The notes beneath the pieces are model-generated. The model was given only the letters and a program-made list of their open reading frames with translations. It was not told the origin of the DNA and did no database searches. From positions 1,984,001 through 2,048,000 of the forward strand of contig NC_015635.1 in assembly GCF_000270245.1 (NCBI RefSeq): DNA of 64,000 bases. The letters are read 5' to 3'. Below, one piece after another: positions 1-64,000 of this stretch (position 1 is the stretch's first letter; the number at the start of each line of letters is the position of its first letter). The stretch comes from Microlunatus phosphovorus NM-1 (GTDB lineage: Bacteria; Actinomycetota; Actinomycetes; Propionibacteriales; Propionibacteriaceae). The translations under genes and the position numbers were made by a program.

Positions 1-115
1 CGGTACGGATGCCCTCGGCCGCGAGCCGAGCCAGGGTGGGAGCGATCGGATCCGGTCGATCGATCGCCTGGTCGAGGCGGAGACCGTCGATCCCCACCAG
101 GCAGATCTTGGTCAT
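1..115 (-). CDS. Alkaline-phosphatase-superfamily hydrolase, N-terminus (partial)
   Basis: The gene runs off the left edge, so only about 38 residues are visible. They begin MTKICLVGIDGLR and continue to an APTLARLAAEGIRT stretch, the opening strand and helix typical of type I phosphodiesterase/nucleotide pyrophosphatase and phosphonoacetate-hydrolase-like members of the alkaline phosphatase superfamily. The Asp in GIDG would be a metal ligand. The ATG at 115 overlaps the stop of the upstream ATPase gene (ATGA), so it is the last visible gene of the transport operon. In that context a phosphonate- or phosphoester-cleaving enzyme is a reasonable inference; the exact substrate cannot be read from this fragment. 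Confidence 0.7.
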   Translation of the reverse strand, partial: MTKICLVGIDGLRLDQAIDRPDPIAPTLARLAAEGIRT

Positions 116-1263
116 CCGACCGCGACCGCCTCGTCACCTGGCGCATGGGTGCCGGGCACTGCGGCAGCCACGTCGACCAGCACGCTGGTCGATCGCGGGG
201 AGACCCGGACGCGTCCGCCGACGCCGATGGCCTCGGCCTCATGAGTCGGCAGGTCGATCCGAACCGGCCCGACGCCGCCGAGCTCGACTACCAGACTGGT
301 GACGGGTCCGCGCAGAATGGCCTCGGTGACGGTGCCCGACCCCGGACCCGATCCCGGTCCAGAGATCCCGCTGTCGGCACCAGCTGCCGCTTCGACCACC
401 AGGTCCTCCGGGCGTACCAGAGCATGGCCGGCACCGGAGCGTACGACGCTGCCGGGGCTCAACCGCAGCCCCCGCCCGAGTACTGAAGCCTCATCGCCCT
501 GCACCTGAGCGGGGATCCGGTTGACCACCCCGACGAACGCCGAGACGAAGGCGGTCGCCGGGTTGAGGTAGACGTCGTCCGGCGTGCCGAGCTGCTCCAT
601 CTTGCCGAGGTTCATCACCCCGACCCGATCGGCCATGGTGAGTGCCTCCTCCTGATCATGGGTCACCAGCAGGGTAGTGGTTCCCTCGGTCTGCTGGATG
701 TAGCGGATCTGCTCGCGCAGCTGCACCCGCACCTTCGCGTCCAAGGCGCTGAGCGGCTCGTCGAGCAGCAGCACCTGCGGTGCGATCGCCAGCGCACGGA
801 CCAGCGCGACGCGCTGCTGCTGGCCGCCCGACAGCTGCCGAGGAAACTTCTCGGCGTGCTCTGTCAGGCCGACGCTGTCCAGCAGCTCCATCGCCCGCGC
901 CGTCCGCTTGGCCTTGGACAGCTTCCGGATCCGCAGCCCGTACGCGACGTTCTCTGCCGCGGTCATGTGCGGGAAGAGGCTGTAGGCCTGGAACACGATG
1001 CCGATGCCGCGTTGCGTGACGGACTCCCCGGTGACGTCCCGGCCGTCGATCCGTACGGCACCGGAGGTCGCCGTCTCCAGTCCGGCCAGGATCCGCAGGG
1101 TGGTGGTCTTGCCGCAGCCGGACGGACCGAGCAGGGCCAACAGCTCGCCGCCGACGATGTCCAGGTCGAGCGCGTCGAGCACGGTCTTGTCGCCGTACCG
1201 CTTGGTCACCTCACGGAGCTCGACTGTCGCGCCCCGGGCGGCGCCGTCCACGGTGGTCATCAT
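112..1263 (-). CDS. ABC transporter ATP-binding protein (phosphonate/spermidine type)
   Basis: This 383-residue ATPase has Walker A GPSGCGKTT, the Q-loop region FQAYSLFPHM, signature LSGGQQQR, Walker B VLLLDEPLSALD and the H-loop VTHDQEEAL, followed by a C-terminal TOBE-like regulatory segment (about residues 240-370). It should energise uptake through the two permeases encoded immediately upstream on the same strand. The ATG at 1263 overlaps the TGA of the permease gene (ATGA), which fixes the start; a second ATG follows directly at 1260. Family resemblance is to PhnT/PotA-like importers. An organophosphonate such as 2-aminoethylphosphonate is the inferred substrate because of the PhnF-like regulator and operators nearby. 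Confidence 0.92.
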   Translation of the reverse strand: MMTTVDGAARGATVELREVTKRYGDKTVLDALDLDIVGGELLALLGPSGCGKTTTLRILAGLETATSGAVRIDGRDVTGESVTQRGIGIVFQAYSLFPHMTAAENVAYGLRIRKLSKAKRTARAMELLDSVGLTEHAEKFPRQLSGGQQQRVALVRALAIAPQVLLLDEPLSALDAKVRVQLREQIRYIQQTEGTTTLLVTHDQEEALTMADRVGVMNLGKMEQLGTPDDVYLNPATAFVSAFVGVVNRIPAQVQGDEASVLGRGLRLSPGSVVRSGAGHALVRPEDLVVEAAAGADSGISGPGSGPGSGTVTEAILRGPVTSLVVELGGVGPVRIDLPTHEAEAIGVGGRVRVSPRSTSVLVDVAAAVPGTHAPGDEAVAVG

Positions 1264-2051
1264 CTATCTCCAGATCGGGGCGAGCGGGAACTGACGGCGG
1301 TGATGAGGTAGAGCAGCAGGAAGGTGCCGATGCTCATCAGGAAGGAGAGCGCTGCGGCGGCCCGGGCCTGCGAGGTGCCGATGCTGACCAGCCACACCGG
1401 GAAGGTGTTCTGCAGCAGCAGGCTCGCCAGCACGAACTCGCCGATGCCCAAGGTGACGCACAGCAGCGAGGCGGTCAGCACGGCGCTGCCCATGTTGGGC
1501 AGCACCAGGGTGAACAGCCGATACCACCAGCCGGCGCCGAGACTGGCGCCGGCGTCCATCATGGTGCGCAGGTCGAGCGCTCGGATGCCGGCGTCCAGTG
1601 CCCGATAGACCAGGGGCAGGGTCAAGATCACATAGAAGGGGACCAGCGAGTACGGGCTGACCAGGAAGGTCGGGAAGGTGGCCCGGAAGAACAGGTTCGC
1701 GCCGCTGACCAGGGCCACCGCCGGGACCACCATCGGGATCACCGACAGCAGTTCGGTGACCGGCAGCATCCAGGGGCATTTCAGGTGCAGCCAGAGCAGA
1801 GTCGGCAGCAGTAGAGCCAGCGAGCCCACCGTGGTCAGCACGGCCAGCTGAGCCGACAGGGCCAGCTGGGGCAGGAACGTGGCGTCCTGAGTGGCCGTCC
1901 GGACAGGCTCGAGGGTGAAGCCGACGTCCGGCAGGCTGAACCCGTACACGGCTGCAGCGATCAGCGGCACCATCAGATAGACGACGGAGAACAGCAGGAT
2001 CCCGAATCTCAGCCGGGGCGCCCGCTCCCGGCGCTCGCTCAGCGTAGCCAT
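1260..2051 (-). CDS. ABC transporter permease (second subunit)
   Basis: This 263-residue membrane protein starts MATLSERRERAPRLRFG. It has about six hydrophobic helices and an EAA-type cytoplasmic loop (DAGASLGAGWWYRLFTLVLP), as in binding-protein-dependent permeases of the PhnV/PotC class. The ATG at 2051 lies 13 bases inside the end of the preceding permease gene, so the two are tightly coupled; a longer open frame to 2864 is only an out-of-frame extension through the first permease gene. It should pair with the other permease to form the transmembrane channel of the importer. Confidence 0.88.
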   Translation of the reverse strand: MATLSERRERAPRLRFGILLFSVVYLMVPLIAAAVYGFSLPDVGFTLEPVRTATQDATFLPQLALSAQLAVLTTVGSLALLLPTLLWLHLKCPWMLPVTELLSVIPMVVPAVALVSGANLFFRATFPTFLVSPYSLVPFYVILTLPLVYRALDAGIRALDLRTMMDAGASLGAGWWYRLFTLVLPNMGSAVLTASLLCVTLGIGEFVLASLLLQNTFPVWLVSIGTSQARAAAALSFLMSIGTFLLLYLITAVSSRSPRSGDR

Positions 2052-2911
2052 CGGGTGGCCCTCCTCAGCAGCAGAGCGCGGAGGCCGAGGCAGACGCAGA
2101 TGACGACCATCATCCAGGTGACCAGAGCCGCCGCGAACGACTCGTCGAACAAGACGTTCCCGGACAGGAAGAAGCCGATCTGGATCGCGACCAGGTTGAC
2201 GCTGCTGCCGGCCAGGGCGTAGGCGGTGGCGTACGCGGCGAAGGAGTTGGCGAACAGCAGCAGGAGCGAGCCGACCACCGCCGGAGACATGATCGGGATG
2301 GCGATCTGGCGGAGGAAGTGCCACCTGGTGGCGCCGAGCGCGAGCGCGGCCTCCTGCCATTCGACCCGCAGACCCTGGAAGGCCGGCACCATCAAGATGG
2401 CCATCAGCGGCACCTGGAAGTAGAGGTAGACCAGCACCAGGCCCCAGAACGTGGCGAGCCGGAAGTGATCGGTGAGCTGGAAGCCGGTCACATCGAAGAT
2501 CAGTTTGGTGATCAGGCCCTCGGCGCCCAGCGTGGCCACGAAGGCGAAGGCGAGCGGGACGCCGCCGGCCTGGGAGCTGACCGTGGTGAATGCGTTGGCG
2601 AGAGTCTTGAACATCCGCGGGCCCGCCACCCGACCGGCCAGCGCCCAGGCGACCACCATCCCGAGGATCCCGCCGAGCACGGCGGTGATGGCGGAGAGAT
2701 AGATGGTCTCCAGGAATGCGTTGCGATACTGACCCTTGGTCGCATCGATCAGGTTCTGTACGGACAACTCGCCGTTGGCGTGGAAGCTGCTCCAGATGTT
2801 GACCGCGACCGGGAGCACCAGGAACAGTCCCACGACAGCGAGGTACGGAACAGCGCCCACCCACGACAACGGCAGCCGTCGCAGCCGTTGGGCTACGCCG
2901 GCTCCGCTCAC
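2039..2911 (-). CDS. ABC transporter permease (first subunit)
   Basis: About 290 residues, with an N-terminal transmembrane helix (VGAVPYLAVVGLFLVLPVAV) and further helices through residue 285. The EAA-like loop reads EAALALGATRWHFLRQIAIP. This is the PhnU/PotB type of importer permease. I chose the GTG at 2911 because it overlaps the TGA of the binding-protein gene (GTGA), matching the other junctions of this operon; a GTG at 2935 would add eight residues. It forms the channel together with the following permease. Confidence 0.88.
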   Translation of the reverse strand: MSGAGVAQRLRRLPLSWVGAVPYLAVVGLFLVLPVAVNIWSSFHANGELSVQNLIDATKGQYRNAFLETIYLSAITAVLGGILGMVVAWALAGRVAGPRMFKTLANAFTTVSSQAGGVPLAFAFVATLGAEGLITKLIFDVTGFQLTDHFRLATFWGLVLVYLYFQVPLMAILMVPAFQGLRVEWQEAALALGATRWHFLRQIAIPIMSPAVVGSLLLLFANSFAAYATAYALAGSSVNLVAIQIGFFLSGNVLFDESFAAALVTWMMVVICVCLGLRALLLRRATRWLR

Positions 2912-4065
2912 TGGTTCAGGACTTTCGGACCCCACTGCTCGACCAGCAGCTTGGCGTCGGCCTCGCCCTGCTCGATGGTGGGGAAGACGACCTTCTCCAG
3001 CACCGCCGGGTCGGGGAGAGTGTCCAGCGCCTCCTTGGAGAGCTTGTCCTTGACCTCCGCGATCCGGGCCGGCACGGCGCCGCCGAGTGCGTACTGCTCG
3101 GAGCCCTCGTCGCTGGTCAGCCAGTCGATCCAGAGCCGACCGGCGTTGGGCTGCGGCGATGCCACCGTCAGCGGCTGGGCGTAGTAGACCCCGAAGACGC
3201 CGTCACTGGGCACCACCTGCTCGAGCTTGACCTTGGACTTGGCCAGTTCACCGGCGATGCCGACGAAGTTGTAGTTCCAGTCGAACGCGATGGCTGCTTC
3301 CCCGGTCGTCAGCGCCGAGGCGACCGACGTGGCGGTGACCAGGTTGCCGGACTTCTTCAGCTCGGCGAAGTAGTCGATGCCGGCGCCGATGTTGCCGGGT
3401 CCGCCGCCACGGGACAAGGCGGCCGCCACCACGGTGGCATTGGACGAGGCGCCCTGTCGCGGATCGCCCGGCATCATGACCTTGCCCTTGTATTCGGGCT
3501 TGAGCAGATCGGCGAAGGTCTGCGGGATGTTGTCGACCGCTTTCGGGTTCACCCCGATGGTGAGCACGCCGTAGTAGGCGCCGACCCACCAGCCCTCCGG
3601 GTCTTTCAAGGCGTCGGGGACGGTGTCGAAGTTGCTCGGTTTGTACTTCTCCAGCAGGCCTCCCTGGATGGCCGGCTTGGTGAAGGAGTAGCCGATGTCG
3701 AGCACGTCCGGCTGGGTCTTTTGACCTTTCAGTGTCTTGACCGCCTGCAGTTCCTGGGCGCTCGAGCCGTCCGGGTTGGCGACCTCGATCTTGACCCCGT
3801 ACTTGGCGGTGAACTCCTTGAAGTGGCCCTTGTAGTTCGCCCAGGTCTCCGGGTACGCGATCAGCTGGACGTGGCCCTCCTGCTTGGCGAGCGAGGCGAT
3901 CTCGTCCAGCGAGGCGCCGATCTTCACATCCGAGCCGGACTCGGTCTCGCCGCCGCCACCGCCGCAGGCAGACAGCCCGCCGCCGAGCAGCAGGGCGCCC
4001 CCTGCGGTGACCGAGATCTTCAGGAACGAACGACGCGAGGTGCTTGCAGTAGTCCAGCTCGTCAT
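2908..4065 (-). CDS. Extracellular solute-binding lipoprotein of the phosphonate-type importer
   Basis: The 385-residue protein begins MTSWTTASTSRRSFLK, a Tat-like twin-arginine segment, followed by a hydrophobic stretch ending in a lipobox (LSAC) and a glycine-rich linker. It is therefore a lipid-anchored periplasmic-type binding protein. The body resembles iron/2-aminoethylphosphonate family-1 binding proteins (YPETWANYKGHFKEF near the N-terminus, ATVVAAALSRGGGPGN midway). The ATG at 4065 is preceded by GGAAGGG at good spacing. It is the first gene of the minus-strand operon and should define substrate specificity. The phosphonate assignment is inferred from the regulator and operators, not from binding residues. 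Confidence 0.88.
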   Translation of the reverse strand: MTSWTTASTSRRSFLKISVTAGGALLLGGGLSACGGGGGETESGSDVKIGASLDEIASLAKQEGHVQLIAYPETWANYKGHFKEFTAKYGVKIEVANPDGSSAQELQAVKTLKGQKTQPDVLDIGYSFTKPAIQGGLLEKYKPSNFDTVPDALKDPEGWWVGAYYGVLTIGVNPKAVDNIPQTFADLLKPEYKGKVMMPGDPRQGASSNATVVAAALSRGGGPGNIGAGIDYFAELKKSGNLVTATSVASALTTGEAAIAFDWNYNFVGIAGELAKSKVKLEQVVPSDGVFGVYYAQPLTVASPQPNAGRLWIDWLTSDEGSEQYALGGAVPARIAEVKDKLSKEALDTLPDPAVLEKVVFPTIEQGEADAKLLVEQWGPKVLNQ

Positions 4066-4126
4066 CTGACAAACCCTTCCGATGGGTGAGGTACCTGCGA
4101 CCACAGCGTAGGAGAAACCGAGCCAT

Positions 4127-4138
4127 CGGTATAGACCA
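4127..4138. promoter_or_regulatory. PhnF-like operator, copy 1
   Basis: The 12 bases CGGTATAGACCA differ at one position from TGGTATAGACCA, the site I recall for the mycobacterial GntR regulator PhnF. The site lies 62 bases upstream of the binding-protein start, in the divergent promoter region shared with the HAD gene. It is the likely target of the GntR protein at 4999-5796. Confidence 0.6.
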
Positions 4139-4201
4139 TTCGACGTTACGGTTTGTGGAAATGTCGGATACATCTCGGCTACTTGCGCAGAGTGGACCTG
4201 C

Positions 4202-4213
4202 TGGCCTAGACCA
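4202..4213. promoter_or_regulatory. PhnF-like operator, copy 2
   Basis: TGGCCTAGACCA matches the PhnF-type site TGGTATAGACCA at 10 of 12 positions and lies eight bases before the HAD start codon. With copy 1 it brackets the divergent promoters, so both transcription units could be repressed together. Confidence 0.5.
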
Positions 4214-4220
4214 TTGACTT

Positions 4221-4904
4221 GTGACTATCCGGCTGGCCGACATGGATGCGGCGATCTTCGACTTCAACGGAACGCTGTCGGACGACGAGGGTGTGCTGAC
4301 GACGGTGTTCACTGCGATGGCCGCCGAGCTGGGCGTGCCGCTGACCGGTGCGGAGTATGCCGCCAGCTTCCTGGGGCGCAGCGACAAGGAGATCTGCGCC
4401 GAGCTGTTGCGCCGTGCCGGTGTCGTTTCGGATCAGCTGCCGTCGCGGGTGTCACAGCTGCTGGCGCGGCTGGCGGACAGCTACAACGCCGCGGTCGCGG
4501 TCGAACCCACCATCGGGCCGGCCGCCTGCGCTCTGGTTCGTGAGCTCCATCGACGGGGTAGGCCACTGGCGGTGGTCACCGGTGCGAGCCGTACGACCGT
4601 GCTGCCGGCCCTCACCTCGGTGGGGCTGCTCGAGCTGTTCGGCGCGGTCGTCACCGAGGAGGACGTGACGGTGGGGAAGCCCGATCCGGAGGGGCTGTTG
4701 CTCGCCGTACGCATGCTGGGGCTGCCGGAGGGCGCGCGGGTGGTGGTCTTCGAAGACTCGGTGCCGGGTCTGGATGCCGCCCAGGCGGCCGGCATGACTC
4801 CGGTCGGGGTCCGTGGGTCGCTGAGCGAAGCCGTCGCGGCGAAGCGTGGCATCAGATTGGTCGATGCTCTGGATCCCAGACTGCTGGATCTTCTTCTGGG
4901 CTGA
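4221..4904 (+). CDS. HAD-superfamily hydrolase with a DxN nucleophile motif
   Basis: This 227-residue protein resembles beta-phosphoglucomutase/phosphonatase-like HAD enzymes: motif I DFNGTLSDDEG (about residues 13-23), motif II VVTGAS, a Lys in GKPDPEG and motif III VVVFEDSVPGLDAAQAAG. The second Asp of the usual DxD is replaced by Asn. That Asp is the general acid/base of ordinary phosphatases, and phosphonoacetaldehyde hydrolases also lack it (they carry Ala). The gene is divergent from the importer and shares the operator region, so a role in phosphonate breakdown is plausible but unproven. The start is GTG at 4221; an internal ATG at 4242 is an alternative. Confidence 0.82.
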   Translation: MTIRLADMDAAIFDFNGTLSDDEGVLTTVFTAMAAELGVPLTGAEYAASFLGRSDKEICAELLRRAGVVSDQLPSRVSQLLARLADSYNAAVAVEPTIGPAACALVRELHRRGRPLAVVTGASRTTVLPALTSVGLLELFGAVVTEEDVTVGKPDPEGLLLAVRMLGLPEGARVVVFEDSVPGLDAAQAAGMTPVGVRGSLSEAVAAKRGIRLVDALDPRLLDLLLG

Positions 4905-4951
4905 TCTTTGCTGTGGCGGTTAGTCGGGTTGGGCCGGTCGTGAGTCACCCG

Positions 4952-4970
4952 CGCAGCCAGGTGGGCTGCG
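4952..4970. terminator. Hairpin between convergent HAD and GntR genes
   Basis: A perfect 7-bp stem (CGCAGCC/GGCTGCG) with a 5-base loop lies in the 94-base gap between the convergent ends of the HAD and GntR genes. There is no T run, so it is at best a weak bidirectional terminator. Confidence 0.35.
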
Positions 4971-4998
4971 TTAGCTCGGCGTTAGCTCGGGGTGGTCG

Positions 4999-5796
4999 TC
5001 AGCTCAGACGGCCGGACACCACGACCCGTAGCAGGTCGGTCCGGAAGATGTCGTCGGAGTATTCGATCGCGACGCCGTTCCTGGTCCGTGCGGTCCGCAG
5101 GATGCGTAGCGCCGGGACCGATGGGCTGGTCTGCAGCAGCTCGGCTTCGTCTCGTGCGGGCAGGATGGGCAGGAGTTCCTCGTCGGCGGTCGCCGGAGCG
5201 GCGTCGTAGTGGTCCCGCAGCACTTCGTAGATCGACCCGCTGAGGTCGAGCCGGACCAGGTTCGGCAGCAGCACTGCGGGGAAGTGTGATCGCTCCAGCA
5301 CCACCGGTCGACCTTCGGCCTCGCGGACGCGTACGACCCGATGCACGGGGGCCCCGTTGGGCAGGTCGAGCGCCGACGCCACGTCGTGGCGCGCGGAGAC
5401 CGTCACCGCCTCCAGCAGTCGCGAGGTGACCATCGGCACGCTGCGCAATAGCTGTGGGCTGAGCCCGATCATGTTGGTGATGTCGACCAACGGCCGGGGG
5501 ACGGCGATGAAGTTGCCGCCGTTGGCGCCGACGGTACGCACCAGGTGGCCGGTCGCCTGCAGCTGGCCGAGCGCCTGCCGCAGCGTCATCCGACTGACGC
5601 CGAGCGCGGCGGCCAGTGCACGCTCGGCGGGCAGCCGGTCGCCGGGGGACACCTGTTCGTGACGAGCGATTCTGAGCAGCCAATCTGCGATGGCGGCATG
5701 CGCCGGCGTACCCGGAGGGGCCACGAACTCGGCCGCAGACGCCAGGATCCAGGCCGAGGTGTCACCCCTCGACCCGACGGCCTCGGGACGGCTCAT
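4999..5796 (-). CDS. GntR-family regulator with UTRA domain (PhnF-like)
   Basis: The 265-residue protein has an N-terminal winged helix (about residues 30-100; SPGDRLPAERALAAALGVSRMTLRQAL region) and a C-terminal UTRA ligand-binding domain (about 125-260; HRVVRVREAEGRPVVLERSHF region). That is the HutC/PhnF class of GntR repressors. Its gene converges on the HAD gene, and two PhnF-like operators lie in the divergent HAD/importer promoter, so it probably represses phosphonate uptake and use until ligand binds. The start is ATG at 5796. Confidence 0.88.
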   Translation of the reverse strand: MSRPEAVGSRGDTSAWILASAAEFVAPPGTPAHAAIADWLLRIARHEQVSPGDRLPAERALAAALGVSRMTLRQALGQLQATGHLVRTVGANGGNFIAVPRPLVDITNMIGLSPQLLRSVPMVTSRLLEAVTVSARHDVASALDLPNGAPVHRVVRVREAEGRPVVLERSHFPAVLLPNLVRLDLSGSIYEVLRDHYDAAPATADEELLPILPARDEAELLQTSPSVPALRILRTARTRNGVAIEYSDDIFRTDLLRVVVSGRLS

Positions 5797-5967
5797 CCCA
5801 TGATGGTTGCATAGGTCGACAGCGCGATCTCATCGTGGATCTGGGGGTCGAGACGCGGTGCCAGAGAGCAGCGCGTGCCGATCGCCGATTCGCGTCCCGG
5901 TGGCGGATCGACTAAGATAGATCCTCGTGTCCGGCAACGGGCGCGACTCGTCGGAGCAGTCCGACAG

Positions 5968-6039
5968 TGGGGTATAGGGTAATTGGCAGCCCGACTGATT
6001 CTGGTTCAGTTAGTCTAGGTTCGAGTCCTAGTACCCCAG
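5968..6039 (+). tRNA. tRNA-Gln (CTG anticodon)
   Basis: The acceptor stem TGGGGTA/TACCCCA, D arm, a 5-bp anticodon stem ACTGA/TCAGT with loop TTCTGGT, and a TTCGAGT T loop fold into a complete cloverleaf of 72 nt with discriminator G. The anticodon CTG reads CAG (Gln). CCA is not encoded. Confidence 0.95.
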
Positions 6040-6141
6040 CGAAGCGCACGATTCGCTGATGATCCTCGATTCGCGAGATGATCATCGAGTTGGTACGCTT
6101 CCGCGGTCCGGTTGCTCGGTTTGAGTGGCTGGGACAGCTAG

Positions 6142-6214
6142 GGCCCCGTTGTGTAGCGGCCTAGCACGCCGCCCTCTCAAGGCGGTAGCGCGGGTTCGAA
6201 TCCCGTCGGGGCTA
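6142..6214 (+). tRNA. tRNA-Glu (CTC anticodon), integration hotspot
   Basis: This is a 73-nt cloverleaf. The acceptor stem runs from 6142 (GGCCCCG against CGGGGCT), the D arm contains TAGCGGCCTAG, the anticodon stem is CCGCC/GGCGG with loop CTCTCAA, and the T loop is TTCGAAT. The anticodon CTC reads GAG (Glu). Its 3' half (from 6171) is repeated at 43021, 45174 and 46384, which marks it as the attachment site of tyrosine-recombinase elements. Confidence 0.95.
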
Positions 6215-6215
6215 C
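6171..6215 (+). repeat. att core in the 3' end of tRNA-Glu
   Basis: These 45 bases, from the anticodon arm to just past the tRNA end, recur exactly at 43021-43065 and with one mismatch at 45174-45218. The sequence just beyond (a ctgactaggtga-type motif) is also conserved beside the 45174 copy. This is the left boundary (attL/attB) of the integrated elements. Confidence 0.88.
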
Positions 6216-6254
6216 TTCTCAAAACACCTTCTGACTAGGTGACACGCTGGTCGG

Positions 6255-6490
6255 CACCTTGCCAGGTTCCTTGATCAACTCTCCCAAGGCCTCATCAGGG
6301 CCTCACGTCCTCGCCGGCACGTAGGTGGTCGAGACTACCGACCTCAGCGCCGCTGCCGTCTCCGAAGTCCGCCGTGGCGGGTCTTAGTAAGCGCGAGGCT
6401 CTCGTACTCGTTCCCATTCCGAGATGTCGCGGAGGTGCGGCCCGAGGCCAACCAAGATCGCGATGAAGCCGTGACGCAGGGTATGGATGC
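6255..6490 (-). pseudogene. Decayed 3' end of a tyrosine integrase
   Basis: This stretch is recognisably similar to 10232-10480, the C-terminal end of the intact integrase gene, including blocks around GTCAACTCTCC, TCGAGAC, CGCTGCCGTCT and CGATGAAG/CGACGAAGCTGTGACGCAGGG. The reading frame is broken and only the part covering the HxxR-to-Tyr region remains. It lies directly beside the tRNA-Glu att core, where an integrase gene would be expected, so it is a relic of an earlier element in the same site. Confidence 0.7.
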
Positions 6491-6644
6491 CCCTCAATCT
6501 CGCTTGTTCGCGGCGGACCACGGATCTGGTACAAGGACACTGCACAGAGCATCGGGCTGAAGCGACCCCGGGAATCCCGCCGATCACCCGGTGCCTTACC
6601 TAGCCACGGTGATGTTCTGTGTTGGCGATGTGGGTTCTGGGTGA

Positions 6645-9600
6645 TCAGACTTGCTCGGACAATGCTGCGGCGGCTCGGCGGACGCTGTCATTGGTCGCCG
6701 CGGTGGCCAAGTGGGTGCTGAGTTGTCGGTAGTGCCCGTGCTGGAGCTGGGCGAACCGGATACCACGTGACGATGTGCCCCAAGTGCGTCGGAGGAGACG
6801 CGCCATTCCGACCACGGCAACATTGAGTGCGCCGGCTTCGAGGCGGTGCCGCAACTCGCGTTGTCCGATACTCAGCTGCGGTGGGAGTGCGGCTAGGTAG
6901 TGCTCGCCGATCCGAACTCGCTGGTTCCAGCCGTCCGGGTCAAGGCTGAACAGGGGCAGGTCGTCGATCAAGGTTGCGAGTTCGAGGACGACCGGTCGTG
7001 TGGTTGAGCCTTCGACGTCGATCATGATCAGACCACCGGTGACGGTGGACCACAACCAGTTCCCGCTGTGCGCGTCCTTCTTTGCAAGCTGTATCGGGGA
7101 TGCCAATACCGGCGCCAGCTCGGCGGCTGCGGCGTCGGCGGCATCGACGCTGGCTAGCTGCCGGGCGGCACGACGGAACGACTGGGTGACATCTTCCGCC
7201 GCTGTTGCTGACTCTTGCCTCATTGCAGTGTGGAAGTCCCCTAGTGCCTGGGCGGCTGCTTCGAACATGCGTTGAGGGTTCGGGGCTCGTCCGTCGAGAT
7301 ACTCCATTGCATGATGGCTGAGGGTGTGGCCGGGCTGCCGGCGCATCACAAATACAGAGTCCTCGGGATCCTCGACGTCGACCACTCCGAGCGGCTCGGG
7401 AACACTCCATCCGCGTGGCGTTGCGGAGTTGGCGAGCCAACCATTCAGCTGAGTGATTGCCGCGAACTCGCGCTGTGCAGCGGCTCGGTCCACGCGTTTC
7501 AGGACGACAAGCTGTTGCGCGATCCGGTGGGGATCTTGGATGGTCGTGACCCCGCGTCGGCCCGGACGCTGCTTGCCGCCGAGACTGGCGTCGCCGGCGA
7601 CGGTGAGTTCGCAGAACTGGCAGGCGGCCTCCTGTCGGCGTATCCGGGCCGCCTCGCCGGTTAGTCGGTCGGCATCAGAGAGGGAACGCCAAGCCGTAAG
7701 GACAGGTTGCGGCTGATCTGGGGCGATCGTTGGAAGGTTGCCGGCTATTGGCGCCTTCGAGGCCCGTGCCGGTGCCTGCGGCTGCTGTGCTGCGGCTAGT
7801 TTGGCGTTGCCTGCGGCTAGGCGGACGTCCGGTGTGAGTGCACCGGCGATCATCAAACCGTCCGCGGCGGTCGTGAGGTACGAGCGCTCACCGGTCAATG
7901 CGGACAACTGGAGGGCGCAATCAACCAAGCGCAGGGCGCAGGCTGTGGTGTCAAAGGCCGGTTCAACCCTTGTCTGGATGGTCTGCTCGGCCTGCAACGC
8001 TGACAGGCCCCAAAGCAGTGCGTCGATCCAGATACCGAGGTCGTCTTCGGACGCAACATCGTCGGCGCTGGGACTAAGTCGGGCGTACGCGTACGCGGCG
8101 CGGGACGCGCCGTCCAGTGCGGCAGCCGACACAGTCTGTGCAGAACTGACGTGGGCTCTGGAAAGCTCCACTGCGCGTAGTACTCCTGCCGGCTCCGGGG
8201 GGTCGGTGAGGTACAGAGCCCGGGCCAGACGGGCGGCGTGGCCAGCGACATGGCCTCGGCCGGATGCCAGGAGTGCGGGGTGAGCGCCGTCGATCTCGAT
8301 GCGGTCGAGCATTGGCTCGGCCAACTGCTCCCAATCTGACCGGGTGAGACGGCCTTGCAGCCAGAGGGCCGATTTGGTCATCGAACCGGCCGGGACAGGC
8401 GTGCTGGGTGGCAATGATGCAGCGGACGCTGCGGCTTTGATCACTGCGTCTAGGTCGTTGTGGTCAAGTGCATCTTCGATAGCCGTACCGAGCGTTTGTC
8501 CCTCGAGTTGCGACGCCACCAGGGGCCGGTCCTGGCTGCTCATCAGTTCAGCAGCGGCGGACACGTCGGCGATAGCCGCAGCAGTGTCGGAGCGTGCTGT
8601 AGCCAGACGCGCTCGGGCGAGGAGCAGCCTGGCGACCTCGTGGTCGTGCCGGTGTGGAGCCGTTCGAGGATCGAGCCAGTCTGCGAGGGCCCGGTTGAGT
8701 TGTGTCGTGTCCCGACGACCGACCGCGTCACCGCCGCGCTCATATAGGAAGGCGTAACACCGTCCGCGCTTGGCCAGGAGATAGCCGATGTCGGCGCCCT
8801 TGTCATCCCTTGGCAATGCAACCGCTCGGTTGTAGCGGTCAAGCGCTTCAATCAGATGTGACATTGCTCGGTCGGCCTCGTGCGAGGGCACTGCCGCCGC
8901 CTTCGCGAATTCGACGTCTCCAATCAGTCCTTGCAGTGTCGCTGAATCGACGTCACGTGCTCTGGTTAGCGGCCCGGCCACCCGGGCGAAGGTGTCTTCA
9001 CCGGTCACCTCATGCAGCCGGAGGGCGAGCTCAATGGCGTAGCCGTCGTGGTCGGGTGAAAGGTCGCCGTTCCGTTCCGCGGCCGAGGAGTGGACCAGCC
9101 CGCTGCGGAGCAAGGGGACACGGCGTGGGTCGTCTCGGGCCATTGCCCGCGAGATATGCGCCGACGAGGTGGCAATCTGGGACTGTGTCATCGATTTGAC
9201 GTTGGGAGTTGCCCTGTCGTCGAGTTCGAGAAGGCTAACGTTCAGCCGAAGGCTGCGATCAAGAAGCCACGCCCCGCTGGTGGCCGTCGCTGCCTGACCG
9301 AGGCGGCGGCGGCCCTCGTGGAAGTACCGCGAGGCCAATCGGCGGCCGAGGACGATCCGGGTCATGAACTGGTTCTTCCGGGCTCGCAAGAACGCCGGTT
9401 TCATCCTGCGAGCGTCGGCCGCGAACAGGTCGGCCATGGCCTGGGAGAACACGATGGTGGTCACATCATCGAAGCGGGCGCTCATGAGCGTGAAGTGTGC
9501 GGCGATCAGCTCGTCGGGGTCGTCAGTGGAGAGACCATCCATATCATGGGGTCTCAGGGCGCTCCGGATCTGGTTCAGCCACTGGCTTGGCAGCTGGACG

Positions 9601-9659
9601 TCGTTGGCGGATAGCTCACTTGCGACGCGCTCGACGGCCGCGGCGAAACTGTTGGTCAT
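6645..9659 (-). CDS. Large helical protein with C-terminal APH/kinase-like domain
   Basis: The 1004-residue protein has an N-terminal region (about 1-640) of helical, Ala/Leu/Arg-rich segments suggestive of degenerate TPR-like repeats. A C-terminal domain (about 690-1000) has the marks of aminoglycoside-phosphotransferase/protein-kinase folds: VVLKRV (Lys 721), an EF helix Glu (731), KKDAHSGNWLW as catalytic loop (Asp 862, Asn 867) and MIDVEGS as metal-binding motif (Asp 881). A CQFC pair (680-683) precedes it. The gene starts in an ATGA overlap with the membrane-protein gene upstream, so the two are coupled. It sits between a relic integrase end and an intact integrase gene, as element cargo. 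I do not recognise the full architecture. A sensor/effector kinase of a defence system is a hypothesis. Confidence 0.8.
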   Translation of the reverse strand: MTNSFAAAVERVASELSANDVQLPSQWLNQIRSALRPHDMDGLSTDDPDELIAAHFTLMSARFDDVTTIVFSQAMADLFAADARRMKPAFLRARKNQFMTRIVLGRRLASRYFHEGRRRLGQAATATSGAWLLDRSLRLNVSLLELDDRATPNVKSMTQSQIATSSAHISRAMARDDPRRVPLLRSGLVHSSAAERNGDLSPDHDGYAIELALRLHEVTGEDTFARVAGPLTRARDVDSATLQGLIGDVEFAKAAAVPSHEADRAMSHLIEALDRYNRAVALPRDDKGADIGYLLAKRGRCYAFLYERGGDAVGRRDTTQLNRALADWLDPRTAPHRHDHEVARLLLARARLATARSDTAAAIADVSAAAELMSSQDRPLVASQLEGQTLGTAIEDALDHNDLDAVIKAAASAASLPPSTPVPAGSMTKSALWLQGRLTRSDWEQLAEPMLDRIEIDGAHPALLASGRGHVAGHAARLARALYLTDPPEPAGVLRAVELSRAHVSSAQTVSAAALDGASRAAYAYARLSPSADDVASEDDLGIWIDALLWGLSALQAEQTIQTRVEPAFDTTACALRLVDCALQLSALTGERSYLTTAADGLMIAGALTPDVRLAAGNAKLAAAQQPQAPARASKAPIAGNLPTIAPDQPQPVLTAWRSLSDADRLTGEAARIRRQEAACQFCELTVAGDASLGGKQRPGRRGVTTIQDPHRIAQQLVVLKRVDRAAAQREFAAITQLNGWLANSATPRGWSVPEPLGVVDVEDPEDSVFVMRRQPGHTLSHHAMEYLDGRAPNPQRMFEAAAQALGDFHTAMRQESATAAEDVTQSFRRAARQLASVDAADAAAAELAPVLASPIQLAKKDAHSGNWLWSTVTGGLIMIDVEGSTTRPVVLELATLIDDLPLFSLDPDGWNQRVRIGEHYLAALPPQLSIGQRELRHRLEAGALNVAVVGMARLLRRTWGTSSRGIRFAQLQHGHYRQLSTHLATAATNDSVRRAAAALSEQV

Positions 9660-10114
9660 TTCACGTCGGAGCCAGCAGCGATGTCATCCCGAGCGGCCCC
9701 GACGAATGCCTCGACCAGCCTCCGGGATTCATTGGCCCGTGCGCCGACCTCGGAGCGGTCAACGGCATCCTTGATCTTTGAGGTGGCGTCGATGGCCGTA
9801 CGGGCCTGCTGACCGATCGCGGCCTTGCCGCAAAGCAGTTGGACTCTGAACAGGGCTGCCCATGCGGCTGACCGCGTCTTGAATACGTCGTCGGCGGCGG
9901 TCGGCGTGGCCTGAATACCGTTCTCGACGTACCACCGCTCCATCAACGAGCGTCGATACTCCATCACCGCTGCGGCGAACTGCGCGAACGCCGAGATCCG
10001 GGACTCGTGAAGGGCCTTCGACACCTGCGCCCGGCTGACGGAGCGGTGGGCCAGCACCCCGCCCAAGACGACACCCAGCAATGAACCAATCACCGCGATC
10101 AGAGCCTCAAACAC
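9656..10114 (-). CDS. Small membrane-anchored protein coupled to the kinase-like gene
   Basis: The 152-residue protein has one N-terminal transmembrane helix (about residues 3-22, MFEALIAVIGSLLGVVLGGV). A charged helical cytosolic part follows (about 28-150) and is probably coiled coil in places. No enzyme motif is visible. Its stop overlaps the start of the 1004-residue kinase-like gene (ATGA), so the two are made together. A likely role is to hold the partner at the membrane or sense the envelope; this is inferred from layout only. Confidence 0.75.
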   Translation of the reverse strand: MFEALIAVIGSLLGVVLGGVLAHRSVSRAQVSKALHESRISAFAQFAAAVMEYRRSLMERWYVENGIQATPTAADDVFKTRSAAWAALFRVQLLCGKAAIGQQARTAIDATSKIKDAVDRSEVGARANESRRLVEAFVGAARDDIAAGSDVK

Positions 10115-10253
10115 ACCAGAAACCTAGTAGGTGCCACAACTCGACAGCTGAAACGCCCAATTCTGGTGGAGTGTCACTCCTCGAAATGCCTGATGAGGCG
10201 AGTCGGTGGCTGAATGCTTTCGGTTTCCTTGGTCAACTCTCCGAGGGACTCCG

Positions 10254-11384
10254 TCAGGGTCCCATGTCGTCGCCGCCGCCAAGTAGGTTGTCGAGACGAT
10301 CAACCGCAGCGTCGCTGCCGTCTTCGAACAGTCCCCCGTAGCGGGTCAGGGTGAACGCCACACTGCTGTGGCCGGCCCATTCCGACACTTCCCGCACGTT
10401 GCAGCCCGCGGCGACCAGGATGGCGACGAAGCTGTGACGCAGGGAGTGGAAAGTCACGCCTGACAGGCCAGCCTTCTTCGCTGCTGGCCTCCAGGCCTGT
10501 TGAGAGAACGTGGCGCGGAACATGGGCCCACCCCTCGGACCGGTGAAGACCAAGGCATCGCTTTCCGGCCCGACGTGCCGACGCAAGTGCTCCTCAATCT
10601 CTCCCATGACAGCTCTGGCCACAGGAACACTTCGCTTCGACCGTCGGGTCTTGGGCTCGTTGCCGAGCGTGATCTTGCCGCCGATCTCGACGGCAGTGCT
10701 CGTGACGATGATGCGCGAGCGACGCACATCGACGCCGGCTCTGGTTAGGCCGGCGGCCTCACCCCAGCGCAGGCCCCCAAAGGCCCCTACGAGGACGAGG
10801 GCGCGGTATCGCGCTTGCATGGCATCGACGAGCGTCTCGACCTCGGTCTGCGAGAGGTATCTGGGTGCCTTGGCTCGTTCGGATGGCAGCGGCACCTTGG
10901 CTGCAGGGTTGGTCATGAGGCGCCCGTCGGCCACTGCCGCTTCGAGGCAGTGCCGGAGGGCGAAGACAGCCTTCCGGGCACTGGCCGCCGACAGGCCCGA
11001 AGCCAGCATCTCAGCAACCCAGGCGCGTACCGCGGCATTGCTGATCTTGATGAGCGGGAGCTTGCCGAACTTGGGCAGGACCTGCATGCGCATCGTGGTG
11101 TCGAGCCGTGCTCGGGTGGTCGCGCGAAGGTCGTGGCGGGTCTCGATCCAGTCCTTCGCCCATTGATCGAGCCGGATCTCGCCCCGCTTTGGATCCCGCC
11201 AGGTGCCGCCGTCCAGTTCGGTCTCGACCTGAGCCTTGCGACGCTCTGCCTCCCCAGATCGCTTGAAGGTCTCGCCGTGTTCTACGCCGGCCCAGTCGCG
11301 GTAGCGGACGCGATACCGCGTGACGGTCCGGATCCGGCCGGACGAGTCTTTTACCTGTACTTTCCTGCGCTGGATGTTTGCCAT
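10254..11384 (-). CDS. Tyrosine site-specific integrase
   Basis: This 376-residue phage-type integrase has an N-terminal arm-binding region (MANIQRRKVQVKD onward), a SAM-like core-binding domain (about 65-150) and a catalytic domain. The catalytic domain shows FGGLRWGEAAGL (Arg), FHSLRHSF (His-x-x-Arg), a GHSS motif and TLTRYG (nucleophilic Tyr). The ATG at 11384 lies two bases after the excisionase stop, so they form one transcript. It presumably recombined at the tRNA-Glu 3' end. It is separated from the att core by the kinase-like module and an integrase relic, so at least two integration or replacement events occurred. Confidence 0.93.
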   Translation of the reverse strand: MANIQRRKVQVKDSSGRIRTVTRYRVRYRDWAGVEHGETFKRSGEAERRKAQVETELDGGTWRDPKRGEIRLDQWAKDWIETRHDLRATTRARLDTTMRMQVLPKFGKLPLIKISNAAVRAWVAEMLASGLSAASARKAVFALRHCLEAAVADGRLMTNPAAKVPLPSERAKAPRYLSQTEVETLVDAMQARYRALVLVGAFGGLRWGEAAGLTRAGVDVRRSRIIVTSTAVEIGGKITLGNEPKTRRSKRSVPVARAVMGEIEEHLRRHVGPESDALVFTGPRGGPMFRATFSQQAWRPAAKKAGLSGVTFHSLRHSFVAILVAAGCNVREVSEWAGHSSVAFTLTRYGGLFEDGSDAAVDRLDNLLGGGDDMGP

Positions 11385-11386
11385 GA

Positions 11387-11587
11387 TCAGCGCCTCACGG
11401 TGTGCTGGTGGTCGGTTTGGGTTTCGAGCCAGGTTTCGACAGCGGCGCGGCGGTAGCGGATGTGCCGGCCGATGCGATAGCCGGGTGGGCCTTCTCCGCG
11501 GCAGCGCCACCCATACAGCGTGTTGACCGGAATGCCCAGCATCTCGGCCAACTCGGCCAGTGTCATCAGGCGATCGGAGGTTTCCAT
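11387..11587 (-). CDS. Excisionase (MerR-like helix-turn-helix)
   Basis: This 66-residue protein starts METSDRLMTLAELAEMLG and contains the HTH_17 pattern (LAELAEMLGIPVNTLYGWR ... RIGRHIRYRRAAVETWL) of AlpA/Xis-like excisionases. The ATG at 11587 has GAGGTGA at ideal spacing; that same sequence holds the stop of the preceding gene. It lies two bases before the integrase gene, the standard actinobacterial integrative-element arrangement. It probably directs excision. Confidence 0.9.
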   Translation of the reverse strand: METSDRLMTLAELAEMLGIPVNTLYGWRCRGEGPPGYRIGRHIRYRRAAVETWLETQTDHQHTVRR

Positions 11588-11592
11588 GGCGA

Positions 11593-12315
11593 TCACCTCG
11601 TCTCCGGTGCTGGCAGACGATCGACGACTCGCGCCCGTACGATCTCGACGTTGGGTAGCGCGATGGCGTCATGGGCCTCGTCCCAGATCGCGACGGCGAG
11701 GTCGTCGGACTCGTACTCGTTGGGGTTGGTGATGGTTGTCGGATCCCACCACCGGCTGGTCGGGCTCGCGTCGGCGGTCACGCGGACGTCGATCGGCGGG
11801 CACATTGCCTGCCCGGACGCGGCGGCGACACGCGTGAAGCGTTCGGCGTAGGCCTGGTACTCGGCCTTGTAGCGGGTGATCAGGGTGTCGATCTCGGCAT
11901 CCCAGGCATCAAGGGCTGCGTCGTCGCAGGTCGCTGACTCGTAGTGCTGACCGATTGCGTCGATGGCATCGTCGAGACCAAGTAGTCCGGGGTGGAGGTC
12001 GCTGATCTCGATGAGTTCGGCGACATTGAGGGGAACGATCAGCGGTTCGGTGCGATAGGTCCACCAGCTGTCTGGTTCGTCGCCGACGGTTCCTCGCAGC
12101 AGTGCGTCGAGGTGGCTAGCTTCCCAAGACCCGGGTCGGCGGGCTAGGAGACGGTCGGCTCCGCCGACGTTGGCAGCGGCTGAGGCGAGCGCGTGGGCGA
12201 GGAAGTCGGCGAAGTCGAGTCCGTCGACGGAACTGGTTGATTCGTGCGCGGCTCGGGTCAGGACGCGGATCGCCTCCTGCTGGAGCCCATCGCGGTCCTG
12301 GTCGAGGGCGGTCAT
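11593..12315 (-). CDS. Hypothetical protein of the integrative element
   Basis: This 240-residue acidic, mostly helical protein (MTALDQDRDGLQQEAIRVL start) has no motif I recognise. A PLIVPLNVAELIEISDLHPG block and two charged helical stretches are the most distinctive parts. Its ATG overlaps the stop of a broken gene upstream (ATGA), and its own stop sits in the excisionase ribosome-binding site. It therefore belongs to the same operon and is probably an accessory gene of this integrative element. Confidence 0.7.
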   Translation of the reverse strand: MTALDQDRDGLQQEAIRVLTRAAHESTSSVDGLDFADFLAHALASAAANVGGADRLLARRPGSWEASHLDALLRGTVGDEPDSWWTYRTEPLIVPLNVAELIEISDLHPGLLGLDDAIDAIGQHYESATCDDAALDAWDAEIDTLITRYKAEYQAYAERFTRVAAASGQAMCPPIDVRVTADASPTSRWWDPTTITNPNEYESDDLAVAIWDEAHDAIALPNVEIVRARVVDRLPAPETR

Positions 12316-12512
12316 GCTCGTGCTCCGTTCGCGTGGGCCGTGTCGAGCAGCTGCGGTTGGGCGGTGCGGTTGGCGAGCCGGTTGACGTCGAGTCGCATGA
12401 GTTCGAGGTCACGGACCTCGCGATAGGTGCGTTGGGGCCTGACCCCAGTTCTTGGACACGCCGAATCCCGCACCCGTGATGGGCAGGGAGTGAGCGAGAT
12501 GATCCGAGAATC

Positions 12513-12881
12513 ATGGCCAGGAAGAACTACTCCGAGGAGTTCCGTCGTCAGGCCGTCGACTTGTATGAGTCCACACCGGGGGCCACGGTCCGCGGCATTG
12601 CTGAGGACCTGGGCATCGTGCGTGGCACGCTGCGGCACTGGCTCGAGGCGTACGGGACCGGCAAGAAGACCGCCGCCGACGGGACGCTGACCTCCAGCCC
12701 ACTGCACGCCAAGCCGCCGATGACGCCTCCGTCAGGGCCTGTCGATGAGACACAGGAACAGCGGATCGCGCGGCTCGAAACAGAGAACGCGGCCCTGCGG
12801 GCAGAGACGACGAAGTTGACCACCGAGCGGGAGATCCTCCAGCGGGCGGCCAAGTATTTCGCCGGGGAGACGCGCTGGTGA
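12513..12881 (+). CDS. IS3 transposase OrfA
   Basis: This 122-residue protein has an N-terminal helix-turn-helix (MARKNYSEEFRRQAVDLY) and a C-terminal leucine-zipper-like helix (IARLETENAALRAETTKL). It binds the IS ends and regulates transposition. It ends in a GTGA overlap with orfB, where a frameshift may yield the OrfAB fusion. Confidence 0.93.
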   Translation: MARKNYSEEFRRQAVDLYESTPGATVRGIAEDLGIVRGTLRHWLEAYGTGKKTAADGTLTSSPLHAKPPMTPPSGPVDETQEQRIARLETENAALRAETTKLTTEREILQRAAKYFAGETRW

Positions 12882-13783
12882 GTCGCTTCCAGTTCGTCGC
12901 CGACAACTCCGCCACCTTCGAGGTGAAGCGACTGTGTGCACTCGTCGAGATCGAGCGCTCCTCCTACTACGCCTGGAAGGCTGGAGCGCCAGCCCGTACC
13001 GACCGTGCTGCCGCGGATGCGGAGTTGGCCGAACGGATCCGGGTGATCCACGAGGCCGACAACACCGTCGGCGCGCCACGGGTGACCGCGGAGCTCAACG
13101 ACGGTGTCCCTGCCGGGGAGCGGGTCAACCACAAACGCGTCGCGCGGGTCATGCGTGCGGCTGGGATAGCCGGCTACGTCAAGAAGCGCCGTGTGCGGAC
13201 CACGATTCCCGAACCGTCGGATCAGTTGATCCCCGACCTGCTGAAGCGGGACTTCACCGCGGATGCGCCGGGGCGACGCTATGTCGGCGACATCACCTAC
13301 CTGCCGCTGGCCGACGGGACGAACCTGTACCTGGCCACCGTCATCGACTGCTACAGCAGACGGCTCGCCGGCTGGGCGGTCGCGGACCACATGCGCACCA
13401 GCCTCGTCGAGGACGCCCTCACCGCAGCAGCTGCGACCCGCGGCGGCTCAGGTGGGCTGGCAGGGGCCATCTTCCACAGCGACCACGGGTCGGTCTACAC
13501 CTCGAAGGACTACGCCAAGCTCTGCGCGCGCCTCGGCGTGACCCAGTCGATGGGTGCCGTGGGCACGTCGGCCGACAACGCGCTCGCGGAGTCGTTCAAC
13601 GCCACCCTCAAACGAGAGGTCCTCCAAGACGCCGCCTGCTGGCCCGACGAGCTCATCTGCCGCCGGCAGCTCTTCAGGTGGCTGACCCGCTACAACACCA
13701 AGCGGCGCCACTCCTGGTGCCGATACCAGTCCCCGTCCACCTACGAGGCCCGCTGGGCCGCTACGCTCCCAACCGCTGCGTAA
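12878..13783 (+). CDS. IS3 transposase OrfB (DDE integrase core)
   Basis: The 301-residue catalytic subunit has an HTH_21-like N-terminus and an rve core. The DDE residues lie in YVGDITYLP, HSDHGSVYTS and the ADNALAESFNATLKRE helix, and the family C-terminus YNTKRRHSWCRYQSP follows. The GTG start overlaps the orfA stop. It appears intact. Confidence 0.93.
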   Translation: MSRFQFVADNSATFEVKRLCALVEIERSSYYAWKAGAPARTDRAAADAELAERIRVIHEADNTVGAPRVTAELNDGVPAGERVNHKRVARVMRAAGIAGYVKKRRVRTTIPEPSDQLIPDLLKRDFTADAPGRRYVGDITYLPLADGTNLYLATVIDCYSRRLAGWAVADHMRTSLVEDALTAAAATRGGSGGLAGAIFHSDHGSVYTSKDYAKLCARLGVTQSMGAVGTSADNALAESFNATLKREVLQDAACWPDELICRRQLFRWLTRYNTKRRHSWCRYQSPSTYEARWAATLPTAA

Positions 13784-13912
13784 TCAACCCCCGTGTCCAA
13801 GAACCGGGGGTAGGCCCCGTTCCAGCCCGACCCACAAGTGCTCCCGGTCGGAACGGTTGAGCCCGCCGCGCCACTCAGCTCGATCATCGCTGGCCACCGC
13901 GGCGGCCAGGCA

Positions 13913-14288
13913 TTCGGAGTACGACGTTGGTGAGCTCGAGGGTCGGGCGGACCCTGATGCTTGGGCCGCCTACGCCGACTTGGAGCGGCGTTGGCTCCTG
14001 TCGGGCGAGGGCTCCGTCCGCCATCTCGGCGGGGAGTCTGCGGACGAGGTCGTCGCGCGGGTGCGAGATTTTCTGGCGCGGTGCGCGCGGACCCCGCGCG
14101 GGTCGCACCCGGCGGCCGCCGCCGACCCGCTGGAGGAGCCGGTGGTCGCGGTATGCCACGGCGGGCTGCTGCGGCTTGCCCTGCCTCGGGTGGCGTCAGG
14201 GCTCGACGCCGCGGAGTGGTTTCGGACTAGGGTCCCGAATTGTGGGGTCGTATTGCTCCGGCCGGACGGAACGGTGCGCGGGCCCTAG
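13913..14288 (+). pseudogene. Histidine phosphatase, 5'-truncated
   Basis: The reading frame gives an EYDVGELEGR region and the C-terminal AVCHGGLLR segment (second catalytic His) of phosphoglycerate-mutase-like histidine phosphatases. The N-terminal RHG catalytic motif is missing because the sequence left of about 13910 belongs to another gene on the opposite strand. Its stop overlaps the stop of the convergent nucleotidyltransferase gene. It was probably part of the neighbouring phosphotransferase-HIT cluster before truncation, and it is inactive without the first His. Confidence 0.75.
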
Positions 14289-15100
14289 CCGACCGACAGG
14301 GTGCGCGCGCGGGCGAGTCGATCTAGAACGTCCTCCACCGGAACGCTGCGACGGTCTACGGGCAGACGGCTGTAGGCCTCGGCGAATGCGTCGAGGAGCG
14401 CGACGAGAGCGGTCTGAAGATCCGCGGCGGTCGGTCCGGCGGGGACACTCGCAGTGAGGGCCCACAGTGCTGGTACCGGCAGCCGCTGCTCCACCCGGCG
14501 GTAGTTCACCTGGGGTGCGCCAGCGAGTTCCAGGAGAACCGGGGTGAGGAAGCGTCGCCTCATCTCGTCCAGGCAGTGGCCGACCTCAAGCAACTCGCCG
14601 CGCGCGAGGAGTTTGCGGGTGTGGCATGTCCAGCCGGTGATCTCGTGCGGCGCCTGGGCCACTTCGTCTGGCCCAATGGCCCATACCGGATCCCCGGCTG
14701 CCCCGCGGTGGACGACCACGCCATCACCCGGCGCAGGACCGTCGGAGGTGGCCCAGTAAGTTATGTCGACCTTGACCACGACACCCTCGAGCACGACGAA
14801 TGCGCTGTCGAGACAGTCCAGGCTGAGGTGCGCTGCGTCAAAAAGGGCCAGAAGGTCGTAGGCTTCCACTAGTCGTCGCTGCACGGCGGTGCGCAGCAGG
14901 GTGAGCACGCCGGGGTCTGCGGCGAGGACGACGACGTCCAGGTCGGACCAGCGGTCTAGCTCTCCCCGCGCCAGGCTGCCGCTGACCGCGATGGTGGTTG
15001 AGGGAGTTGCGAGAACCGTCAGCAGGTCCTCGAGCAGCACCCCGAGCCGCGGCGCTCGGGTCAGGCACTCCCGGAGTCGGTCCAGTGGGATCGCCTTCAT
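14285..15100 (-). CDS. Nucleotidyltransferase-fold protein
   Basis: This 271-residue protein has the polymerase-beta-like signature: AVSGSLARGELDRWSDLDVVVL (Gly-Ser 41-42, Asp 53 and 55) and a third carboxylate in VVVKVDITYW (Asp 111). A helical C-terminal domain follows. Such proteins transfer a nucleotide to a small molecule, protein or tRNA. The ATG overlaps the methyltransferase stop (ATGA), making it the last gene of a four-gene operon with phosphotransferase, HIT and methyltransferase. The substrate cannot be read from sequence. Confidence 0.82.
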   Translation of the reverse strand: MKAIPLDRLRECLTRAPRLGVLLEDLLTVLATPSTTIAVSGSLARGELDRWSDLDVVVLAADPGVLTLLRTAVQRRLVEAYDLLALFDAAHLSLDCLDSAFVVLEGVVVKVDITYWATSDGPAPGDGVVVHRGAAGDPVWAIGPDEVAQAPHEITGWTCHTRKLLARGELLEVGHCLDEMRRRFLTPVLLELAGAPQVNYRRVEQRLPVPALWALTASVPAGPTAADLQTALVALLDAFAEAYSRLPVDRRSVPVEDVLDRLARARTLSVG

Positions 15101-15690
15101 TCGCGGACCCGCATGGCGTCGACATAGACCACCTCGAGCCAGCCGTCGGCGTCGGACCAGGATGCGGTAGCGCCGCGGACATCGCCAAGGCCGGTCGTCT
15201 CCAGTAGGGCTACTACCTGGGCAGCCGGGGCACAAGTGACGCCGGAGGGCGGCGGGTCGGCGCCAAAAGCGCTGCAGGCGGTCCCCAGCGCCAAGGAGAG
15301 AAACCCGCCGGGCCGCAGCCGATTGACGATGCCGACGAGGGTGGCCGGAAGCTCGGCGAGGGGGACGTGGATCATCGCGAAGAAGGAGACGACGGCGTCG
15401 ACCGACGCCGGGGCGAGCGGCAAGCGACGCAGGTCCGCGACCGTGAACCATGCGGCCGGCGCAGCCGCGCGGGCCCGGGCGACCCGGTCTGCCGAGCGGT
15501 CGACGCCGAGCACATCGGCCCGGCCCGCGAACGCCCGCGCGACCACGGACTCGGCACCGCAGCCAAGCTCGACAACCCACGCTCGATGGGGCACCTTGCG
15601 TTCGACCTCGGCCAAGGCCGCGCTGACCGGGACGGGGTTTGCAGCTAGGTGCCGGTGGATGAGCCGCGAGTACATAGCGGTCGCGGTCAC
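15097..15690 (-). CDS. Class I SAM-dependent methyltransferase
   Basis: 197 residues. Motif I is WVVELGCGAESVVA (about 38-51), followed by VLGVDRSADRVARAR, then VDAVVSFFAMIHVP and the post-core LRPGGFLSLALG. This is a Methyltransf_11/25-type enzyme. Its GTG start overlaps the HIT stop and its stop overlaps the nucleotidyltransferase start, so it is translationally coupled on both sides. It probably methylates the product of the neighbouring enzymes. Confidence 0.87.
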   Translation of the reverse strand: MTATAMYSRLIHRHLAANPVPVSAALAEVERKVPHRAWVVELGCGAESVVARAFAGRADVLGVDRSADRVARARAAAPAAWFTVADLRRLPLAPASVDAVVSFFAMIHVPLAELPATLVGIVNRLRPGGFLSLALGTACSAFGADPPPSGVTCAPAAQVVALLETTGLGDVRGATASWSDADGWLEVVYVDAMRVRE

Positions 15691-16124
15691 TCCGCGCCTC
15701 GTATCTCATCGGCGATCCGCTGCCGGTCGTCGATTGGGACGAAGGCAAGCCCGAAGCTGGCCTCGAAGGTGTAGTCCTCGCCGACCCGCCGCGGGACGAC
15801 GTTGATGTGCGCGTGGGGTCGGTGTTGCGAGCCCAGGTCGCCAGTGCTGATCCACGTGTGCAGTCCGTCGGGGGAATACGCGCGCTCGATGCAGGTGAGT
15901 ATCCGGTGGAGAATGCTGCTCATTTCCGCGAGTTCGTCTGTTCGGATCTCGGCCAGCCGCAGGACGTGCCGCTTTGGGATAACGCACACGGTGCCGTGGG
16001 TGCGCTGACGGCTTGCGACGTACGAAGTCGCGAGCTTGGTGGAGAATACAGGAACCCAGGGCTCGCGTCCGGCCTGCCATTCACACGCCGGGCATGGCTC
16101 GGCGACAGGGAAGGTGTAGGGCAC
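15687..16124 (-). CDS. HIT-family nucleotide hydrolase/transferase with altered third histidine
   Basis: The 145-residue protein has the HIT fold: CPAC near the N-terminus (possible zinc ligands), VIPKRHV in the core and HRPHAHINVVPR at the active site. The nucleophilic middle His of the triad is kept, but the last His of HxHxH is Asn. HIT enzymes cleave or transfer nucleoside monophosphates (AMP-lysine, dinucleoside polyphosphates, phosphoramidates). The GTG start directly follows the phosphotransferase stop (TGAGTG) and the stop overlaps the methyltransferase start. It may act on a nucleotidylated intermediate in this operon. Confidence 0.86.
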   Translation of the reverse strand: MPYTFPVAEPCPACEWQAGREPWVPVFSTKLATSYVASRQRTHGTVCVIPKRHVLRLAEIRTDELAEMSSILHRILTCIERAYSPDGLHTWISTGDLGSQHRPHAHINVVPRRVGEDYTFEASFGLAFVPIDDRQRIADEIRGAE

Positions 16125-17327
16125 TCATACCTCCGATCCGTAGAAGATACTCATCAACTGCAGGTGGTCCGCGAGGTCCACATCATTCTGCCCGCGGACC
16201 CGCGCAACCGCGTCCTCTAGCAGGACGAGGCCGACGAGCAGGAATGCGCAGGCGTGGTGCGCGATGGTCGCAGGCGGAAGACACTTGGCGCGGGCGTCCG
16301 ATACCCGGCACGCGGCCTCGGCCACAGTGTGGCAGGCGTGCACGAGGGCCAGGCGGGCGGGCCACCGCGGGCCGAGCGCTTCCGGTAGGCCGTGGCTGTC
16401 CGCCAGTAGGCTGGGGAGATCGGCTAACAGCCGGGCACGGCCGGGAAGCGTGGGAACCTGAACGTCAGCGGCCTCGCCGTCGACGACGACTCGGCCGGAG
16501 CCGCTGCCGTCGGCGAAGGCGTCCCACATCGACACCGACAGCAGGAGTTTACCGACGTCATAGCACGGGTCCAGGTCTTCTAGCGAGCCCCGGGGGTCAA
16601 TGAGGCGCACTCCCGCCGCCCCCATGACGACGTTGCGAGTGTTGAGGTCGCCGTGCACGGGCGGTGCCAGGTGGGCTGGCTCGAGTGGCGGTAGCAGCGC
16701 GGCGGCCTCGGCGAGGACCTCCCGGAGCGGACGACACGCCACGCTGTTGACACGCATGCCCCTACCGGCGAGCGCCGCTGCGGGGACGACACCCTCCAAG
16801 AAAGACCATCGGCGCCAGATCCGTCCGACCAGGGTGCGGGCCAAGTTACCCGGCTCCGAAGGGCGGCGTTCCTGCCAGCCTCGCACGCAGAGGGTCTCGA
16901 CCACCTCGAGTAGCCGCTGCCGGCTTCGCGACGGGTTCTGCAGCAGGTGCTCGCCCTCGGCCCAGGGCATGATGTGCGCGCTCCAACCGTCGCCGTCAAG
17001 CTCGTGCAGTACGGGTACGTGCAACTCTGCGACCGCGGGGAGCATGCGCCGAAGGAACGCCACTTGGCGAGGCTTGAGCCGGAAAGAATGCAGGTCGTGA
17101 CCGTCCACGGCGGCCGGATCGGCGCCGAGAACCTTGACCACGCCGCGGCCATCCGGGCCCATGGTCTCATAGAGCAAGGTTCGGCTGAGCCCTGGCGGCA
17201 GGGGGCCGACGATGTCTATGCCGAGCCGCTCCAGCGCAGTACTAAGATCGGCGAGCGCTGGCCGTACCCCCGCCGACGCGTGCGGCGCACGCTGCAAGAT
17301 CTCAGTCTCCGAACCGCCGTCCACCAT
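16125..17327 (-). CDS. Aminoglycoside-phosphotransferase-family kinase
   Basis: The 400-residue protein has a VVKVLG lysine strand, the APH catalytic loop HGDLNTRNVV (Asp, Asn) and the metal motif LIDPRG. It should phosphorylate a small molecule using ATP or GTP. It is the first gene of the operon phosphotransferase-HIT-methyltransferase-nucleotidyltransferase, which has no gaps. The ATG at 17327 gives a sensible N-terminus; a GTG at 17384 would add 19 Arg-rich residues. The gene is divergent from a methyltransferase across about 210 bases that must hold both promoters. Confidence 0.85.
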   Translation of the reverse strand: MVDGGSETEILQRAPHASAGVRPALADLSTALERLGIDIVGPLPPGLSRTLLYETMGPDGRGVVKVLGADPAAVDGHDLHSFRLKPRQVAFLRRMLPAVAELHVPVLHELDGDGWSAHIMPWAEGEHLLQNPSRSRQRLLEVVETLCVRGWQERRPSEPGNLARTLVGRIWRRWSFLEGVVPAAALAGRGMRVNSVACRPLREVLAEAAALLPPLEPAHLAPPVHGDLNTRNVVMGAAGVRLIDPRGSLEDLDPCYDVGKLLLSVSMWDAFADGSGSGRVVVDGEAADVQVPTLPGRARLLADLPSLLADSHGLPEALGPRWPARLALVHACHTVAEAACRVSDARAKCLPPATIAHHACAFLLVGLVLLEDAVARVRGQNDVDLADHLQLMSIFYGSEV

Positions 17328-17538
17328 CAACTCATGATGGCACAACGACCCGCCCCATGCCCGCCTCCGAGCGCCAGTCGTCACGAGCTCCGGACCAACG
17401 CATTACCCTGGTGTGAGCCCGGTCGACGGGAGACGACGACCTCGAAGGTGATGCCATGTGCGCGGTCAAGGTCCACCGGCCAGCGGCGGGCCGGCGTGAG
17501 CCTTCGCACCCCGTCCCGCCGTTTACAGCCGGACAACA

Positions 17539-18318
17539 ATGAGTGGGCCGGCGTCGGACCGGGCCGCGGCAGCGTACGCCTACATCGCGCGCATCGACGA
17601 AGTCCCCGGCTGGCTGCACGCGCTCGATGCCCATCTGCTGATCCGGGCCGCGAGCGAACTCGAGCGCGCGGGCGTCCGGGGCGACGTCCTGGAGATCGGC
17701 GTATATCGAGGCCGAACCGCGCTCCTCCTTGGCTTTCTGCCTGCCGGTGGCGAGCGGCTTGTGCTGTGTGACGTGTTCGACAGCGACGGCCCGGTGGGCC
17801 CGTACAACGCCGCGGACAACGCCCGCTGGTACGACCGGCCCCGGGCGCAGGAGTTCCTAGAACGGTTCCGCCGCGTCCACGGCAGTGAACCACTGCTCCA
17901 CGTCGTCCCGTCCTCCGACCTGGGCGCGCTCGTCCCCGCGGGCTCGGTTCGGCTCTTGCACCTCGACGGCGCCCACGACTACCCGACCGTCGCCGAGGAC
18001 CTGCGGCTGTGCATCAGGCTTCTTGTCGCGGGTGGGGTCCTCGTTGTGGACGACTACCTCAAGCCGCACCTCCCCGGGGTGGGCGCGGCGACCTGGGAAC
18101 TGCTTGCCGGGACCCCCGAGTTGGAGATTATCGGGCTCACCGACGACAAGATTTATCTCGCCTTCCGCTCTGGGCGGGCGGAGAGCCTGCGGGAGGCGCT
18201 CGCCGCGGAGGTGTGTGTCCAGGAGGGCTGGCGGGTTGACCGGCACTGGATTCACGGGGTCGAGATACCGCGCCTGATACCGCGCCCGGCGCCTGGCCCA
18301 GACTGGGACCGCGCCTGA
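17539..18318 (+). CDS. SAM-dependent methyltransferase (Methyltransf_24/TylF-like)
   Basis: 259 residues. Motif I is VLEIGVYRGRTALLLG (about 51-66), followed by LVLCDVFDSDGPVG, LLHLDGAHDYPTVAEDL (the metal-binding D-x-H pattern of TylF-like O-methyltransferases) and VLVVDDYLKP. It probably methylates a hydroxyl of a sugar or small molecule. It is the first of two plus-strand genes facing away from the phosphotransferase operon and is probably part of the same biosynthetic or modification locus. Confidence 0.85.
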   Translation: MSGPASDRAAAAYAYIARIDEVPGWLHALDAHLLIRAASELERAGVRGDVLEIGVYRGRTALLLGFLPAGGERLVLCDVFDSDGPVGPYNAADNARWYDRPRAQEFLERFRRVHGSEPLLHVVPSSDLGALVPAGSVRLLHLDGAHDYPTVAEDLRLCIRLLVAGGVLVVDDYLKPHLPGVGAATWELLAGTPELEIIGLTDDKIYLAFRSGRAESLREALAAEVCVQEGWRVDRHWIHGVEIPRLIPRPAPGPDWDRA

Positions 18319-18756
18319 GCGGCGTCGGCTGTCGCAGCCGGCCCAGAGCGGCCCCACCTCGTTCCGGAGGAAGTGTCTGTCACCTTTCACGTCCGCCACC
18401 GGGCATCAGGCAGAAGCCCTCCCGATCGGTCCGGCGATGTCGTCGTAAGGCTATTCTCGCCGAGTGTCCACGGCAACGCCTTCCGCCAGCCGTCGGTGAC
18501 GAGGGCGGCTCTCAACCTCCCGAACCCAAGGCTGGAAGCGCGCTGCGCGGACCCGGGCCACGACGTCCAGGCGGCCGGCCAACGGCAGCCCGGCGATCCA
18601 GCGCCGGTCGACCGCCCGCCGGGCCCACGGCAGCAGCCTCTACCTAGAGGGATTCGTAGGCTCGTTCGCGTCGATGGCGACCGTCGCCGCTCGCATCCTG
18701 CAACGGGGGTACGCTCGACCACCATCAACGCCGTACAGGACGGAGGTGATGAAGGG
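18319..18756. other. Gap without a supported gene
   Basis: The glycosyltransferase frame extends upstream into this stretch, but the extension is Arg/Pro/Gly-rich and unlike a protein. Another plus frame (about 18500-18770) reads a more protein-like LYLEGFVGSFASMATVAAR, but it opens just after a stop and has no start. I regard it as a possible gene fragment only. Confidence 0.4.
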
Positions 18757-19848
18757 TTGCCGCGCCTCTCCGTAATCGTCCCCTATTTCAATCGTCGCGA
18801 ATTCCTGGCCGACGCCCTGCGCGGCATCGCGCAGCAGACGGTGCCGGTCGAGGACATCATCTGCGTCGACGACGGGTCCACCGATCGCTCCGACGAAATC
18901 GTGCAGGCCTTTGAGGACGAGTTGCCGATTCGGTCCGTGCGACTAGCCCGGAACGGAGGTATCGGCGTGGCGAAGCGGTACGGGGCTTCCCTCGCCGGGA
19001 GCGACCATCTGGTGTTCTGCGACTCCGACGACGTGTGGCTCCCCACCCACGTCGAGCAGTTGATGCGCGAAGTCGACGCCGGGTACGACATCGTGTCCCC
19101 TCGGGTGTACCGCACCGAAGACGTGCCGCCGGGCCGCACTGCGCTACGTCCAGGCGACGCGCGCAGCACTTGGCCCGCGCCCGCGTGGCCCTCTGCAACC
19201 GACCGCCGGTCCGTCCTGGAGCAAATGGTGCTGCACAACAAGATATTCGCAGGCGCCGTGCTGCGCCGGTCGGCGTACGAGGCCGTGGGCGGCTACGCGT
19301 CCCAGCGAGCGGCGGAGGACTGGGACCTGTGGCTGCGGGTCCTCCACCGCGGCGCATCAGTCCGTTGGCTCGACGAGCCTACCGTCATCTACCGCGTCCA
19401 CGGCTCGAACGTTTCGTACTCGGAGGACATGCAGCCGGGTCGGATCGCGACACTGCGCCGGTTTGCCGACATCGCCGGGTCCGACGCACCGCTGCGGACG
19501 CTCACCCTTGCCAGCCTCGCCTGCTGCGCGGGGACGGCCGAACTGAAGCGCGCCTTCCCCGGAGAGCCGGACTGGGGCGACGCCGGACCGTGGCTGTCCG
19601 TGCCACGGAACCGGGAGCTCGTCGGGGACGCGCTCGCCCGCATCCCCGGCACCGGACCCCTAGAGTGGGTCCGCGCTGGTGTCCTCGGGGGCGGAGCCTG
19701 CGTAGCCTTGCACTGCGGGGTGGACGGCCACCCGCACGAGGTCGTCGTGGCGGGAAACCCGTGGCCGGAGCGGGTCGAGCATGTCGTCCCGCTGGCCGCG
19801 CACAACAACGAGGGGTGCCGGGTATGCGTGTCGCCGGTTTCGCCGTGA
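18757..19848 (+). CDS. Family 2 glycosyltransferase
   Basis: The 363-residue GT-A enzyme reads LPRLSVIVPYFNRREFL at the N-terminus. It then shows IICVDDGSTDRSDE (nucleotide-sugar binding), FCDSDDVWLP (DxD metal site) and AAEDWDLWLRVLHRG (catalytic ED). A C-terminal helical domain follows. I chose TTG at 18757 because GGAGGTGAT lies about 8 bases upstream and the fold begins right there; upstream in-frame sequence is not protein-like. It transfers an activated sugar to an unknown acceptor. Confidence 0.88.
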   Translation: MPRLSVIVPYFNRREFLADALRGIAQQTVPVEDIICVDDGSTDRSDEIVQAFEDELPIRSVRLARNGGIGVAKRYGASLAGSDHLVFCDSDDVWLPTHVEQLMREVDAGYDIVSPRVYRTEDVPPGRTALRPGDARSTWPAPAWPSATDRRSVLEQMVLHNKIFAGAVLRRSAYEAVGGYASQRAAEDWDLWLRVLHRGASVRWLDEPTVIYRVHGSNVSYSEDMQPGRIATLRRFADIAGSDAPLRTLTLASLACCAGTAELKRAFPGEPDWGDAGPWLSVPRNRELVGDALARIPGTGPLEWVRAGVLGGGACVALHCGVDGHPHEVVVAGNPWPERVEHVVPLAAHNNEGCRVCVSPVSP

Positions 19849-19863
19849 TCGTCCGGTCCTGGC

Positions 19864-20706
19864 CTATCGAGGGACGCCGAGGCCTATCCGGTCCAGGTAT
19901 CCGAGGACGGCGTCGGCGAGATCCGTGGGCCAGGGCACGTCGGCGGCCGCCGCGACAGCTGGGGCCTCCGCGAGGAAGAGCCGCAGGGCCGCCTCTCGCG
20001 CGTCGAGGACCGACTGCCGTTCCGGCTGAGGCACGGGCAACTGCTCCAGCAGGGTCCGGTGCCGCGGGGAGAGCTTGAAGCTGTACTGCTTCGGGCCGGT
20101 TACCGGCTGGGGCTTGTTGGCTTCGGCGAACAGCTGGTAAAGGAGGGAGTGGATGGTCCCGACGGCGACGACGCCGAGGAGCCAGTCCTCGCGGACGAGC
20201 ACGGTTTGGATGTTCGCCGCCGTCCGCAGCGTCTCCCGGACAGCCGTAGAGATGGTGTCAGGGTCCGGTGGCGGGTCGTCTGGGGCCGGGATGGACGCGG
20301 TGAGGTCGTCCCGGTCGAAGATGCTCACCCGTCGCCGCAGGTTCGTACGAGGGAGCTCGGAGACCCGTTCGCTGAAGATGTCGAAGCGCTCGCATCCGGG
20401 GGTCAGGGCGTAAAAGCAGCCGGGCGCGATCGGTATGGCGCTGACTGTCGGGGTGATCTCGGCCAGCCACTTCGTCCACGCGGCCGCGAAGGCGTCGAAG
20501 TCTTCGTCGCGCACCGCGAGGCTGATGTCCAGGTCGCTCGCCGCGTCGGCGGCCCCGCGGCCGAACGCACCGTGCAACCACATGGCGCGGACCCGCTCGT
20601 CCCGCGCGAAGACCTCCGCGGCCCGGTCGAACAGCGGACCGTAGCCGTCAGGGTAGACCTCGAAGCCGTCGGGGCGCTTCCGAGACGCGTGCCTATCGAT
20701 TGTCAT
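19864..20706 (-). CDS. Nucleotidyltransferase (polymerase-beta superfamily)
   Basis: 280 residues. WLHGAFGRGAADAASDLDISL carries the Gly-x-Phe-Gly...Asp-x-Asp signature near residue 50, and a further carboxylate lies in CERFDIFSE. The C-terminal half is helical, as in aminoglycoside adenylyltransferases. The ATG at 20706 is preferred over an upstream ATG at 20715. It converges with the GT2 gene (15-base gap). It probably adenylates or otherwise nucleotidylates a small molecule; it is the second nucleotidyltransferase of this block and not closely similar to the first. Confidence 0.83.
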   Translation of the reverse strand: MTIDRHASRKRPDGFEVYPDGYGPLFDRAAEVFARDERVRAMWLHGAFGRGAADAASDLDISLAVRDEDFDAFAAAWTKWLAEITPTVSAIPIAPGCFYALTPGCERFDIFSERVSELPRTNLRRRVSIFDRDDLTASIPAPDDPPPDPDTISTAVRETLRTAANIQTVLVREDWLLGVVAVGTIHSLLYQLFAEANKPQPVTGPKQYSFKLSPRHRTLLEQLPVPQPERQSVLDAREAALRLFLAEAPAVAAAADVPWPTDLADAVLGYLDRIGLGVPR

Positions 20707-20772
20707 AAGGCACAACTATGGCACGCTCGACCGCCGTGCCGGAGGGAGCCTCCCGTCTCCGTCGTTACCGCG

Positions 20773-21492
20773 TCATGTCTGCTCCGTCAGGGAGGGGGCG
20801 AAGGTCAACAGGTCCCAGTAGGCGTAACGTGTGCGCGGCATGTCGGGGGCAGGCAGCCGCTCTAGCGCCCGAATGGCGGGTGCGACGTGCCGACGCCACG
20901 ACTCCTCGCTCACCGACCACAGCACCGAGGATGCGGCCTGACGCAGGTCTTGCGCTTCCTGCCGCGGGGTCTGCTGGTAGGGGTGGGGGTCGAGGGCCTC
21001 CACCCGGCACAAGAGACCGGCCGCGGATGCCTCAGCCACGAGGTCCTCGCGGACCGCGCCCGGGGGCGAGCGGCGCAGGTTCCGGCGCATCGGGCCGAGG
21101 ATGGCCCGGATGGTGTCGGTGCTTCCGGGCGTGGGCTGGGGAAGGAAGCAGAGGAGAACACCATCGTCTGTGAGGACTCGGGCAACCTCTGCCATCGCCC
21201 CGGGACGGCCCAGGACCCGGGTGGAGCTCGTCACAAGCAGCGGGACCGCGTGCGAGGCGAGCGGGAGCTTCTCCCCCCGGGCCAGCACGGTCCTGCACGC
21301 AGCGGTCCGCGCCAACTCGTGGTCGTCCTCGATACAGACGCCGCCGAGGTGGGACGCGAGCCCCCCGGCTCCCAGCTCCACCACACGGGTCAGATTGGGC
21401 AACCGCTCTCGCATCTGGTCGACGAACCACCGGCTCCGCTCGTAGATGCTCGAGCCCAGCCAGTATGCAGCCGCCTCACTACCGGACACCAT
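20773..21492 (-). CDS. SAM-dependent methyltransferase-like protein
   Basis: 239 residues. RVVELGAGGLASHLGG is the glycine-rich motif I (about 36-51), then CIEDDHELARTA, a VLLCFLPQPTPGSTDTIRA stretch and a helical tail (SEESWRRHVAPAIRALERL). The start at 21492 has GAGGTGG 9 bases upstream; ATG at 21501 directly abuts that site. It is the third methyltransferase in the block and lies in the same direction as the adjacent nucleotidyltransferase. Confidence 0.78.
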   Translation of the reverse strand: MVSGSEAAAYWLGSSIYERSRWFVDQMRERLPNLTRVVELGAGGLASHLGGVCIEDDHELARTAACRTVLARGEKLPLASHAVPLLVTSSTRVLGRPGAMAEVARVLTDDGVLLCFLPQPTPGSTDTIRAILGPMRRNLRRSPPGAVREDLVAEASAAGLLCRVEALDPHPYQQTPRQEAQDLRQAASSVLWSVSEESWRRHVAPAIRALERLPAPDMPRTRYAYWDLLTFAPSLTEQT

Positions 21493-22136
21493 GTCGATCA
21501 TCCACCTCTAATACAGCCACCAGATATACAACTGTATGCCCGCCAGGGGCATCACGCGTGGCTGAAATCGAAGAGTCGGCTCATCAGTCTTTGACGGGTC
21601 GGCTCGATGATCACGATAACTCGGTGGTTGTTCGTTCTTCGAACCCTCAGCCTGCCTTGAGGTGCATGCGCCAGCTTAATTGCCGTTGCTTCGCCAGCGA
21701 AGCCAGTGCGTTATTCGGCTGCGTCTGGCAACAAAATGCTTCTCTCTGGGCATCACCTAATCGCGCCCATCCCCGAACTTAGGTACATAGAGCACTCACT
21801 AAAAACGCAAACAACGACCTCTGACTTCTGGGCAGTCTTCGGAGTCTAAGTTGAGTCTGCTAGAGCACAGGTTGACTGGAACATTACGGCGGAGCGGGAA
21901 CCGAAAAGTGCGATGGCCAGACCACGGGGACGGCGGATCTCAACCCGCTCAGCCTGCAAGGAACTGCTGAGTCTAGATCGCGGTGGGTCGACCTCGAACA
22001 CGGGGACCAAATGATCCTGCTCCAGCGTGGCAATCGGAGCAGACGTCCGAGTCGTACTCGCGAGTTCTTCACGCTCCCAGATTTGCTTGTTGGGGGACCT
22101 TGGGCGGTGGTCGTCTGAAGATGTACCGTTTGAACC
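21493..22136. other. Gap without a supported gene
   Basis: About 640 bases of visibly lower GC than the genes to the left. Short open frames here lack start signals and family motifs. It holds the promoter of the methyltransferase (minus) and of the P-loop kinase (plus); I see nothing else I can name. Confidence 0.4.
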
Positions 22137-22715
22137 ATGAGTGCTATGCGCGACTCACGTCCGATTGTCGACAATCCAGGGGACCTGCAACTGTCCAGGT
22201 CGCAGAGGAGCACCTCCGAACGCCCAGCAAGTCTCGTCATCCTTCGCGGCAACTCTGCCTCCGGAAAAACTACCGTAGCACGCGCACTCAGAGAGCGACT
22301 CCATCAACCGGTTGCCTGGGTGGAGCAAGACTACCTTCGCAGAACGGTTCTGATGGAACCCGATGAGCCCGCGACTTCGACTATCCATCTCGTGGACACG
22401 GTTGCCAGGTACGCACTTGAGGAAGGATTCTTTACGGTTCTGGAAGGAATTCTGCCTTCTTGTCACTACACAGAGGTACTCTCAGCTCTCCTTCGTGACT
22501 ATTGTGATACCACGCACTGCTTTTATTTTGACATCCCTCTTCAGGAAACGCTGTTACGGCACGAAACTCGAAGTCTGCGCGATGTTATTCCGTCAGCAAA
22601 CCTGCGGTCTTGGTACAGGCAACGCGATACAATTCCGAACTTGTCGGAGACTATCATCGGGGTCGCCAGCTCGGCACATGAGACGGTGGAACTCATCGTC
22701 AAGAGATTTCAGTGA
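22137..22715 (+). CDS. Small P-loop kinase (AAA_33/zeta-like)
   Basis: The 192-residue protein has Walker A GNSASGKTT (residues 38-46), an Asp-containing strand in WVEQDYLRR and a lid-like arginine-rich helix (LLRHETRSLRD). This resembles chloramphenicol-phosphotransferase or zeta/AAA_33-type kinases that phosphorylate small molecules, nucleotides or nucleotide sugars. The base composition is clearly lower in GC than the flanking genes, suggesting separate transfer. Start ATG 22137 or 22146; no strong ribosome-binding site is visible. Confidence 0.75.
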   Translation: MSAMRDSRPIVDNPGDLQLSRSQRSTSERPASLVILRGNSASGKTTVARALRERLHQPVAWVEQDYLRRTVLMEPDEPATSTIHLVDTVARYALEEGFFTVLEGILPSCHYTEVLSALLRDYCDTTHCFYFDIPLQETLLRHETRSLRDVIPSANLRSWYRQRDTIPNLSETIIGVASSAHETVELIVKRFQ

Positions 22716-22932
22716 TTGCATCAACCCTGCATGGCTAACTGAAGTGACAGGTGCGCGATTCCTGATGGACTCGACAACTCGGGCCGGGCCTCATATCTGA
22801 GCCCTGATCCACCGATGATCATGGAATCTGGCGGTTTGGCGGGCGTGTCTGGAACCGAGAATGTCCCCCTGACCAGGGAGAATGGTGATTACGACGTCAT
22901 CATTCGAGCCAGTCAGAGGGGACACCTCGTAA

Positions 22933-24333
22933 GTGAAAGCATGCCATAGGGTCCGGCCGGTTTTCGATGATCCGAATCTGGTGGGTTGTGCGGGTCTGCT
23001 GCCTGCGCTGCTGCTGGGTGAGTCGGCGGGTTTGCATGAGCTGCTCGGCGGGCATCTGAGCGTGGGCTCGGCGAACGCGGCGGTGAAGTCGGCCGGGGTG
23101 ATCGCTGGGATGCTGACTGGTGCGGACAGCATCGACGACCTGGGCGTGTTGCGGCACGGCGGGATGCCGCGGCTGTTCGGCGATGTCCGGGCGCCGTCGA
23201 CCTATGGCACGTTCCTGCGGTCGTTCACCCACGGCCATGTCCAGCAGCTGGACGCGGTCTCCTCACGGTTGCTGGCCGGGCTGACCGCCCGGGTGCCCGG
23301 CCTGATCAAGGGTGCTACCGATCCGGGTGGGATCGCGTTCGTGGATCTCGACGACACGATCGGTGAGGTCCACGGTTACGCCAAGCAGGCCGCCGCCTAC
23401 GGCTACAGCAAGGTGTTCGGTTTGAACGCGATGGTCGCGGTGGCCTCGACGCCGCTGGCGGCGCCGGTGATCGTCGCGTCGTCGCTGCGGAAGGGCAACA
23501 CCGCCTCCGGTTCAGGGTCGGCGCGGATGCTGACCCGCGCCGTCGCGACGGCCCGGCAGGCCGGGGTGACCGGCCGGCTGATGGGCCGGGCCGATTCCGC
23601 GTTCTACCGCCACGATCTGGTCACGGCCATGATGAAGGCGCGGATGTGGTTCTCGGTCACCGCCCGGATGAACACTGCGGTGAAGTCCGCGATCGCTCGG
23701 ATCGGCGAGGACGCGTGGACGCCGATCAAGTATCCGAACGCGGTCTGGGAGGCCGACGACACCGTTGCTGGTGGCGGTTACTGGGTCTCTGATGCCGAGG
23801 TCGCCGAGACCTGCTTCGTCGCGTTCTCCAGCAAGAAGAAGGCCCAACAGGTGCCGTGCCGGCTGGTCGTGCGCCGCGTCCGCCGGCTCCAGCCAAGAGC
23901 ATCCGACGGGAGTGTGCAGGGTGAGCTGTTCGCCGCGCACCGTCACCACGCGTTCATCACGAACTCGACCCTGTCGATGGTCGCTGCTGATCAACATCAT
24001 CGTGGCCACGCGATCATCGAGCAGGTCATCGCCGAACTCAAAGACGGACCACTGGCCCACCTGCCATTAGGGAGATACGCGGCGAACGCGGCCTGGCTTG
24101 CCCATGCGGTGATCGCGTTCAACCTGGCCCGCGCCATCGGCGTCCTCGCCGGTAAGAAGCATGCCCGGGCACGCTGGGCCACCCTCCGCGCCCAGCTGAT
24201 CAACCTGCCCGGCCGGATCGCGGTCAGCGGCCGACGACTCACCCTGCACCTGCCCCGAGACTGGGCTTGGGCCGAGCCATGGCAGACGGTGTTCGACGGC
24301 GCCACCGGACCACCCAGCATCCGCGCCGCCTGA
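22933..24333 (+). CDS. IS1380-family transposase
   Basis: 466 residues with the DDE transposase core of IS1380: IAFVDLDDTIGEVHGYAKQ (first Asp), GRADSAFYRHDL (second Asp) and HHRGHAIIEQVIAELKDGPL (Glu in the C-terminal helix). The GTG start at 22933 is the first in-frame start after the inverted repeat. The frame is intact. The nested IS4 element lies downstream of the stop, so activity could be retained. Confidence 0.92.
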   Translation: MKACHRVRPVFDDPNLVGCAGLLPALLLGESAGLHELLGGHLSVGSANAAVKSAGVIAGMLTGADSIDDLGVLRHGGMPRLFGDVRAPSTYGTFLRSFTHGHVQQLDAVSSRLLAGLTARVPGLIKGATDPGGIAFVDLDDTIGEVHGYAKQAAAYGYSKVFGLNAMVAVASTPLAAPVIVASSLRKGNTASGSGSARMLTRAVATARQAGVTGRLMGRADSAFYRHDLVTAMMKARMWFSVTARMNTAVKSAIARIGEDAWTPIKYPNAVWEADDTVAGGGYWVSDAEVAETCFVAFSSKKKAQQVPCRLVVRRVRRLQPRASDGSVQGELFAAHRHHAFITNSTLSMVAADQHHRGHAIIEQVIAELKDGPLAHLPLGRYAANAAWLAHAVIAFNLARAIGVLAGKKHARARWATLRAQLINLPGRIAVSGRRLTLHLPRDWAWAEPWQTVFDGATGPPSIRAA

Positions 24334-24358
24334 CCACCCGCCCCAACCCCGAGGGCCC

Positions 24359-25826
24359 CAATGTCGCTTCTTTAGAGTTACATGGGTGTAGTCTCTGTTT
24401 GTGGCTGGTGTGACGCGTGAGGTGAGGTCGGCGGAGGAGCGGTTGCCTGATCGGGTCTCGATCGGGGTGCTGGCACGGTCGTTCCCGGCGGCGGTGCTGG
24501 ATGAGGTGATCGAGGCGGCAGGGGTGCGGGAGGTCCGGTATCGGCGGCTGCCGGCTCGGTTGATGATGGTATTCACGCTGGCGTGCTGGCTGTTCATGCG
24601 GTCGGGGTACGGGTTGGTGCTGTCGAGGCTGGCCGATGCGCAGGCGTTGACGGGTGGCGGCTGGGGAGACTGGCAGGCTCCGGGAACGGGATCGATCACG
24701 AAGGCGAAGGCGAAGCTGGGCGCGGAGCCGTTCAAGCTGTTGTTTGCGCGGACGACGGTGCCGGCGGGGACGCCTGTGACGCCCGGGGTCTTTCATGCCG
24801 GGCTGCGGGTGGTGACGGTCGACGGGTTCACCCTGGATGTGCCGGACACGGCGGCGAACGAGGGGTTCTTCGGCCGTGGTGGCAACGGCAGCAGGTCGCA
24901 GAATCCGTATCCGCAGCTGCGGGCGCTGGTGCTGGCCGAGTCCGGAACCCGGGTGCTGCTGGCCGCCGCCCATGGGCCGTCCAGCACCGGCGAGCAGACC
25001 CTGGCCGTCGATCTGCTGCCCGCGCTCGACAGCGGGATGCTGGTGCTGGCCGACCGGAACTTCGCCTCCTGGAAGCTGTGGCAGGCGGCCGCCGGGACCG
25101 GCGCGCAGCTGTGCTGGCGGATGTCGGCATCGTTCACTCTGCCAGTGCGGCAGGTGCTGGACGACGGCACCTACCTGTCCCAGCTGAACCCGCCCTCCAA
25201 GAAGGACGGCGACCCGATCCCGGTCCGGGTGGTCGAGTACTCGGTGACCACCACCGACACCCACGGGGTCGAGACCTCCGAACTGTTCGCGCTGGCCACC
25301 ACCCTGCTCGACGCGCAGGCGTACCCGGCGATCGAGCTGGCCCAGCTCTACCACGCCCGCTGGCAGGCCGAGACCGGTATCGCCGACCTGAAGACCACCA
25401 TCCGCGGCGGCCCCGAAGTGCTGCTCCGCTCCAAGACCCCCATCATGGTCGAGCAAGAATTCTGGGCCATGCTGTGCGTCTACCAGGCGATCCGCGACCT
25501 GATCGGCTACGCCACACCCGCCGGGCTCGACCCCGGCCGGATCAGCTTCAAACGCGCCTTCCAAGCCGCCCAGGACTCCACGACCCGGGCGGCTCTCTCC
25601 CCCCAGCCGACCTGACCCGCGCCCTGGCCCACCTCGCCACGCAACTGACCAAACCCGCCAACCTGATCCCCACCCGCGACGGCCGCACCGCACCCCGCGC
25701 CCGTAAACGCGGCGGCTCCCACCGCTACGAACGCCGCAAGAGCAACGCCGCACCAGTCCGCACCGTCACCCACACCATCGTCCTCCACCCCCTCAAACCA
25801 CCCCAACCCTAAAAGAAGCGACATTG
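24359..25826 (+). mobile_element. IS4-family element nested in the IS1380 element
   Basis: The inverted repeats are CAATGTCGCTTCTTT (24359) and its complement ending at 25826. A perfect 10-base target duplication CCGAGGGCCC flanks it (24349-24358 and 25827-25836), the length expected for IS4. It inserted just after the IS1380 transposase stop. Confidence 0.93.
24401..25812 (+). pseudogene. IS4-family transposase with a C-run frameshift near the C-terminus
   Basis: The main frame (24401-25615, GTG start, 404 residues) has the IS4 core: VVTVDGFTLDVPDT (first Asp), VLADRNFASWKLW (second Asp) and the Y(2)R(3)E(6)K-like YHARWQAETGIADLK. The expected C-terminal tail (TRALAHLATQLTKPANLIP ... RKRGGSHRYERRKSN) lies in another frame up to 25812. 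The shift falls at a run of six C (25599-25604), so it is a one-base indel, transcript slippage or an assembly error. Confidence 0.8.
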
Positions 25827-26199
25827 CCGAGGGCCCAACCAGAGGAACCGACAGTGGAAATGCCGGGCACACCGGCAATACCGTCACGCCCATTCCCAAC
25901 CGACCCGACAATCAACCAGCCGGAATCAACCAGAATCCCCCATCAGATAAGGCTCGGTGGATCTGGGCTCAGTCACCGGCGCTCTGCCACCGCCAGGCGG
26001 GGCGGGCTGGGCCCCGTGTGCTAGGTACCGGTCCGTCGCGGACCACGCAGCCGATCATGTCGTCTTACGGCTTCGCGAGTGATCGACCGCTAGTGAGCGG
26101 ACCTGCCGGGCGACGCGAAGTATTGCCAGCCCGAGCGCGTTCTCAAGCACTTCCGCCGGATGGCCGAGCAGTCGCCGCAGGCAAGGTATCGTGGCCAAC

Positions 26200-26525
26200 G
26201 TTGGCTCGGTCTGGATCAACCCGGCGACTTCCACGCCTACAAGCACGAATCGTGCGGCAAGTGCATACCGTGCCGCGAGCGCACCTAGTGGCTCGTGCAG
26301 ATCACACAGCGTCTTGAGGCCGGTCCGGGGCGAGGATGACATCGAGAAGCTGCTCGACCTGTGCGAGAACGTCGGCGGCCGCTCTTTCTGCAGTTTGGCC
26401 GACGGCGCTATCGCACCGATCCAGCACTTCCGCGAGGAGTTCGCAAGGGATGCGACGCCCGCTTGGGAGCTGTTCCCGTACGGGGCATCGACGCGGTCGG
26501 CAACACGGAACTCTATCCCTGCCTA
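26200..26525 (+). pseudogene. nuoF: Relic of nuoF (NADH dehydrogenase I subunit F) 3' end
   Basis: In one frame HESCGKCIPCRERT matches the [4Fe-4S] Cys cluster of NuoF, then a TAG stop and a frameshift follow. The next block, DIEKLLDLCENVGGRSFCSL, then GAIAPIQHFREEF and WELFPYGAST, is the conserved C-terminus of NuoF. The gene is broken at least twice and lacks its NADH/FMN-binding N-terminus. It is a decayed fragment stranded between mobile elements. Confidence 0.8.
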
Positions 26526-27085
26526 GTGCCCCCTTACCGGGACGAGATATCACCTATAACGGACCTTCGTGCGCGACACCGATGAGCGAGCATGATCTGG
26601 TGGGTTTGGCGCGGCGTGGCGGCTGGGTCGAGGTGCAACGAATCAACGTCTGGCGAAATCGCTCCACAACGCCCAAGTCGGCGACTCAATGCATTGGCAA
26701 GGGACCCGGAAGCCAGCGACGACGTTTTGTCGCTACTCTGGACCGCTTCATCGTGGACTTCGAGGCTGCTACGGTTGGACCGCGTCACCAAGACCGTGTC
26801 GCGTAAGGGTCGGTTACTAAGCCAGCGAGCCGCGCCTGCTCACGCCCAGCGGACTGCGCAGCACAAAAGCCGGAGTATTACAGATTGCGATGGCTCAATT
26901 TCGTAACGGCGACTATTGGTCGCTTTTGGCCGGAGAATACTCGAGAACACACGCGTCAAAACAGTCCACGGAGAATCTGGTGCAGCACGGTGTCGTTTTC
27001 CTGTACAACTGCCTCTGTCGTCGACGCAAGCCTGGCCTTCCACTGTCCAGTCTCCTAGAGGTGCAACGTACAACTCTCTAACAGT
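26526..27085. other. Gap without a supported gene
   Basis: Only short, low-quality open frames occur here. One (26582-26806, 74 residues from MSEHDLVGLARRGG) has an ATG but no recognised family or ribosome-binding site. The stretch looks like decayed sequence. Confidence 0.35.
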
Positions 27086-27325
27086 TCATCTCGACTTCGA
27101 CCACCTTGCGAGGGAAGTGCGTACATACGCTCGCTGGATGTTCGCTATTTTGGTGGCTCGATCCCACCAGATGCCACTCGGGTCGCCTGTAACATGAATG
27201 GTCGCGCTCTCCGTGCGTCCATTCTGCAGAGCAGCGGCAACCGCACAGAAGTGAATCAGGGAGAATGGGATACCATCACCACTGGGCGGCGTGATATAAG
27301 CAAAAATGCACCCTGTGCGGATCAA
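27086..27325 (-). pseudogene. N-terminal fragment of a DXD-type (OCH1-like) glycosyltransferase
   Basis: About 79 residues include GIPFSLIHFCAVAAALQNGR and DPSGIWWDRA, which resemble the first 70-80 residues of Gly_transf_sug enzymes (a PFSL(I/V)H...EPxGPWW pattern). The frame stops before the DXD motif. It lies downstream of the TylF-like gene on the same strand and has the same lower GC, so it is a remnant of a surface-sugar gene set. Confidence 0.55.
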
Positions 27326-27476
27326 GTCGGGATACCCCCCGGTTATTGCTAGTCGTGCGCAATGTTCCTGATAGGACGTTACCTATTCTTTTTCCGTCCT
27401 TTTTGACCCGCCGGATGACATCCTTGAGGTTTTTCTTCCCTGATGTGGATTGTTTACATCAGAGGCGGTAGGCGTG

Positions 27477-28259
27477 TCACTCGGCCCCCGGCTTCACGAT
27501 GACTCGAGTTTCCGCCAGCCGAGCCATGAACGGATGCTGGCCGATAGATGTGAAATACTCATTTGTCGCAGCCCTGGCGCCCTCCCACCAACCGTAGTCG
27601 TCAACAATCAGTATGCCGCCGGTTTGCAAAAGTGGGTAGAAGGTCTGCAGGGCGTGGAGTGTAGGTTCATACAGGTCCATATCAAGGCGTAAATAGGAAA
27701 TCGTCGCCGGTGGGTTAACGCTCGCTGTGCATTCGACAGGACCGACGTGATAGGTCAGTCTCGACTCCGGGTAACCAGTGGTTCGCAGATTCTCTTTCAC
27801 TGTAGAGAGGTCCGCCACGGACAAGTATTCCTCAGCCTCTGAGCCGGTTAGAAGGGAGGAGGCAGGAGTGCCGTCCTCGCACCTAGTGTCAATATCAGTT
27901 GACGCTGTCATTCCAGCGAAAGTGTCGTACAAGTGGACGAGCCGATCGGTTTGACGCTGTTCGATTAGTGTCATTGCTGCGGCCATGACAGAACCTCCAC
28001 GCCAAACGCCACATTCCACTATATCTCCGGCCACCGGCCTTTTGCACACGTATGTGATCGAATCGACAATGGAGACAAGGCGTCCTCTAGATACTTTTGT
28101 GAGACCATAGACGCGTTCGAAGACGGTCTTCGTATGGGCCTCTATATCCCAGTTCGGCATGTTGGCCGTAACGTAATTACGCAACTCGCCTACCTGCCTT
28201 CTCGCTGACGCGTCAATCCGAGCGTATAGTGAAGGCAACTGTATCTTAGATCTGCTCAC
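27477..28259 (-). CDS. TylF/macrocin-type O-methyltransferase
   Basis: The 260-residue protein has DIVECGVWRGGSVMAAA (motif I), VHLYDTFAGMT, YLRLDMDLYEPT (metal-binding Asp residues) and ILIVDDYGWWEGARAA. All are characteristic of TylF-like sugar O-methyltransferases. I chose the GTG at 28259 because the open frame above it enters a different, high-GC sequence that does not look coding. GC is lower than the neighbours. It probably methylated a sugar of a surface polysaccharide or glycoside. Confidence 0.85.
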   Translation of the reverse strand: MSRSKIQLPSLYARIDASARRQVGELRNYVTANMPNWDIEAHTKTVFERVYGLTKVSRGRLVSIVDSITYVCKRPVAGDIVECGVWRGGSVMAAAMTLIEQRQTDRLVHLYDTFAGMTASTDIDTRCEDGTPASSLLTGSEAEEYLSVADLSTVKENLRTTGYPESRLTYHVGPVECTASVNPPATISYLRLDMDLYEPTLHALQTFYPLLQTGGILIVDDYGWWEGARAATNEYFTSIGQHPFMARLAETRVIVKPGAE

Positions 28260-28657
28260 CTCTGTTACGGCATGCTGCAGTTTGGGAGTAGATTTCTGTG
28301 AGAGGGTGTGATCCCGTCCACATCTGCATCGAACAAGGCCGGCCGGATCCTCGACGGCGGTGGCTGGCGCGCTCACGACCCCGGCTCGACCAAGGCCCTC
28401 AGCGCAAACCGGAGCAAGAGCAGCATCCGGGCGAAGACCAGTGGTGCCCTGGCCGACTGCACCCACCAGCATTCCGCAGTCGACGGGTTAACCCCTGCGT
28501 GCTGACTCACCGTGTGCGACCGCGCGCGGACGAGAGTTTGCGGTCGGCGCGGCCGCAAGCGTTCGAGAGTCGGCCGTGGCTGATTTGCGTATGGGTGATC
28601 AAGACGTTCGCGATGCTGTACCGCCACATGCGGCGTTTGCTGTTCGTTAGGGCTTGC
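28260..28657. other. Gap without a supported gene
   Basis: High-GC sequence between the TylF-like gene and the relic transposon end. Open frames are present on both strands but none shows a family motif or start signal. GC rises sharply near 28300, so this is a junction between DNA of different origin. Confidence 0.35.
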
Positions 28658-28938
28658 TGTTGAGCGTCTCGTTATCTGAGGGTGGGGCCGTCGTGGTTGG
28701 TGACGACGGGGTCATCGTGGGGTTGGGGCTTTGATCGGTTGCCGTCGGCGGCGTCAGGGTGAGGATGTCTGGGTAGGCCAGCGGCCCGGCGTGGATGTTG
28801 GCACATGACGCCGGGCCGTTCTGACTGACGCGATAGGTCTCGCGCTGGTGTTGACGGTAGGTGAGGACTGCTCGGCTGTCGAGGCCGAGCTGGTTGAGGG
28901 CAGGATCGGCTGTCCGGGCTGTGGCGGTCCTCGTCGGG

Positions 28939-30620
28939 CCTGAGTTGCACAACGGCGGTCGAATTATTGGGTTGACTCTGGTTACGTGCCTGGTCACAGC
29001 GTTTTGGTGGCTGGTTTTGGGGCACTAAGCAGGGGTGGCTAGGGTCGCTGGATGAGCCCGTTCGTGCGGAAATCGAAGACGGCGTCGGGGGCGATCCAGG
29101 TGCAGATCGCGGAGAAGCGGAACGGTCAACGCAAGATCTTGGAGCACATCGGCTCAGCGCATGACGAGGCCGAGCTGGCGGTGCTGGTCAACCTGGCCAA
29201 CCAGCGCCTGCATGGCGTCCAGGACGACATGCTGCCGCTGGAGCCGGCCGAACGCCGGCCGCCGGGGCCGGTGGTGGAACGATCAGCTGCGGAGCTGCTG
29301 TGGTCGGTGCTGGCTGGTGCGTATCGCCGGCTCGGGTTCGACCGGGTCGATGAGGAGGTGTTCGCCCTATTGGTCGGGGCCCGGTTGGTCGAGCCGACCT
29401 CGAAGGTGGACACGATCCGGGTGCTGTCTGAGCTCGGACTGCCGGCCCCACACCGCAACACCCTCTACAACTGTCTGCGGCGCTGCATCGAGGGTGACTA
29501 CCGGTCCCAGATCGCGACGGCGTGCTGGCAGCACGCGACCACGGCAGGCTCGGTAGCGTTGGTGATGCATGGATCTGACCACACTGCATTTCGAGGTCAC
29601 CGACGAGGACCAACTGCGTAAAGTCGGCAGGTCGAAGGAGCACCGCATCGACCCACAGATCACCGTGGGTCTGCTGGTCACCGCGAACGGGTTCCCGCTG
29701 GAGATCGCGATGTTCGAAGGCAACAAAGCAGAGACCAAGACGATCATCCCGGTGATCGAGCAGTTCAAAGCCCGCCATCGCGTCACCGAGCTGGTCGTGG
29801 TCGCCGACGCAGGCATGGTGTCGGCGGCGAACCTGAACGCCTTGGAAGACGCCGGCTACCGCTTCATCGTCGGATCCAGGCAGTCCCGGGTGCCCTACGA
29901 CCTCGGCGACCATTTCGAGAAACACGGGAACTACGTGCCCGACGGCGCCACGATCCAGACCAGCCGGGACATGGGAACCGGGAAAGACAAGCGGTCCCGG
30001 CGGGTGGTCTACCAGTACTCGTTCAAACGCCGCCGGCGAGAGGAACGCGCCATCAACGCCCAGGTCACCAAAGCGGAGAAGGTTGCTGCTGGTGAACGGC
30101 CGATCGCCCGGGACCGGTTCGTCACCGTGACCGCTGACAGTGAGGGGAAGAAGGCCCAGGTGAACTGGGAGGTCATCAAACGAGCCCGGTTCTGCGCTGG
30201 ATTCAAAGGCTATGTGACCAACATCGACACGACGGTCATGGACGGCGGCCAGGTCGTCACCGCCTACCACGACCTGTGGCGGATCGAGGAGTCCTTCCGG
30301 ATGACCAAGAGTGATCTGGCCGCCCGCCCGGTCTTCCACCGCAAGCAGGAGGCGATCGAAGCGCACCTCACCGTGGTGTTCGCCGCGCTCGCTGTTGCCC
30401 GCTACCTCCAAGACCGCACCGGCTGGACCATCAAACGTCTCGTGCGGACCCTGCGGCCTCTGCAGAGCGTGACCATCACTATCGCCGGCCACCAGATCAC
30501 AGCACAACCTCGACTCGAGTCAGAGACAGCAGCCCTCCTCGACGACCTCGCCGATCTAGCAGGCGCCAAGACCGGCAAACCGGCGGGGCACTAAAACGGC
30601 CCCAGCTTGTGCAACTCAGG
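28939..30620 (+). mobile_element. IS1634-family element (1682 bp)
   Basis: The inverted ends are CCTGAGTTGCACAA (28939-28952) and its complement (30607-30620). They are flanked by a 5-base target duplication TCGGG (28934-28938 and 30621-30625). It inserted into the relic DUF6431-type gene, whose two halves align with the intact gene at 33642. Confidence 0.88.
29052..30594 (+). pseudogene. IS1634-family transposase, frameshifted
   Basis: The N-terminal frame (29052-29621) begins MSPFVRKSKTASGAIQVQI. The C-terminal frame (29569-30594) carries DLTTLHFEVTDED (first Asp), VVVADAGMVSAANL (second Asp) and YHDLWRIEESFRMTKSDL (Glu helix). The family expects the two to join as VMxDLTTLHFE; one extra base near 29570 separates them. 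The element is probably inactive unless frameshifting occurs. Confidence 0.85.
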
Positions 30621-30784
30621 TCGGGCCCGGTGCGGTGGCTGCCGGGTCACGCATGTGCTTCTCCTGCCGGGTTTTGGCTGCGCGGCGGGCTGGGGTGCCA
30701 CGGTGATTGCGGCTGCGGTCCAGCCAAGGTGGTCGATGGGGTGGGGCATCGGGCGATCGCGTCGAGGCTGGGCCGGCCGGCGTG

Positions 30785-31051
30785 CACGTCACCCCAACCT
30801 CCGGGTCATGGCTGAACATGGTCGAGATCTGGTTCGGCATCATCGAACGCCAGACCATCCACCGTGGAGCCTTTCCCTCCGTGCGCGACCTGACGGCCAA
30901 GATCCGCGACTTCATCACCGGCTGGAACCGCCGCAAGCACCCCTTCATCTGGACCAAGACACCCGACGAGATCCTCGCCAAGATCGAACGCAAACGTAAA
31001 CACGCCTCAACTACGGGCCCGCTAGAATCAACGACCACAAGATCAAGATGA
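30785..31051 (+). pseudogene. IS630-family transposase C-terminal fragment
   Basis: The frame reads HVTPTSGSWLNMVEIWFGII and then ITGWNRRKHPFIWTKTPDEI, the last third of an IS630 DDE transposase (the Glu lies in the SWLNMVE motif). The N-terminal catalytic Asp residues are absent. It abuts the relic DUF6431 gene at about 30785. Confidence 0.8.
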
Positions 31052-31062
31052 ATCATCGAGAT

Positions 31063-31200
31063 TGATGGCTCCAGATCAGCGAGTTCACCACCGGCTGAAA
31101 TCGTCGCGATGGTCCCTTCATCCGGACCAGATCGGCGACGACATCGTCGCGACCATCGAACGGATTCGTCGACACCCCAGCCGTGAGCTACCAGACGAGC
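31063..31200 (+). pseudogene. Second, more decayed IS630 3' fragment
   Basis: One frame gives ISEFTTG, a stop, then NRRDGPFIRT, which matches IRDFITGWNRRKHPFIWT of the preceding fragment. It is therefore a diverged tandem copy of the same 3' end, now full of stops. Confidence 0.6.
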
Positions 31201-31400
31201 TGCGCTTGCTGCGGATCCCAACTGATTCGTTGGAATCTACTCTCCAGGTTCGGAGTGAGTCTTGGAGCGGCAACACATTGTGACACGACCCGACTAGAGT
31301 GCAGCAGAATCGGGTGACGTTGCAGGCCCGCGGCGCCTCGCGCGCTCCCAGACTATCGTGTACCCTCCCGTCGTATGCTGGCTTGTATGGAGGTATCAAG

Positions 31401-32174
31401 TTGATTCAGCGAATCCTGCAGTCGTGGTATACGCGTGACATCGAAAGCTGTCTCCTGCGAGAGTGTCACCAGACGTGGATAGATCAACACGCAGGCTGGC
31501 AGATGGAATTATACTCGAATGCGGAGATAGTTGACTGGCTGTCGGATCGGCAGAAGATTTACCCCGCTTCCATTCAAACAGGGAAACCGTTCATCCGAAC
31601 GGTTGATATGTTCAGGTACTGTCAGCTCTACGAATACGGCGGAATGTATGTGGACATGGACTACTATTGCCTATCGTCTGTCCAAGAGTTGATTGAGGGG
31701 TCGCAAGGCGGAATCTTGTTGCCGACCATTGCGCAGCCACTGCGCTACTTTGACCAGACCATTTCAAATGCGTGGATGTATGCCGCCGAGCCACATCATC
31801 CATTCTGGCTCTTGGTGCTGGCAATGGCGCAAGTGCGATTTGAGTCCGCGAAGGGAGTGGAACGAGCATCGGGTCCCATTTTGTTGCGTGATGCGTGGAG
31901 CGTGTGGACTGAGGCGGGATCTGCGGTTGCCCTGTCTGCCTTCCCCGAAGTGCGGAATCTTGTCGAGGTGAATGGACACCAGACCCAGGCGGCCGTGACG
32001 CCCGTGGAACTCGTGCCCAGCGACGTGCTAATGCCATTGACGTGGGGGTATCCAGATGATGATCTTGCCATCGAAGAATTTCGTAAAGCTGAACATATGA
32101 CAGAAGAATTGCTCTCGCGAGTGCCCATGACTGAAAGGACTCTAGCGTTTACGTTCCATCTTCACAGTTGGTAA
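31401..32174 (+). CDS. DXD-motif (OCH1/Gly_transf_sug) glycosyltransferase
   Basis: 257 residues. IQRILQSWYTRDI opens the fold, HQTWIDQHAGWQMELYS follows, then FIRTVDMFRYCQLYEYGGMY and VDMDYY, where the DMD is the nucleotide-sugar/metal site. It ends normally. I chose TTG at 31401 because GGAGG lies seven bases upstream and the fold begins there; the frame upstream is not protein-like. It is of lower GC, like the TylF gene. It probably acted in surface polysaccharide or glycan synthesis and may now be isolated from its partners. Confidence 0.83.
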   Translation: MIQRILQSWYTRDIESCLLRECHQTWIDQHAGWQMELYSNAEIVDWLSDRQKIYPASIQTGKPFIRTVDMFRYCQLYEYGGMYVDMDYYCLSSVQELIEGSQGGILLPTIAQPLRYFDQTISNAWMYAAEPHHPFWLLVLAMAQVRFESAKGVERASGPILLRDAWSVWTEAGSAVALSAFPEVRNLVEVNGHQTQAAVTPVELVPSDVLMPLTWGYPDDDLAIEEFRKAEHMTEELLSRVPMTERTLAFTFHLHSW

Positions 32175-32385
32175 TGAGTCTCCCCCCCAATAGTTGTGAA
32201 CCGTTCTGGGTAGGTTCCCGAACTCTTTCGGTTCCCCCGGCTCACCCCAGGGCCTGTTCAAAGTCGTGGGTCGGCGTGGCAGCGGGTGGACACGCCATGG
32301 GTGAGGTATAAGCCGGGCGGGCACGGCTGATACCGGGATCGTGGTGGGTACTTGACGTCCACTGTCGATCGATCGGAGACCTGCC

Positions 32386-33343
32386 GTGCCCGCACTCGTA
32401 TCTTCTCTCATCCCGGCCGCCGACGCATTACGCACCTATCAGGTCCGGTCTGGTGATGGTGTCCCGGTCGAGGTGTGGGAGGTGTTGTCGATCCTGACCG
32501 ATCCACGTGGTCGGCGGGGCCGCCGGTATGAGCTGGCCACCGTGCTGGTCGTCGCGTTGGCCGCGGTGATCGGTGGAGCGCGGAGCCTGGCCGCGATCGC
32601 CGGCTGGGCAGGAGATCTGCCGCGATGGCACTGGCCACGGCTCGGGATCACCCGACGCCCACCGAGCCTGTCGACGATCCGGCGGGTGCTGCTGCACATC
32701 GACCCGGAGGTGGTCGATGCGGTCCTGCACGCCTGGCTGGCCACGCTCACCCCTGCCTCGTCACGGTGGCGGGCGGTCGCGGTCGACGGGAAGACCTGCC
32801 GCGGCGCCCGGCAGGCCGATGGGTCGCGGGTGCATCTGTTCTCGATCGTCGACCATGCCACCGGGGCACCGTTGGGACAGGTCAACGCCGGCGGGAAAGA
32901 CCATGAGATCGCCGCGTTCGCGGCCGTGTTGGACCGGATCGACCTCAACGGCGTGGTTGTCACCGCGGACGCTCTCCACACACAACGCAGTCATGCGCAC
33001 TATCTGCACCGCCACGGCGGCTGGTACGCCTTTGTGGTGAAGCGGAACCAGCCCACCCTGTATGACCAGCTCGCGAGGCTGCCGTGGACCCAGGTGCCGA
33101 TCGTCCACCGGACGGTGGAGAAAGGCCATGGGCGGCGGGAGACACGGACCCTGCAGCTGACCGGGGTCCGGGCCGGGATCGGGTTCCCGCATGCTCGGCT
33201 CGCTGCCCGGATCCGGCGGAGCCGGACCGAGATCGCTACCGGTGAGCACACTGAGGAGATCGTCTACGTGGTCACCAGTCTCGGCTGGCCCGACATCACC
33301 CCCGCTGGGCTGGCCGGGTTGATTCGTGGTCACTGGAGCATCG
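32386..33343 (+). pseudogene. ISAs1-family transposase, 5' part (split by group II intron)
   Basis: Residues 1-319 and the first base of codon 320. The DDE_Tnp_1-associated N-terminus (VWEVLSILTDPRGRRGRRY) is followed by AVAVDGKTCRGAR (first Asp) and VVTADALHTQRSHA (second Asp). The gene resumes at 41878. The frame joins exactly as [13 protein letters not shown], the family's Glu-containing motif, when 33344-41877 is removed. The intron lies antisense to this gene and so cannot be spliced from its mRNA. The gene is inactive. Confidence 0.9.
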
Positions 33344-33418
33344 GTCGGGTAGCCCCGGCGCATTGCTGCGCCGGGGCCCCCTCAGAACCGGGCGTGCGGC
33401 TTTCACCGCACCCGGCTC
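33344..33418 (-). ncRNA. Group II intron domains V and VI
   Basis: On the minus strand 33385-33418 is a 34-nt domain V: it begins GAGCCG, has a GAAA tetraloop and ends CGGTTC. Domain VI (33344-33384) is a very stable hairpin, CCCCGGCGCA/TGCGCCGGGG, with a GCAA loop. It is followed by CTACCCGAC, where the A seven bases from the 3' end could be the branch point. It lies nearly 6 kb from the rest of the ribozyme because a transposon separates them. Confidence 0.88.
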
Positions 33419-33641
33419 AAGCAAGTGTTGACCGTCGTTCGGGATGACGATGTGGAGCTCGAGTTCCGTCGTTGGGTTTGCCGACGGGGTTGATCGACGG
33501 GTGCGGGGGTGGTCGGCGTCGTCACTGGGCAGCGGATCGAGAGAATCCGGCTGTCAGGTGAGACGACTACGGCCCTCCCGCGCCAGGTGTCGTGGTGGAC
33601 CGTCGTCGTGGGAGGGCCGTGCTGGATGCACGGAGGCATCG

Positions 33642-34259
33642 TTGTTGACGGTAGAGGCTGATCGGGCTCAGGTCGAGTCGCGGCTGGCAGGTGGTCGGTT
33701 GGCGTGCCCGGGCTGCGCGGCGTCGCTGCGTCCGTGGGGGTGGGCTCGACCGCGGGGGGTATGGGGGCTTCCTGGTCTGCTCCGGCCGCGGCGGGCGCGG
33801 TGTCCGGGCTGTGGGGTCACGCATGTGCTGCTGCCGGTGACGGTGCTGCTGCGTCGGGCCTACGCGGTCGAGGTGATCGGCGCGGCTGTGGTGGCCCGCG
33901 CTGACGGGGCTGGGCATCGCCGGATCGGGGAGGCGGTGGGAGTGCCGGCGGCGACGGTGCGGGGCTGGCTGCGGCGGATCGGCACCCGGTTGGAGACGAC
34001 CCGCGGGTATCTGTTGCAGGTCGTCGTGCGGGCTGGGGTGGATCGGCTGGTGCCGAAGGCGCAGGGATCGCCGTGGCGGGATCTGCTCGCGGGCCTGGCC
34101 GCGGCAACGGCTGCGGTGACCTCACGGTTCGGGCCGATCGGTGTGCTCGGCCCGGTGACGGCCTGGCAGGTCGCGGCGGCGTGTTCGGGTGGTCGGCTGC
34201 TCGCGCCGGGCTGGCCGCAGTCCGGGCCGGCGGTGGCGGGCAACACGAGTTGCCTCTGA
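33642..34259 (+). CDS. DUF6431-like zinc-finger/HTH protein of the transposon
   Basis: About 205 residues begin LTVEADRAQVESRLAGGR. Four Cys in two CPGC motifs, about 40 residues apart (CPGCAASLR, RARCPGCGVTH), suggest a zinc ribbon, and IGEAVGVPAATVRGWLRRI is a helix-turn-helix. The TTG start at 33642 has GGAGG 8 bases upstream (33629-33633). It is the first gene of the transposon, and a relic copy at 28852 has the same arrangement. I infer a DNA-binding role in end recognition or regulation. Confidence 0.72.
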   Translation: MLTVEADRAQVESRLAGGRLACPGCAASLRPWGWARPRGVWGLPGLLRPRRARCPGCGVTHVLLPVTVLLRRAYAVEVIGAAVVARADGAGHRRIGEAVGVPAATVRGWLRRIGTRLETTRGYLLQVVVRAGVDRLVPKAQGSPWRDLLAGLAAATAAVTSRFGPIGVLGPVTAWQVAAACSGGRLLAPGWPQSGPAVAGNTSCL

Positions 34260-34353
34260 CATCGCCGGTCGGGGACGGGAATCCTCGCTGGAGTCCCGGG
34301 CACGGCCCATCCATGGGCAGGGCCCCTTGTTCTTCGAATCGAGGTATTCACCG

Positions 34354-35769
34354 GTGAGCACACCCGAGCAGGACGATGTCAAGCGCCGTGAGAGGGCCCA
34401 GCAGGTGGCGTTGTGGAGGTATCAGCTGATCTGCCCTGCCCTGGATCCGGAGCTGTCGACCAAGGCGCGCGGCCGGATCGTGCGGACGATCGCGGCCCGC
34501 ACCCATGCCGGCCCGTTCGGCGGGCAGCATTCCTACTCCCGCGACAGCCTGGACCGCTGGATCCGGCGCTACCGGGCCGGCGGGTTCGACGCGTTGGCGC
34601 CCTCGCTGCGCCAGCCCGGGTCCCGGATCGACACGACGGTGCTGGAGCTCGCGGTCGCGTTGAAACGGGAGAACCCGGACCGCACCGCGGCCCAGGTCGC
34701 CCGGATCCTGCGGGCCTCGGGTGGCTACTCGCCGTCGGAGTCCACGCTGCTGCGGCTGTTCCACCGCCGCGAGCTGATGGGCCCCGCGACCGGGCAGCAG
34801 GCCGCGTTCGGCCGGTTCGAGGCCGACGCCCCGAACCAACGCTGGGTCGGTGACGCATTGCACGGCCCTCGGATCGGGGGACGGAAGAGCTACCTGTTCG
34901 CGTTCCTCGACGATCACTCCCGGCTGGTCACCGGGTATCGGTTCGGGTTCGCCGAGGACGTCGTGCGGCTGGCCGCCGCGTTCGAGCCGGCCCTGGCGGC
35001 CCGCGGCGTTCCCGGCTCCTGCTATGTCGACAACGGATCGGCCTATGTCGATGCGTGGCTGCTCCGTGCCTGCGCCAAGCTCGGGATCCGGCTTGTCCAT
35101 TCCACCCCGCACCGGCCCCAGGGCCGCGGCAAGATCGAACGCTTCTTCCGCACCGTGCGGGAGCAGTTCCTCGTCGAGGTCGCCGACACCACAGCCGCCG
35201 ACCTCACCGACCGGTCCCCAGCTACCGCGCTGCTGGAGCTGAACGCGTTGTTCACCGCCTGGGTGGAGTCGGTCTACCACCACCAGGTGCACTCCGAGAC
35301 CGGGCAGACACCGCTGAACCGGTGGAACGACGGCTGGCAGGCCGCCGGGCACAACCCGGCCATGCCGTCCGCCGACGCGTTGACCGAGGCGTTCTTGTGG
35401 TCCCAGTACCGCACCGTCACCAAGACCGCGACAGTCTCGCTGCACAGCAACACCTACCAGGTCGAGCCGGCGCTGGTCGGACGCAAGGTCGAGCTGGTGT
35501 TCTCCCCGTTCAACCTCGAAGCCATCGAGGTCCGCCACGGCGGCCGCTCCTACGGGCCCGCGATACCGCACGTGATCACCCGACACGCCCACCCCAAAGC
35601 ACGACCCGAGACACCAGAGCCGGCTGAGGCGCCCACGACGACCGGGATCGCCTACCTCCAACTGGTCGCCGACGCCCACCACGCCCAGGTCGCCGCCGAC
35701 GAACGGATCGGCTACCAAGCCCTCTACTCCACCACCAACGACCCCGAGACTGGACTTCCCCCCGTTTGA
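34354..35769 (+). CDS. DDE (rve/Mu-type) transposase, C-terminus cut by IS3
   Basis: About 471 residues remain from a GTG start at 34354 (GAGG upstream). N-terminal HTH domains (residues 1-150) precede an rve core: RWVGDALHGPRIGGRK (Asp), CYVDNGSAYVD (Asp) and PHRPQGRGKIERFFRTVREQ (Glu). A Mu-type beta-barrel follows (about 370-440, VSLHSNTYQVEPALVGRKVELV). The original frame continued past 35750. After removing the IS3 copy it reads through 37041-37164 for about 41 more residues to a stop that overlaps the ATPase start. The catalytic core is complete, but the tail that would contact the ATPase is lost. Confidence 0.85.
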   Translation: MSTPEQDDVKRRERAQQVALWRYQLICPALDPELSTKARGRIVRTIAARTHAGPFGGQHSYSRDSLDRWIRRYRAGGFDALAPSLRQPGSRIDTTVLELAVALKRENPDRTAAQVARILRASGGYSPSESTLLRLFHRRELMGPATGQQAAFGRFEADAPNQRWVGDALHGPRIGGRKSYLFAFLDDHSRLVTGYRFGFAEDVVRLAAAFEPALAARGVPGSCYVDNGSAYVDAWLLRACAKLGIRLVHSTPHRPQGRGKIERFFRTVREQFLVEVADTTAADLTDRSPATALLELNALFTAWVESVYHHQVHSETGQTPLNRWNDGWQAAGHNPAMPSADALTEAFLWSQYRTVTKTATVSLHSNTYQVEPALVGRKVELVFSPFNLEAIEVRHGGRSYGPAIPHVITRHAHPKARPETPEPAEAPTTTGIAYLQLVADAHHAQVAADERIGYQALYSTTNDPETGLPPV

Positions 35770-35817
35770 CGGACACCTGACCTGAGGTGGCCACTGGTCA
35801 CCAGGGAGGATGTCGTT

Positions 35818-36111
35818 GTGCCTGCTCCTCACCCGCCTGAGTTCCGCCGTCGTGCGGTCGAGCTTGCTCGTGAGCGGTCCAAGCCAGTTGCTGAGTTGGC
35901 GAAAGATCTGGGAATTTCCGAATCGTGTCTGCGTCGCTGGATGGAGCAGTCCGAGACCGACGCTGCCGGTGGTAGCGAGACGGCGTTGACCAGTCGGGAG
36001 AAGAAGGAGCTGGTCGAGCTGCGCCGGGATAAACGGCGCCTGGAGATGGAAGTCGAGATCTTGAAAAGGGCGGCCGCCTATTTTGCCCAGGAGAATGTTC
36101 TCCCAAAATAG
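35818..36111 (+). CDS. IS3 OrfA, copy A
   Basis: 97 residues: HTH (PPEFRRRAVELARERSKPVA ... SESCLRRWM) and a coiled-coil tail (ELRRDKRRLEMEVEILKRA). It ends at TAG; CCCAAAATAGTG at the junction with orfB contains a C/A run suited to -1 frameshifting. It is identical to the protein encoded at 38990-39283. Confidence 0.93.
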   Translation: MPAPHPPEFRRRAVELARERSKPVAELAKDLGISESCLRRWMEQSETDAAGGSETALTSREKKELVELRRDKRRLEMEVEILKRAAAYFAQENVLPK

Positions 36112-37001
36112 TGTACGGGCTGGTCCATGAAATGGCCGATGACGGGATTGATGTCGCGGTGGCTTGCCGGGTGCTGAATGTGTCGCGGTCGGGATACTAC
36201 GACTGGCGCGGCCGGCCTGCATCGGCACGGGAACAGGAGAACACGCTGCTGTTGAAGCTGATCGAGGAGATCCATGCCGATGAGGACATGAAGACGTACG
36301 GGGCGCCGCGGGTGCACGCCGAGCTGGTCTTGGGGCACGACCTGCAGGTGAACCAGAAGCGGGTCGCCCGGCTGATGCGCCAGGCCGGCATCCAGGGCCT
36401 GTACCGGCGGCGTCGGTCGTGGACCACGATCCGGGACCCGCACGCCATCCCCGCCAAGGACCTCGTCAACCGCCGGTTCACGGTGGACGGTCCGAACCGG
36501 TTGTGGCTGACCGACATCACCGAGCACCCGACGGTGGAGGGCAAGGTGTACTGCGCCGCGGTCATGGACGCCTGGTCCCGCCGGGTCCTGGGCTGGTCCA
36601 TCGACGACAACATGCGGAAGGAGCTCGTGGTCGACGCGCTCGGGATGGCGGTGCTGCGGCGCAACCCGATGGACGTCGACAATAACACGATCATGCATTC
36701 CGATCACGGGTCGCAATTCACATCGTGGGCATTCAGTCAGAAAGTCTATGATGCCGGGCTGGTGCCGTCGATGGGCAGTGTGGGCGACTGCTACGACAAT
36801 GCGATGATGGAGTCCTTCTGGGAGAGAATGCAACTCGAGCTGCTCGATTCGCAGGTATGGTTCACCCGGGACGAGCTTGCCAACGCGATGTTTCGATGGA
36901 TAGAATCATGGTATAATCGGAGACGTCGGCATTCGAGTATTGGAATGCTGTCGCCGATAGAGTTTGAAACCCGTTCCACAGGGTCAGACCGTCCGGGCTG
37001 A
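36111..37001 (+). CDS. IS3 OrfB, copy A
   Basis: The 296-residue transposase has LWLTDITEHPTVEGKVYCAA (Asp), MHSDHGSQFTS (Asp) and GDCYDNAMMESFWERMQLEL (Glu), and ends RRRHSSIGMLSPIEFE. The GTG at 36111 overlaps the last base of the orfA stop. The frame is intact and identical to copy B. Confidence 0.94.
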   Translation: MYGLVHEMADDGIDVAVACRVLNVSRSGYYDWRGRPASAREQENTLLLKLIEEIHADEDMKTYGAPRVHAELVLGHDLQVNQKRVARLMRQAGIQGLYRRRRSWTTIRDPHAIPAKDLVNRRFTVDGPNRLWLTDITEHPTVEGKVYCAAVMDAWSRRVLGWSIDDNMRKELVVDALGMAVLRRNPMDVDNNTIMHSDHGSQFTSWAFSQKVYDAGLVPSMGSVGDCYDNAMMESFWERMQLELLDSQVWFTRDELANAMFRWIESWYNRRRRHSSIGMLSPIEFETRSTGSDRPG

Positions 37002-37040
37002 CCCTCAACCCCGAGTGTCCGTGGAACAGGGGGAACCTCA

Positions 37041-37164
37041 AGACCACCAACGACAACACCAAGATCACCGAGGACGGGCAGCTGCCCGGACAGACCAGCA
37101 TCGACGACTTCCCCGCGACAACCGCTGACAGCACCAGCGTGCACCTGGAGGAGGACCAGGCGTG
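37041..37164 (+). pseudogene. Severed C-terminal tail of the DDE transposase
   Basis: In the frame of the interrupted transposase it reads TNDNTKITEDGQLPGQTSID to EEDQA and a TGA that overlaps the GTG of the ATPase gene. It has no start of its own. Confidence 0.75.
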
Positions 37165-37980
37165 AGCATCCAACGACTACAGGCCCACTACGGATTCACC
37201 CGGATGCCGTTCGGCCGAGGCCTCGCCCCGTCGATGCTGCACCGCCCCAGCGGACACGCCGAAGCCGTCGCCCGGATCGGCTGGTGCATCGACCAGCACG
37301 CCCTCGGCGTGATCACCGGCGAGGTCGGCGCCGGCAAGACCGTCGCCGTCCGCGCCGCCACCGCAGCCCTCGACACCAGCCGCCACGTCGTCATCTACCT
37401 GCCCAACCCCTCCGTCGGCGTCCGCGGCATGCTGCACCACGTCGTCGCCACCCTCGGCCAGGTCCCCTCCTTCTACACCGCAACCCTGGTCCCACAAGCC
37501 GCCGACGCGCTCGCCACCGAACACGCCGAACGCGGCCGCACCCCCATCGTGATCTTCGACGAAGCCCACCTCCTCGACAACGCCCAGATGGAAGCCGTCC
37601 GCATGCTCACCAACCACAACATGGATTCCGGCGCCCCCTTCGCCGCCCTGCTCGTGGGCCAGCCCACCCTGCGACAACGACTCCGCCTCGGCGTCCTCGC
37701 CGCACTCGACCAACGCATCGCCGTCCGCTACGCCCTCGCCGGCATGACCGCCACCGAGACCGGCGACTACATCTCCCACCACCTCAAGATCGCCGGCCGC
37801 GCCGACACCCTATTCAGCACCGACGCGATCACCCTGATCCACAACGCCTCACGCGGCTACCCGCGCGCGATCAACAACCTCGCCGTCAACGCCCTCACCG
37901 CCACCTTCGCCCGCAACCAGACCATCGTCGACGAGAAAGCCGCCCGCACCGCCATCTCCGAAACCGGCGCCGAACAGTAA
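37162..37980 (+). CDS. AAA ATPase (TniB/ExeA-like transposition protein)
   Basis: 272 residues. Walker A is GEVGAGKTVAV (about 53-63), Walker B is IVIFDEAHLLDN (about 128-139), with sensor-1-like LLVGQPTLRQ and a C-terminal ATPase lid (YPRAINNLAVNAL). Its GTG overlaps the original stop of the transposase (GTGA). Such ATPases (TniB, IstB, MuB-like) choose targets and activate DDE transposases. Two IS3 copies now bracket it, cutting it off from its operon's promoter. Confidence 0.88.
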   Translation: MSIQRLQAHYGFTRMPFGRGLAPSMLHRPSGHAEAVARIGWCIDQHALGVITGEVGAGKTVAVRAATAALDTSRHVVIYLPNPSVGVRGMLHHVVATLGQVPSFYTATLVPQAADALATEHAERGRTPIVIFDEAHLLDNAQMEAVRMLTNHNMDSGAPFAALLVGQPTLRQRLRLGVLAALDQRIAVRYALAGMTATETGDYISHHLKIAGRADTLFSTDAITLIHNASRGYPRAINNLAVNALTATFARNQTIVDEKAARTAISETGAEQ

Positions 37981-38099
37981 CCCTCACCACGCCGACCACC
38001 CAGTCACCCCGACGACCAGGCCCCGCCAGCAACCAGCCGGCGGGGCCTACTCACGTCCCGTGAGGTTCCCCCTGTTCCACGGACACTCGGGGTTGAGGG

Positions 38100-38990
38100 T
38101 CAGCCCGGACGGTCTGACCCTGTGGAACGGGTTTCAAACTCTATCGGCGACAGCATTCCAATACTCGAATGCCGACGTCTCCGATTATACCATGATTCTA
38201 TCCATCGAAACATCGCGTTGGCAAGCTCGTCCCGGGTGAACCATACCTGCGAATCGAGCAGCTCGAGTTGCATTCTCTCCCAGAAGGACTCCATCATCGC
38301 ATTGTCGTAGCAGTCGCCCACACTGCCCATCGACGGCACCAGCCCGGCATCATAGACTTTCTGACTGAATGCCCACGATGTGAATTGCGACCCGTGATCG
38401 GAATGCATGATCGTGTTATTGTCGACGTCCATCGGGTTGCGCCGCAGCACCGCCATCCCGAGCGCGTCGACCACGAGCTCCTTCCGCATGTTGTCGTCGA
38501 TGGACCAGCCCAGGACCCGGCGGGACCAGGCGTCCATGACCGCGGCGCAGTACACCTTGCCCTCCACCGTCGGGTGCTCGGTGATGTCGGTCAGCCACAA
38601 CCGGTTCGGACCGTCCACCGTGAACCGGCGGTTGACGAGGTCCTTGGCGGGGATGGCGTGCGGGTCCCGGATCGTGGTCCACGACCGACGCCGCCGGTAC
38701 AGGCCCTGGATGCCGGCCTGGCGCATCAGCCGGGCGACCCGCTTCTGGTTCACCTGCAGGTCGTGCCCCAAGACCAGCTCGGCGTGCACCCGCGGCGCCC
38801 CGTACGTCTTCATGTCCTCATCGGCATGGATCTCCTCGATCAGCTTCAACAGCAGCGTGTTCTCCTGTTCCCGTGCCGATGCAGGCCGGCCGCGCCAGTC
38901 GTAGTATCCCGACCGCGACACATTCAGCACCCGGCAAGCCACCGCGACATCAATCCCGTCATCGGCCATTTCATGGACCAGCCCGTACAC
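38100..38990 (-). CDS. IS3 OrfB, copy B
   Basis: 296-residue DDE transposase identical to the copy A product (MYGLVHEMADDGIDVAVACR start, same DDE motifs). The GTG start overlaps the orfA stop. Confidence 0.94.
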   Translation of the reverse strand: MYGLVHEMADDGIDVAVACRVLNVSRSGYYDWRGRPASAREQENTLLLKLIEEIHADEDMKTYGAPRVHAELVLGHDLQVNQKRVARLMRQAGIQGLYRRRRSWTTIRDPHAIPAKDLVNRRFTVDGPNRLWLTDITEHPTVEGKVYCAAVMDAWSRRVLGWSIDDNMRKELVVDALGMAVLRRNPMDVDNNTIMHSDHGSQFTSWAFSQKVYDAGLVPSMGSVGDCYDNAMMESFWERMQLELLDSQVWFTRDELANAMFRWIESWYNRRRRHSSIGMLSPIEFETRSTGSDRPG

Positions 38991-39283
38991 TATTTTGGGA
39001 GAACATTCTCCTGGGCAAAATAGGCGGCCGCCCTTTTCAAGATCTCGACTTCCATCTCCAGGCGCCGTTTATCCCGGCGCAGCTCGACCAGCTCCTTCTT
39101 CTCCCGACTGGTCAACGCCGTCTCGCTACCACCGGCAGCGTCGGTCTCGGACTGCTCCATCCAGCGACGCAGACACGATTCGGAAATTCCCAGATCTTTC
39201 GCCAACTCAGCAACTGGCTTGGACCGCTCACGAGCAAGCTCGACCGCACGACGGCGGAACTCAGGCGGGTGAGGAGCAGGCAC
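38990..39283 (-). CDS. IS3 OrfA, copy B
   Basis: 97-residue HTH/coiled-coil protein identical to the copy A product; same frameshift-prone junction with orfB. Confidence 0.93.
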   Translation of the reverse strand: MPAPHPPEFRRRAVELARERSKPVAELAKDLGISESCLRRWMEQSETDAAGGSETALTSREKKELVELRRDKRRLEMEVEILKRAAAYFAQENVLPK

Positions 39284-39424
39284 AACGACATCCTCCCTGG
39301 TGACCAGTGGCCACCTCAGGTCAGGTGTCCGTCAAACGGGGGGAAGTCCACCGATCATCGGCAACACCAACGACGCCATCATCGGCAGAATCAATGACGG
39401 ACAACAAGCAAGCCCCGGAGGGCG

Positions 39425-41236
39425 TCACGGGTGGTGGGCTGTCTTGCCATGTTGCCGAGCCCGGAGGCTGCGATGGCAGGAGGTGTGCACCAGGCGTGTT
39501 CGGTTCCCGTCCGGTGTGCCGCCTCGCCCGTGGTGGGTGAGGTAGTCGACGGCGATCGCTCTGCGGGTCACCTGCAGCCACCAGCGCTCCCATTCGTGGG
39601 GAGATTGGGGCGGCTGCCGGGGTGAGAGCAGATGGTCCCCGCACAACGGACAACGTCCGTCCTGCCTGGCGAGCAGGCGAACGTTGTACTCGTCGAGCGG
39701 GGGTGGCACCTTCCGCCGTCGGGCAGCCCAGTAGTCGGACAGGTCGGGGTCATCAGGAGATGCCGCGCCTTTGACCAGCTGGTGCCGGACGATCGATGTC
39801 CAGGAGAACTTGACCAGGTAGGGCACGTCGCCGTGCTCGTTGGCGGCGTCGCGGGCGCCGAATACCCAACGGTCGTTCCTGAACTTGTTGAACCGGCCGA
39901 AGTAGCGGCGCGCGATCCACTTCCTCGCCTTGTTGGGGTGGGTGTGGCAGCCCCATCGGTAGAGAAGCCGCCACAGGTAGTGGTCCAGCGCGGAGAACAC
40001 CCGACTGGACACCACCCCGCGGTAGTAGGCGGCCCAGCCCCGGATGATGGGGTTGAGCCGGGCGATGACCGCCCCCGCGTTCGAGCCGCGCAGGCTGCGC
40101 ACCTCGTCAGCGAGCCGTTTCCGCACACGCCGGACCGCGTCCTGGCTGGGTGTGATCAGCAGCTTGCCGGGACCATGGCCCTGGCGGTAGCGGCGGATGT
40201 TGAACCCCAGGAAGTCGAAGCCCTCTTCGAGGGCGACGACACGGGTCTTGTCTTCGTTGAAGACAAGACCCCGGGGCGCCAGCCACTCGGCCAGTCCCGC
40301 CTTGACCCGACTGACCTGCTGCTGGTCGTAGCAGCAGGCCACCATGTCGTCGGCGTACCTGACCAGGACCGGGGTTCCCGCTACTGCCTTACCGGCGTTG
40401 ACACCGTGTCGGCGGTAACGGACCCCTGCGGCCGTTTCCAGGCCGTGCAGCGCCACGTTCATCAACAGCGGGCTGATCACCCCGCCTTGCGGAGTGCCCG
40501 CCTCGGTCGGGGCGAGTCTGCCCTTCTCCATCACCCCGGCTCTCAACCACTGCGCGATCATCCCCCTGGCGGGGAAGGACCCGAGCGGGTCAAGGAGCCG
40601 GTCATGATCGATGTTGTCGAACGCGGCGGACAGGTCGGCGTCCAAGATCCACACCCGCCGGGCACGCGGCCCGTTGAGCACGGTTAACAGCAGACCGACT
40701 GCGTCCGCGCAGCCACGACCCGGTCGAAACCCATAGGAACGGGGCTCGAACCGTGCCTCCCACTCCGGCTCCAACGCGTTCCGGACCCGCGCCTGGTGGC
40801 ATCGGTCCATGAGCACCGGAATCCCGAGCGGGCGCTGCTTGCCGCCTGCCTTAGGAATGTACACACGCCGGACCGGCACCGGATCCCACGACGAACGTGA
40901 CTGGTGCACCCGCACCGCCACCTCCGCCCTGGCCGCGGAGGTCAAGGCGACCTCCCCGTCGATCCCGGCCGTCCGTCGCCCACTGTTGCGCTGGGTGACC
41001 TGCCGAACACTAAGCAACGTGTTCGACCAAGACGCCAGCATCATCTTCTGCAAGGACCGGGCCTTGACCCAGTCCTGTCCCCGCGTCGCCTTGAAGATCC
41101 TGTGCCGCAACCTCGCTACGTTCTCCTCGTGAGCACGCCACTGCACGGCGTCCCAGTCGAAGTCGTCCTTGGGTCCGTTCACCGTGATGGTGTCCAACGT
41201 GCCCCCTCGGTTCGTGAGGCCATCCGGCCTCGGCAT
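39425..41236 (-). CDS. Group II intron reverse transcriptase/maturase/HNH endonuclease
   Basis: 603 residues. The RT domain shows YIPKAGGKQRPLGIP (about 126-140), ILDADLSAAFDNIDHD, GTPQGGVISPLLMN and the catalytic RYADDMVACC (Asp 296-297). The maturase X domain covers about 370-480, and a C-terminal HNH domain has CPLCGDH ... HHGRGG ... VHTSCH zinc and catalytic residues. It should splice and mobilise the surrounding intron. The gene is complete, but its intron's domain V lies 6 kb further along because a transposon inserted just after the stop. The ATG at 41236 was chosen; no clear ribosome-binding site was assessed. Confidence 0.92.
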   Translation of the reverse strand: MPRPDGLTNRGGTLDTITVNGPKDDFDWDAVQWRAHEENVARLRHRIFKATRGQDWVKARSLQKMMLASWSNTLLSVRQVTQRNSGRRTAGIDGEVALTSAARAEVAVRVHQSRSSWDPVPVRRVYIPKAGGKQRPLGIPVLMDRCHQARVRNALEPEWEARFEPRSYGFRPGRGCADAVGLLLTVLNGPRARRVWILDADLSAAFDNIDHDRLLDPLGSFPARGMIAQWLRAGVMEKGRLAPTEAGTPQGGVISPLLMNVALHGLETAAGVRYRRHGVNAGKAVAGTPVLVRYADDMVACCYDQQQVSRVKAGLAEWLAPRGLVFNEDKTRVVALEEGFDFLGFNIRRYRQGHGPGKLLITPSQDAVRRVRKRLADEVRSLRGSNAGAVIARLNPIIRGWAAYYRGVVSSRVFSALDHYLWRLLYRWGCHTHPNKARKWIARRYFGRFNKFRNDRWVFGARDAANEHGDVPYLVKFSWTSIVRHQLVKGAASPDDPDLSDYWAARRRKVPPPLDEYNVRLLARQDGRCPLCGDHLLSPRQPPQSPHEWERWWLQVTRRAIAVDYLTHHGRGGTPDGNRTRLVHTSCHRSLRARQHGKTAHHP

Positions 41237-41877
41237 TCAAAGGCTCACCTGCCCACGTCAGCGCCCTTTCGGACCCAGCCCTTCGACCGGCATCCGACCG
41301 GTTCCCCGCAGCGGCCGCCTGGAGCAGCGGCCATCCACCACGAGTCCCGTTGCCTTACGGCCACCGGCATCTGCTTCTTGGGCATCCTGTCCCGCCGAGG
41401 ATCTCGGCCCCTCTCACGAATCGGCCTACCAGCACCAACACAGCGGCCCTGGACCTCGACGAGGTTTCCACGTTCCACGCACATGAGACACGACCGGGTT
41501 GGGTGCCCCCTCTACCCCGAGGCCAACGGTGTCCACACGACCGGCAGTTCTTTCCAGTCGCCGCTCGCCGCCTCTGCCAGCGGCCAGGCCCTACCACCCG
41601 GTTGCCACAAAGCCGTCGTTGCCGGGCTTGAAGTGACGAGGCATCGTCAGGGGTTCACTCACGTTCACCCGTCCGGCCTTCCCCTCGCCTGTGTTCCCCC
41701 GGGACGGAGCAGGGGCCCTTGGGCTTCTTCCTCGAGCTCCGCACCCTCAGCAGGCAGGACCTACCGAGCGCACGTCGAGGCGGGGACCGATCTCGAACAC
41801 TGATCGGGGACTACCCGCTCGGCATCGCCGACCTCCAATCCAGGCATCCACTCACTATGCGCGACCTCGTGTCGCAC
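41237..41877 (-). ncRNA. Group II intron 5' ribozyme domains
   Basis: From GTGCGAC at 41877 to the reverse-transcriptase gene, about 640 nt with no gene of its own. This is the expected position and size of domains I-III and the start of IV. I identified the boundary from the GTGCG start and the in-frame exon junction, not from a full secondary-structure fold. Confidence 0.75.
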
Positions 41878-42122
41878 AGAACCAGGTCCACTGGGTCCGC
41901 GACATGACGTTCGGCGAGGACCACTCCCAGGTTCGTACTGGCACTCTTCCCCGCGTGATGGCGACTCTGCGTAACGCGGCGATCGGGCTCCTCCGCCTCC
42001 GCGGAGCACGCACCAGCATCGCCGCCGCGACCCGCAGCCTCGGCCGCCAACCCGGCCGACTGCTCGACCTGATCGATCACGCCCAGATCACACCAGTCAC
42101 AACAACATCAACTTTGAATTGA
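41878..42122 (+). pseudogene. ISAs1-family transposase, 3' part
   Basis: It continues codon 320: AG completes GAG (Glu), then [38 protein letters not shown] and the stop TGA at 42120-42122. This is the conserved C-terminus of ISAs1 transposases and joins exactly with 32386-33343. Confidence 0.88.
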
Positions 42123-42129
42123 CCCTGCG

Positions 42130-42283
42130 GTGCGCCCGGTCAGCTCGGTCTGGATCAGCAGCCGATGGAAGATCGACCAGACTCGGTTGTAACGCAGCCG
42201 ACGACCACGGGGCGACACCAGCAACGCCGGTGTCGCCTGCTCGGGTTGGAGCCGGTCACACATGTCCAGGTAGCCGTATAGAC
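42130..42283 (-). pseudogene. Tyrosine recombinase internal fragment
   Basis: One minus frame reads AGLYGYLDMCDRLQPEQATP and then ALLVSPRGRRLRYNRVWSIF, a block typical of phage-integrase-family catalytic domains upstream of the HxxR motif. It is cut at the ISAs1 end and open only over about 50 codons. A relic recombinase gene was the target of, or was truncated by, the ISAs1 insertion. Confidence 0.55.
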
Positions 42284-42312
42284 CAGCGTGGGCGTACGCC
42301 TACTGTGATGCG

Positions 42313-42489
42313 GTGCTGACCGATAAGGCGGCCTTGGTCGACAGCGCGGAGTTACGGAGGATCGGCACCTATCTACCGCGGAAGCCCGCTGACCTCAGTC
42401 TGTGGCTGGATCAGCAGCTGCCTCACGTCCTCCCCGACTTGCTCATACCTGCTGGGCAGAAGGCGGGCGGGCCACTGAGTTCGGGGTAA
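42313..42489 (+). CDS. Small hypothetical ORF
   Basis: 58 codons from GTG (LTDKAALVDSAELRRIGTYL ... LPHVLPDLLIPAG). The composition is protein-like, but there is no recognised family or clear ribosome-binding site. It may be the tail of a larger, lost gene, since the frame is open from about 42273. Confidence 0.3.
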   Translation: MLTDKAALVDSAELRRIGTYLPRKPADLSLWLDQQLPHVLPDLLIPAGQKAGGPLSSG

Positions 42490-43020
42490 TCCGACTGCTC
42501 AATTGAGTTCGTCTGTCTGCGCAGCCGTAGGTCACCGCCACCGCAGGGGTGTTGAGCTGGTACGTCAACCTATCGGTTCGGCGTTCGCCGCCGTAGCGCT
42601 GCTGGTCTTCGACGGTGGGGACCACGCGGCCGGTGGTTGGGAAGAGTCAGGGACGACGACGCCCGTCGTCGTGTCGCTGCCGGAACACACGCGGCGTCAG
42701 GCTTGAGTGGTCTGAACCAGCTTCTCTGCCAGAAGGTAGATACTCGGACACCGACTGACGGCGGCTGGAATGCTCACATTGCAGAGGTCCCTGGCGTAGC
42801 TTGGCAGTAAGGACTTGATGCCGACAGAGTCGCCGGCAAAGGTCCTTCGTTGATACGTTGTTGATCTTGGTCAAGGCCGCGTGAGGGCCGCAGAACGGCA
42901 ACAGATGTTGGCGATCAACGCAGACTGTTGACAGGCATCGGAGGCGCTATTGGGCCTAGCCAGGGCGAGTTTTGGTGGCCGGCGACAGGTGTCGAAAGAC
43001 AACGCAAGACCTGCGGGAAT
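42490..43020. other. Gap with element-end sequence
   Basis: I see no supported gene. The last 70 bases before 43021 (GTCGAAAGACAACGC...GGGAATGCC) resemble those before the 45174 att copy (GTCGAAAGACAACGCC...GGCAATGCC), so they are the conserved end of an integrated element. Confidence 0.5.
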
Positions 43021-43065
43021 GCCCTCTCAAGGCGGTAGCGCGGGTTCGAATCCCGTCGGGGCTAC
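43021..43065 (+). repeat. att repeat 2 (exact copy of the tRNA-Glu 3' end)
   Basis: All 45 bases match 6171-6215. Without the 5' half of the tRNA it cannot be a tRNA gene; it marks the right end (attR) of the 37-kb island that begins at tRNA-Glu and the left end of the next segment. Confidence 0.9.
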
Positions 43066-43482
43066 AAGTCTGAAACCTGGTTTGACCAGGCAATGCGCTG
43101 ATCCAAATACTTCGATTGCCTATCCTGTTCTCGCGTCAAGGGCGTACCAGGGGCGCACGAAATCCACGATCATCTGCTCCCTGCTGCGCCCGCACGCGGG
43201 TTCATAGGTGAAGGCGAACCCCGAAACTGATCCTGACAAGGGGATTCGCCGCGCATCGTGGCATTCGCTACCGCCTTGCAGGGCGGCGTGCAACTCGCTC
43301 GCCACGCTTCCGGCGTGCGGTGTCCGATCCTTGTGTGGGCTGGGTGCGTCGACAACGGGATTTGTGTCGATGCGTTGTTAGTCACTTGCAAGCGCCCCGC
43401 TTCGGTGGACGGGCAACGGTGCGGTGGGCTCTGCGGATCACCGCATGTGTTGTAAGCGTAGTGCTTTTGCTACTCTTTTGAC

Positions 43483-44037
43483 ATGACGTACCGGCAGGAT
43501 CTGCGTGAGTTGGCACTTGACAACTATGGTCTGGTGACCACCTGGCAGGCGAGCGAGGCGGGGGTGCCTGCGGTCATGCTGCGTCAGATTGCCGCGCGGG
43601 GCGGGCTGGTGCGCCTCGGTCACGGCCTGTACCGCTTCCCTCTTAGCGAGATTCGTCCGACCTTCTTTGACCCGTTCGCTGAGGCCGTTGCCCGGGTTGG
43701 TCGAGACGCCTACCTCACCCATGACGCGGTGCTTGCCCTGCACGGGCTAGGGCTGGTCAATCCTCAGCGGATTAGGGTCGGGACACCACGGCGTGTTCGC
43801 GCCGATGTCGGCGACATGGTCCAGATCGTTCACCAGCCCACTCTTTCCGCGGCTGCGCTGACCGTGTACGAGGGGATTCCGTCGACCACAGTTGCCCAAG
43901 CTCTCGCCGACTGTGCTCGGGCTGGTCTGGTGATGCCGGAGCGGCTCGCTGACGCGCGCGACGAGGCACGCGGTCGAGGTCTCATCACAGAGCGCGAAGT
44001 GCGCAGTCTCGCCGCAGCAGAAGCAGCGGCATCGTGA
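43483..44037 (+). CDS. AbiEi-type antitoxin/regulator
   Basis: 184 residues. The N-terminal winged helix typical of AbiEi antitoxins (ELALDNYGLVTTWQASEAGV, GLVRLGHGLYRF) is followed by the C-terminal domain (YLTHDAVLALHGLG, IPSTTVAQALADCARAGLVM). It should repress its own promoter and counter the toxin encoded by the overlapping next gene. It lies between two tRNA-Glu att copies, as the only evident cargo with its partner. Confidence 0.88.
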   Translation: MTYRQDLRELALDNYGLVTTWQASEAGVPAVMLRQIAARGGLVRLGHGLYRFPLSEIRPTFFDPFAEAVARVGRDAYLTHDAVLALHGLGLVNPQRIRVGTPRRVRADVGDMVQIVHQPTLSAAALTVYEGIPSTTVAQALADCARAGLVMPERLADARDEARGRGLITEREVRSLAAAEAAAS

Positions 44038-44882
44038 GCCCGAAGCCACCGACCAGTGTCGGCCTGCTCCAGTCGCGTATGCACACTGTGGCGCAGGCGC
44101 AAGGAACCAGCCCAGCTCGGATCCAGGTGGTGATCGGTACGACAGCGCTCGCCCAGATGATGCCGGCCTGCGCTGTGAAGGGTGGTACGGCGATGAAGTT
44201 CCGGTTCGGTGGCGCCACTCGCTTCACTCGTGACCTGGACGTTGCACGCGCCGCCGATGCCGCCACCTTCAGGCAGGAACTGCAGGACTCGCTGCGAGCG
44301 GGGTGGGGCGACTTCACCGGCACCTTGGCGGAAGCGCGTGCCAAACCGGCTCCTGCAGGGATTCCCCTCGCGTATGTGATGAAGCCGTTCGATGTGAAGC
44401 TCGCCTACCGTGGACGGTCGTTCATGACGGTGCCGCTGGAGGTCGGCCACGACGAGATCGGCGACACCGCCGACGCCGAGTTGGCGCTGGCCCCCGACAT
44501 CCAGAGTCTCTTCGAGACGCTTGGGCTCCTGATCCCTGAGCCTGTTCCGGTTCTGGCTACTCACCATCAGGTTGTTCAGAAGCTACATGCCTGCACCGCC
44601 GTGGGTAGCGAGCGCGCCCACGACCTGGTCGACCTCCAGATCCTCATCGAGCACGACAAGCAGCGGCCGCTTGACCTGCCAGTCACCCGACGCGCTGCCG
44701 CGCGGCTCTTCAGCTCCCGGCACGCACACGCCTGGCCACCAGCTATCACGCCACGGCCAGGATGGGAACCGCTCTACCAAGAAGCCGCCCAAGGCATGCC
44801 TGTCCGTCCGAATCTCGACGATGCCTGTGCTTGGGGCAACGCACTCATCCAGCGCATTGACGCAGCACCGAAGGAATCGTGA
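44034..44882 (+). CDS. AbiEii-type nucleotidyltransferase toxin
   Basis: 282 residues. VKGGTAMKFRFGGATRFTRDLDVA is the GG(T/S)...R-x-(S/T)-x-D-x-D signature of AbiEii/AbiGii toxins. FDVKLAYRGR follows, and the C-terminal HHQVVQKLHACTAVGSERAHDLVDL contains the K...D...DL motif of the family. The GTG start overlaps the AbiEi stop (GTGA). Family members are nucleotidyltransferases that block growth or phage by modifying tRNA or other targets; here that role is inferred. Confidence 0.88.
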   Translation: MSPKPPTSVGLLQSRMHTVAQAQGTSPARIQVVIGTTALAQMMPACAVKGGTAMKFRFGGATRFTRDLDVARAADAATFRQELQDSLRAGWGDFTGTLAEARAKPAPAGIPLAYVMKPFDVKLAYRGRSFMTVPLEVGHDEIGDTADAELALAPDIQSLFETLGLLIPEPVPVLATHHQVVQKLHACTAVGSERAHDLVDLQILIEHDKQRPLDLPVTRRAAARLFSSRHAHAWPPAITPRPGWEPLYQEAAQGMPVRPNLDDACAWGNALIQRIDAAPKES

Positions 44883-45173
44883 GAAGTCAACCTTCGAAGG
44901 CAGACTCGATCTGGCGCTCCGCAATCACCGCGCCTACAGCTGGCGACACTTCCGACGGTCTGACCTGAACGCCGAATGCAGCTACTGGTTCGAGCGTGAA
45001 CAGGGCGGGCCAATTGATCTTGGTCGGAGGCGCGTCAGGGGTGCAGAAGGACGACAAGGGATGACAGACGACGACATGTGCCCAGAGTCGCGGACAGCGG
45101 CATCTGGCCTAGTCAAGCCGAATTTCAAGCAACGCCGACGAACGTCGAAAGACAACGCCAAGCTCACGGCAAT

Positions 45174-45218
45174 GCCCTCTCAAGGCGGTAGCGCGGGTTC
45201 GAATCCCGTCCGGGCTAC
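45174..45218 (+). repeat. att repeat 3 (one mismatch to the tRNA-Glu 3' end)
   Basis: It matches 6171-6215 except for a C in place of G near the end (GTCCGGGC against GTCGGGGC). The flanks on both sides resemble those of repeat 2 for roughly 70-100 bases (AAGTCTGAAACCTAGTTTGA against AAGTCTGAAACCTGGTTTGA). Confidence 0.88.
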
Positions 45219-45316
45219 AAGTCTGAAACCTAGTTTGACTAGGTGATACGCTGATTCTAGTACTTCGATTGCCTATCACGTCCTCGCGCCAAGGGCGCAC
45301 CGAGGGCGCACGAACT

Positions 45317-45482
45317 CAGCGGCCAAGCAGATTGTCGAGCCGGTCCACCCCGACGTCACTGGCATCCCGGAAGACCCGCCGTAGCGCGTCAGCGTGAAAG
45401 CCACACTGCTACTTCCGGCTCACTCGGATACCTCGCGGGCGTTGCAGCCAGCGGCTACCAGAATCGCGACGAAGCTGTGACG
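45317..45482 (-). pseudogene. Relic integrase C-terminus next to att repeat 3
   Basis: On the minus strand it reads FVAILVAAGCNAREVSE, a stop where Trp is expected, then SSVAFTLTRYGG. This matches FVAILVAAGCNVREVSEWAG and SSVAFTLTRYGG of the intact integrase at 10254. It is the third integrase 3' end in the window, again beside a tRNA-Glu att copy. Confidence 0.8.
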
Positions 45483-45653
45483 GCGAGGCCAGGGTTCCGG
45501 CGCCACCTTGACACCACGATCATGGCTCACCGCAGCGCCGAACGGCTCGGGTTGTCAGTGGTCACGGGTATCAATTCCGAGCAGATGGACGTGGTGTGCA
45601 TTCTGACATCACGGCGAGGTGGGCTCCCTTGGTGGGGACGCCCCGGGAGCGAG

Positions 45654-46352
45654 GTGAGTGGCTTGGCGCGTCGAGGAGTCAGACGGCTCACCATTGGCTG
45701 GATCCGGGTGTTGGTTACCGCGGTCGTCGTTGCCAGCGTTGTGCTGGTGATCGTTCTCCGACCCACGGCTCAGGGCGATCCCGCGATGGCGTTGGAGGCA
45801 CTGCCGATGGTCGACCGGGTGACCCAGGACGCCAGCTATCGGCGGGCTGCGTTCGGCGACGGCTGGTCTGACCTGGATGGTGACGGGTGCCGTACCCGCG
45901 ACGAAGTGCTGCTGTCGACCGTGGACCGCAGTCAGCCTTATCGGACGCGAAGGCAGGGGCGTTGTGGTGCCGACATGGTCGCTGGGACCTGGACCGACCT
46001 CTACACGGGCCAGCGCATGACCTGGTCGAACTTGAAGGACACGACTCAGGCCCAGGCCATTCCCATCGACCACATCGTGAGTCTCGCCGCGGCGTATCGC
46101 TACGGAGCCAAGACTTGGAGCGAGCAGGACCGGATCGCCTTCGCCAATGACGAGCTGAACCTGACCCCGACGACCGCGGCGATCAACCAGGCCAAGGCCG
46201 ACAAGGACCCCGCGAGCTGGACGCCGCCGGCCGCCGGGCGATGCGCCTACGCGACCCGCTACATCGCGGTGAAGACGCGGTACCGGCTCCCGGTCGATCA
46301 CGTGGAGAAGACCTCGTTGCAGCAGTTGCTCCGCGGCTGCCCGCGCGGCTGA
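45654..46352 (+). CDS. Membrane-anchored or secreted HNH nuclease (DUF1524-like)
   Basis: About 232 residues. An N-terminal hydrophobic helix (VLVTAVVVASVVLVIVL) precedes a GmrSD/DUF1524-type HNH domain: IDHIVSLAAAYRYGAKTWSE (catalytic Asp-His) and NDELNLTPTTAAINQAKADK. Such extracytoplasmic HNH proteins are common in actinobacteria. The GTG at 45654 follows a GGGAGCGAG stretch. It lies between the third and fourth att copies, so it may be element cargo. Confidence 0.82.
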   Translation: MSGLARRGVRRLTIGWIRVLVTAVVVASVVLVIVLRPTAQGDPAMALEALPMVDRVTQDASYRRAAFGDGWSDLDGDGCRTRDEVLLSTVDRSQPYRTRRQGRCGADMVAGTWTDLYTGQRMTWSNLKDTTQAQAIPIDHIVSLAAAYRYGAKTWSEQDRIAFANDELNLTPTTAAINQAKADKDPASWTPPAAGRCAYATRYIAVKTRYRLPVDHVEKTSLQQLLRGCPRG

Positions 46353-46383
46353 CCCACTTACTGCTCGGGCTCGGGGTTGCTGA

Positions 46384-46424
46384 CCGCCTCTCAAGGCGGT
46401 AACGCGGGCTCGAATCCACGTCGG
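46384..46424 (+). repeat. att repeat 4 (degenerate tRNA-Glu 3' end)
   Basis: CTCTCAAGGCGGTAACGCGG and CTCGAATCC are shared with the tRNA with a few changes and a one-base loss. It ends exactly where the hydrolase gene ends, marking the outermost, oldest right boundary of the array. Confidence 0.65.
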
Positions 46425-47462
46425 TCAGAGCCGGAGCGAGTCCTCAACGGCCCGGGCGAAGGCGACCGGATCCTCTTGCGGGACGTTATGTCCGACGGCA
46501 AAGGTGCGGTGGTCGTACGGGCCGGTGAAGTGCGATCGATAGCCTGCGCCATCATCCGCGGGAGTGAAGGGGTCTTCTGCTCCGTCGACGGTGATGGTGG
46601 GCACCGCGATGTTCGGCGCGGCTTGCAGACGCGACTCGATGGTGGCGTAGCGGGGGTCGCTGCCGACCAGGCTCAGTCGCCAGCGGTAGTTGAAGATCAC
46701 GATGTCGACGAAGTCGGGGTTGTCGAAGGCCCGGGCTGTCGTGGCGAGCGTTCCTTCGTCGTATGCCCAGCCGGGTGAGTTGAAGGTCCACACCAGCCTG
46801 GCCAGGTCCATGCGGTAGGTCGGGTCCGCCAGCCCTTGGCGGCCCCGCTCGGTGGCGAAGTAGTACTGGTACCACCATGCCCACTCCGCTCTCGGCGGCA
46901 GCGGAGTTCGATTCGCCTGCAGGTTGGTGATCAGGTAGCCGGTCACCGATACCAGGGCTCGCACCCGGTGGGGCCATAGTGCCGCGATGATGTTGCCGGT
47001 GCGCGAGCCCCAGTCGTACCCGGCGAGGACGGCGCGTTTGATGGACAGCGCGTCCATCAGCGCGAGGATGTCGAGCGCGAAGGCCGTCTGTTGGGCGCTG
47101 CGGGGAGTCTTCGGCGAGCGGAACCGGGTCGTGCCGTACCCCCGGAAGTACGGCACGATGACTCGGAATCCGGCCGCGGCGAGCAATGGCGCTACCTCCG
47201 CGTAGCTGTGGATGTCGTAGGGGAAACCGTGCATCAGGACGACCGGCTGGCCGGCGGCCGGGCCGAGTTCGACGTAACCGGTGTCGAGTTCGCCGGCCCG
47301 GATCCGCTTCAGCGGTCCGAAACGTGTCGCCGGCGGATGCGGACGGCGGCTCTGAGGTTCGGTCTGAGGTTCTGCAGCCTGGGATCCGGCGATCGGGGTC
47401 CCGGCGAGAACGGCGCCGATCGTTCCCGATCCCAGCAATGTCGTGAATGTACGCCTGTTCAT
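46425..47462 (-). CDS. Exported alpha/beta hydrolase (epoxide-hydrolase-like)
   Basis: 345 residues. A twin-arginine-like signal (MNRRTFTTLLGSGTIGAVLA) precedes an alpha/beta hydrolase fold. VVLMHGFPYD is the oxyanion region, AGYDWGSRTG the nucleophile elbow (Asp, as in epoxide hydrolases and dehalogenases), and FAVGHNVPQEDP carries the catalytic His. The ATG at 47462 has AAGGAGC upstream. It follows the tannase and a truncated VOC gene on the same strand. Its stop abuts the degenerate tRNA-Glu copy. Confidence 0.88.
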   Translation of the reverse strand: MNRRTFTTLLGSGTIGAVLAGTPIAGSQAAEPQTEPQSRRPHPPATRFGPLKRIRAGELDTGYVELGPAAGQPVVLMHGFPYDIHSYAEVAPLLAAAGFRVIVPYFRGYGTTRFRSPKTPRSAQQTAFALDILALMDALSIKRAVLAGYDWGSRTGNIIAALWPHRVRALVSVTGYLITNLQANRTPLPPRAEWAWWYQYYFATERGRQGLADPTYRMDLARLVWTFNSPGWAYDEGTLATTARAFDNPDFVDIVIFNYRWRLSLVGSDPRYATIESRLQAAPNIAVPTITVDGAEDPFTPADDGAGYRSHFTGPYDHRTFAVGHNVPQEDPVAFARAVEDSLRL

Positions 47463-47541
47463 CGTGAGCTCCTTGCTCGGTGGTTGGTCGGGATTGATGG
47501 TGGCCAGACTGATCGACTGGTCGGACTCGCTTGGTCCGGCC

Positions 47542-47922
47542 TTACCCGGGCAGTGGCTGCCCGAGTTGCTCGTTGAGCAGGTAGTCCGCGTACCACTCCG
47601 GCCAGTTCGCGTCCTCGTGCCCGAGGCGCCCCTCGTGCGCCCCGTGGGCGGCGGCGGCGGCGCGCAAGGCGGAGGCCAGATCGGCGCGAGCGCCGTAGCT
47701 GGCCTGAGTGATCCTGCCGGGGATCCGCTGCGTGATCTCCTGCACGACCCATTCGTTCCCCTCCGGATCGGTCATCGACATGAACGAGCCGTAGGACCGG
47801 CGGTCCGGGGCCGGTCTGGGTACGCGGTCGGCGGTGCCGGCGTGGTGGAAGACACCGGTGGCGTCGTGGAAGATCTCACCGACCCGGACACCTCGCTCGA
47901 CCAGGGTCGCACGGCACACCAC
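47542..47922 (-). pseudogene. VOC-family protein, N-terminally truncated
   Basis: The frame reads VGEIFHDATGVFHHAGTADR and MSMTDPEGNEWVVQEIT, the second half of a glyoxalase/VOC protein. It closely parallels the intact VOC gene at 50943 (VSEIFHDASGFFHGHGTAGR, SFSDPDGNGWLLQEVT). The first 70 or so residues with the first metal site are missing. The sequence just upstream encodes an unrelated short peptide overlapping the tannase stop. It is probably a deletion relic of a paralogue. Confidence 0.7.
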
Positions 47923-47973
47923 GATGTCGCCGGCCGTCGGGGTTCGTCGGCTCGTGTGTGTCCGCGATGATGC

Positions 47974-49611
47974 TCACTGGTCCACCTCCTGAAGGTGGGA
48001 CGAGCGGTGGCCGTGTGTGTCTGTGCTGCTGCAGCGGTAGCTCGCGGCGTCGTCGGGATCGCCATGGCCGAGATATCGAGTCGATTGCGGGTACGCGCAC
48101 ACGTGGCGGGCGGCGGTCTTGCCATCGGCCCGGGTGGCGGAAACGGTGAGCGTGTTGGGCGGTGTGCCCTGCTCGACCCAGCTGACCAGCGCGCCCAGGT
48201 CGTCAACGGGTTGTCCGCCGGGACCACCACCGCAGTGTGCGACGCCGGGTAGCAGGAAGAGGCGGTAGTGTCGATCGACGGCCGAGTTGCCGCCGGCGTG
48301 GCGATTGACTCGTTCCCGGTAGTCGATGGTGCCTCGGGTCGGGACGAGCTGATCGGACTGGCCGTGCCAGCTGAGCAGCTTGCCGCCGGCCCGGGCGAAG
48401 GCGGACAGGTCGGGATCGTCGCTGCCGATGACGGCGTGGTAGCGGCGCTGCGACTCGGCGAAGACCCGGTCAAAGGTCTGGTAGGTCAACTTGGTGGTGT
48501 CGAAGGACGGATTCTGCTGCACGAAGTAGCGGACCCAACTGTCGGCGACGGTGAAGGGCTTGCCGACCGAGGCGAGGGACTCCAGGTTGGCGCCCTTGTT
48601 CGGGCCGTACCAGAGCCGGCGCCCCGAGGGAGTCTGCGGGCCTTGCCAGATCTTGCGTACAGCTTCGGCGGTGGCCCGGGAGATCGTCATGCGCTGGCCT
48701 TCGCAGTCGATCGTGGTGCCCACCAGCCGTCGTGGATCCCAGCGACAGGCAGCGGGGTTGTCGATGATCGCGTCTGTGACGCCATCGAGCCTGTCGCAAG
48801 CTCTGACCGCGGCATCGGTGAAGGCCGTCAGCTCACACTGGGTCGGCTGCACGTGCTCGGAGTTGAAGACGGCCTGCGACCACAGGGCGGCGACGGCGAA
48901 CCGATCCCAGCTGATCGCGGGCGCCTTGGCCAAGATTCCCTGGAAGTCCTGCGGGTAGTCCTGGGCCAGCTGGTATCCCTGACGGCCACCGGTCGAGCAG
49001 CCGTTCCAGTACGCGTAGCGGGCATCTTGGCCGTAGAACGTGGCGGTCGCACTCTTGCCGACGACGGCGAGGTCGTGGAGTGAGCGGGAGGCAAAGTTCT
49101 GCAGCAGTGGACGGTTGACCCGTCCGGTCGTTGTCAGTGCCCAGTCGCTCACGTCGATGGGGTTCTGGCCCACGCCGGCGTCGGTGGCTGCGGTGGCGTA
49201 CCCGTTCTTCACCCCGTCGAGGAGTGGGGTGGCGATGATGCCGTCCAGGTCGCCGGCCAGATAGGCACTGCCTCCGGTGGCCTGGAATCGGCCGTTCCAG
49301 CGGCCCCGATCTTGCGGCAACACGAGCTTGACCCGGACGCTGTCGCCGGCGCCCGGGTGCGTGAGGGTGATGGTGATGTCACAGTAGGCGGGCACGTCGG
49401 TGACCGGTGGCAGATTCGGCAGGGTGACGGTTCCGCCGGGCTGGGCGGCCGCGGTCACGGACACGACGCGGGTGCCCTTTGGTGCAGCGACGTGAACAGG
49501 AGCGCAGCGTACGGTCGAGTCGTCGTCACGGCTGTCGGCGCCGGCTAGCGGCGGCAGAGCCGCCGACAGCAGCAGCACCGCTGACAGCATGATCAAGAAC
49601 TTCTTCTTCAT
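47974..49611 (-). CDS. Tannase/feruloyl-esterase-family secreted esterase
   Basis: 545 residues. A signal peptide (MKKKFLIMLSAVLLLSAALP) precedes the tannase fold: nucleophile motif YWNGCSTGGRQG, the large lid domain, the catalytic Asp region LLSWHGQSDQLVPT and His in LPGVAHCGGG. It should hydrolyse ester bonds of aromatic acid esters outside the cell. I chose the ATG at 49611 because it begins the signal peptide and has AAAGG upstream. It heads a minus-strand group with the VOC relic and the alpha/beta hydrolase. Confidence 0.88.
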   Translation of the reverse strand: MKKKFLIMLSAVLLLSAALPPLAGADSRDDDSTVRCAPVHVAAPKGTRVVSVTAAAQPGGTVTLPNLPPVTDVPAYCDITITLTHPGAGDSVRVKLVLPQDRGRWNGRFQATGGSAYLAGDLDGIIATPLLDGVKNGYATAATDAGVGQNPIDVSDWALTTTGRVNRPLLQNFASRSLHDLAVVGKSATATFYGQDARYAYWNGCSTGGRQGYQLAQDYPQDFQGILAKAPAISWDRFAVAALWSQAVFNSEHVQPTQCELTAFTDAAVRACDRLDGVTDAIIDNPAACRWDPRRLVGTTIDCEGQRMTISRATAEAVRKIWQGPQTPSGRRLWYGPNKGANLESLASVGKPFTVADSWVRYFVQQNPSFDTTKLTYQTFDRVFAESQRRYHAVIGSDDPDLSAFARAGGKLLSWHGQSDQLVPTRGTIDYRERVNRHAGGNSAVDRHYRLFLLPGVAHCGGGPGGQPVDDLGALVSWVEQGTPPNTLTVSATRADGKTAARHVCAYPQSTRYLGHGDPDDAASYRCSSTDTHGHRSSHLQEVDQ

Positions 49612-49691
49612 TGGGATCGAACCTTTCGTCGAGTCGGGACTGAAGGCGCCAGGGATCGGCCCTGGGCCGGACACGGGACCACTTGCCTGGG

Positions 49692-49970
49692 TCATCGGGT
49701 GGGCCACCGGGGGTAGGGATACGGCCACACGAATCCCAGAGCGCACAGCGCTGCTGAGGGAAACGGCCAGAGCGGCATCGCCAGGTGGGGCACGTCGGTT
49801 GGGCTGGCCCGACGATCATCCGGTGCTGACTCGCCCCACTCCCGTTCGACAAGGGACCAGAACGCGTCGTCCACGGCCGCCGGGTCGTCGAGCCACCGCC
49901 GGCCCCGCCGCCAGGCGCGACGTGCCTGCCAACGCCTGAGCCATCTGCCCCAGCCCTGTGTGGTGATCAT
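49692..49970 (-). CDS. Small hypothetical protein
   Basis: 92 residues, Trp/Arg-rich N-terminus (GWGRWLRRWQARRAWRRGRRW) and a hydrophobic C-terminus. It is in line with the tannase gene. There is no recognised family; it could be a spurious frame. Confidence 0.3.
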   Translation of the reverse strand: MITTQGWGRWLRRWQARRAWRRGRRWLDDPAAVDDAFWSLVEREWGESAPDDRRASPTDVPHLAMPLWPFPSAALCALGFVWPYPYPRWPTR

Positions 49971-50349
49971 GGTTCTTGTCCGAAGGAGTGTCGGAACAAC
50001 GACGACGCGGTCTGGCCCGAGACGGTGACGTGGAGCATGGGAAGGTCCTTTCAGGGTCGGATCCCGAGGTCGGGATCAACGGATTTCCCGGTGCCACCAC
50101 CGTCTGCGATCAGCCGATCCGTCGCCCCAGGCGGTCACCCTGGCGTGACGCGGGTCCGGGCACCTGTGGGCACCTGCCTGTGTTCGGCTGCCATCGACCG
50201 GCCGCCGTCCGCCGGCAGCCGAGTGTGATCACCGACCGAACCCGGGGGAACACCAGGGTCACGCACAGGCTCGCCCGCGACCTCGACCAGTGAGGCTGAG
50301 AGCGCACCAGAAACCGTCAAGCACGCTAGAAACCGTCAAAGGAGAAACC
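49971..50349. other. Intergenic region
   Basis: I see no supported gene in these 380 bases. They must hold the promoter of the SRPBCC gene, which has AAAGGAG just upstream of its ATG; two AGAAACCGTCAA copies lie at about 50308-50340. Confidence 0.4.
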
Positions 50350-50814
50350 ATGTCCACCATCCATCTGCATGCGACAACCTCCGCGAGTCCGGAGCAGGTC
50401 CTCGCCGCCCTCACCGACTTCGGACCGGGCCGGTCGACGCTGTTCCCCAACAGCGCCGATGACTACCTGCAGGTGCACGAGCAGGGGCCGGGTCGGGCCG
50501 ACGTCACCGAGGGATCCGGCGGCGTCTGGGAGCGACTCTCGTACGACTGGTCCGATCCGCACCGCGTCGTGATGACGACCACCGACTCCAACATCTGGGG
50601 CGGCCGCTCGGGTCACACCTACACCCTCACCCCGGAGGACGACGAGACCACCACGATCGACGTCGTGGTAGTGCGTGAGGGCAAGAACCTCAGAGGTCGG
50701 CTGATCGGGTTCCTACTGGGCACTGCGGGCAAGGGCGTACTCACCAGGGCTTTGAGCGCAACGGCTGAGGCAGTTGAGGCTCGTCACGAGCTGACGCGCC
50801 GCGACGATGTCTGA
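50350..50814 (+). CDS. SRPBCC-family (START-like) protein
   Basis: 154 residues. The opening strand STIHLHATTSASPEQVLAAL and the closing helix VLTRALSATAEAVEARHEL fit the polyketide-cyclase/START-like fold, a hydrophobic ligand cavity. The ATG at 50350 has AAAGGAG at good spacing. The ligand is unknown. It overlaps the start of a truncated ltrA-like gene. Confidence 0.82.
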   Translation: MSTIHLHATTSASPEQVLAALTDFGPGRSTLFPNSADDYLQVHEQGPGRADVTEGSGGVWERLSYDWSDPHRVVMTTTDSNIWGGRSGHTYTLTPEDDETTTIDVVVVREGKNLRGRLIGFLLGTAGKGVLTRALSATAEAVEARHELTRRDDV

Positions 50815-50974
50815 ACGGTCCCGCCGGGTCGCAACCCGCGAGGGTGACCGGGTGACGATGTTCGAGATCTTCTTCGACCTCGTGGCCGGCAGCCTCATCT
50901 GCGTCTGCGTCGCCTCTGCTCACGTCGCGCATCCCGTCGCCGTCAGCGAGGTTCGGCCATTCGCCCGGAGGTGA
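50807..50974 (+). pseudogene. LtrA-like membrane protein, N-terminal fragment
   Basis: 55 residues start MSERSRRVATREGDRVTMFE and IFFDLVAGSLICV. They match the first 30 or so residues of low-temperature-requirement A proteins (REGDRVTxxELFFDLVFVFA). The frame then departs and stops inside the convergent VOC gene. The remaining transmembrane helices are absent. Confidence 0.7.
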
Positions 50975-51383
50975 CCTCCTGGAGCAGCCAACCGTTGCCG
51001 TCGGGATCGCTGAAGGACGCGAAGGAGGAGTAGCTGCGCCGTTGCGGGTCCAGCCCTGGTACCCGCCCAGCCGTGCCGTGGCCGTGGAAGAAGCCGGACG
51101 CGTCGTGGAAGATCTCGCTCACCTGCGCACCATCGGCGATCAGCTCGGCCCTGGCCGCCTCGATGTCGACGACGGTCAGGTGCAGTCCTTGTGCACTCCC
51201 CGGTGGCGCGGCCGTGACGCCGGAACCGAAGATGATCGAGCATTCAGACCCTGGGGGCGTCATCTGGACGACACGGAGGTCGTCTGTGGTGGCATCTGCG
51301 TCCACGAGCCACCCCAGCTGCTGGTAGAAGATCTTCGCGCGATCGACATCGCCGACTGGCACGACGATGATCTCGAGGTGCAT
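50943..51383 (-). CDS. VOC/glyoxalase-family protein
   Basis: 146 residues: MHLEIIVVPVGDVDRAKIFY, VVQMTPPGSECSIIFG, LHLTVVDIEAARAELIADGA and SFSDPDGNGWLLQEV form two beta-alpha-beta-beta-beta modules of the VOC superfamily with His/Glu metal positions. A GTG six bases upstream (51389) has a better-spaced AAAGGA and may be the true start. It is paralogous to the truncated gene at 47542. Confidence 0.87.
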   Translation of the reverse strand: MHLEIIVVPVGDVDRAKIFYQQLGWLVDADATTDDLRVVQMTPPGSECSIIFGSGVTAAPPGSAQGLHLTVVDIEAARAELIADGAQVSEIFHDASGFFHGHGTAGRVPGLDPQRRSYSSFASFSDPDGNGWLLQEVTSGRMAEPR

Positions 51384-51435
51384 CCTCACGGGTGCGTCCT
51401 TTCTGACGTGAGATAGGCCGATGGGGTCGCATGGG

Positions 51436-54240
51436 TCAGAGCTGACCGGCCCACGGTGCTCTGCCCCTATTCGCGACGCCGCGAAGCTCTTTGCGTGAAC
51501 TGACTCCGAGCTTCGCGAAGACCTTCCGCAGGTGCCACTCCACGGTGCGTGGGCTGATGAACAACTGCGTGCCGATCTCGGGGTTCGTGTCACCACGAAT
51601 CGCGAGCCGGACGATCTGCGATTCCTGCGCAGTCAGTTGCGCGTCGGTTCCTGATCGTTTTCGGACGGTCTCACCGGTGGCCAGCAACTCGCGTCTGGCG
51701 CGCGCCCCGAAGGCGTCCGCTCCGATGTCGGTGAAGGCGTCGTGGGCCAGTCGTAGCTGCGTTCGAGCGTCGACCCGGCGACCCTCGCGTCTCAGCCACT
51801 CGCCATACACGAGGTGAGCGCGGGCGAGCTCGGTACACAGCCGCGTACGGCTGAGCCGCTCGATCGCTTCGCGATATTTCGGTTCTGCCGGCTCACCCTC
51901 GGTGAGCATCGCCAGCGAACGCGCTTCGACTCCGCAGGCCCAGTCCGTGCGGCACCCCGCCGCGATCTCGGACAGGCGACCCATCGCGGCGTTCGCTCGG
52001 TCGGGGACACCGCCACGGGCAGCCGCTTCGATGAGCTCGGCTATCGCCCAGTTCGCAATTCCGAGTTCACTCGGGTGCTCGCTGCCGGACTCGGCTGCCA
52101 CCAGTGCGCGGTCGTAGCGGCCCAACGCGTTGTTGAGCACTGCCGTGGCCCAGCCGGTCGCTGTGAGCCATTGTCCCTCGCCTCGGGCGAGTGCCTCGGG
52201 AGTTGCCTGGTCGATGATCGAGGTAACCCGCTCCTCGAGTCCTCGCCAAGCCGCGACCGCCAGCGGCCCGTACGGCGGCTTGGAAATGGCTGTCGCTTCG
52301 CCGATCGCCTCACACTCGTCGGCGAACCCGGCGGCAGCCGATAGATCACCGGCGTAGACCTGGTATCCCGTGCCGAGCGTCAGCGCGGTGGGCAACACAC
52401 TGAGGGCCCCCTTGGCACGGGCAAGCGTGATCATGCGGGTGGAGAGATCTCCGACGCTTTCGTCGTCCCATAGGTCGATTGCGACCCGGCAGGCCAGGGG
52501 TAGCCATGAGAACGCGGTCTCGCTCGACACATCGGTGTCCCGGATGGCAGCCACCGCCCGCTGCAGCACCGGTGCGCCGGTGGCGTAGCCCTCGACGAGG
52601 ACCTTCGCCAGCCCTCCCAAGATCGGATCGAAGACGTTCGGCGATCGGAGGACGTCGGTAGCACTGCGCGCTGCTACCGCGACTTCGTGCAGCGCGGTTG
52701 GCTGACCGAGCCGACCCGCGACATGGGCAGCATAGAAGGCGTCCCGGTAGGTCTCCCGGGCGAGTTCGGGTTCGATCGACTCGAGACGCCGCGCGGCGGC
52801 GAGCAGTGGCGCACCCTGCCCGGGTTCAAGGCGGCTCGAGACCTGCGCCCGGACCAGCTCCGCCCGCGCCCGGGTCCGCTCGTCGGCCGGCGCCGCGTCG
52901 GCCATCGCCAGCAGGCGCAGAGCCCGTGCGGGCGCTCCCGCCCGAAACTTCGCTCGAGCAGCCTCGACCGCGCGCTCACCTCGCAGTCTCGGGTCGGGAG
53001 TGAGTTCTGCCGCGCGCTCTCGGAAGGCGGCAGCGGCGGCAATGCCACCTCGTGCCTGGGCTCGCTCGGCGGAGTGCGCGAGCTCGGCGGCCACGTCCTC
53101 GTCGAGACCAGGCGCAGCATGGGCGCGGTGCCAGGCTCGCCGCTCAGGATCTGTTGCCGGATCGGTGGCGTCCGCCAGGGCCCGATGGGCGGCTCTGCGT
53201 TCCTCCGGTTGAGCGGACCGGTAGGTCGTCGATCGGACCAGGGGATGGCTGAACCGAACCTGACCGCCGAAGTCCACCAATCCGGCTGACGACGCAGGCT
53301 CGGCGTCTTCGGGCGTCAGCCCCAGTCGCCTCGCAGCTCGCCAGATCAGTGCCGCGTCCTGACCCGGTTCGGCGGCCACAACCACCAGCAGGCGGCGCGT
53401 TGCCGCAGGCAATGCTGCGAGCCGACGCCGAAAGCTCTCCTCGACCCGACCGGACACGGCCCCGAGCCTGGACAGGCCGAACCCGCCGGCGACCTGATCC
53501 GGTGTCAGCCCACGCGTCAACTCCAACACTGCCAGCGGATTTCCTCGGGTCTCTGCGACGATCCGGTCTCGTACCCGTTCGTCCAGCGGCCCGGTTGCCA
53601 GCGAGGACAACAGGTTCTGGGCGTCGACATCAGACAACCCGCCGATCGCAAGGTGCGGGAGCCGGCCAAGGTCGGGGTCGTCGTCCGACGTGCGTTGAGC
53701 CAGCACGATGCCAACAGCCTCGGCGCCGAGCCGTCGGGCCACGAACCCCACGGTCTGCACCGAGGCACGGTCCAGCCACTGAACGTCATCGATCAGGCAG
53801 ATCACCGGCCGCTGCTCCGCCGCTTCGGAAAGCAGGCCGAGCACCGCCAACCCGACCAAGAAGCGGTCCGGGACATCGCCGGTGGTGACGCCCAAGGCCG
53901 TACGAAGGGCGTCGCGCTGCGGAGCAGGGACGCGATCGAGACCATCGAGCAACGGGATGCAAATCTGGTGAAGCCCCGCGTAAGCAAGCTCCATCTCCGA
54001 CTCCACACCCGCAACATCGATGACCAGGCACCCCGCGGCCGCCACCTTGAGGAAGTCGAGCAGGGCCGTCTTGCCGATACCGGGGTCGCCCTCCAGCACC
54101 AACGCCTGGCTGTGTCCATCACGGGCGACCGACACGAGTTCAGCGAGGTGCGCGCACTCGCGGCGCCGACCGATCAAGTCGTGGGTCGGGTCGGTGAACC
54201 TCTCAGCTCTGCCGGTCAGAGCGTGGTCACCGGCGCCCAT
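51436..54240 (-). CDS. LAL-type LuxR transcriptional regulator (AAA + HTH)
   Basis: 934 residues. The N-terminal ATPase has Walker A LEGDPGIGKTALLDF and Walker B VICLIDDVQWLDRAS, followed by a helical/TPR middle and a C-terminal LuxR helix-turn-helix (LTAQESQIVRLAIRGDTNPE, ISPRTVEWHLRKVFAKLGVS). This is the MalT/LAL class of large ATP-dependent regulators. The ATG at 54240 has GAGGGG about 8 bases upstream; the open frame to 54357 is non-coding. It probably controls nearby genes; the signal is unknown. Confidence 0.92.
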   Translation of the reverse strand: MGAGDHALTGRAERFTDPTHDLIGRRRECAHLAELVSVARDGHSQALVLEGDPGIGKTALLDFLKVAAAGCLVIDVAGVESEMELAYAGLHQICIPLLDGLDRVPAPQRDALRTALGVTTGDVPDRFLVGLAVLGLLSEAAEQRPVICLIDDVQWLDRASVQTVGFVARRLGAEAVGIVLAQRTSDDDPDLGRLPHLAIGGLSDVDAQNLLSSLATGPLDERVRDRIVAETRGNPLAVLELTRGLTPDQVAGGFGLSRLGAVSGRVEESFRRRLAALPAATRRLLVVVAAEPGQDAALIWRAARRLGLTPEDAEPASSAGLVDFGGQVRFSHPLVRSTTYRSAQPEERRAAHRALADATDPATDPERRAWHRAHAAPGLDEDVAAELAHSAERAQARGGIAAAAAFRERAAELTPDPRLRGERAVEAARAKFRAGAPARALRLLAMADAAPADERTRARAELVRAQVSSRLEPGQGAPLLAAARRLESIEPELARETYRDAFYAAHVAGRLGQPTALHEVAVAARSATDVLRSPNVFDPILGGLAKVLVEGYATGAPVLQRAVAAIRDTDVSSETAFSWLPLACRVAIDLWDDESVGDLSTRMITLARAKGALSVLPTALTLGTGYQVYAGDLSAAAGFADECEAIGEATAISKPPYGPLAVAAWRGLEERVTSIIDQATPEALARGEGQWLTATGWATAVLNNALGRYDRALVAAESGSEHPSELGIANWAIAELIEAAARGGVPDRANAAMGRLSEIAAGCRTDWACGVEARSLAMLTEGEPAEPKYREAIERLSRTRLCTELARAHLVYGEWLRREGRRVDARTQLRLAHDAFTDIGADAFGARARRELLATGETVRKRSGTDAQLTAQESQIVRLAIRGDTNPEIGTQLFISPRTVEWHLRKVFAKLGVSSRKELRGVANRGRAPWAGQL

Positions 54241-54764
54241 TGTCCGCCCCTCTGCCCAGCCGATGCGTCCAGAGTAGCCATCGCGGTACCCATACCCGAG
54301 ATGGTCACACTGGATGGGTGACTTCGCACCAGTGAGAGACCCTGGTCTTGCGTCCATGTTTCAGGGCCCCGACTGGGATCGCTTGACACACACCGCGGCA
54401 GTGTGAATCCGCGCCGGGCCACCACCGCCCACAACCCGTTCGTCAGTCCGATCCGGTCGGCCAACATGCGGGGGAGCACTGCGCCGGCGTGTCCGACACG
54501 CCCCTGCGTAGGTGCTGTGTCCGGCGTAGTGGCGGTGGTCGACGACCATCCCTACTTCCCGTGACGGACTGAGCCGTGGTCTGCGCAGGGGCGGCTACCT
54601 GGAGGTCGTAGGTGAGGCAAATACGGGCGAGAGGGTGGCTCGGTGCTTGGTTGCTGCACGGTCGTATCAGGCCGGTTTGTCGGGGGTCCGCTCAATGAGT
54701 CCCGAGGCTGAACCTCAGCCGGCGTAGGGCTCGCCGACATTGGGCATGCGACAAAGGAGATGTC
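54241..54764. other. Intergenic region
   Basis: About 520 bases between a LAL regulator (minus) and a small membrane-protein gene (plus). I see no supported gene; it should hold divergent promoters. Confidence 0.4.
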
Positions 54765-55001
54765 ATGCAGCCTTCCAGCGTACTTAACATGCTGCCGCCG
54801 TCAGCACGCCGGCTCATCTACATGGTGTACGGCCTGCTGTCACTGGCCAGCACCGCCGCGATGGCCGCGTTCACAGCCCTTCCCCAGTACGAGGTGCCGG
54901 CCTGGTTGGTCGCCGCCTTGGCCGTGCTGGGAGCATTGGCTGCCCCGGTTGGGGTCATCGCCGCGTCGAACACGGCGGTACCCGCTGACTCAGCGGCGTG
55001 A
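54765..55001 (+). CDS. Small two-helix membrane protein (phage-holin-like)
   Basis: 78 residues with two hydrophobic helices (LIYMVYGLLSLASTAAMAAF and WLVAALAVLGALAAPVGVIA) around a short loop, and a strong AAAGGAG site six bases before the ATG. The length and layout resemble small holin-like proteins of actinobacteriophages. No lysis genes are nearby, so it may be a stray prophage gene or an unrelated membrane peptide. Confidence 0.65.
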   Translation: MQPSSVLNMLPPSARRLIYMVYGLLSLASTAAMAAFTALPQYEVPAWLVAALAVLGALAAPVGVIAASNTAVPADSAA

Positions 55002-55234
55002 TCCCGCGTTCGGGGTCTTGCCGAGTCCTCGCCCTCGGCGCCGCGACGCCTACTGCGCCTCGACCGCCGGTGCGGTCGAGGGCGATGGTCGAGCTCGTCG
55101 CCTTGCTCAGCCACTGAGGCCCAACGCCCCCGACCGAGCAAGGGCGGCGAATGCCGGTGGGGCCGACCACCGTTTCGATGAGCACGAGGGGTACGCACCA
55201 CGACCGCCGCCGAAGTCGACGTAGTATCACCGTC

Positions 55235-58093
55235 GTGGGCGTGCCTGCGCGGTCACCGCGGCTGCGCGGACGCGGGACGCAGACGGAGGTCCTGCGCGGG
55301 GCTCTGGACCGGGTCGCCAGTGGCGGTCAGGCGATCATCCTGATCGAGGGCGAGGCCGGGATCGGCAAGACGCGCCTGCTCGAAGAGACGCTGGCCGATG
55401 CGGCTTCCCGTGGCATGCAGGTGGTCGCGGGATGCGCGGATGAACTGGATCAGGCACGTCCGTTCGGCCTGTTGGCAGGCGCATTCGGTTGCCACCAGGG
55501 TTGCGGGGATCCGCGTCGGGCCGCGATCGCGGGACTGTTGTCGGCTTCGGCCGGCCGCGCTGGTGAGGGACCGGTCACGGTGACCAGCGATCCAGGGTTG
55601 CAGTTCCGGGTGGTTGACGCCTTCGGTGATCTGCTGGAGGTGCTGGCCCTGTCCGGGCCTGTCGTGGTCGGCGCCGATGACCTGCAGTGGGCAGACCCGT
55701 CCAGTCTGGTGACGCTTGCCGCGATGGGCCGGCGCGTGGCCGACCTCCCGGTGGCGATCATCGGGTGTTTCCGGCCGGCTCCTCGCACCGCGGAACTGGA
55801 TGGCGCGGTCCACGCCCTGCAAGCGGCCGGCGCTCGGCACCTCACTTTGCCGCCGCTGCCCGCAGGGGCGGTCGGCGAACTGGTGTCGGAGATACTGTCC
55901 GCCGAGCCCGGGCCTGATCTGCTGACCGAGATCTCGGGGGCGGCGGGCAATCCGCTGTTCGTCACCGAACTGCTGGCCGCGCTGCAGCACGAGGGTGCCA
56001 TTCAGGTCTCGGAAGGTCGGGCCGAAGTAGCCGAGGCGACCTTGCCGCAGACGCTGCGACTGACGATCTTACGGCGGCTCAGCTTCCTGTCCGAGAACAC
56101 GCTGCAGGTGCTTCGGGCCGCATCGATACTGGGATCCGTCTTCTCCCTCACCGACCTGGCCCTCATCTCGGGACGTCCGGCCATCGGACTCGCCCCTGCG
56201 CTGATCGAGGCGGTCCGGTCCCGCGTCCTCGAGGACGATGGCGCACAACTGCGCTTCCGCCATGACCTGATCCGAGACAGCATCTACGAGGGTCTTCCGG
56301 CCAGCGTCCGCCGCGGGATGCACCGGGAGGTCGCAGTACGGTTGGCGCAGTCGGGAGCACCCGTTCTCCGGGTTGCCGAGCACTTCGCCCGCGGAGCGGA
56401 CGAGGGCGATGGCCAAGCCATCGAGTGGCTGATCAGGGCCGCACGAGAAGCGGCCCCGGGATCGCCGGCCGCCGCCGCCAGCCTGCTGGACCGGGTGATC
56501 ATGATCATGCAACCAGACGATCCACGCCGCGATCGGCTGCTGATCGAGTACGCCGGCAGCGTCATGCTGGTCGGGCGCGTCACAGACGCGGAGATGATCA
56601 GTCGCCAGCTGCTGGGCCGACGGCACGACCCGGCCGTCGAGGGTGCTGCCCGAATGTGTCTGGGACGGGCGCTGCTCGCCCAGGGCCGCCTCCGCGACGG
56701 GCTGGCCGAGATGGAACTGGTGGCGGAATCGCCGCTGGTCACCGAGGCTGAACGTGTCGCCGCTCGGGCGTTTGCAGGATTCGCCCGGCTATCGATAGGA
56801 GACCTGGACGGCGCGGCCACCGCGGCCGCGCAGGCATCCTCCGCCGCCCTGGCGGCAGACGACCCGTTCTCCGCCAGTATCGCCAGAACCACACTGGCCA
56901 TCGTCTCCGCGTCCCGCGGCCAACTCGATGACGCGCTGAACTCGGCCGAGGACGCGCTGCAGCGGGCCGAGGACAGTCTGGCCAGGCATGGACGCCAGTA
57001 CCCCGTCCAGGTCTCCTGCGGCTACATCCTGATCGAGTTGGACCGGCTTGAGGAGGCCAGGTCTACGCTGCAGGCGGGCCGGCGGCTCAATGAGGAGCGC
57101 GGCGCCCGCTGGCCGCTGCCCACCTTCGAGGTGATCCTCGGTTTGGAGCGCTTCCTCGCCGGCCAGTGGGATGACGCCCTGGCCGAGCTGGAATCCTGCC
57201 TGGCCCTCGCCGGGGAACTGGGCGAGGAGAACTACACCGTGAATCTCGCCAATGCCATCGTGGCGCTGATCAGCTTCCACCGCGACGACCTGAACCGGGC
57301 CGCTGCCGCGGAGCAGGCCGCCAACCAGGATCTCCAGAGGCGCGGCGCCCAATTCGCTCGTTGGGCGGTCTGGCCGCAAGCCTTGCTGCAGGAGGCTTCG
57401 GGCCAGACCGCCCAGGCGCTGGAGACCCTGATCACACCACTGCAGGAGAACGCGCGCTCGGGAATCGTCGCAGAGTATCCGGTCATGGGGCCCGATCTCG
57501 TCCGGTTGGCTGTGGCCGAGGGTGACATCGGCCTGGCCCGGCGGGTTGCTGCGGCAGTTGCCGACGTGTCGTCGCGCAACGACGTGGCTTGGTTGCGGGG
57601 TGCGGCACTGCGGTGCCAAGGGCTGGCGGACAACGATGCCGAGACACTGGCTGCCGCCGCCGACGCCTATGCCGCTGCAACCCGGCCGCTGGAGCTTGCG
57701 CTGGCGTCCGAGGACGCCGCGACCGCCTTCGTCAAGCAGGGAGATTCGGAGCGCGCGTTGCCGCTGCTCGATCGAGCGATCGCCATCTATGAGGGGATCG
57801 ACGCGGAGCGCGACCTTGCCCGGGCGAACGCGGTTCTGCGCCGTGCCGGTGTCCGGCGAGGCGTGCGGGGCCCCCGAAACCGCCCGCGGTTCGGCTGGCA
57901 GAGCCTGACGCCCACCGAACGGACGGTGGTCGTCCTGGTTGCCGATGGGCTGTCCAATCCGCAGATCGGGGAGCGGCTGTTCATCTCCCGACGGACCGTG
58001 CAGACTCACTTGGCGCACGTGTTCGCCAAGGTGGGCTTGTCCTCTCGTGCCCAGCTGGCCGCCCAAGTCGCTCGCCGGCGGGAGGCAGGCTAG
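55235..58093 (+). CDS. LAL-type LuxR transcriptional regulator (second)
   Basis: About 952 residues. It has Walker A IEGEAGIGKTRLLEE (near residue 40), Walker B VVGADDLQWADPSS, TPR-like repeats through the middle (QLDDALNSAEDALQRAEDSL, LDRLEEARSTLQAGRRLNEE) and a C-terminal LuxR HTH (LTPTERTVVVLVADGLSNPQ, ISRRTVQTHLAHVFAKVGLS). The GTG at 55235 is a reasonable start because the ATPase fold begins there; an ATG at 55151 would add 28 unstructured residues. It is followed by a membrane protein and a hydrolase. Confidence 0.92.
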   Translation: MGVPARSPRLRGRGTQTEVLRGALDRVASGGQAIILIEGEAGIGKTRLLEETLADAASRGMQVVAGCADELDQARPFGLLAGAFGCHQGCGDPRRAAIAGLLSASAGRAGEGPVTVTSDPGLQFRVVDAFGDLLEVLALSGPVVVGADDLQWADPSSLVTLAAMGRRVADLPVAIIGCFRPAPRTAELDGAVHALQAAGARHLTLPPLPAGAVGELVSEILSAEPGPDLLTEISGAAGNPLFVTELLAALQHEGAIQVSEGRAEVAEATLPQTLRLTILRRLSFLSENTLQVLRAASILGSVFSLTDLALISGRPAIGLAPALIEAVRSRVLEDDGAQLRFRHDLIRDSIYEGLPASVRRGMHREVAVRLAQSGAPVLRVAEHFARGADEGDGQAIEWLIRAAREAAPGSPAAAASLLDRVIMIMQPDDPRRDRLLIEYAGSVMLVGRVTDAEMISRQLLGRRHDPAVEGAARMCLGRALLAQGRLRDGLAEMELVAESPLVTEAERVAARAFAGFARLSIGDLDGAATAAAQASSAALAADDPFSASIARTTLAIVSASRGQLDDALNSAEDALQRAEDSLARHGRQYPVQVSCGYILIELDRLEEARSTLQAGRRLNEERGARWPLPTFEVILGLERFLAGQWDDALAELESCLALAGELGEENYTVNLANAIVALISFHRDDLNRAAAAEQAANQDLQRRGAQFARWAVWPQALLQEASGQTAQALETLITPLQENARSGIVAEYPVMGPDLVRLAVAEGDIGLARRVAAAVADVSSRNDVAWLRGAALRCQGLADNDAETLAAAADAYAAATRPLELALASEDAATAFVKQGDSERALPLLDRAIAIYEGIDAERDLARANAVLRRAGVRRGVRGPRNRPRFGWQSLTPTERTVVVLVADGLSNPQIGERLFISRRTVQTHLAHVFAKVGLSSRAQLAAQVARRREAG

Positions 58094-58172
58094 CCGTCGG
58101 CCGAGTCATTCCCAGTGCCGAATCGGCCATCTGGCGGATGTCCGCCGGCCGCCGCGATCGCACGCTGGAGCC

Positions 58173-58601
58173 GTGACCGATACACACTCTTCCAGTCCAG
58201 GGGCTGCCGTCGCGCACCGTACCGTCTTTCGCCCCGTACTCATGTTGCTCGCCGGGTTTCTCGTGGTCAGCGCCGTCATGGAGGCCGCGCTCATCGTGCT
58301 GTCCGCGACCAAATGGGCGATCGACAGCACGGTGTGGACCCGCTGCTCCCTCGTACTCGGAAGCTCGATCGTCCTGTTGCTGTTCGCCGTCCGCGCCGCA
58401 CGAGGCTCGCGCCGTTCCTGGTTACGGGTGCGGATCCTCACCCCTATCGTCGTTACCGCCGTCGTCGTGGTGGTCTCCATTCCCGGGTTCCTGCCGGACT
58501 GGGTACGGCTCGAGCAGGGCTTGTGCGGCGCACTTGTGCTCGGGGCGGCGATCCTCGTCAACCTCCCGAGAACCCGTGCCCACTTCCCAGGAACGGAGTA
58601 A
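58173..58601 (+). CDS. Small integral membrane protein
   Basis: 142 residues with four predicted helices (VLMLLAGFLVVSAVMEAALI, CSLVLGSSIVLLLFAV, ILTPIVVTAVVVVVSIPGFL, LCGALVLGAAILVNL). The GTG start at 58173 is inferred. There is no named family. It lies seven bases before the hydrolase gene and 79 bases after the regulator, so the three may form an operon. Confidence 0.75.
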   Translation: MTDTHSSSPGAAVAHRTVFRPVLMLLAGFLVVSAVMEAALIVLSATKWAIDSTVWTRCSLVLGSSIVLLLFAVRAARGSRRSWLRVRILTPIVVTAVVVVVSIPGFLPDWVRLEQGLCGALVLGAAILVNLPRTRAHFPGTE

Positions 58602-58608
58602 CACCACC

Positions 58609-59382
58609 ATGGATCTGACCTTCACCACAGAGACGTCATCGGACGGCGTCGTCGACCGCAGTTTCGCCATCGGCGAGATCCCCGGCGTCTTCTGGTCGCC
58701 GGAGCACGCAGCTCCCGGCGCGCCGCTTCTGCTCATGGGCCACGGAGGTGGCCTGCACAAGCGGTCACCGGGCCTGGTCGCGCTCGCCAGGCAAGCGGTC
58801 GTGCGCGACGGATTCCACGCGGCGGCGATCGACGCGCCTGGTCACGGCGATCGCCCTCGCTCACAGCAGGATCAACTGTGGGTCGACGCCATGTTGCTCG
58901 CCCGGGCGCAGAATGAGCCGCTCAGTCCGATCATTGCCCCGTTCAACACTTCGCTGGCCGAGCGTGCTGTGCCGGAGTGGCGGATAACGATCGACGCTTT
59001 GCAGTCGCTCCCCGAGATCGGCGCCGAAGCCCCGATCGGATACTCCGGCATGACGATTGCGAGTGCGATCGGAATCCCGCTTGCGGCGGCCGAACCACGC
59101 ATTCGTGCGGCGATCTTCGGTGGTGTGTTCGTCTACGAGGCTGTGCTGGAGGCGGCGCGCAGGGTTACGATCCCGATCGAGTTCCTGCTTCCGTGGGATG
59201 ACCCCGAGCTCGATCGCGAGTCTGGCTTGGTGCTGTTCGACGTGTTTGCCTCAGAGGAGAAGACGTTGCACGCATTTCCGGGATCACATTTCCACATGCC
59301 GACGGATCGGATCGATACCCGCTTCTTCCTGCGACAACTCGGCGTGCCGGAGCTCGCCGGTGTGGCGCCGGAGTGTGCGTAG
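58609..59382 (+). CDS. Alpha/beta hydrolase
   Basis: 257 residues: LLLMGHGGGLHKRSPGLVAL is the oxyanion region, AAIDAPGHGDRP follows, and APIGYSGMTIASAIG is the nucleophile elbow (Ser in GYSG). FLLPWDDPELDRESG gives the Asp and HAFPGSHFHMP the His. These serine-hydrolase dienelactone/esterase-like features suggest ester hydrolysis of an unknown substrate. The ATG at 58609 follows the membrane-protein stop by seven bases. Confidence 0.86.
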   Translation: MDLTFTTETSSDGVVDRSFAIGEIPGVFWSPEHAAPGAPLLLMGHGGGLHKRSPGLVALARQAVVRDGFHAAAIDAPGHGDRPRSQQDQLWVDAMLLARAQNEPLSPIIAPFNTSLAERAVPEWRITIDALQSLPEIGAEAPIGYSGMTIASAIGIPLAAAEPRIRAAIFGGVFVYEAVLEAARRVTIPIEFLLPWDDPELDRESGLVLFDVFASEEKTLHAFPGSHFHMPTDRIDTRFFLRQLGVPELAGVAPECA

Positions 59383-59709
59383 CCCTGGTGCCAGCACTCG
59401 CTCTCACCGAGCGACCTGATGTGACCGCGCTGGCCATCACGCCGCAGCCGGTCCGCTATGTCGGCGCCTATCTACCATCACCGCCTCGACGCAATCGGAC
59501 CGCCGACGCCCTTCTCGAGGCTCTTCGTGGTCAACGAGCAGGCCGAGATCCCAGGGACCAGACGCGCCAGACCGCTCGCCAGACCACCGGTGGCACCGAG
59601 AAGAGCAGGAAGCGATGAGCGTAATCACGACGACTTCGGCGGAACCCTCGGCATCCACATTGCCGCGTGTTAGGTCACGATCACAGAAGAATCCCGGAGA
59701 GGCGGCCAT
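59383..59709. other. Gap without a supported gene
   Basis: Several overlapping open frames, none with a convincing start or motif. One frame (59458-59673) reads FSRLFVVNEQAEIPGT and could be a fragment of a lost gene. Confidence 0.35.
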
Positions 59710-60225
59710 ATGACCTCCGCACCCACGATCGACCGAAGGACGGTGACCGTCGAGAGACTGGTCCGCGCGCCCGCGTCGATCCTCTTCGTCATCCTGCGCG
59801 ATCCAGCGACGCACCTGGAAATCGATGGCTCCGGCATGCTCCGCGGCGAACCAGATGGTCCCAGCCAGCTCGGTCCGGGCGATCGGTTCACCATGTCGAT
59901 GTCGCAGCTGGGCATGGCCTACCGCAGCCAGAGCACGGTGGTCGAGTACGCGCCCGACCGGCTCATCGCCTGGGAGACGATCGGGCTCCTCCGCGGCCGC
60001 AAGGTCGTCGGCGGTCAGTGGTGGCGCTACGAACTCGTCCCCGATTCCGACGGCACACTGGTCCGGCACAGCTACATCTGGGGCCGGGCCTCACTGCCCC
60101 TGCTGACGATCTGGCTCCCTGGCTATCCGCGGCGGATGAGGCGTTCCATGCCCCGCAGCCTGGACCGGCTCGCCGAACTCGCTGAGTCTCGACCGGCACA
60201 CGAGGACCCGGACGAGTGTGGCTGA
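59710..60225 (+). CDS. SRPBCC-family (START-like) protein
   Basis: 171 residues: TVTVERLVRAPASILFVILR, HLEIDGSGMLRG, FTMSMSQLGMAYRSQSTVVE, RLIAWETIG and the C-terminal helix MRRSMPRSLDRLAELAESR fit the polyketide-cyclase/dehydrase-like SRPBCC fold. GGAGAGG lies upstream of the ATG. Ligand unknown; not closely similar to the SRPBCC protein at 50350. Confidence 0.83.
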   Translation: MTSAPTIDRRTVTVERLVRAPASILFVILRDPATHLEIDGSGMLRGEPDGPSQLGPGDRFTMSMSQLGMAYRSQSTVVEYAPDRLIAWETIGLLRGRKVVGGQWWRYELVPDSDGTLVRHSYIWGRASLPLLTIWLPGYPRRMRRSMPRSLDRLAELAESRPAHEDPDECG

Positions 60226-60386
60226 GGACCACTGCGTCGGGCTGCGGGACGAGACGACTACCACTGCTCCGGGAGAGTTGTGGCGGCCGGTCGCTTGCTG
60301 CACGAGCGGAAACCGCGCCAGGACGCGGACTCCTGGTCCGTTGAACTGCGGTGGGAAGTGACCTGCCGGATTGCGATGATGAGCGG

Positions 60387-62429
60387 ATGGACCACCTGCC
60401 CCTCTACCAGCAGTTGGTATGGAATGCACTACGTCAAGACGGTGCCGTCTCCATCGGTGACAGCCTGATCGTTGATGGCGTCATGTGCGGAATGGTCAAA
60501 GACGGCCGGATCGTCCTCTTGTTCGACGAGAACCGCGCGGGGGAGTTGGTCGCGCAGAACCTCGGAACGATCTATCAGGGAAACAACACCCGAACCTGGC
60601 TGGTGGTCGATCCCGATGTGGACGAGGCAACCTTCCGCGAGTTGTTCAACGAGGCGACGGCGGACAGAAATGTCCCCAGGGCCGCCATAGCCACGTTCGT
60701 GCGGGAGGTCGCGATCGAGATTCGGAGTCTGCCGCAGTTGAGCAAGCCGGATTGGGACACCTACTCGATGGTGGCCGACGTCTCGGATGGCTTCGTCAAG
60801 GTCATGGCCTTCCGGTACAGCGAATCGGGACCGCCAGTGCCAACTGCCGCACCGGAGCACGACGAGCTGTTCTGGAATCTCCGCGCCAAGACCTTCGCGG
60901 CCAATGGGAGGCCGTGGGACGTGGTGTTGGTGAAGATCGGTCGAGACACCACCAACCTGCAGCTGACCTTTCTGTCCGGCCAGGACGCCGACCCGTGGCG
61001 AGTGGATCCGGAGAACACGGCCATGGCCCAGCTACCCGAGTCACTCCGGTTTCTCCCCGGGGAGCGCCCAGAACCGGACGACAATCCGCCCGCCAGCGTG
61101 GCTGACCTGACGCGGGTTATTGCAGCCGACGTCTTGGCGGTTGCGGAACTGGGCGACCCGATACCCGTGCACTTCAACGAGGATGTCAACCTCGTCATCG
61201 GCGATCGAACCACGACCACACCGCCCGCCGCCGCGTGGCCGGTGGTTTCCCGGCATCGGTACGCGGTGTGGGCGGGGAGGGCGGTCAACGGGGCGGCCGG
61301 TCTCCTCGTACGAGCGCGCGGCTCCGATCCGGAGACCAAGGCGATCACGTACGAGGCGATCGGGGTGGTCCGACTGAGCAGGGTCGACCGGCGTGCCGAC
61401 GGCGGCTATCAGGCCCGGGTGCAATCCATCCCGCTGCCGTCGGCCGATGACCTCGACGAGCTGATCAGTCGGGAGGACCTGGCGGAACTGCTGCGCCGAG
61501 CAGCGGACCGCGATCCCGCGGTCGTCAGTGGCTGGCGACGACCGGTGATGCGGGCGCCGCTGGAGGTAGCAGATCTGGCATTCGGTGACGTGGCGGAGGA
61601 CCTGTTGCGCCGGTTGCCGATGCCGTTGTCGAGGCGGATCGAGCTGATGATCCGCCCGGAGCACGTGCGATTCCAGAGCTTGCTCAACCAGCTCCGCGAG
61701 ATCGCCGACGGCACACCGCCGGAGTCGGAGACGGCACAGCGGCTCGATCGTCCGCTGATCGACCTGCCGCCCCACGGAATTCCTGTGCTCCCCAATGACA
61801 TCTGGCTGACACCCGGAAACGTGTCGACGATCACGGCCAGCGCCTTCATCTCCGACAAGGCACTGGCCGAAGGCTGGCTGGCGTTCACCGCCGACCTCAC
61901 CGTGGGACGCGCAGCGATGGCGACCCGACCGCTGCGGCGTTCCGACACCGTCAACGCCCGAGGGCTCTACGACCTGACGACCGACCAGATCCGGCCCGCG
62001 ATCGTGCGAGCGGTGCTACCCGGAGAGGCAGGCCGCTCGCTCGTCGAACTGGCTCCCGCCCCATCGGCGGCCGAGGCCGCCGGTCGGGGACTGCCCGAAC
62101 CGGCGGAGGAACGGGAGCAGCTCTCGACGTATCTCGAGCTTCTCCATCGCGCCCACGCACGTGACTCCCGGGTGGTCGGTACGGCGACCGGTTCGGCGTA
62201 CCGGCTGTGGCAGGCGAGCCGTTTCACCTCGTTGCGAGCGCTGATGTCCTGGCAGATCGGACAGCTCGGATTCGGTGCTCAGGCGGTGCTGGATCTGCAG
62301 GCGATCGCGTGGCCCGACCGGCTGCAGGCACTGACCCTGGTGTTGCGGGGAGTCGCGGACGGGCGCCCGCTGGAGACGGTGACAGCCGAAGCCGCCGGTA
62401 TCGCGGCAGCCGCATTGCAGCTCAGGTGA
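60387..62429 (+). CDS. Large hypothetical protein (680 residues)
   Basis: I do not recognise the family. The N-terminus (MDHLPLYQQLVWNALRQDGA, about 1-100) and the following block (DTYSMVADVSDGFVKVMAFR, about 120-210) have the alternating strands of small immunity-protein or YezG-like alpha/beta domains. The rest is a mix of strands (230-340) and an Arg/Leu-rich helical C-terminus (about 560-680). There are no signal peptide or transmembrane helices. The ATG at 60387 starts the first alpha helix of the first domain; the ribosome-binding site is weak. The gene stands alone on the plus strand. Confidence 0.72.
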   Translation: MDHLPLYQQLVWNALRQDGAVSIGDSLIVDGVMCGMVKDGRIVLLFDENRAGELVAQNLGTIYQGNNTRTWLVVDPDVDEATFRELFNEATADRNVPRAAIATFVREVAIEIRSLPQLSKPDWDTYSMVADVSDGFVKVMAFRYSESGPPVPTAAPEHDELFWNLRAKTFAANGRPWDVVLVKIGRDTTNLQLTFLSGQDADPWRVDPENTAMAQLPESLRFLPGERPEPDDNPPASVADLTRVIAADVLAVAELGDPIPVHFNEDVNLVIGDRTTTTPPAAAWPVVSRHRYAVWAGRAVNGAAGLLVRARGSDPETKAITYEAIGVVRLSRVDRRADGGYQARVQSIPLPSADDLDELISREDLAELLRRAADRDPAVVSGWRRPVMRAPLEVADLAFGDVAEDLLRRLPMPLSRRIELMIRPEHVRFQSLLNQLREIADGTPPESETAQRLDRPLIDLPPHGIPVLPNDIWLTPGNVSTITASAFISDKALAEGWLAFTADLTVGRAAMATRPLRRSDTVNARGLYDLTTDQIRPAIVRAVLPGEAGRSLVELAPAPSAAEAAGRGLPEPAEEREQLSTYLELLHRAHARDSRVVGTATGSAYRLWQASRFTSLRALMSWQIGQLGFGAQAVLDLQAIAWPDRLQALTLVLRGVADGRPLETVTAEAAGIAAAALQLR

Positions 62430-62470
62430 ACAGCAGCTGCCGACCCTGGACGTCAGTTCGCCAGCCGCTT

Positions 62471-63408
62471 CTATGAATGGATGTCGGAAGGTGACATCGA
62501 GGCCTGCTTCGAAGCGTCACCTCGTTCCGACGACACGATCTGTCGGACACCTGGGGCGATCTCCATGGCGAAGCGGCTGATCATGCTGGGATCGTCGGTG
62601 CCGAGGATGAAGGTGCTGATGCCGGCGGTCAGCGTCAGCTCGCAGAGTTCGCCGATCCACTGCTCGACGGGCCCGCTGAGAAATCCGGTACTGCGCGAAC
62701 AGATCTCCCCGGAGATGTTGTAGAGCCGGCGTACCTGCCTGGGGCTGCGTCCCGCGACGTCAGCCGCCCGGTGATCTGGGCCTGGGCGGCGCCGAGTCCC
62801 TCCGGCGGGAGATAGCTGCTGGAGGGAAGCCAGCCGTCCGCGGCCCGCCCGGTGAGTCGCAGCATCCGCGGCTGGTACGCGCCGAGCCAGATCTCCACGC
62901 GATGCGCCGGCGCGGGTCCGCGCTGGCCGTTGACCTGATAGCGCGCTCCGGTATGGGTGACAGGAGTTCCGGTCGAGGTGTCCCACAACTCACGCAGGAT
63001 GGCGATCGCCTCGGCGAGAGCGTCGACAGACTCGGCCGGGGTCTGGTGAGGAGCGCCCATGCCCTCGATCTCGTCGCGGAAGACGGCCGCCCCTGCGCCG
63101 AGCCCGAGGTCAAGGCGGCCACCACTGAGCAGATCGAGGCTGGCGCCGGCGCGGGCCAGCACGGCGGGTGGCCGAAGTGGCAGGTTGAGCACACAAGGCG
63201 CCAATCGGATCCGCGTGGTGGCCGCGGCGACACAGGACAGCAGGGTCCAGGTGTCGAGGAACTGCGGCAGGTACGGGTGATCTTGGAAGGCGATCAGGTC
63301 CAGCCCCACCTGCTCGGCCTGCTTGGCCAACGTCACGGATCGTCGGGGATCGCTGCTGGTCGGTGCCGGGAACGCACCGAACGTCAGCTTGTGTCCGTAG
63401 TCGGGCAT
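62471..63408 (-). pseudogene. LLM-class (F420-type) oxidoreductase, frameshifted
   Basis: The N-terminal frame (ATG 63408, AAAGGAGGTAGG upstream) reads LTFGAFPAPTSSDPRRSVTL, SGGRLDLGLGAGAA and VEIWLGAYQPRMLRLTGRAA, typical luciferase-like F420-dependent reductases. At about 62765 the frame breaks. The expected C-terminus, QVRRLYNISGEICSRSTGFL then STFILGTDDPSMISRFAMEI, continues in another frame to 62471. A one-base loss in a CGG(G)CTGAC context would explain it. It is either a recent pseudogene or a sequencing error. Confidence 0.82.
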
Positions 63409-63453
63409 GTTGCCTACCTCCTTTACGACGCGTCGGTCGAGGTGTCGGTTTCG

Positions 63454-63942
63454 TCAGTGGATCCCCGGCCCCGGTCGGGTCGGTGCGGCGCCGTCACTGC
63501 TCGGGCCGGTCTGCTCGAGGTGGTAATAGCGGTAATGACGGCTGACGTAGCGCCAGCCGTCCGTCGTTCGGGTCAGGACGTCGTCGTAGCGGGCGTAGTT
63601 GAAGTAGGCGCGGCCGCCGGTTTCGTCGATGGCGTGCTCGGAGACCGTCCAGGAGCTGGTGGCTCGATCTGAGTCGACAGCGACGACAGGGGCGTGCGGC
63701 ATCTGCACGAAGAAGCTCCACGTCGACCGCAGACTGGCCCGGGTGCCGGCGATGGCGTCGACGCCTTCGATGTGCAGGTTCATCTGTTCGTCGATGACCC
63801 AGACCCCGTCGTCCGTCCACAGCTCGCGGAAGGCTGCGCCGTCGTCCCGGTTGCAGGCGTCTGCGAACCGGTAGCCCAGATCACGGATGTCTTGCTCGTC
63901 GCGGAGTCTCGTCAGGCTTGGTGCACTGCGTACGTCTGTCAT
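63454..63942 (-). CDS. SnoaL-like (NTF2-fold) protein
   Basis: 162 residues: DEQDIRDLGYRFADACNRDD is the opening helix, FRELWTDDGVWVIDEQ and SWTVSEHAIDETGGRAYFNY the strands, and GWRYVSRHYRYYHLE the end of the cone-shaped NTF2 fold (SnoaL_4). Such proteins act as isomerases, cyclases, dehydratases or ligand binders. AGGAG precedes the ATG. It lies upstream of the LLM oxidoreductase on the same strand and probably forms an operon with it. Confidence 0.85.
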   Translation of the reverse strand: MTDVRSAPSLTRLRDEQDIRDLGYRFADACNRDDGAAFRELWTDDGVWVIDEQMNLHIEGVDAIAGTRASLRSTWSFFVQMPHAPVVAVDSDRATSSWTVSEHAIDETGGRAYFNYARYDDVLTRTTDGWRYVSRHYRYYHLEQTGPSSDGAAPTRPGPGIH

Positions 63943-64000
63943 GGCTGTTCTTCTCCTTTGGTATGTGCTGGCCCTCTGGGGTGCGCTGGATTCTCTGGGG

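What the first reader, a model, noticed from the sequence alone, without database searches (positions are those of the whole stretch)
6645..10114. Possible new two-gene system: membrane-anchored small protein coupled to a giant helical kinase-like protein
Seen: an ATGA overlap joins a 152-residue one-helix membrane protein to a 1004-residue protein with about 640 residues of helical repeats and a C-terminal APH/kinase-like domain (Lys 721, Asp 862, Asn 867, Asp 881). It is cargo next to an integrase at a tRNA hotspot. Known: many antiviral systems pair a membrane part with a repeat-sensor/enzyme fusion and travel in such islands. Inference: the repeats sense, the kinase domain is the effector or signal enzyme, and the small protein localises it.
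Basis: partly seen in the sequence, partly recalled or inferred. Interest (0 to 1): 0.85.

Follow-up and report, generated by a model that had tools for sequence, protein, structure and literature searches.

The report
Giant kinase kin to kinase-KptA fusions
A large helical protein with an intact-looking kinase domain sits on a mobile DNA island; most of its relatives also carry an enzyme that strips phosphates from RNA, which suggests, but does not prove, that this kinase family puts phosphates on RNA.

Summary
An ATGA overlap (9656-9659, minus strand) joins a 152-aa one-helix membrane protein to a 1004-aa protein whose C-terminal third is an APH-type kinase fold (AlphaFold pLDDT 86; PF01636 43 bits) with its catalytic residues kept. 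The pair lies on a 36.9-kb tRNA-Glu island bounded by a 45-bp direct repeat.

The two-gene reading does not hold: in 26 genomes with kinase relatives the small protein is found in 2, on other contigs.

In 24 of 29 members scanned the same chain also has a Tpt1/KptA RNA 2'-phosphotransferase domain. The window protein lacks it, and its genome has no KptA. Two other KptA-less members share a unit with an NTPase-WD40 protein and an LCAT-like hydrolase.

Best reading: a solenoid-kinase phosphorylating RNA (perhaps a 2'-OH) or another hydroxyl in a mobile conflict or stress system, with fused KptA as eraser elsewhere. Substrate and defence role are inferred. Seven open-access searches listed no paper on the fusion.

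The parts
6645..9659 (-). 1004-aa protein: helical N-terminal part (about 1-640) and C-terminal APH-type kinase domain (about 690-940); no KptA domain
   Evidence: Frame; PF01636 43.0 bits over residues about 718-901 (not listed by hmmscan); model of residues 636-1004
9656..10114 (-). 152-aa protein with one N-terminal membrane helix, GTG start, ATGA overlap with the kinase gene
6142..6215 (+). tRNA-Glu (CTC), integration site
6171..6215 (+). Left copy of the 45-bp direct repeat (3' end of tRNA-Glu)
43021..43065 (+). Exact second copy of the 45-bp repeat, right end of the 36.9-kb island
45174..45210 (+). Third, shorter copy (37 bases), right end of a 2.1-kb tandem segment
10254..11672 (-). Tyrosine integrase of the island
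   Evidence: PF00589 2.6e-22

Best explanation
The 1004-aa protein belongs to a sparse, mobile actinobacterial family built as helical solenoid, then APH-fold kinase, then (in most members) a Tpt1/KptA RNA 2'-phosphotransferase. Shown: the family, the kinase fold and residues, KptA in the same chain in most relatives, no KptA in this protein or its genome, and residence on a tRNA-Glu island. Inferred: the solenoid recognises a ligand or RNA-protein target; the kinase moves phosphate from ATP to a hydroxyl, most economically a 2'-OH of an RNA such as tRNA, because the enzyme fused to it elsewhere removes just such phosphates with NAD+. In KptA-bearing members the mark would be reversible; in this KptA-less form it would be lasting and act as an effector or protective mark in a stress or anti-phage response. 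The small membrane protein would be a local add-on that tethers the kinase, not a conserved partner.
For: Kinase: PF01636 43.0 bits against a cut-off of 23.2, hhalign with six APH proteins of the same genome at the D..N and D motifs (probability 80, E 1.3e-5), AlphaFold model pLDDT 86.3, pTM 0.85, catalytic residues invariant. KptA in 24 of 29 members scanned, matching solved KptA structures (7.7e-16); one chain with all three parts modelled at pLDDT 87.2. Archaeal ArkI and KptA write and erase tRNA 2'-phosphate (PMC9095486, passages). Island.
Against: No activity was tested. The RNA substrate rests on fusion logic only, and the window member lacks the KptA part. The family's best-fitting known fold class, APH, mostly has small-molecule substrates (recalled), and the only PDB sequence lead is a weak one to an antibiotic phosphotransferase (E 0.032), not to ArkI. 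Defence-gene enrichment was not shown. The window's place in the tree is unsure (branch 3.2). No structure search could be run.
Confidence: 0.38

Rival explanations
1. The kinase acts on a protein or a small molecule (a nucleotide or antibiotic-like compound); KptA, where present, acts on that product or on something else. The protein is an effector or signalling enzyme of a conflict system.
For: APH matches; the weak PDB lead is a corramycin phosphotransferase (E 0.032). PMC7159879 (passages) lists a few active APH kinases as effectors that might phosphorylate small molecules. Two KptA-less members sit beside an NTPase-WD40 protein and an LCAT-like hydrolase.
Against: It leaves the KptA fusion in 24 of 29 members unexplained, since KptA's known substrates are RNA 2'-phosphates (PMC6333775, passages), although that paper leaves open a non-RNA phospho-substrate.
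Confidence: 0.3
2. RNA end-healing: the kinase phosphorylates 5'-OH ends and KptA clears the 2'-phosphate left after ligation, as in fungal tRNA splicing.
For: A kinase and Tpt1 are both steps of that route (PMC6333775 for Tpt1; the kinase step is recalled).
Against: Known 5' kinases of that route are P-loop enzymes (recalled), and I noted no RNA ligase among the neighbours, though none was searched for by name (searches show only the first 25 families).
Confidence: 0.12
3. The KptA part of the family is an ADP-ribosyltransferase toxin or capping enzyme, and the kinase supplies phosphate ends or controls it; the window form has lost the toxin.
For: Tpt1/KptA-like proteins can ADP-ribosylate RNA phosphate ends (PMC11833690, passages). 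The fused domains are divergent (58.6-78.4 bits against 111-174 for the other full-length matches).
Against: RH pair, RxxYGH and other KptA motifs are kept, as expected of a working 2'-phosphotransferase. It does not explain kinase-only members.
Confidence: 0.1
4. One reading: a dedicated two-gene membrane antiviral system in which the small protein places the kinase at the membrane.
For: ATGA overlap and membrane helix in the window. A two-gene system with a one-helix 5' partner exists in actinobacteria (System 4, PMC7159879 section 33).
Against: Pairing not found elsewhere; no caspase domain by Pfam in the window protein.
Confidence: 0.08
5. A drifting, no longer working member of the family.
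For: Longest branch in the tree (3.2) and no KptA.
Against: Open frame, gene-like composition and every catalytic residue kept; four other KptA-less members exist; no KptA remnant in the window (best chance-level tblastn hit E 0.08).
Confidence: 0.1

Closest known systems
APH family kinases (PF01636)
   Same: Fold order, lysine, D..N catalytic motif and metal Asp
   Different: R or K instead of the His two places before the catalytic Asp (family; His in 5 of 6 own-genome APH proteins); very large helical N-terminal part; KptA fused in most relatives
ArkI and KptA of archaea (reversible tRNA 2'-phosphorylation, PMC9095486, passages)
   Same: A kinase and a KptA that could write and erase the same mark
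   Different: There two separate proteins, kinase of COG2112/AQ578; here one chain in most relatives and kinase only in the window; no ArkI entry among PDB sequence matches. The paper reports active ArkI homologues in some bacteria too, so a bacterial RNA 2'-kinase as such is not new
Tpt1/KptA (PF01885)
   Same: C-terminal domain of 24 of 29 scanned relatives
   Different: Absent from the window protein and its genome; fused copies score lower than the other full-length ones
EACC1/caspase 'System 4' and caspase-alpha/beta-hydrolase conflict systems (PMC7159879)
   Same: One-helix 5' gene with a Gly-rich helix before a large gene (window); NTPase-WD40 protein with caspase-like start (my reading) plus hydrolase beside L060 and L061
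   Different: No caspase match in the window protein and no EACC1-type Pfam match in the small one

Membership tests
APH-type kinase (PF01636) | Match over Pfam's curated cut-off | tested here: met
   43.0 bits against 23.2 in the genome search; not listed by hmmscan up to E 1, which I ascribe, untested, to HMMER's speed filters
APH-type kinase (PF01636) | Catalytic D....N and metal-binding D, with ATP-site K | tested here: met
   D862, N867, D881, K721
APH-type kinase (PF01636) | His two places before the catalytic Asp (motif recalled) | tested here: not met
   K860 in the window, R or K in A5 rows (partly by construction of the scan pattern); His in 5 of 6 APH proteins
APH-type kinase (PF01636) | Kinase fold by comparison with solved structures | not tested
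   Fold search never accepted
Tpt1/KptA (PF01885) | KptA domain in the window protein | tested here: not met
ArkI (COG2112) | Sequence relation to ArkI | tested here: inconclusive
   No ArkI among the 4 PDB matches up to E 1; ArkI sequences were not compared directly
EACC1 System 4 | Caspase (or cNMP cyclase) domain in the 3' gene | tested here: not met
   No such Pfam match in the window protein
Known anti-phage systems | Match of either protein to a PADLOC model | tested here: not met
   0 families for both up to E 1

The most novel reading that the evidence does not exclude
Actinobacteria carry an unrecognised mobile RNA 2'-phosphorylation system: one polypeptide that writes (APH-fold kinase) and erases (KptA, NAD+-dependent) an RNA 2'-phosphate under control of a helical sensor. 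The window holds a writer-only form that marks RNA lastingly as an effector of a tRNA-island conflict system. It would be a source of 2'-phosphate for bacterial KptA that is physically joined to it.
Probability: 0.27. Interest if true: 0.9.

Novelty: new variant of a known kind. Interest (0 to 1): 0.66.

Why it matters
Tpt1/KptA is widespread in bacteria while its natural substrate there is largely unknown; phosphorylation of an internal 2'-OH by a kinase was one proposed source (PMC6333775, passages), and ArkI homologues of some bacteria have been shown to phosphorylate tRNA (PMC9095486, passages). A chain that joins a different, APH-type kinase to KptA in 24 of 29 scanned relatives makes the question directly testable: give it ATP and RNA, look for 2'-phosphate, then add NAD+. 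A mobile, eraser-less form beside immune-like genes would add RNA 2'-phosphorylation to the possible effector chemistries.

Tried and rejected
Rejected. Six of its neighbourhoods were read by open-frame list only.

Phage or plasmid carriage of the kinase: no match with the whole protein in viral contigs, plasmids and phages, none with the profile in viral contigs; the 13 plasmid matches of L009 all lie in its KptA part.

Defence-island enrichment: 108 neighbour proteins (up to two nearest per side at 28 of 29 loci, L025 having none; at least 130 and at most 1900 aa; home-made gene caller; window not included) against 117 proteins from 20 sites that I chose in 7 genomes. PADLOC models matched at 1e-10: 32 against 68, of which 25 each were shown; the control shows CRISPR type III, PD-T4-6 and mad models, the neighbours type IIG restriction, AbiU, AbiLi, DolB, AriA, GajA and mad models. 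The tally does not say how many proteins were hit. Inconclusive, no enrichment claimed.

Recent loss of a KptA domain in the window: no remnant. Sequence repeats in the helical part: none found. The whole-protein scan of genome contigs found nothing before the profile scan.

Rows dropped before counts: weak matches L014-L018, L059/L064, L072; L041 (gene split over frames, not scanned by Pfam).
Full report
What is there. On the minus strand, 9656-10114 (GTG start, 152 aa) overlaps 6645-9659 (ATG, 1004 aa) by ATGA, between tRNA-Glu(CTC) at 6142-6215 and a tyrosine integrase at 10254-11672. By hmmscan neither protein has a match over a curated cut-off in Pfam or NCBIfam, nor any match in PADLOC up to E 1; PHROGs gives one weak match (E 0.2) for the small one. 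The genome is one contig of 5,683,123 bases; from memory that is the published size of Microlunatus phosphovorus NM-1, and no call names it.

The island. The last 45 bases of the tRNA gene (6171-6215) recur exactly at 43021-43065, and 37 of them at 45174-45210. The pair is thus cargo of a 36.9-kb tRNA-Glu island, followed by a 2.1-kb tandem segment with an AbiEi/AbiEii pair (43483-44037 and 44034-44882; PADLOC 4.6e-57 and 9.4e-98). Pieces like the integrase lie at 45375-45482 (36 residues, 92% identical) and 6414-6509 (34 residues, 50%), as stacked or decayed islands would leave.

The family. With the whole protein, 6 of 394 genomes of the class matched, its own included; the 5 others match in the kinase part at 26-35% identity, in open frames of 765-1364 aa. 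A profile of the kinase part gave one strong further member among 396 genomes of the phylum (L019) and 22 loci in GTDB genomes, all actinobacteria by title. That last scan used one pattern around D-A-H..N-W, so it can only find members with this motif. A profile of the window's side gave 6 of 342 genomes of the order: its own, L060, L061, L062, a duplicate of L024 and one weak match. Counting duplicates once, 30 distinct loci are known here. The family is sparse: in 20 genomes of the genus only two weak matches besides the window; in one other genus of the order 2 of 38 genomes. None was found in phages or viral contigs, nor in plasmids by the whole protein.

The kinase. In the alignment of the window with the 5 relatives the invariant columns include G700, D709, K721, G777, D862, A863, H864, N867, W868, D881, P889, A895, D900 and R914; the same columns are invariant in 25 members, where those of the D-A-H..N-W motif are partly forced by the scan. 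Pfam APH scores 43.0 bits on the window protein in the six-frame search of its genome (cut-off 23.2). hmmscan did not list it; I suspect HMMER's speed filters but did not test this. By hmmscan APH matches 5 of 25 members, L019 over the cut-off. The family profile aligns with six APH proteins of the same genome at the D..N and D motifs (probability 80, E 1.3e-5). AlphaFold2 gives residues 636-1004 mean pLDDT 86.3 and pTM 0.85, with a strand-rich first lobe and a helical second one. A structure search could not be run.

The KptA link. PF01885 matches 22 of 25 proteins scanned together, and also L007 and L062; L060 and L061 have no Pfam match. So 24 of 29 scanned members have it; L041 was not scanned. 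Where its place was shown it lies after the kinase. The domain of L022 matches solved KptA structures (7.7e-16) and the fused copies keep an invariant RH pair, RxxYGH and further Arg and His columns. [quoted passage not shown] that all four are kept is my inference from motifs. The model of L022 has helices over 24-511, the kinase over about 518-812 and KptA from about 827 (pLDDT 87.2, pTM 0.81). In a class sample KptA occurs in 60 of 335 genomes at 61 places; 4 of them are these fusions (58.6-78.4 bits), the other full-length matches score 111-174; a 790-aa frame in G307 was not examined.

The window's form. The window protein has no KptA, nor has its genome, and no remnant lies in the window. 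Five members lack it: window, L008, L043, L060, L061. In a tree of 26 kinase domains (without L041, L060, L061, L062) a branch with support 99/99 holds window, L008 and L043 together with two KptA-bearing rows; the window's own branch is very long, so its place is unsure, and the KptA-less rows are not shown to be one clade. L060 and L061, two species of one genus, share three genes: kinase (50% identical), an NTPase-WD40 protein of 1396 and 1363 aa (42%; its caspase-like start is my reading, not a Pfam match) and an LCAT-like hydrolase (65%). A 2020 survey describes caspase with alpha/beta-hydrolase pairing and a few APH kinase effectors in such systems (PMC7159879, passages and section 33).

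The small protein. One Gly-rich membrane helix at the N-terminus. Relatives exist in actinobacteria, on other contigs than the kinase in the two kinase-bearing genomes that have them. It is not a conserved partner. Its likeness to the EACC1 helix is a lead only.

How it most likely works. Shown: a kinase with intact active site, a helical N-terminal part by homology, a mobile setting, and a family in which the same chain usually carries an RNA 2'-phosphate remover. Inferred: one part makes what the other removes, as ArkI and KptA do for tRNA Up47 in archaea (PMC9095486, passages). In the window the eraser is missing, so the mark would be lasting. I give 0.38 to the whole chain, about 0.9 to family and kinase assignment, and under one half to a defence role. 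Defence-type genes occur near single loci (Type ISP restriction enzyme beside L039, TIR protein near L043), but the neighbour tally against a control is inconclusive.

Novelty. Seven open-access searches listed no paper that I could see to describe a kinase-KptA fusion; I read passages of PMC9503650, PMC11833690, PMC9095486, PMC6333775 and PMC7159879 only. A 2016 survey of RNA repair in conflicts (recalled) is not held, so an earlier mention cannot be excluded. The parts are known kinds, and bacterial ArkI homologues with tRNA kinase activity are in print; the fusion and the eraser-less mobile form appear new.

Noticed in passing
43483-44882 (+): AbiEi/AbiEii toxin-antitoxin pair (PADLOC 4.6e-57 and 9.4e-98) in the 2.1-kb segment between the second and third repeat copies.
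   Followed up: partly
39428-41236 (-): Reverse transcriptase protein on the island (PADLOC RT 4.1e-47), probably of a group II intron.
   Followed up: no
35818-37001 (+) and 38100-39283 (-): Two copies of one transposase gene pair in opposite directions, with the same lengths and the same first residues in the listing, on either side of an ATPase-like gene at 37162-37980.
   Followed up: no
6957-7508 (-): PF01636 scores 43 bits in the genome search but hmmscan on the same protein did not list it: a warning about missing hmmscan matches.
   Followed up: partly
L009:12177-17621 (-): 1814-aa protein upstream of the kinase-KptA gene with no Pfam match up to 0.001; its C-terminal part reads like an ATPase.
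   Followed up: no
L039:9671-13105 (+): Type ISP restriction-modification protein 33 bases after the kinase-KptA gene (PF18135 7.7e-73).
   Followed up: no
L007:8852-11948 (-): Kinase-KptA relative apparently split over two open frames of 706 and 283 aa; not joined.
   Followed up: no
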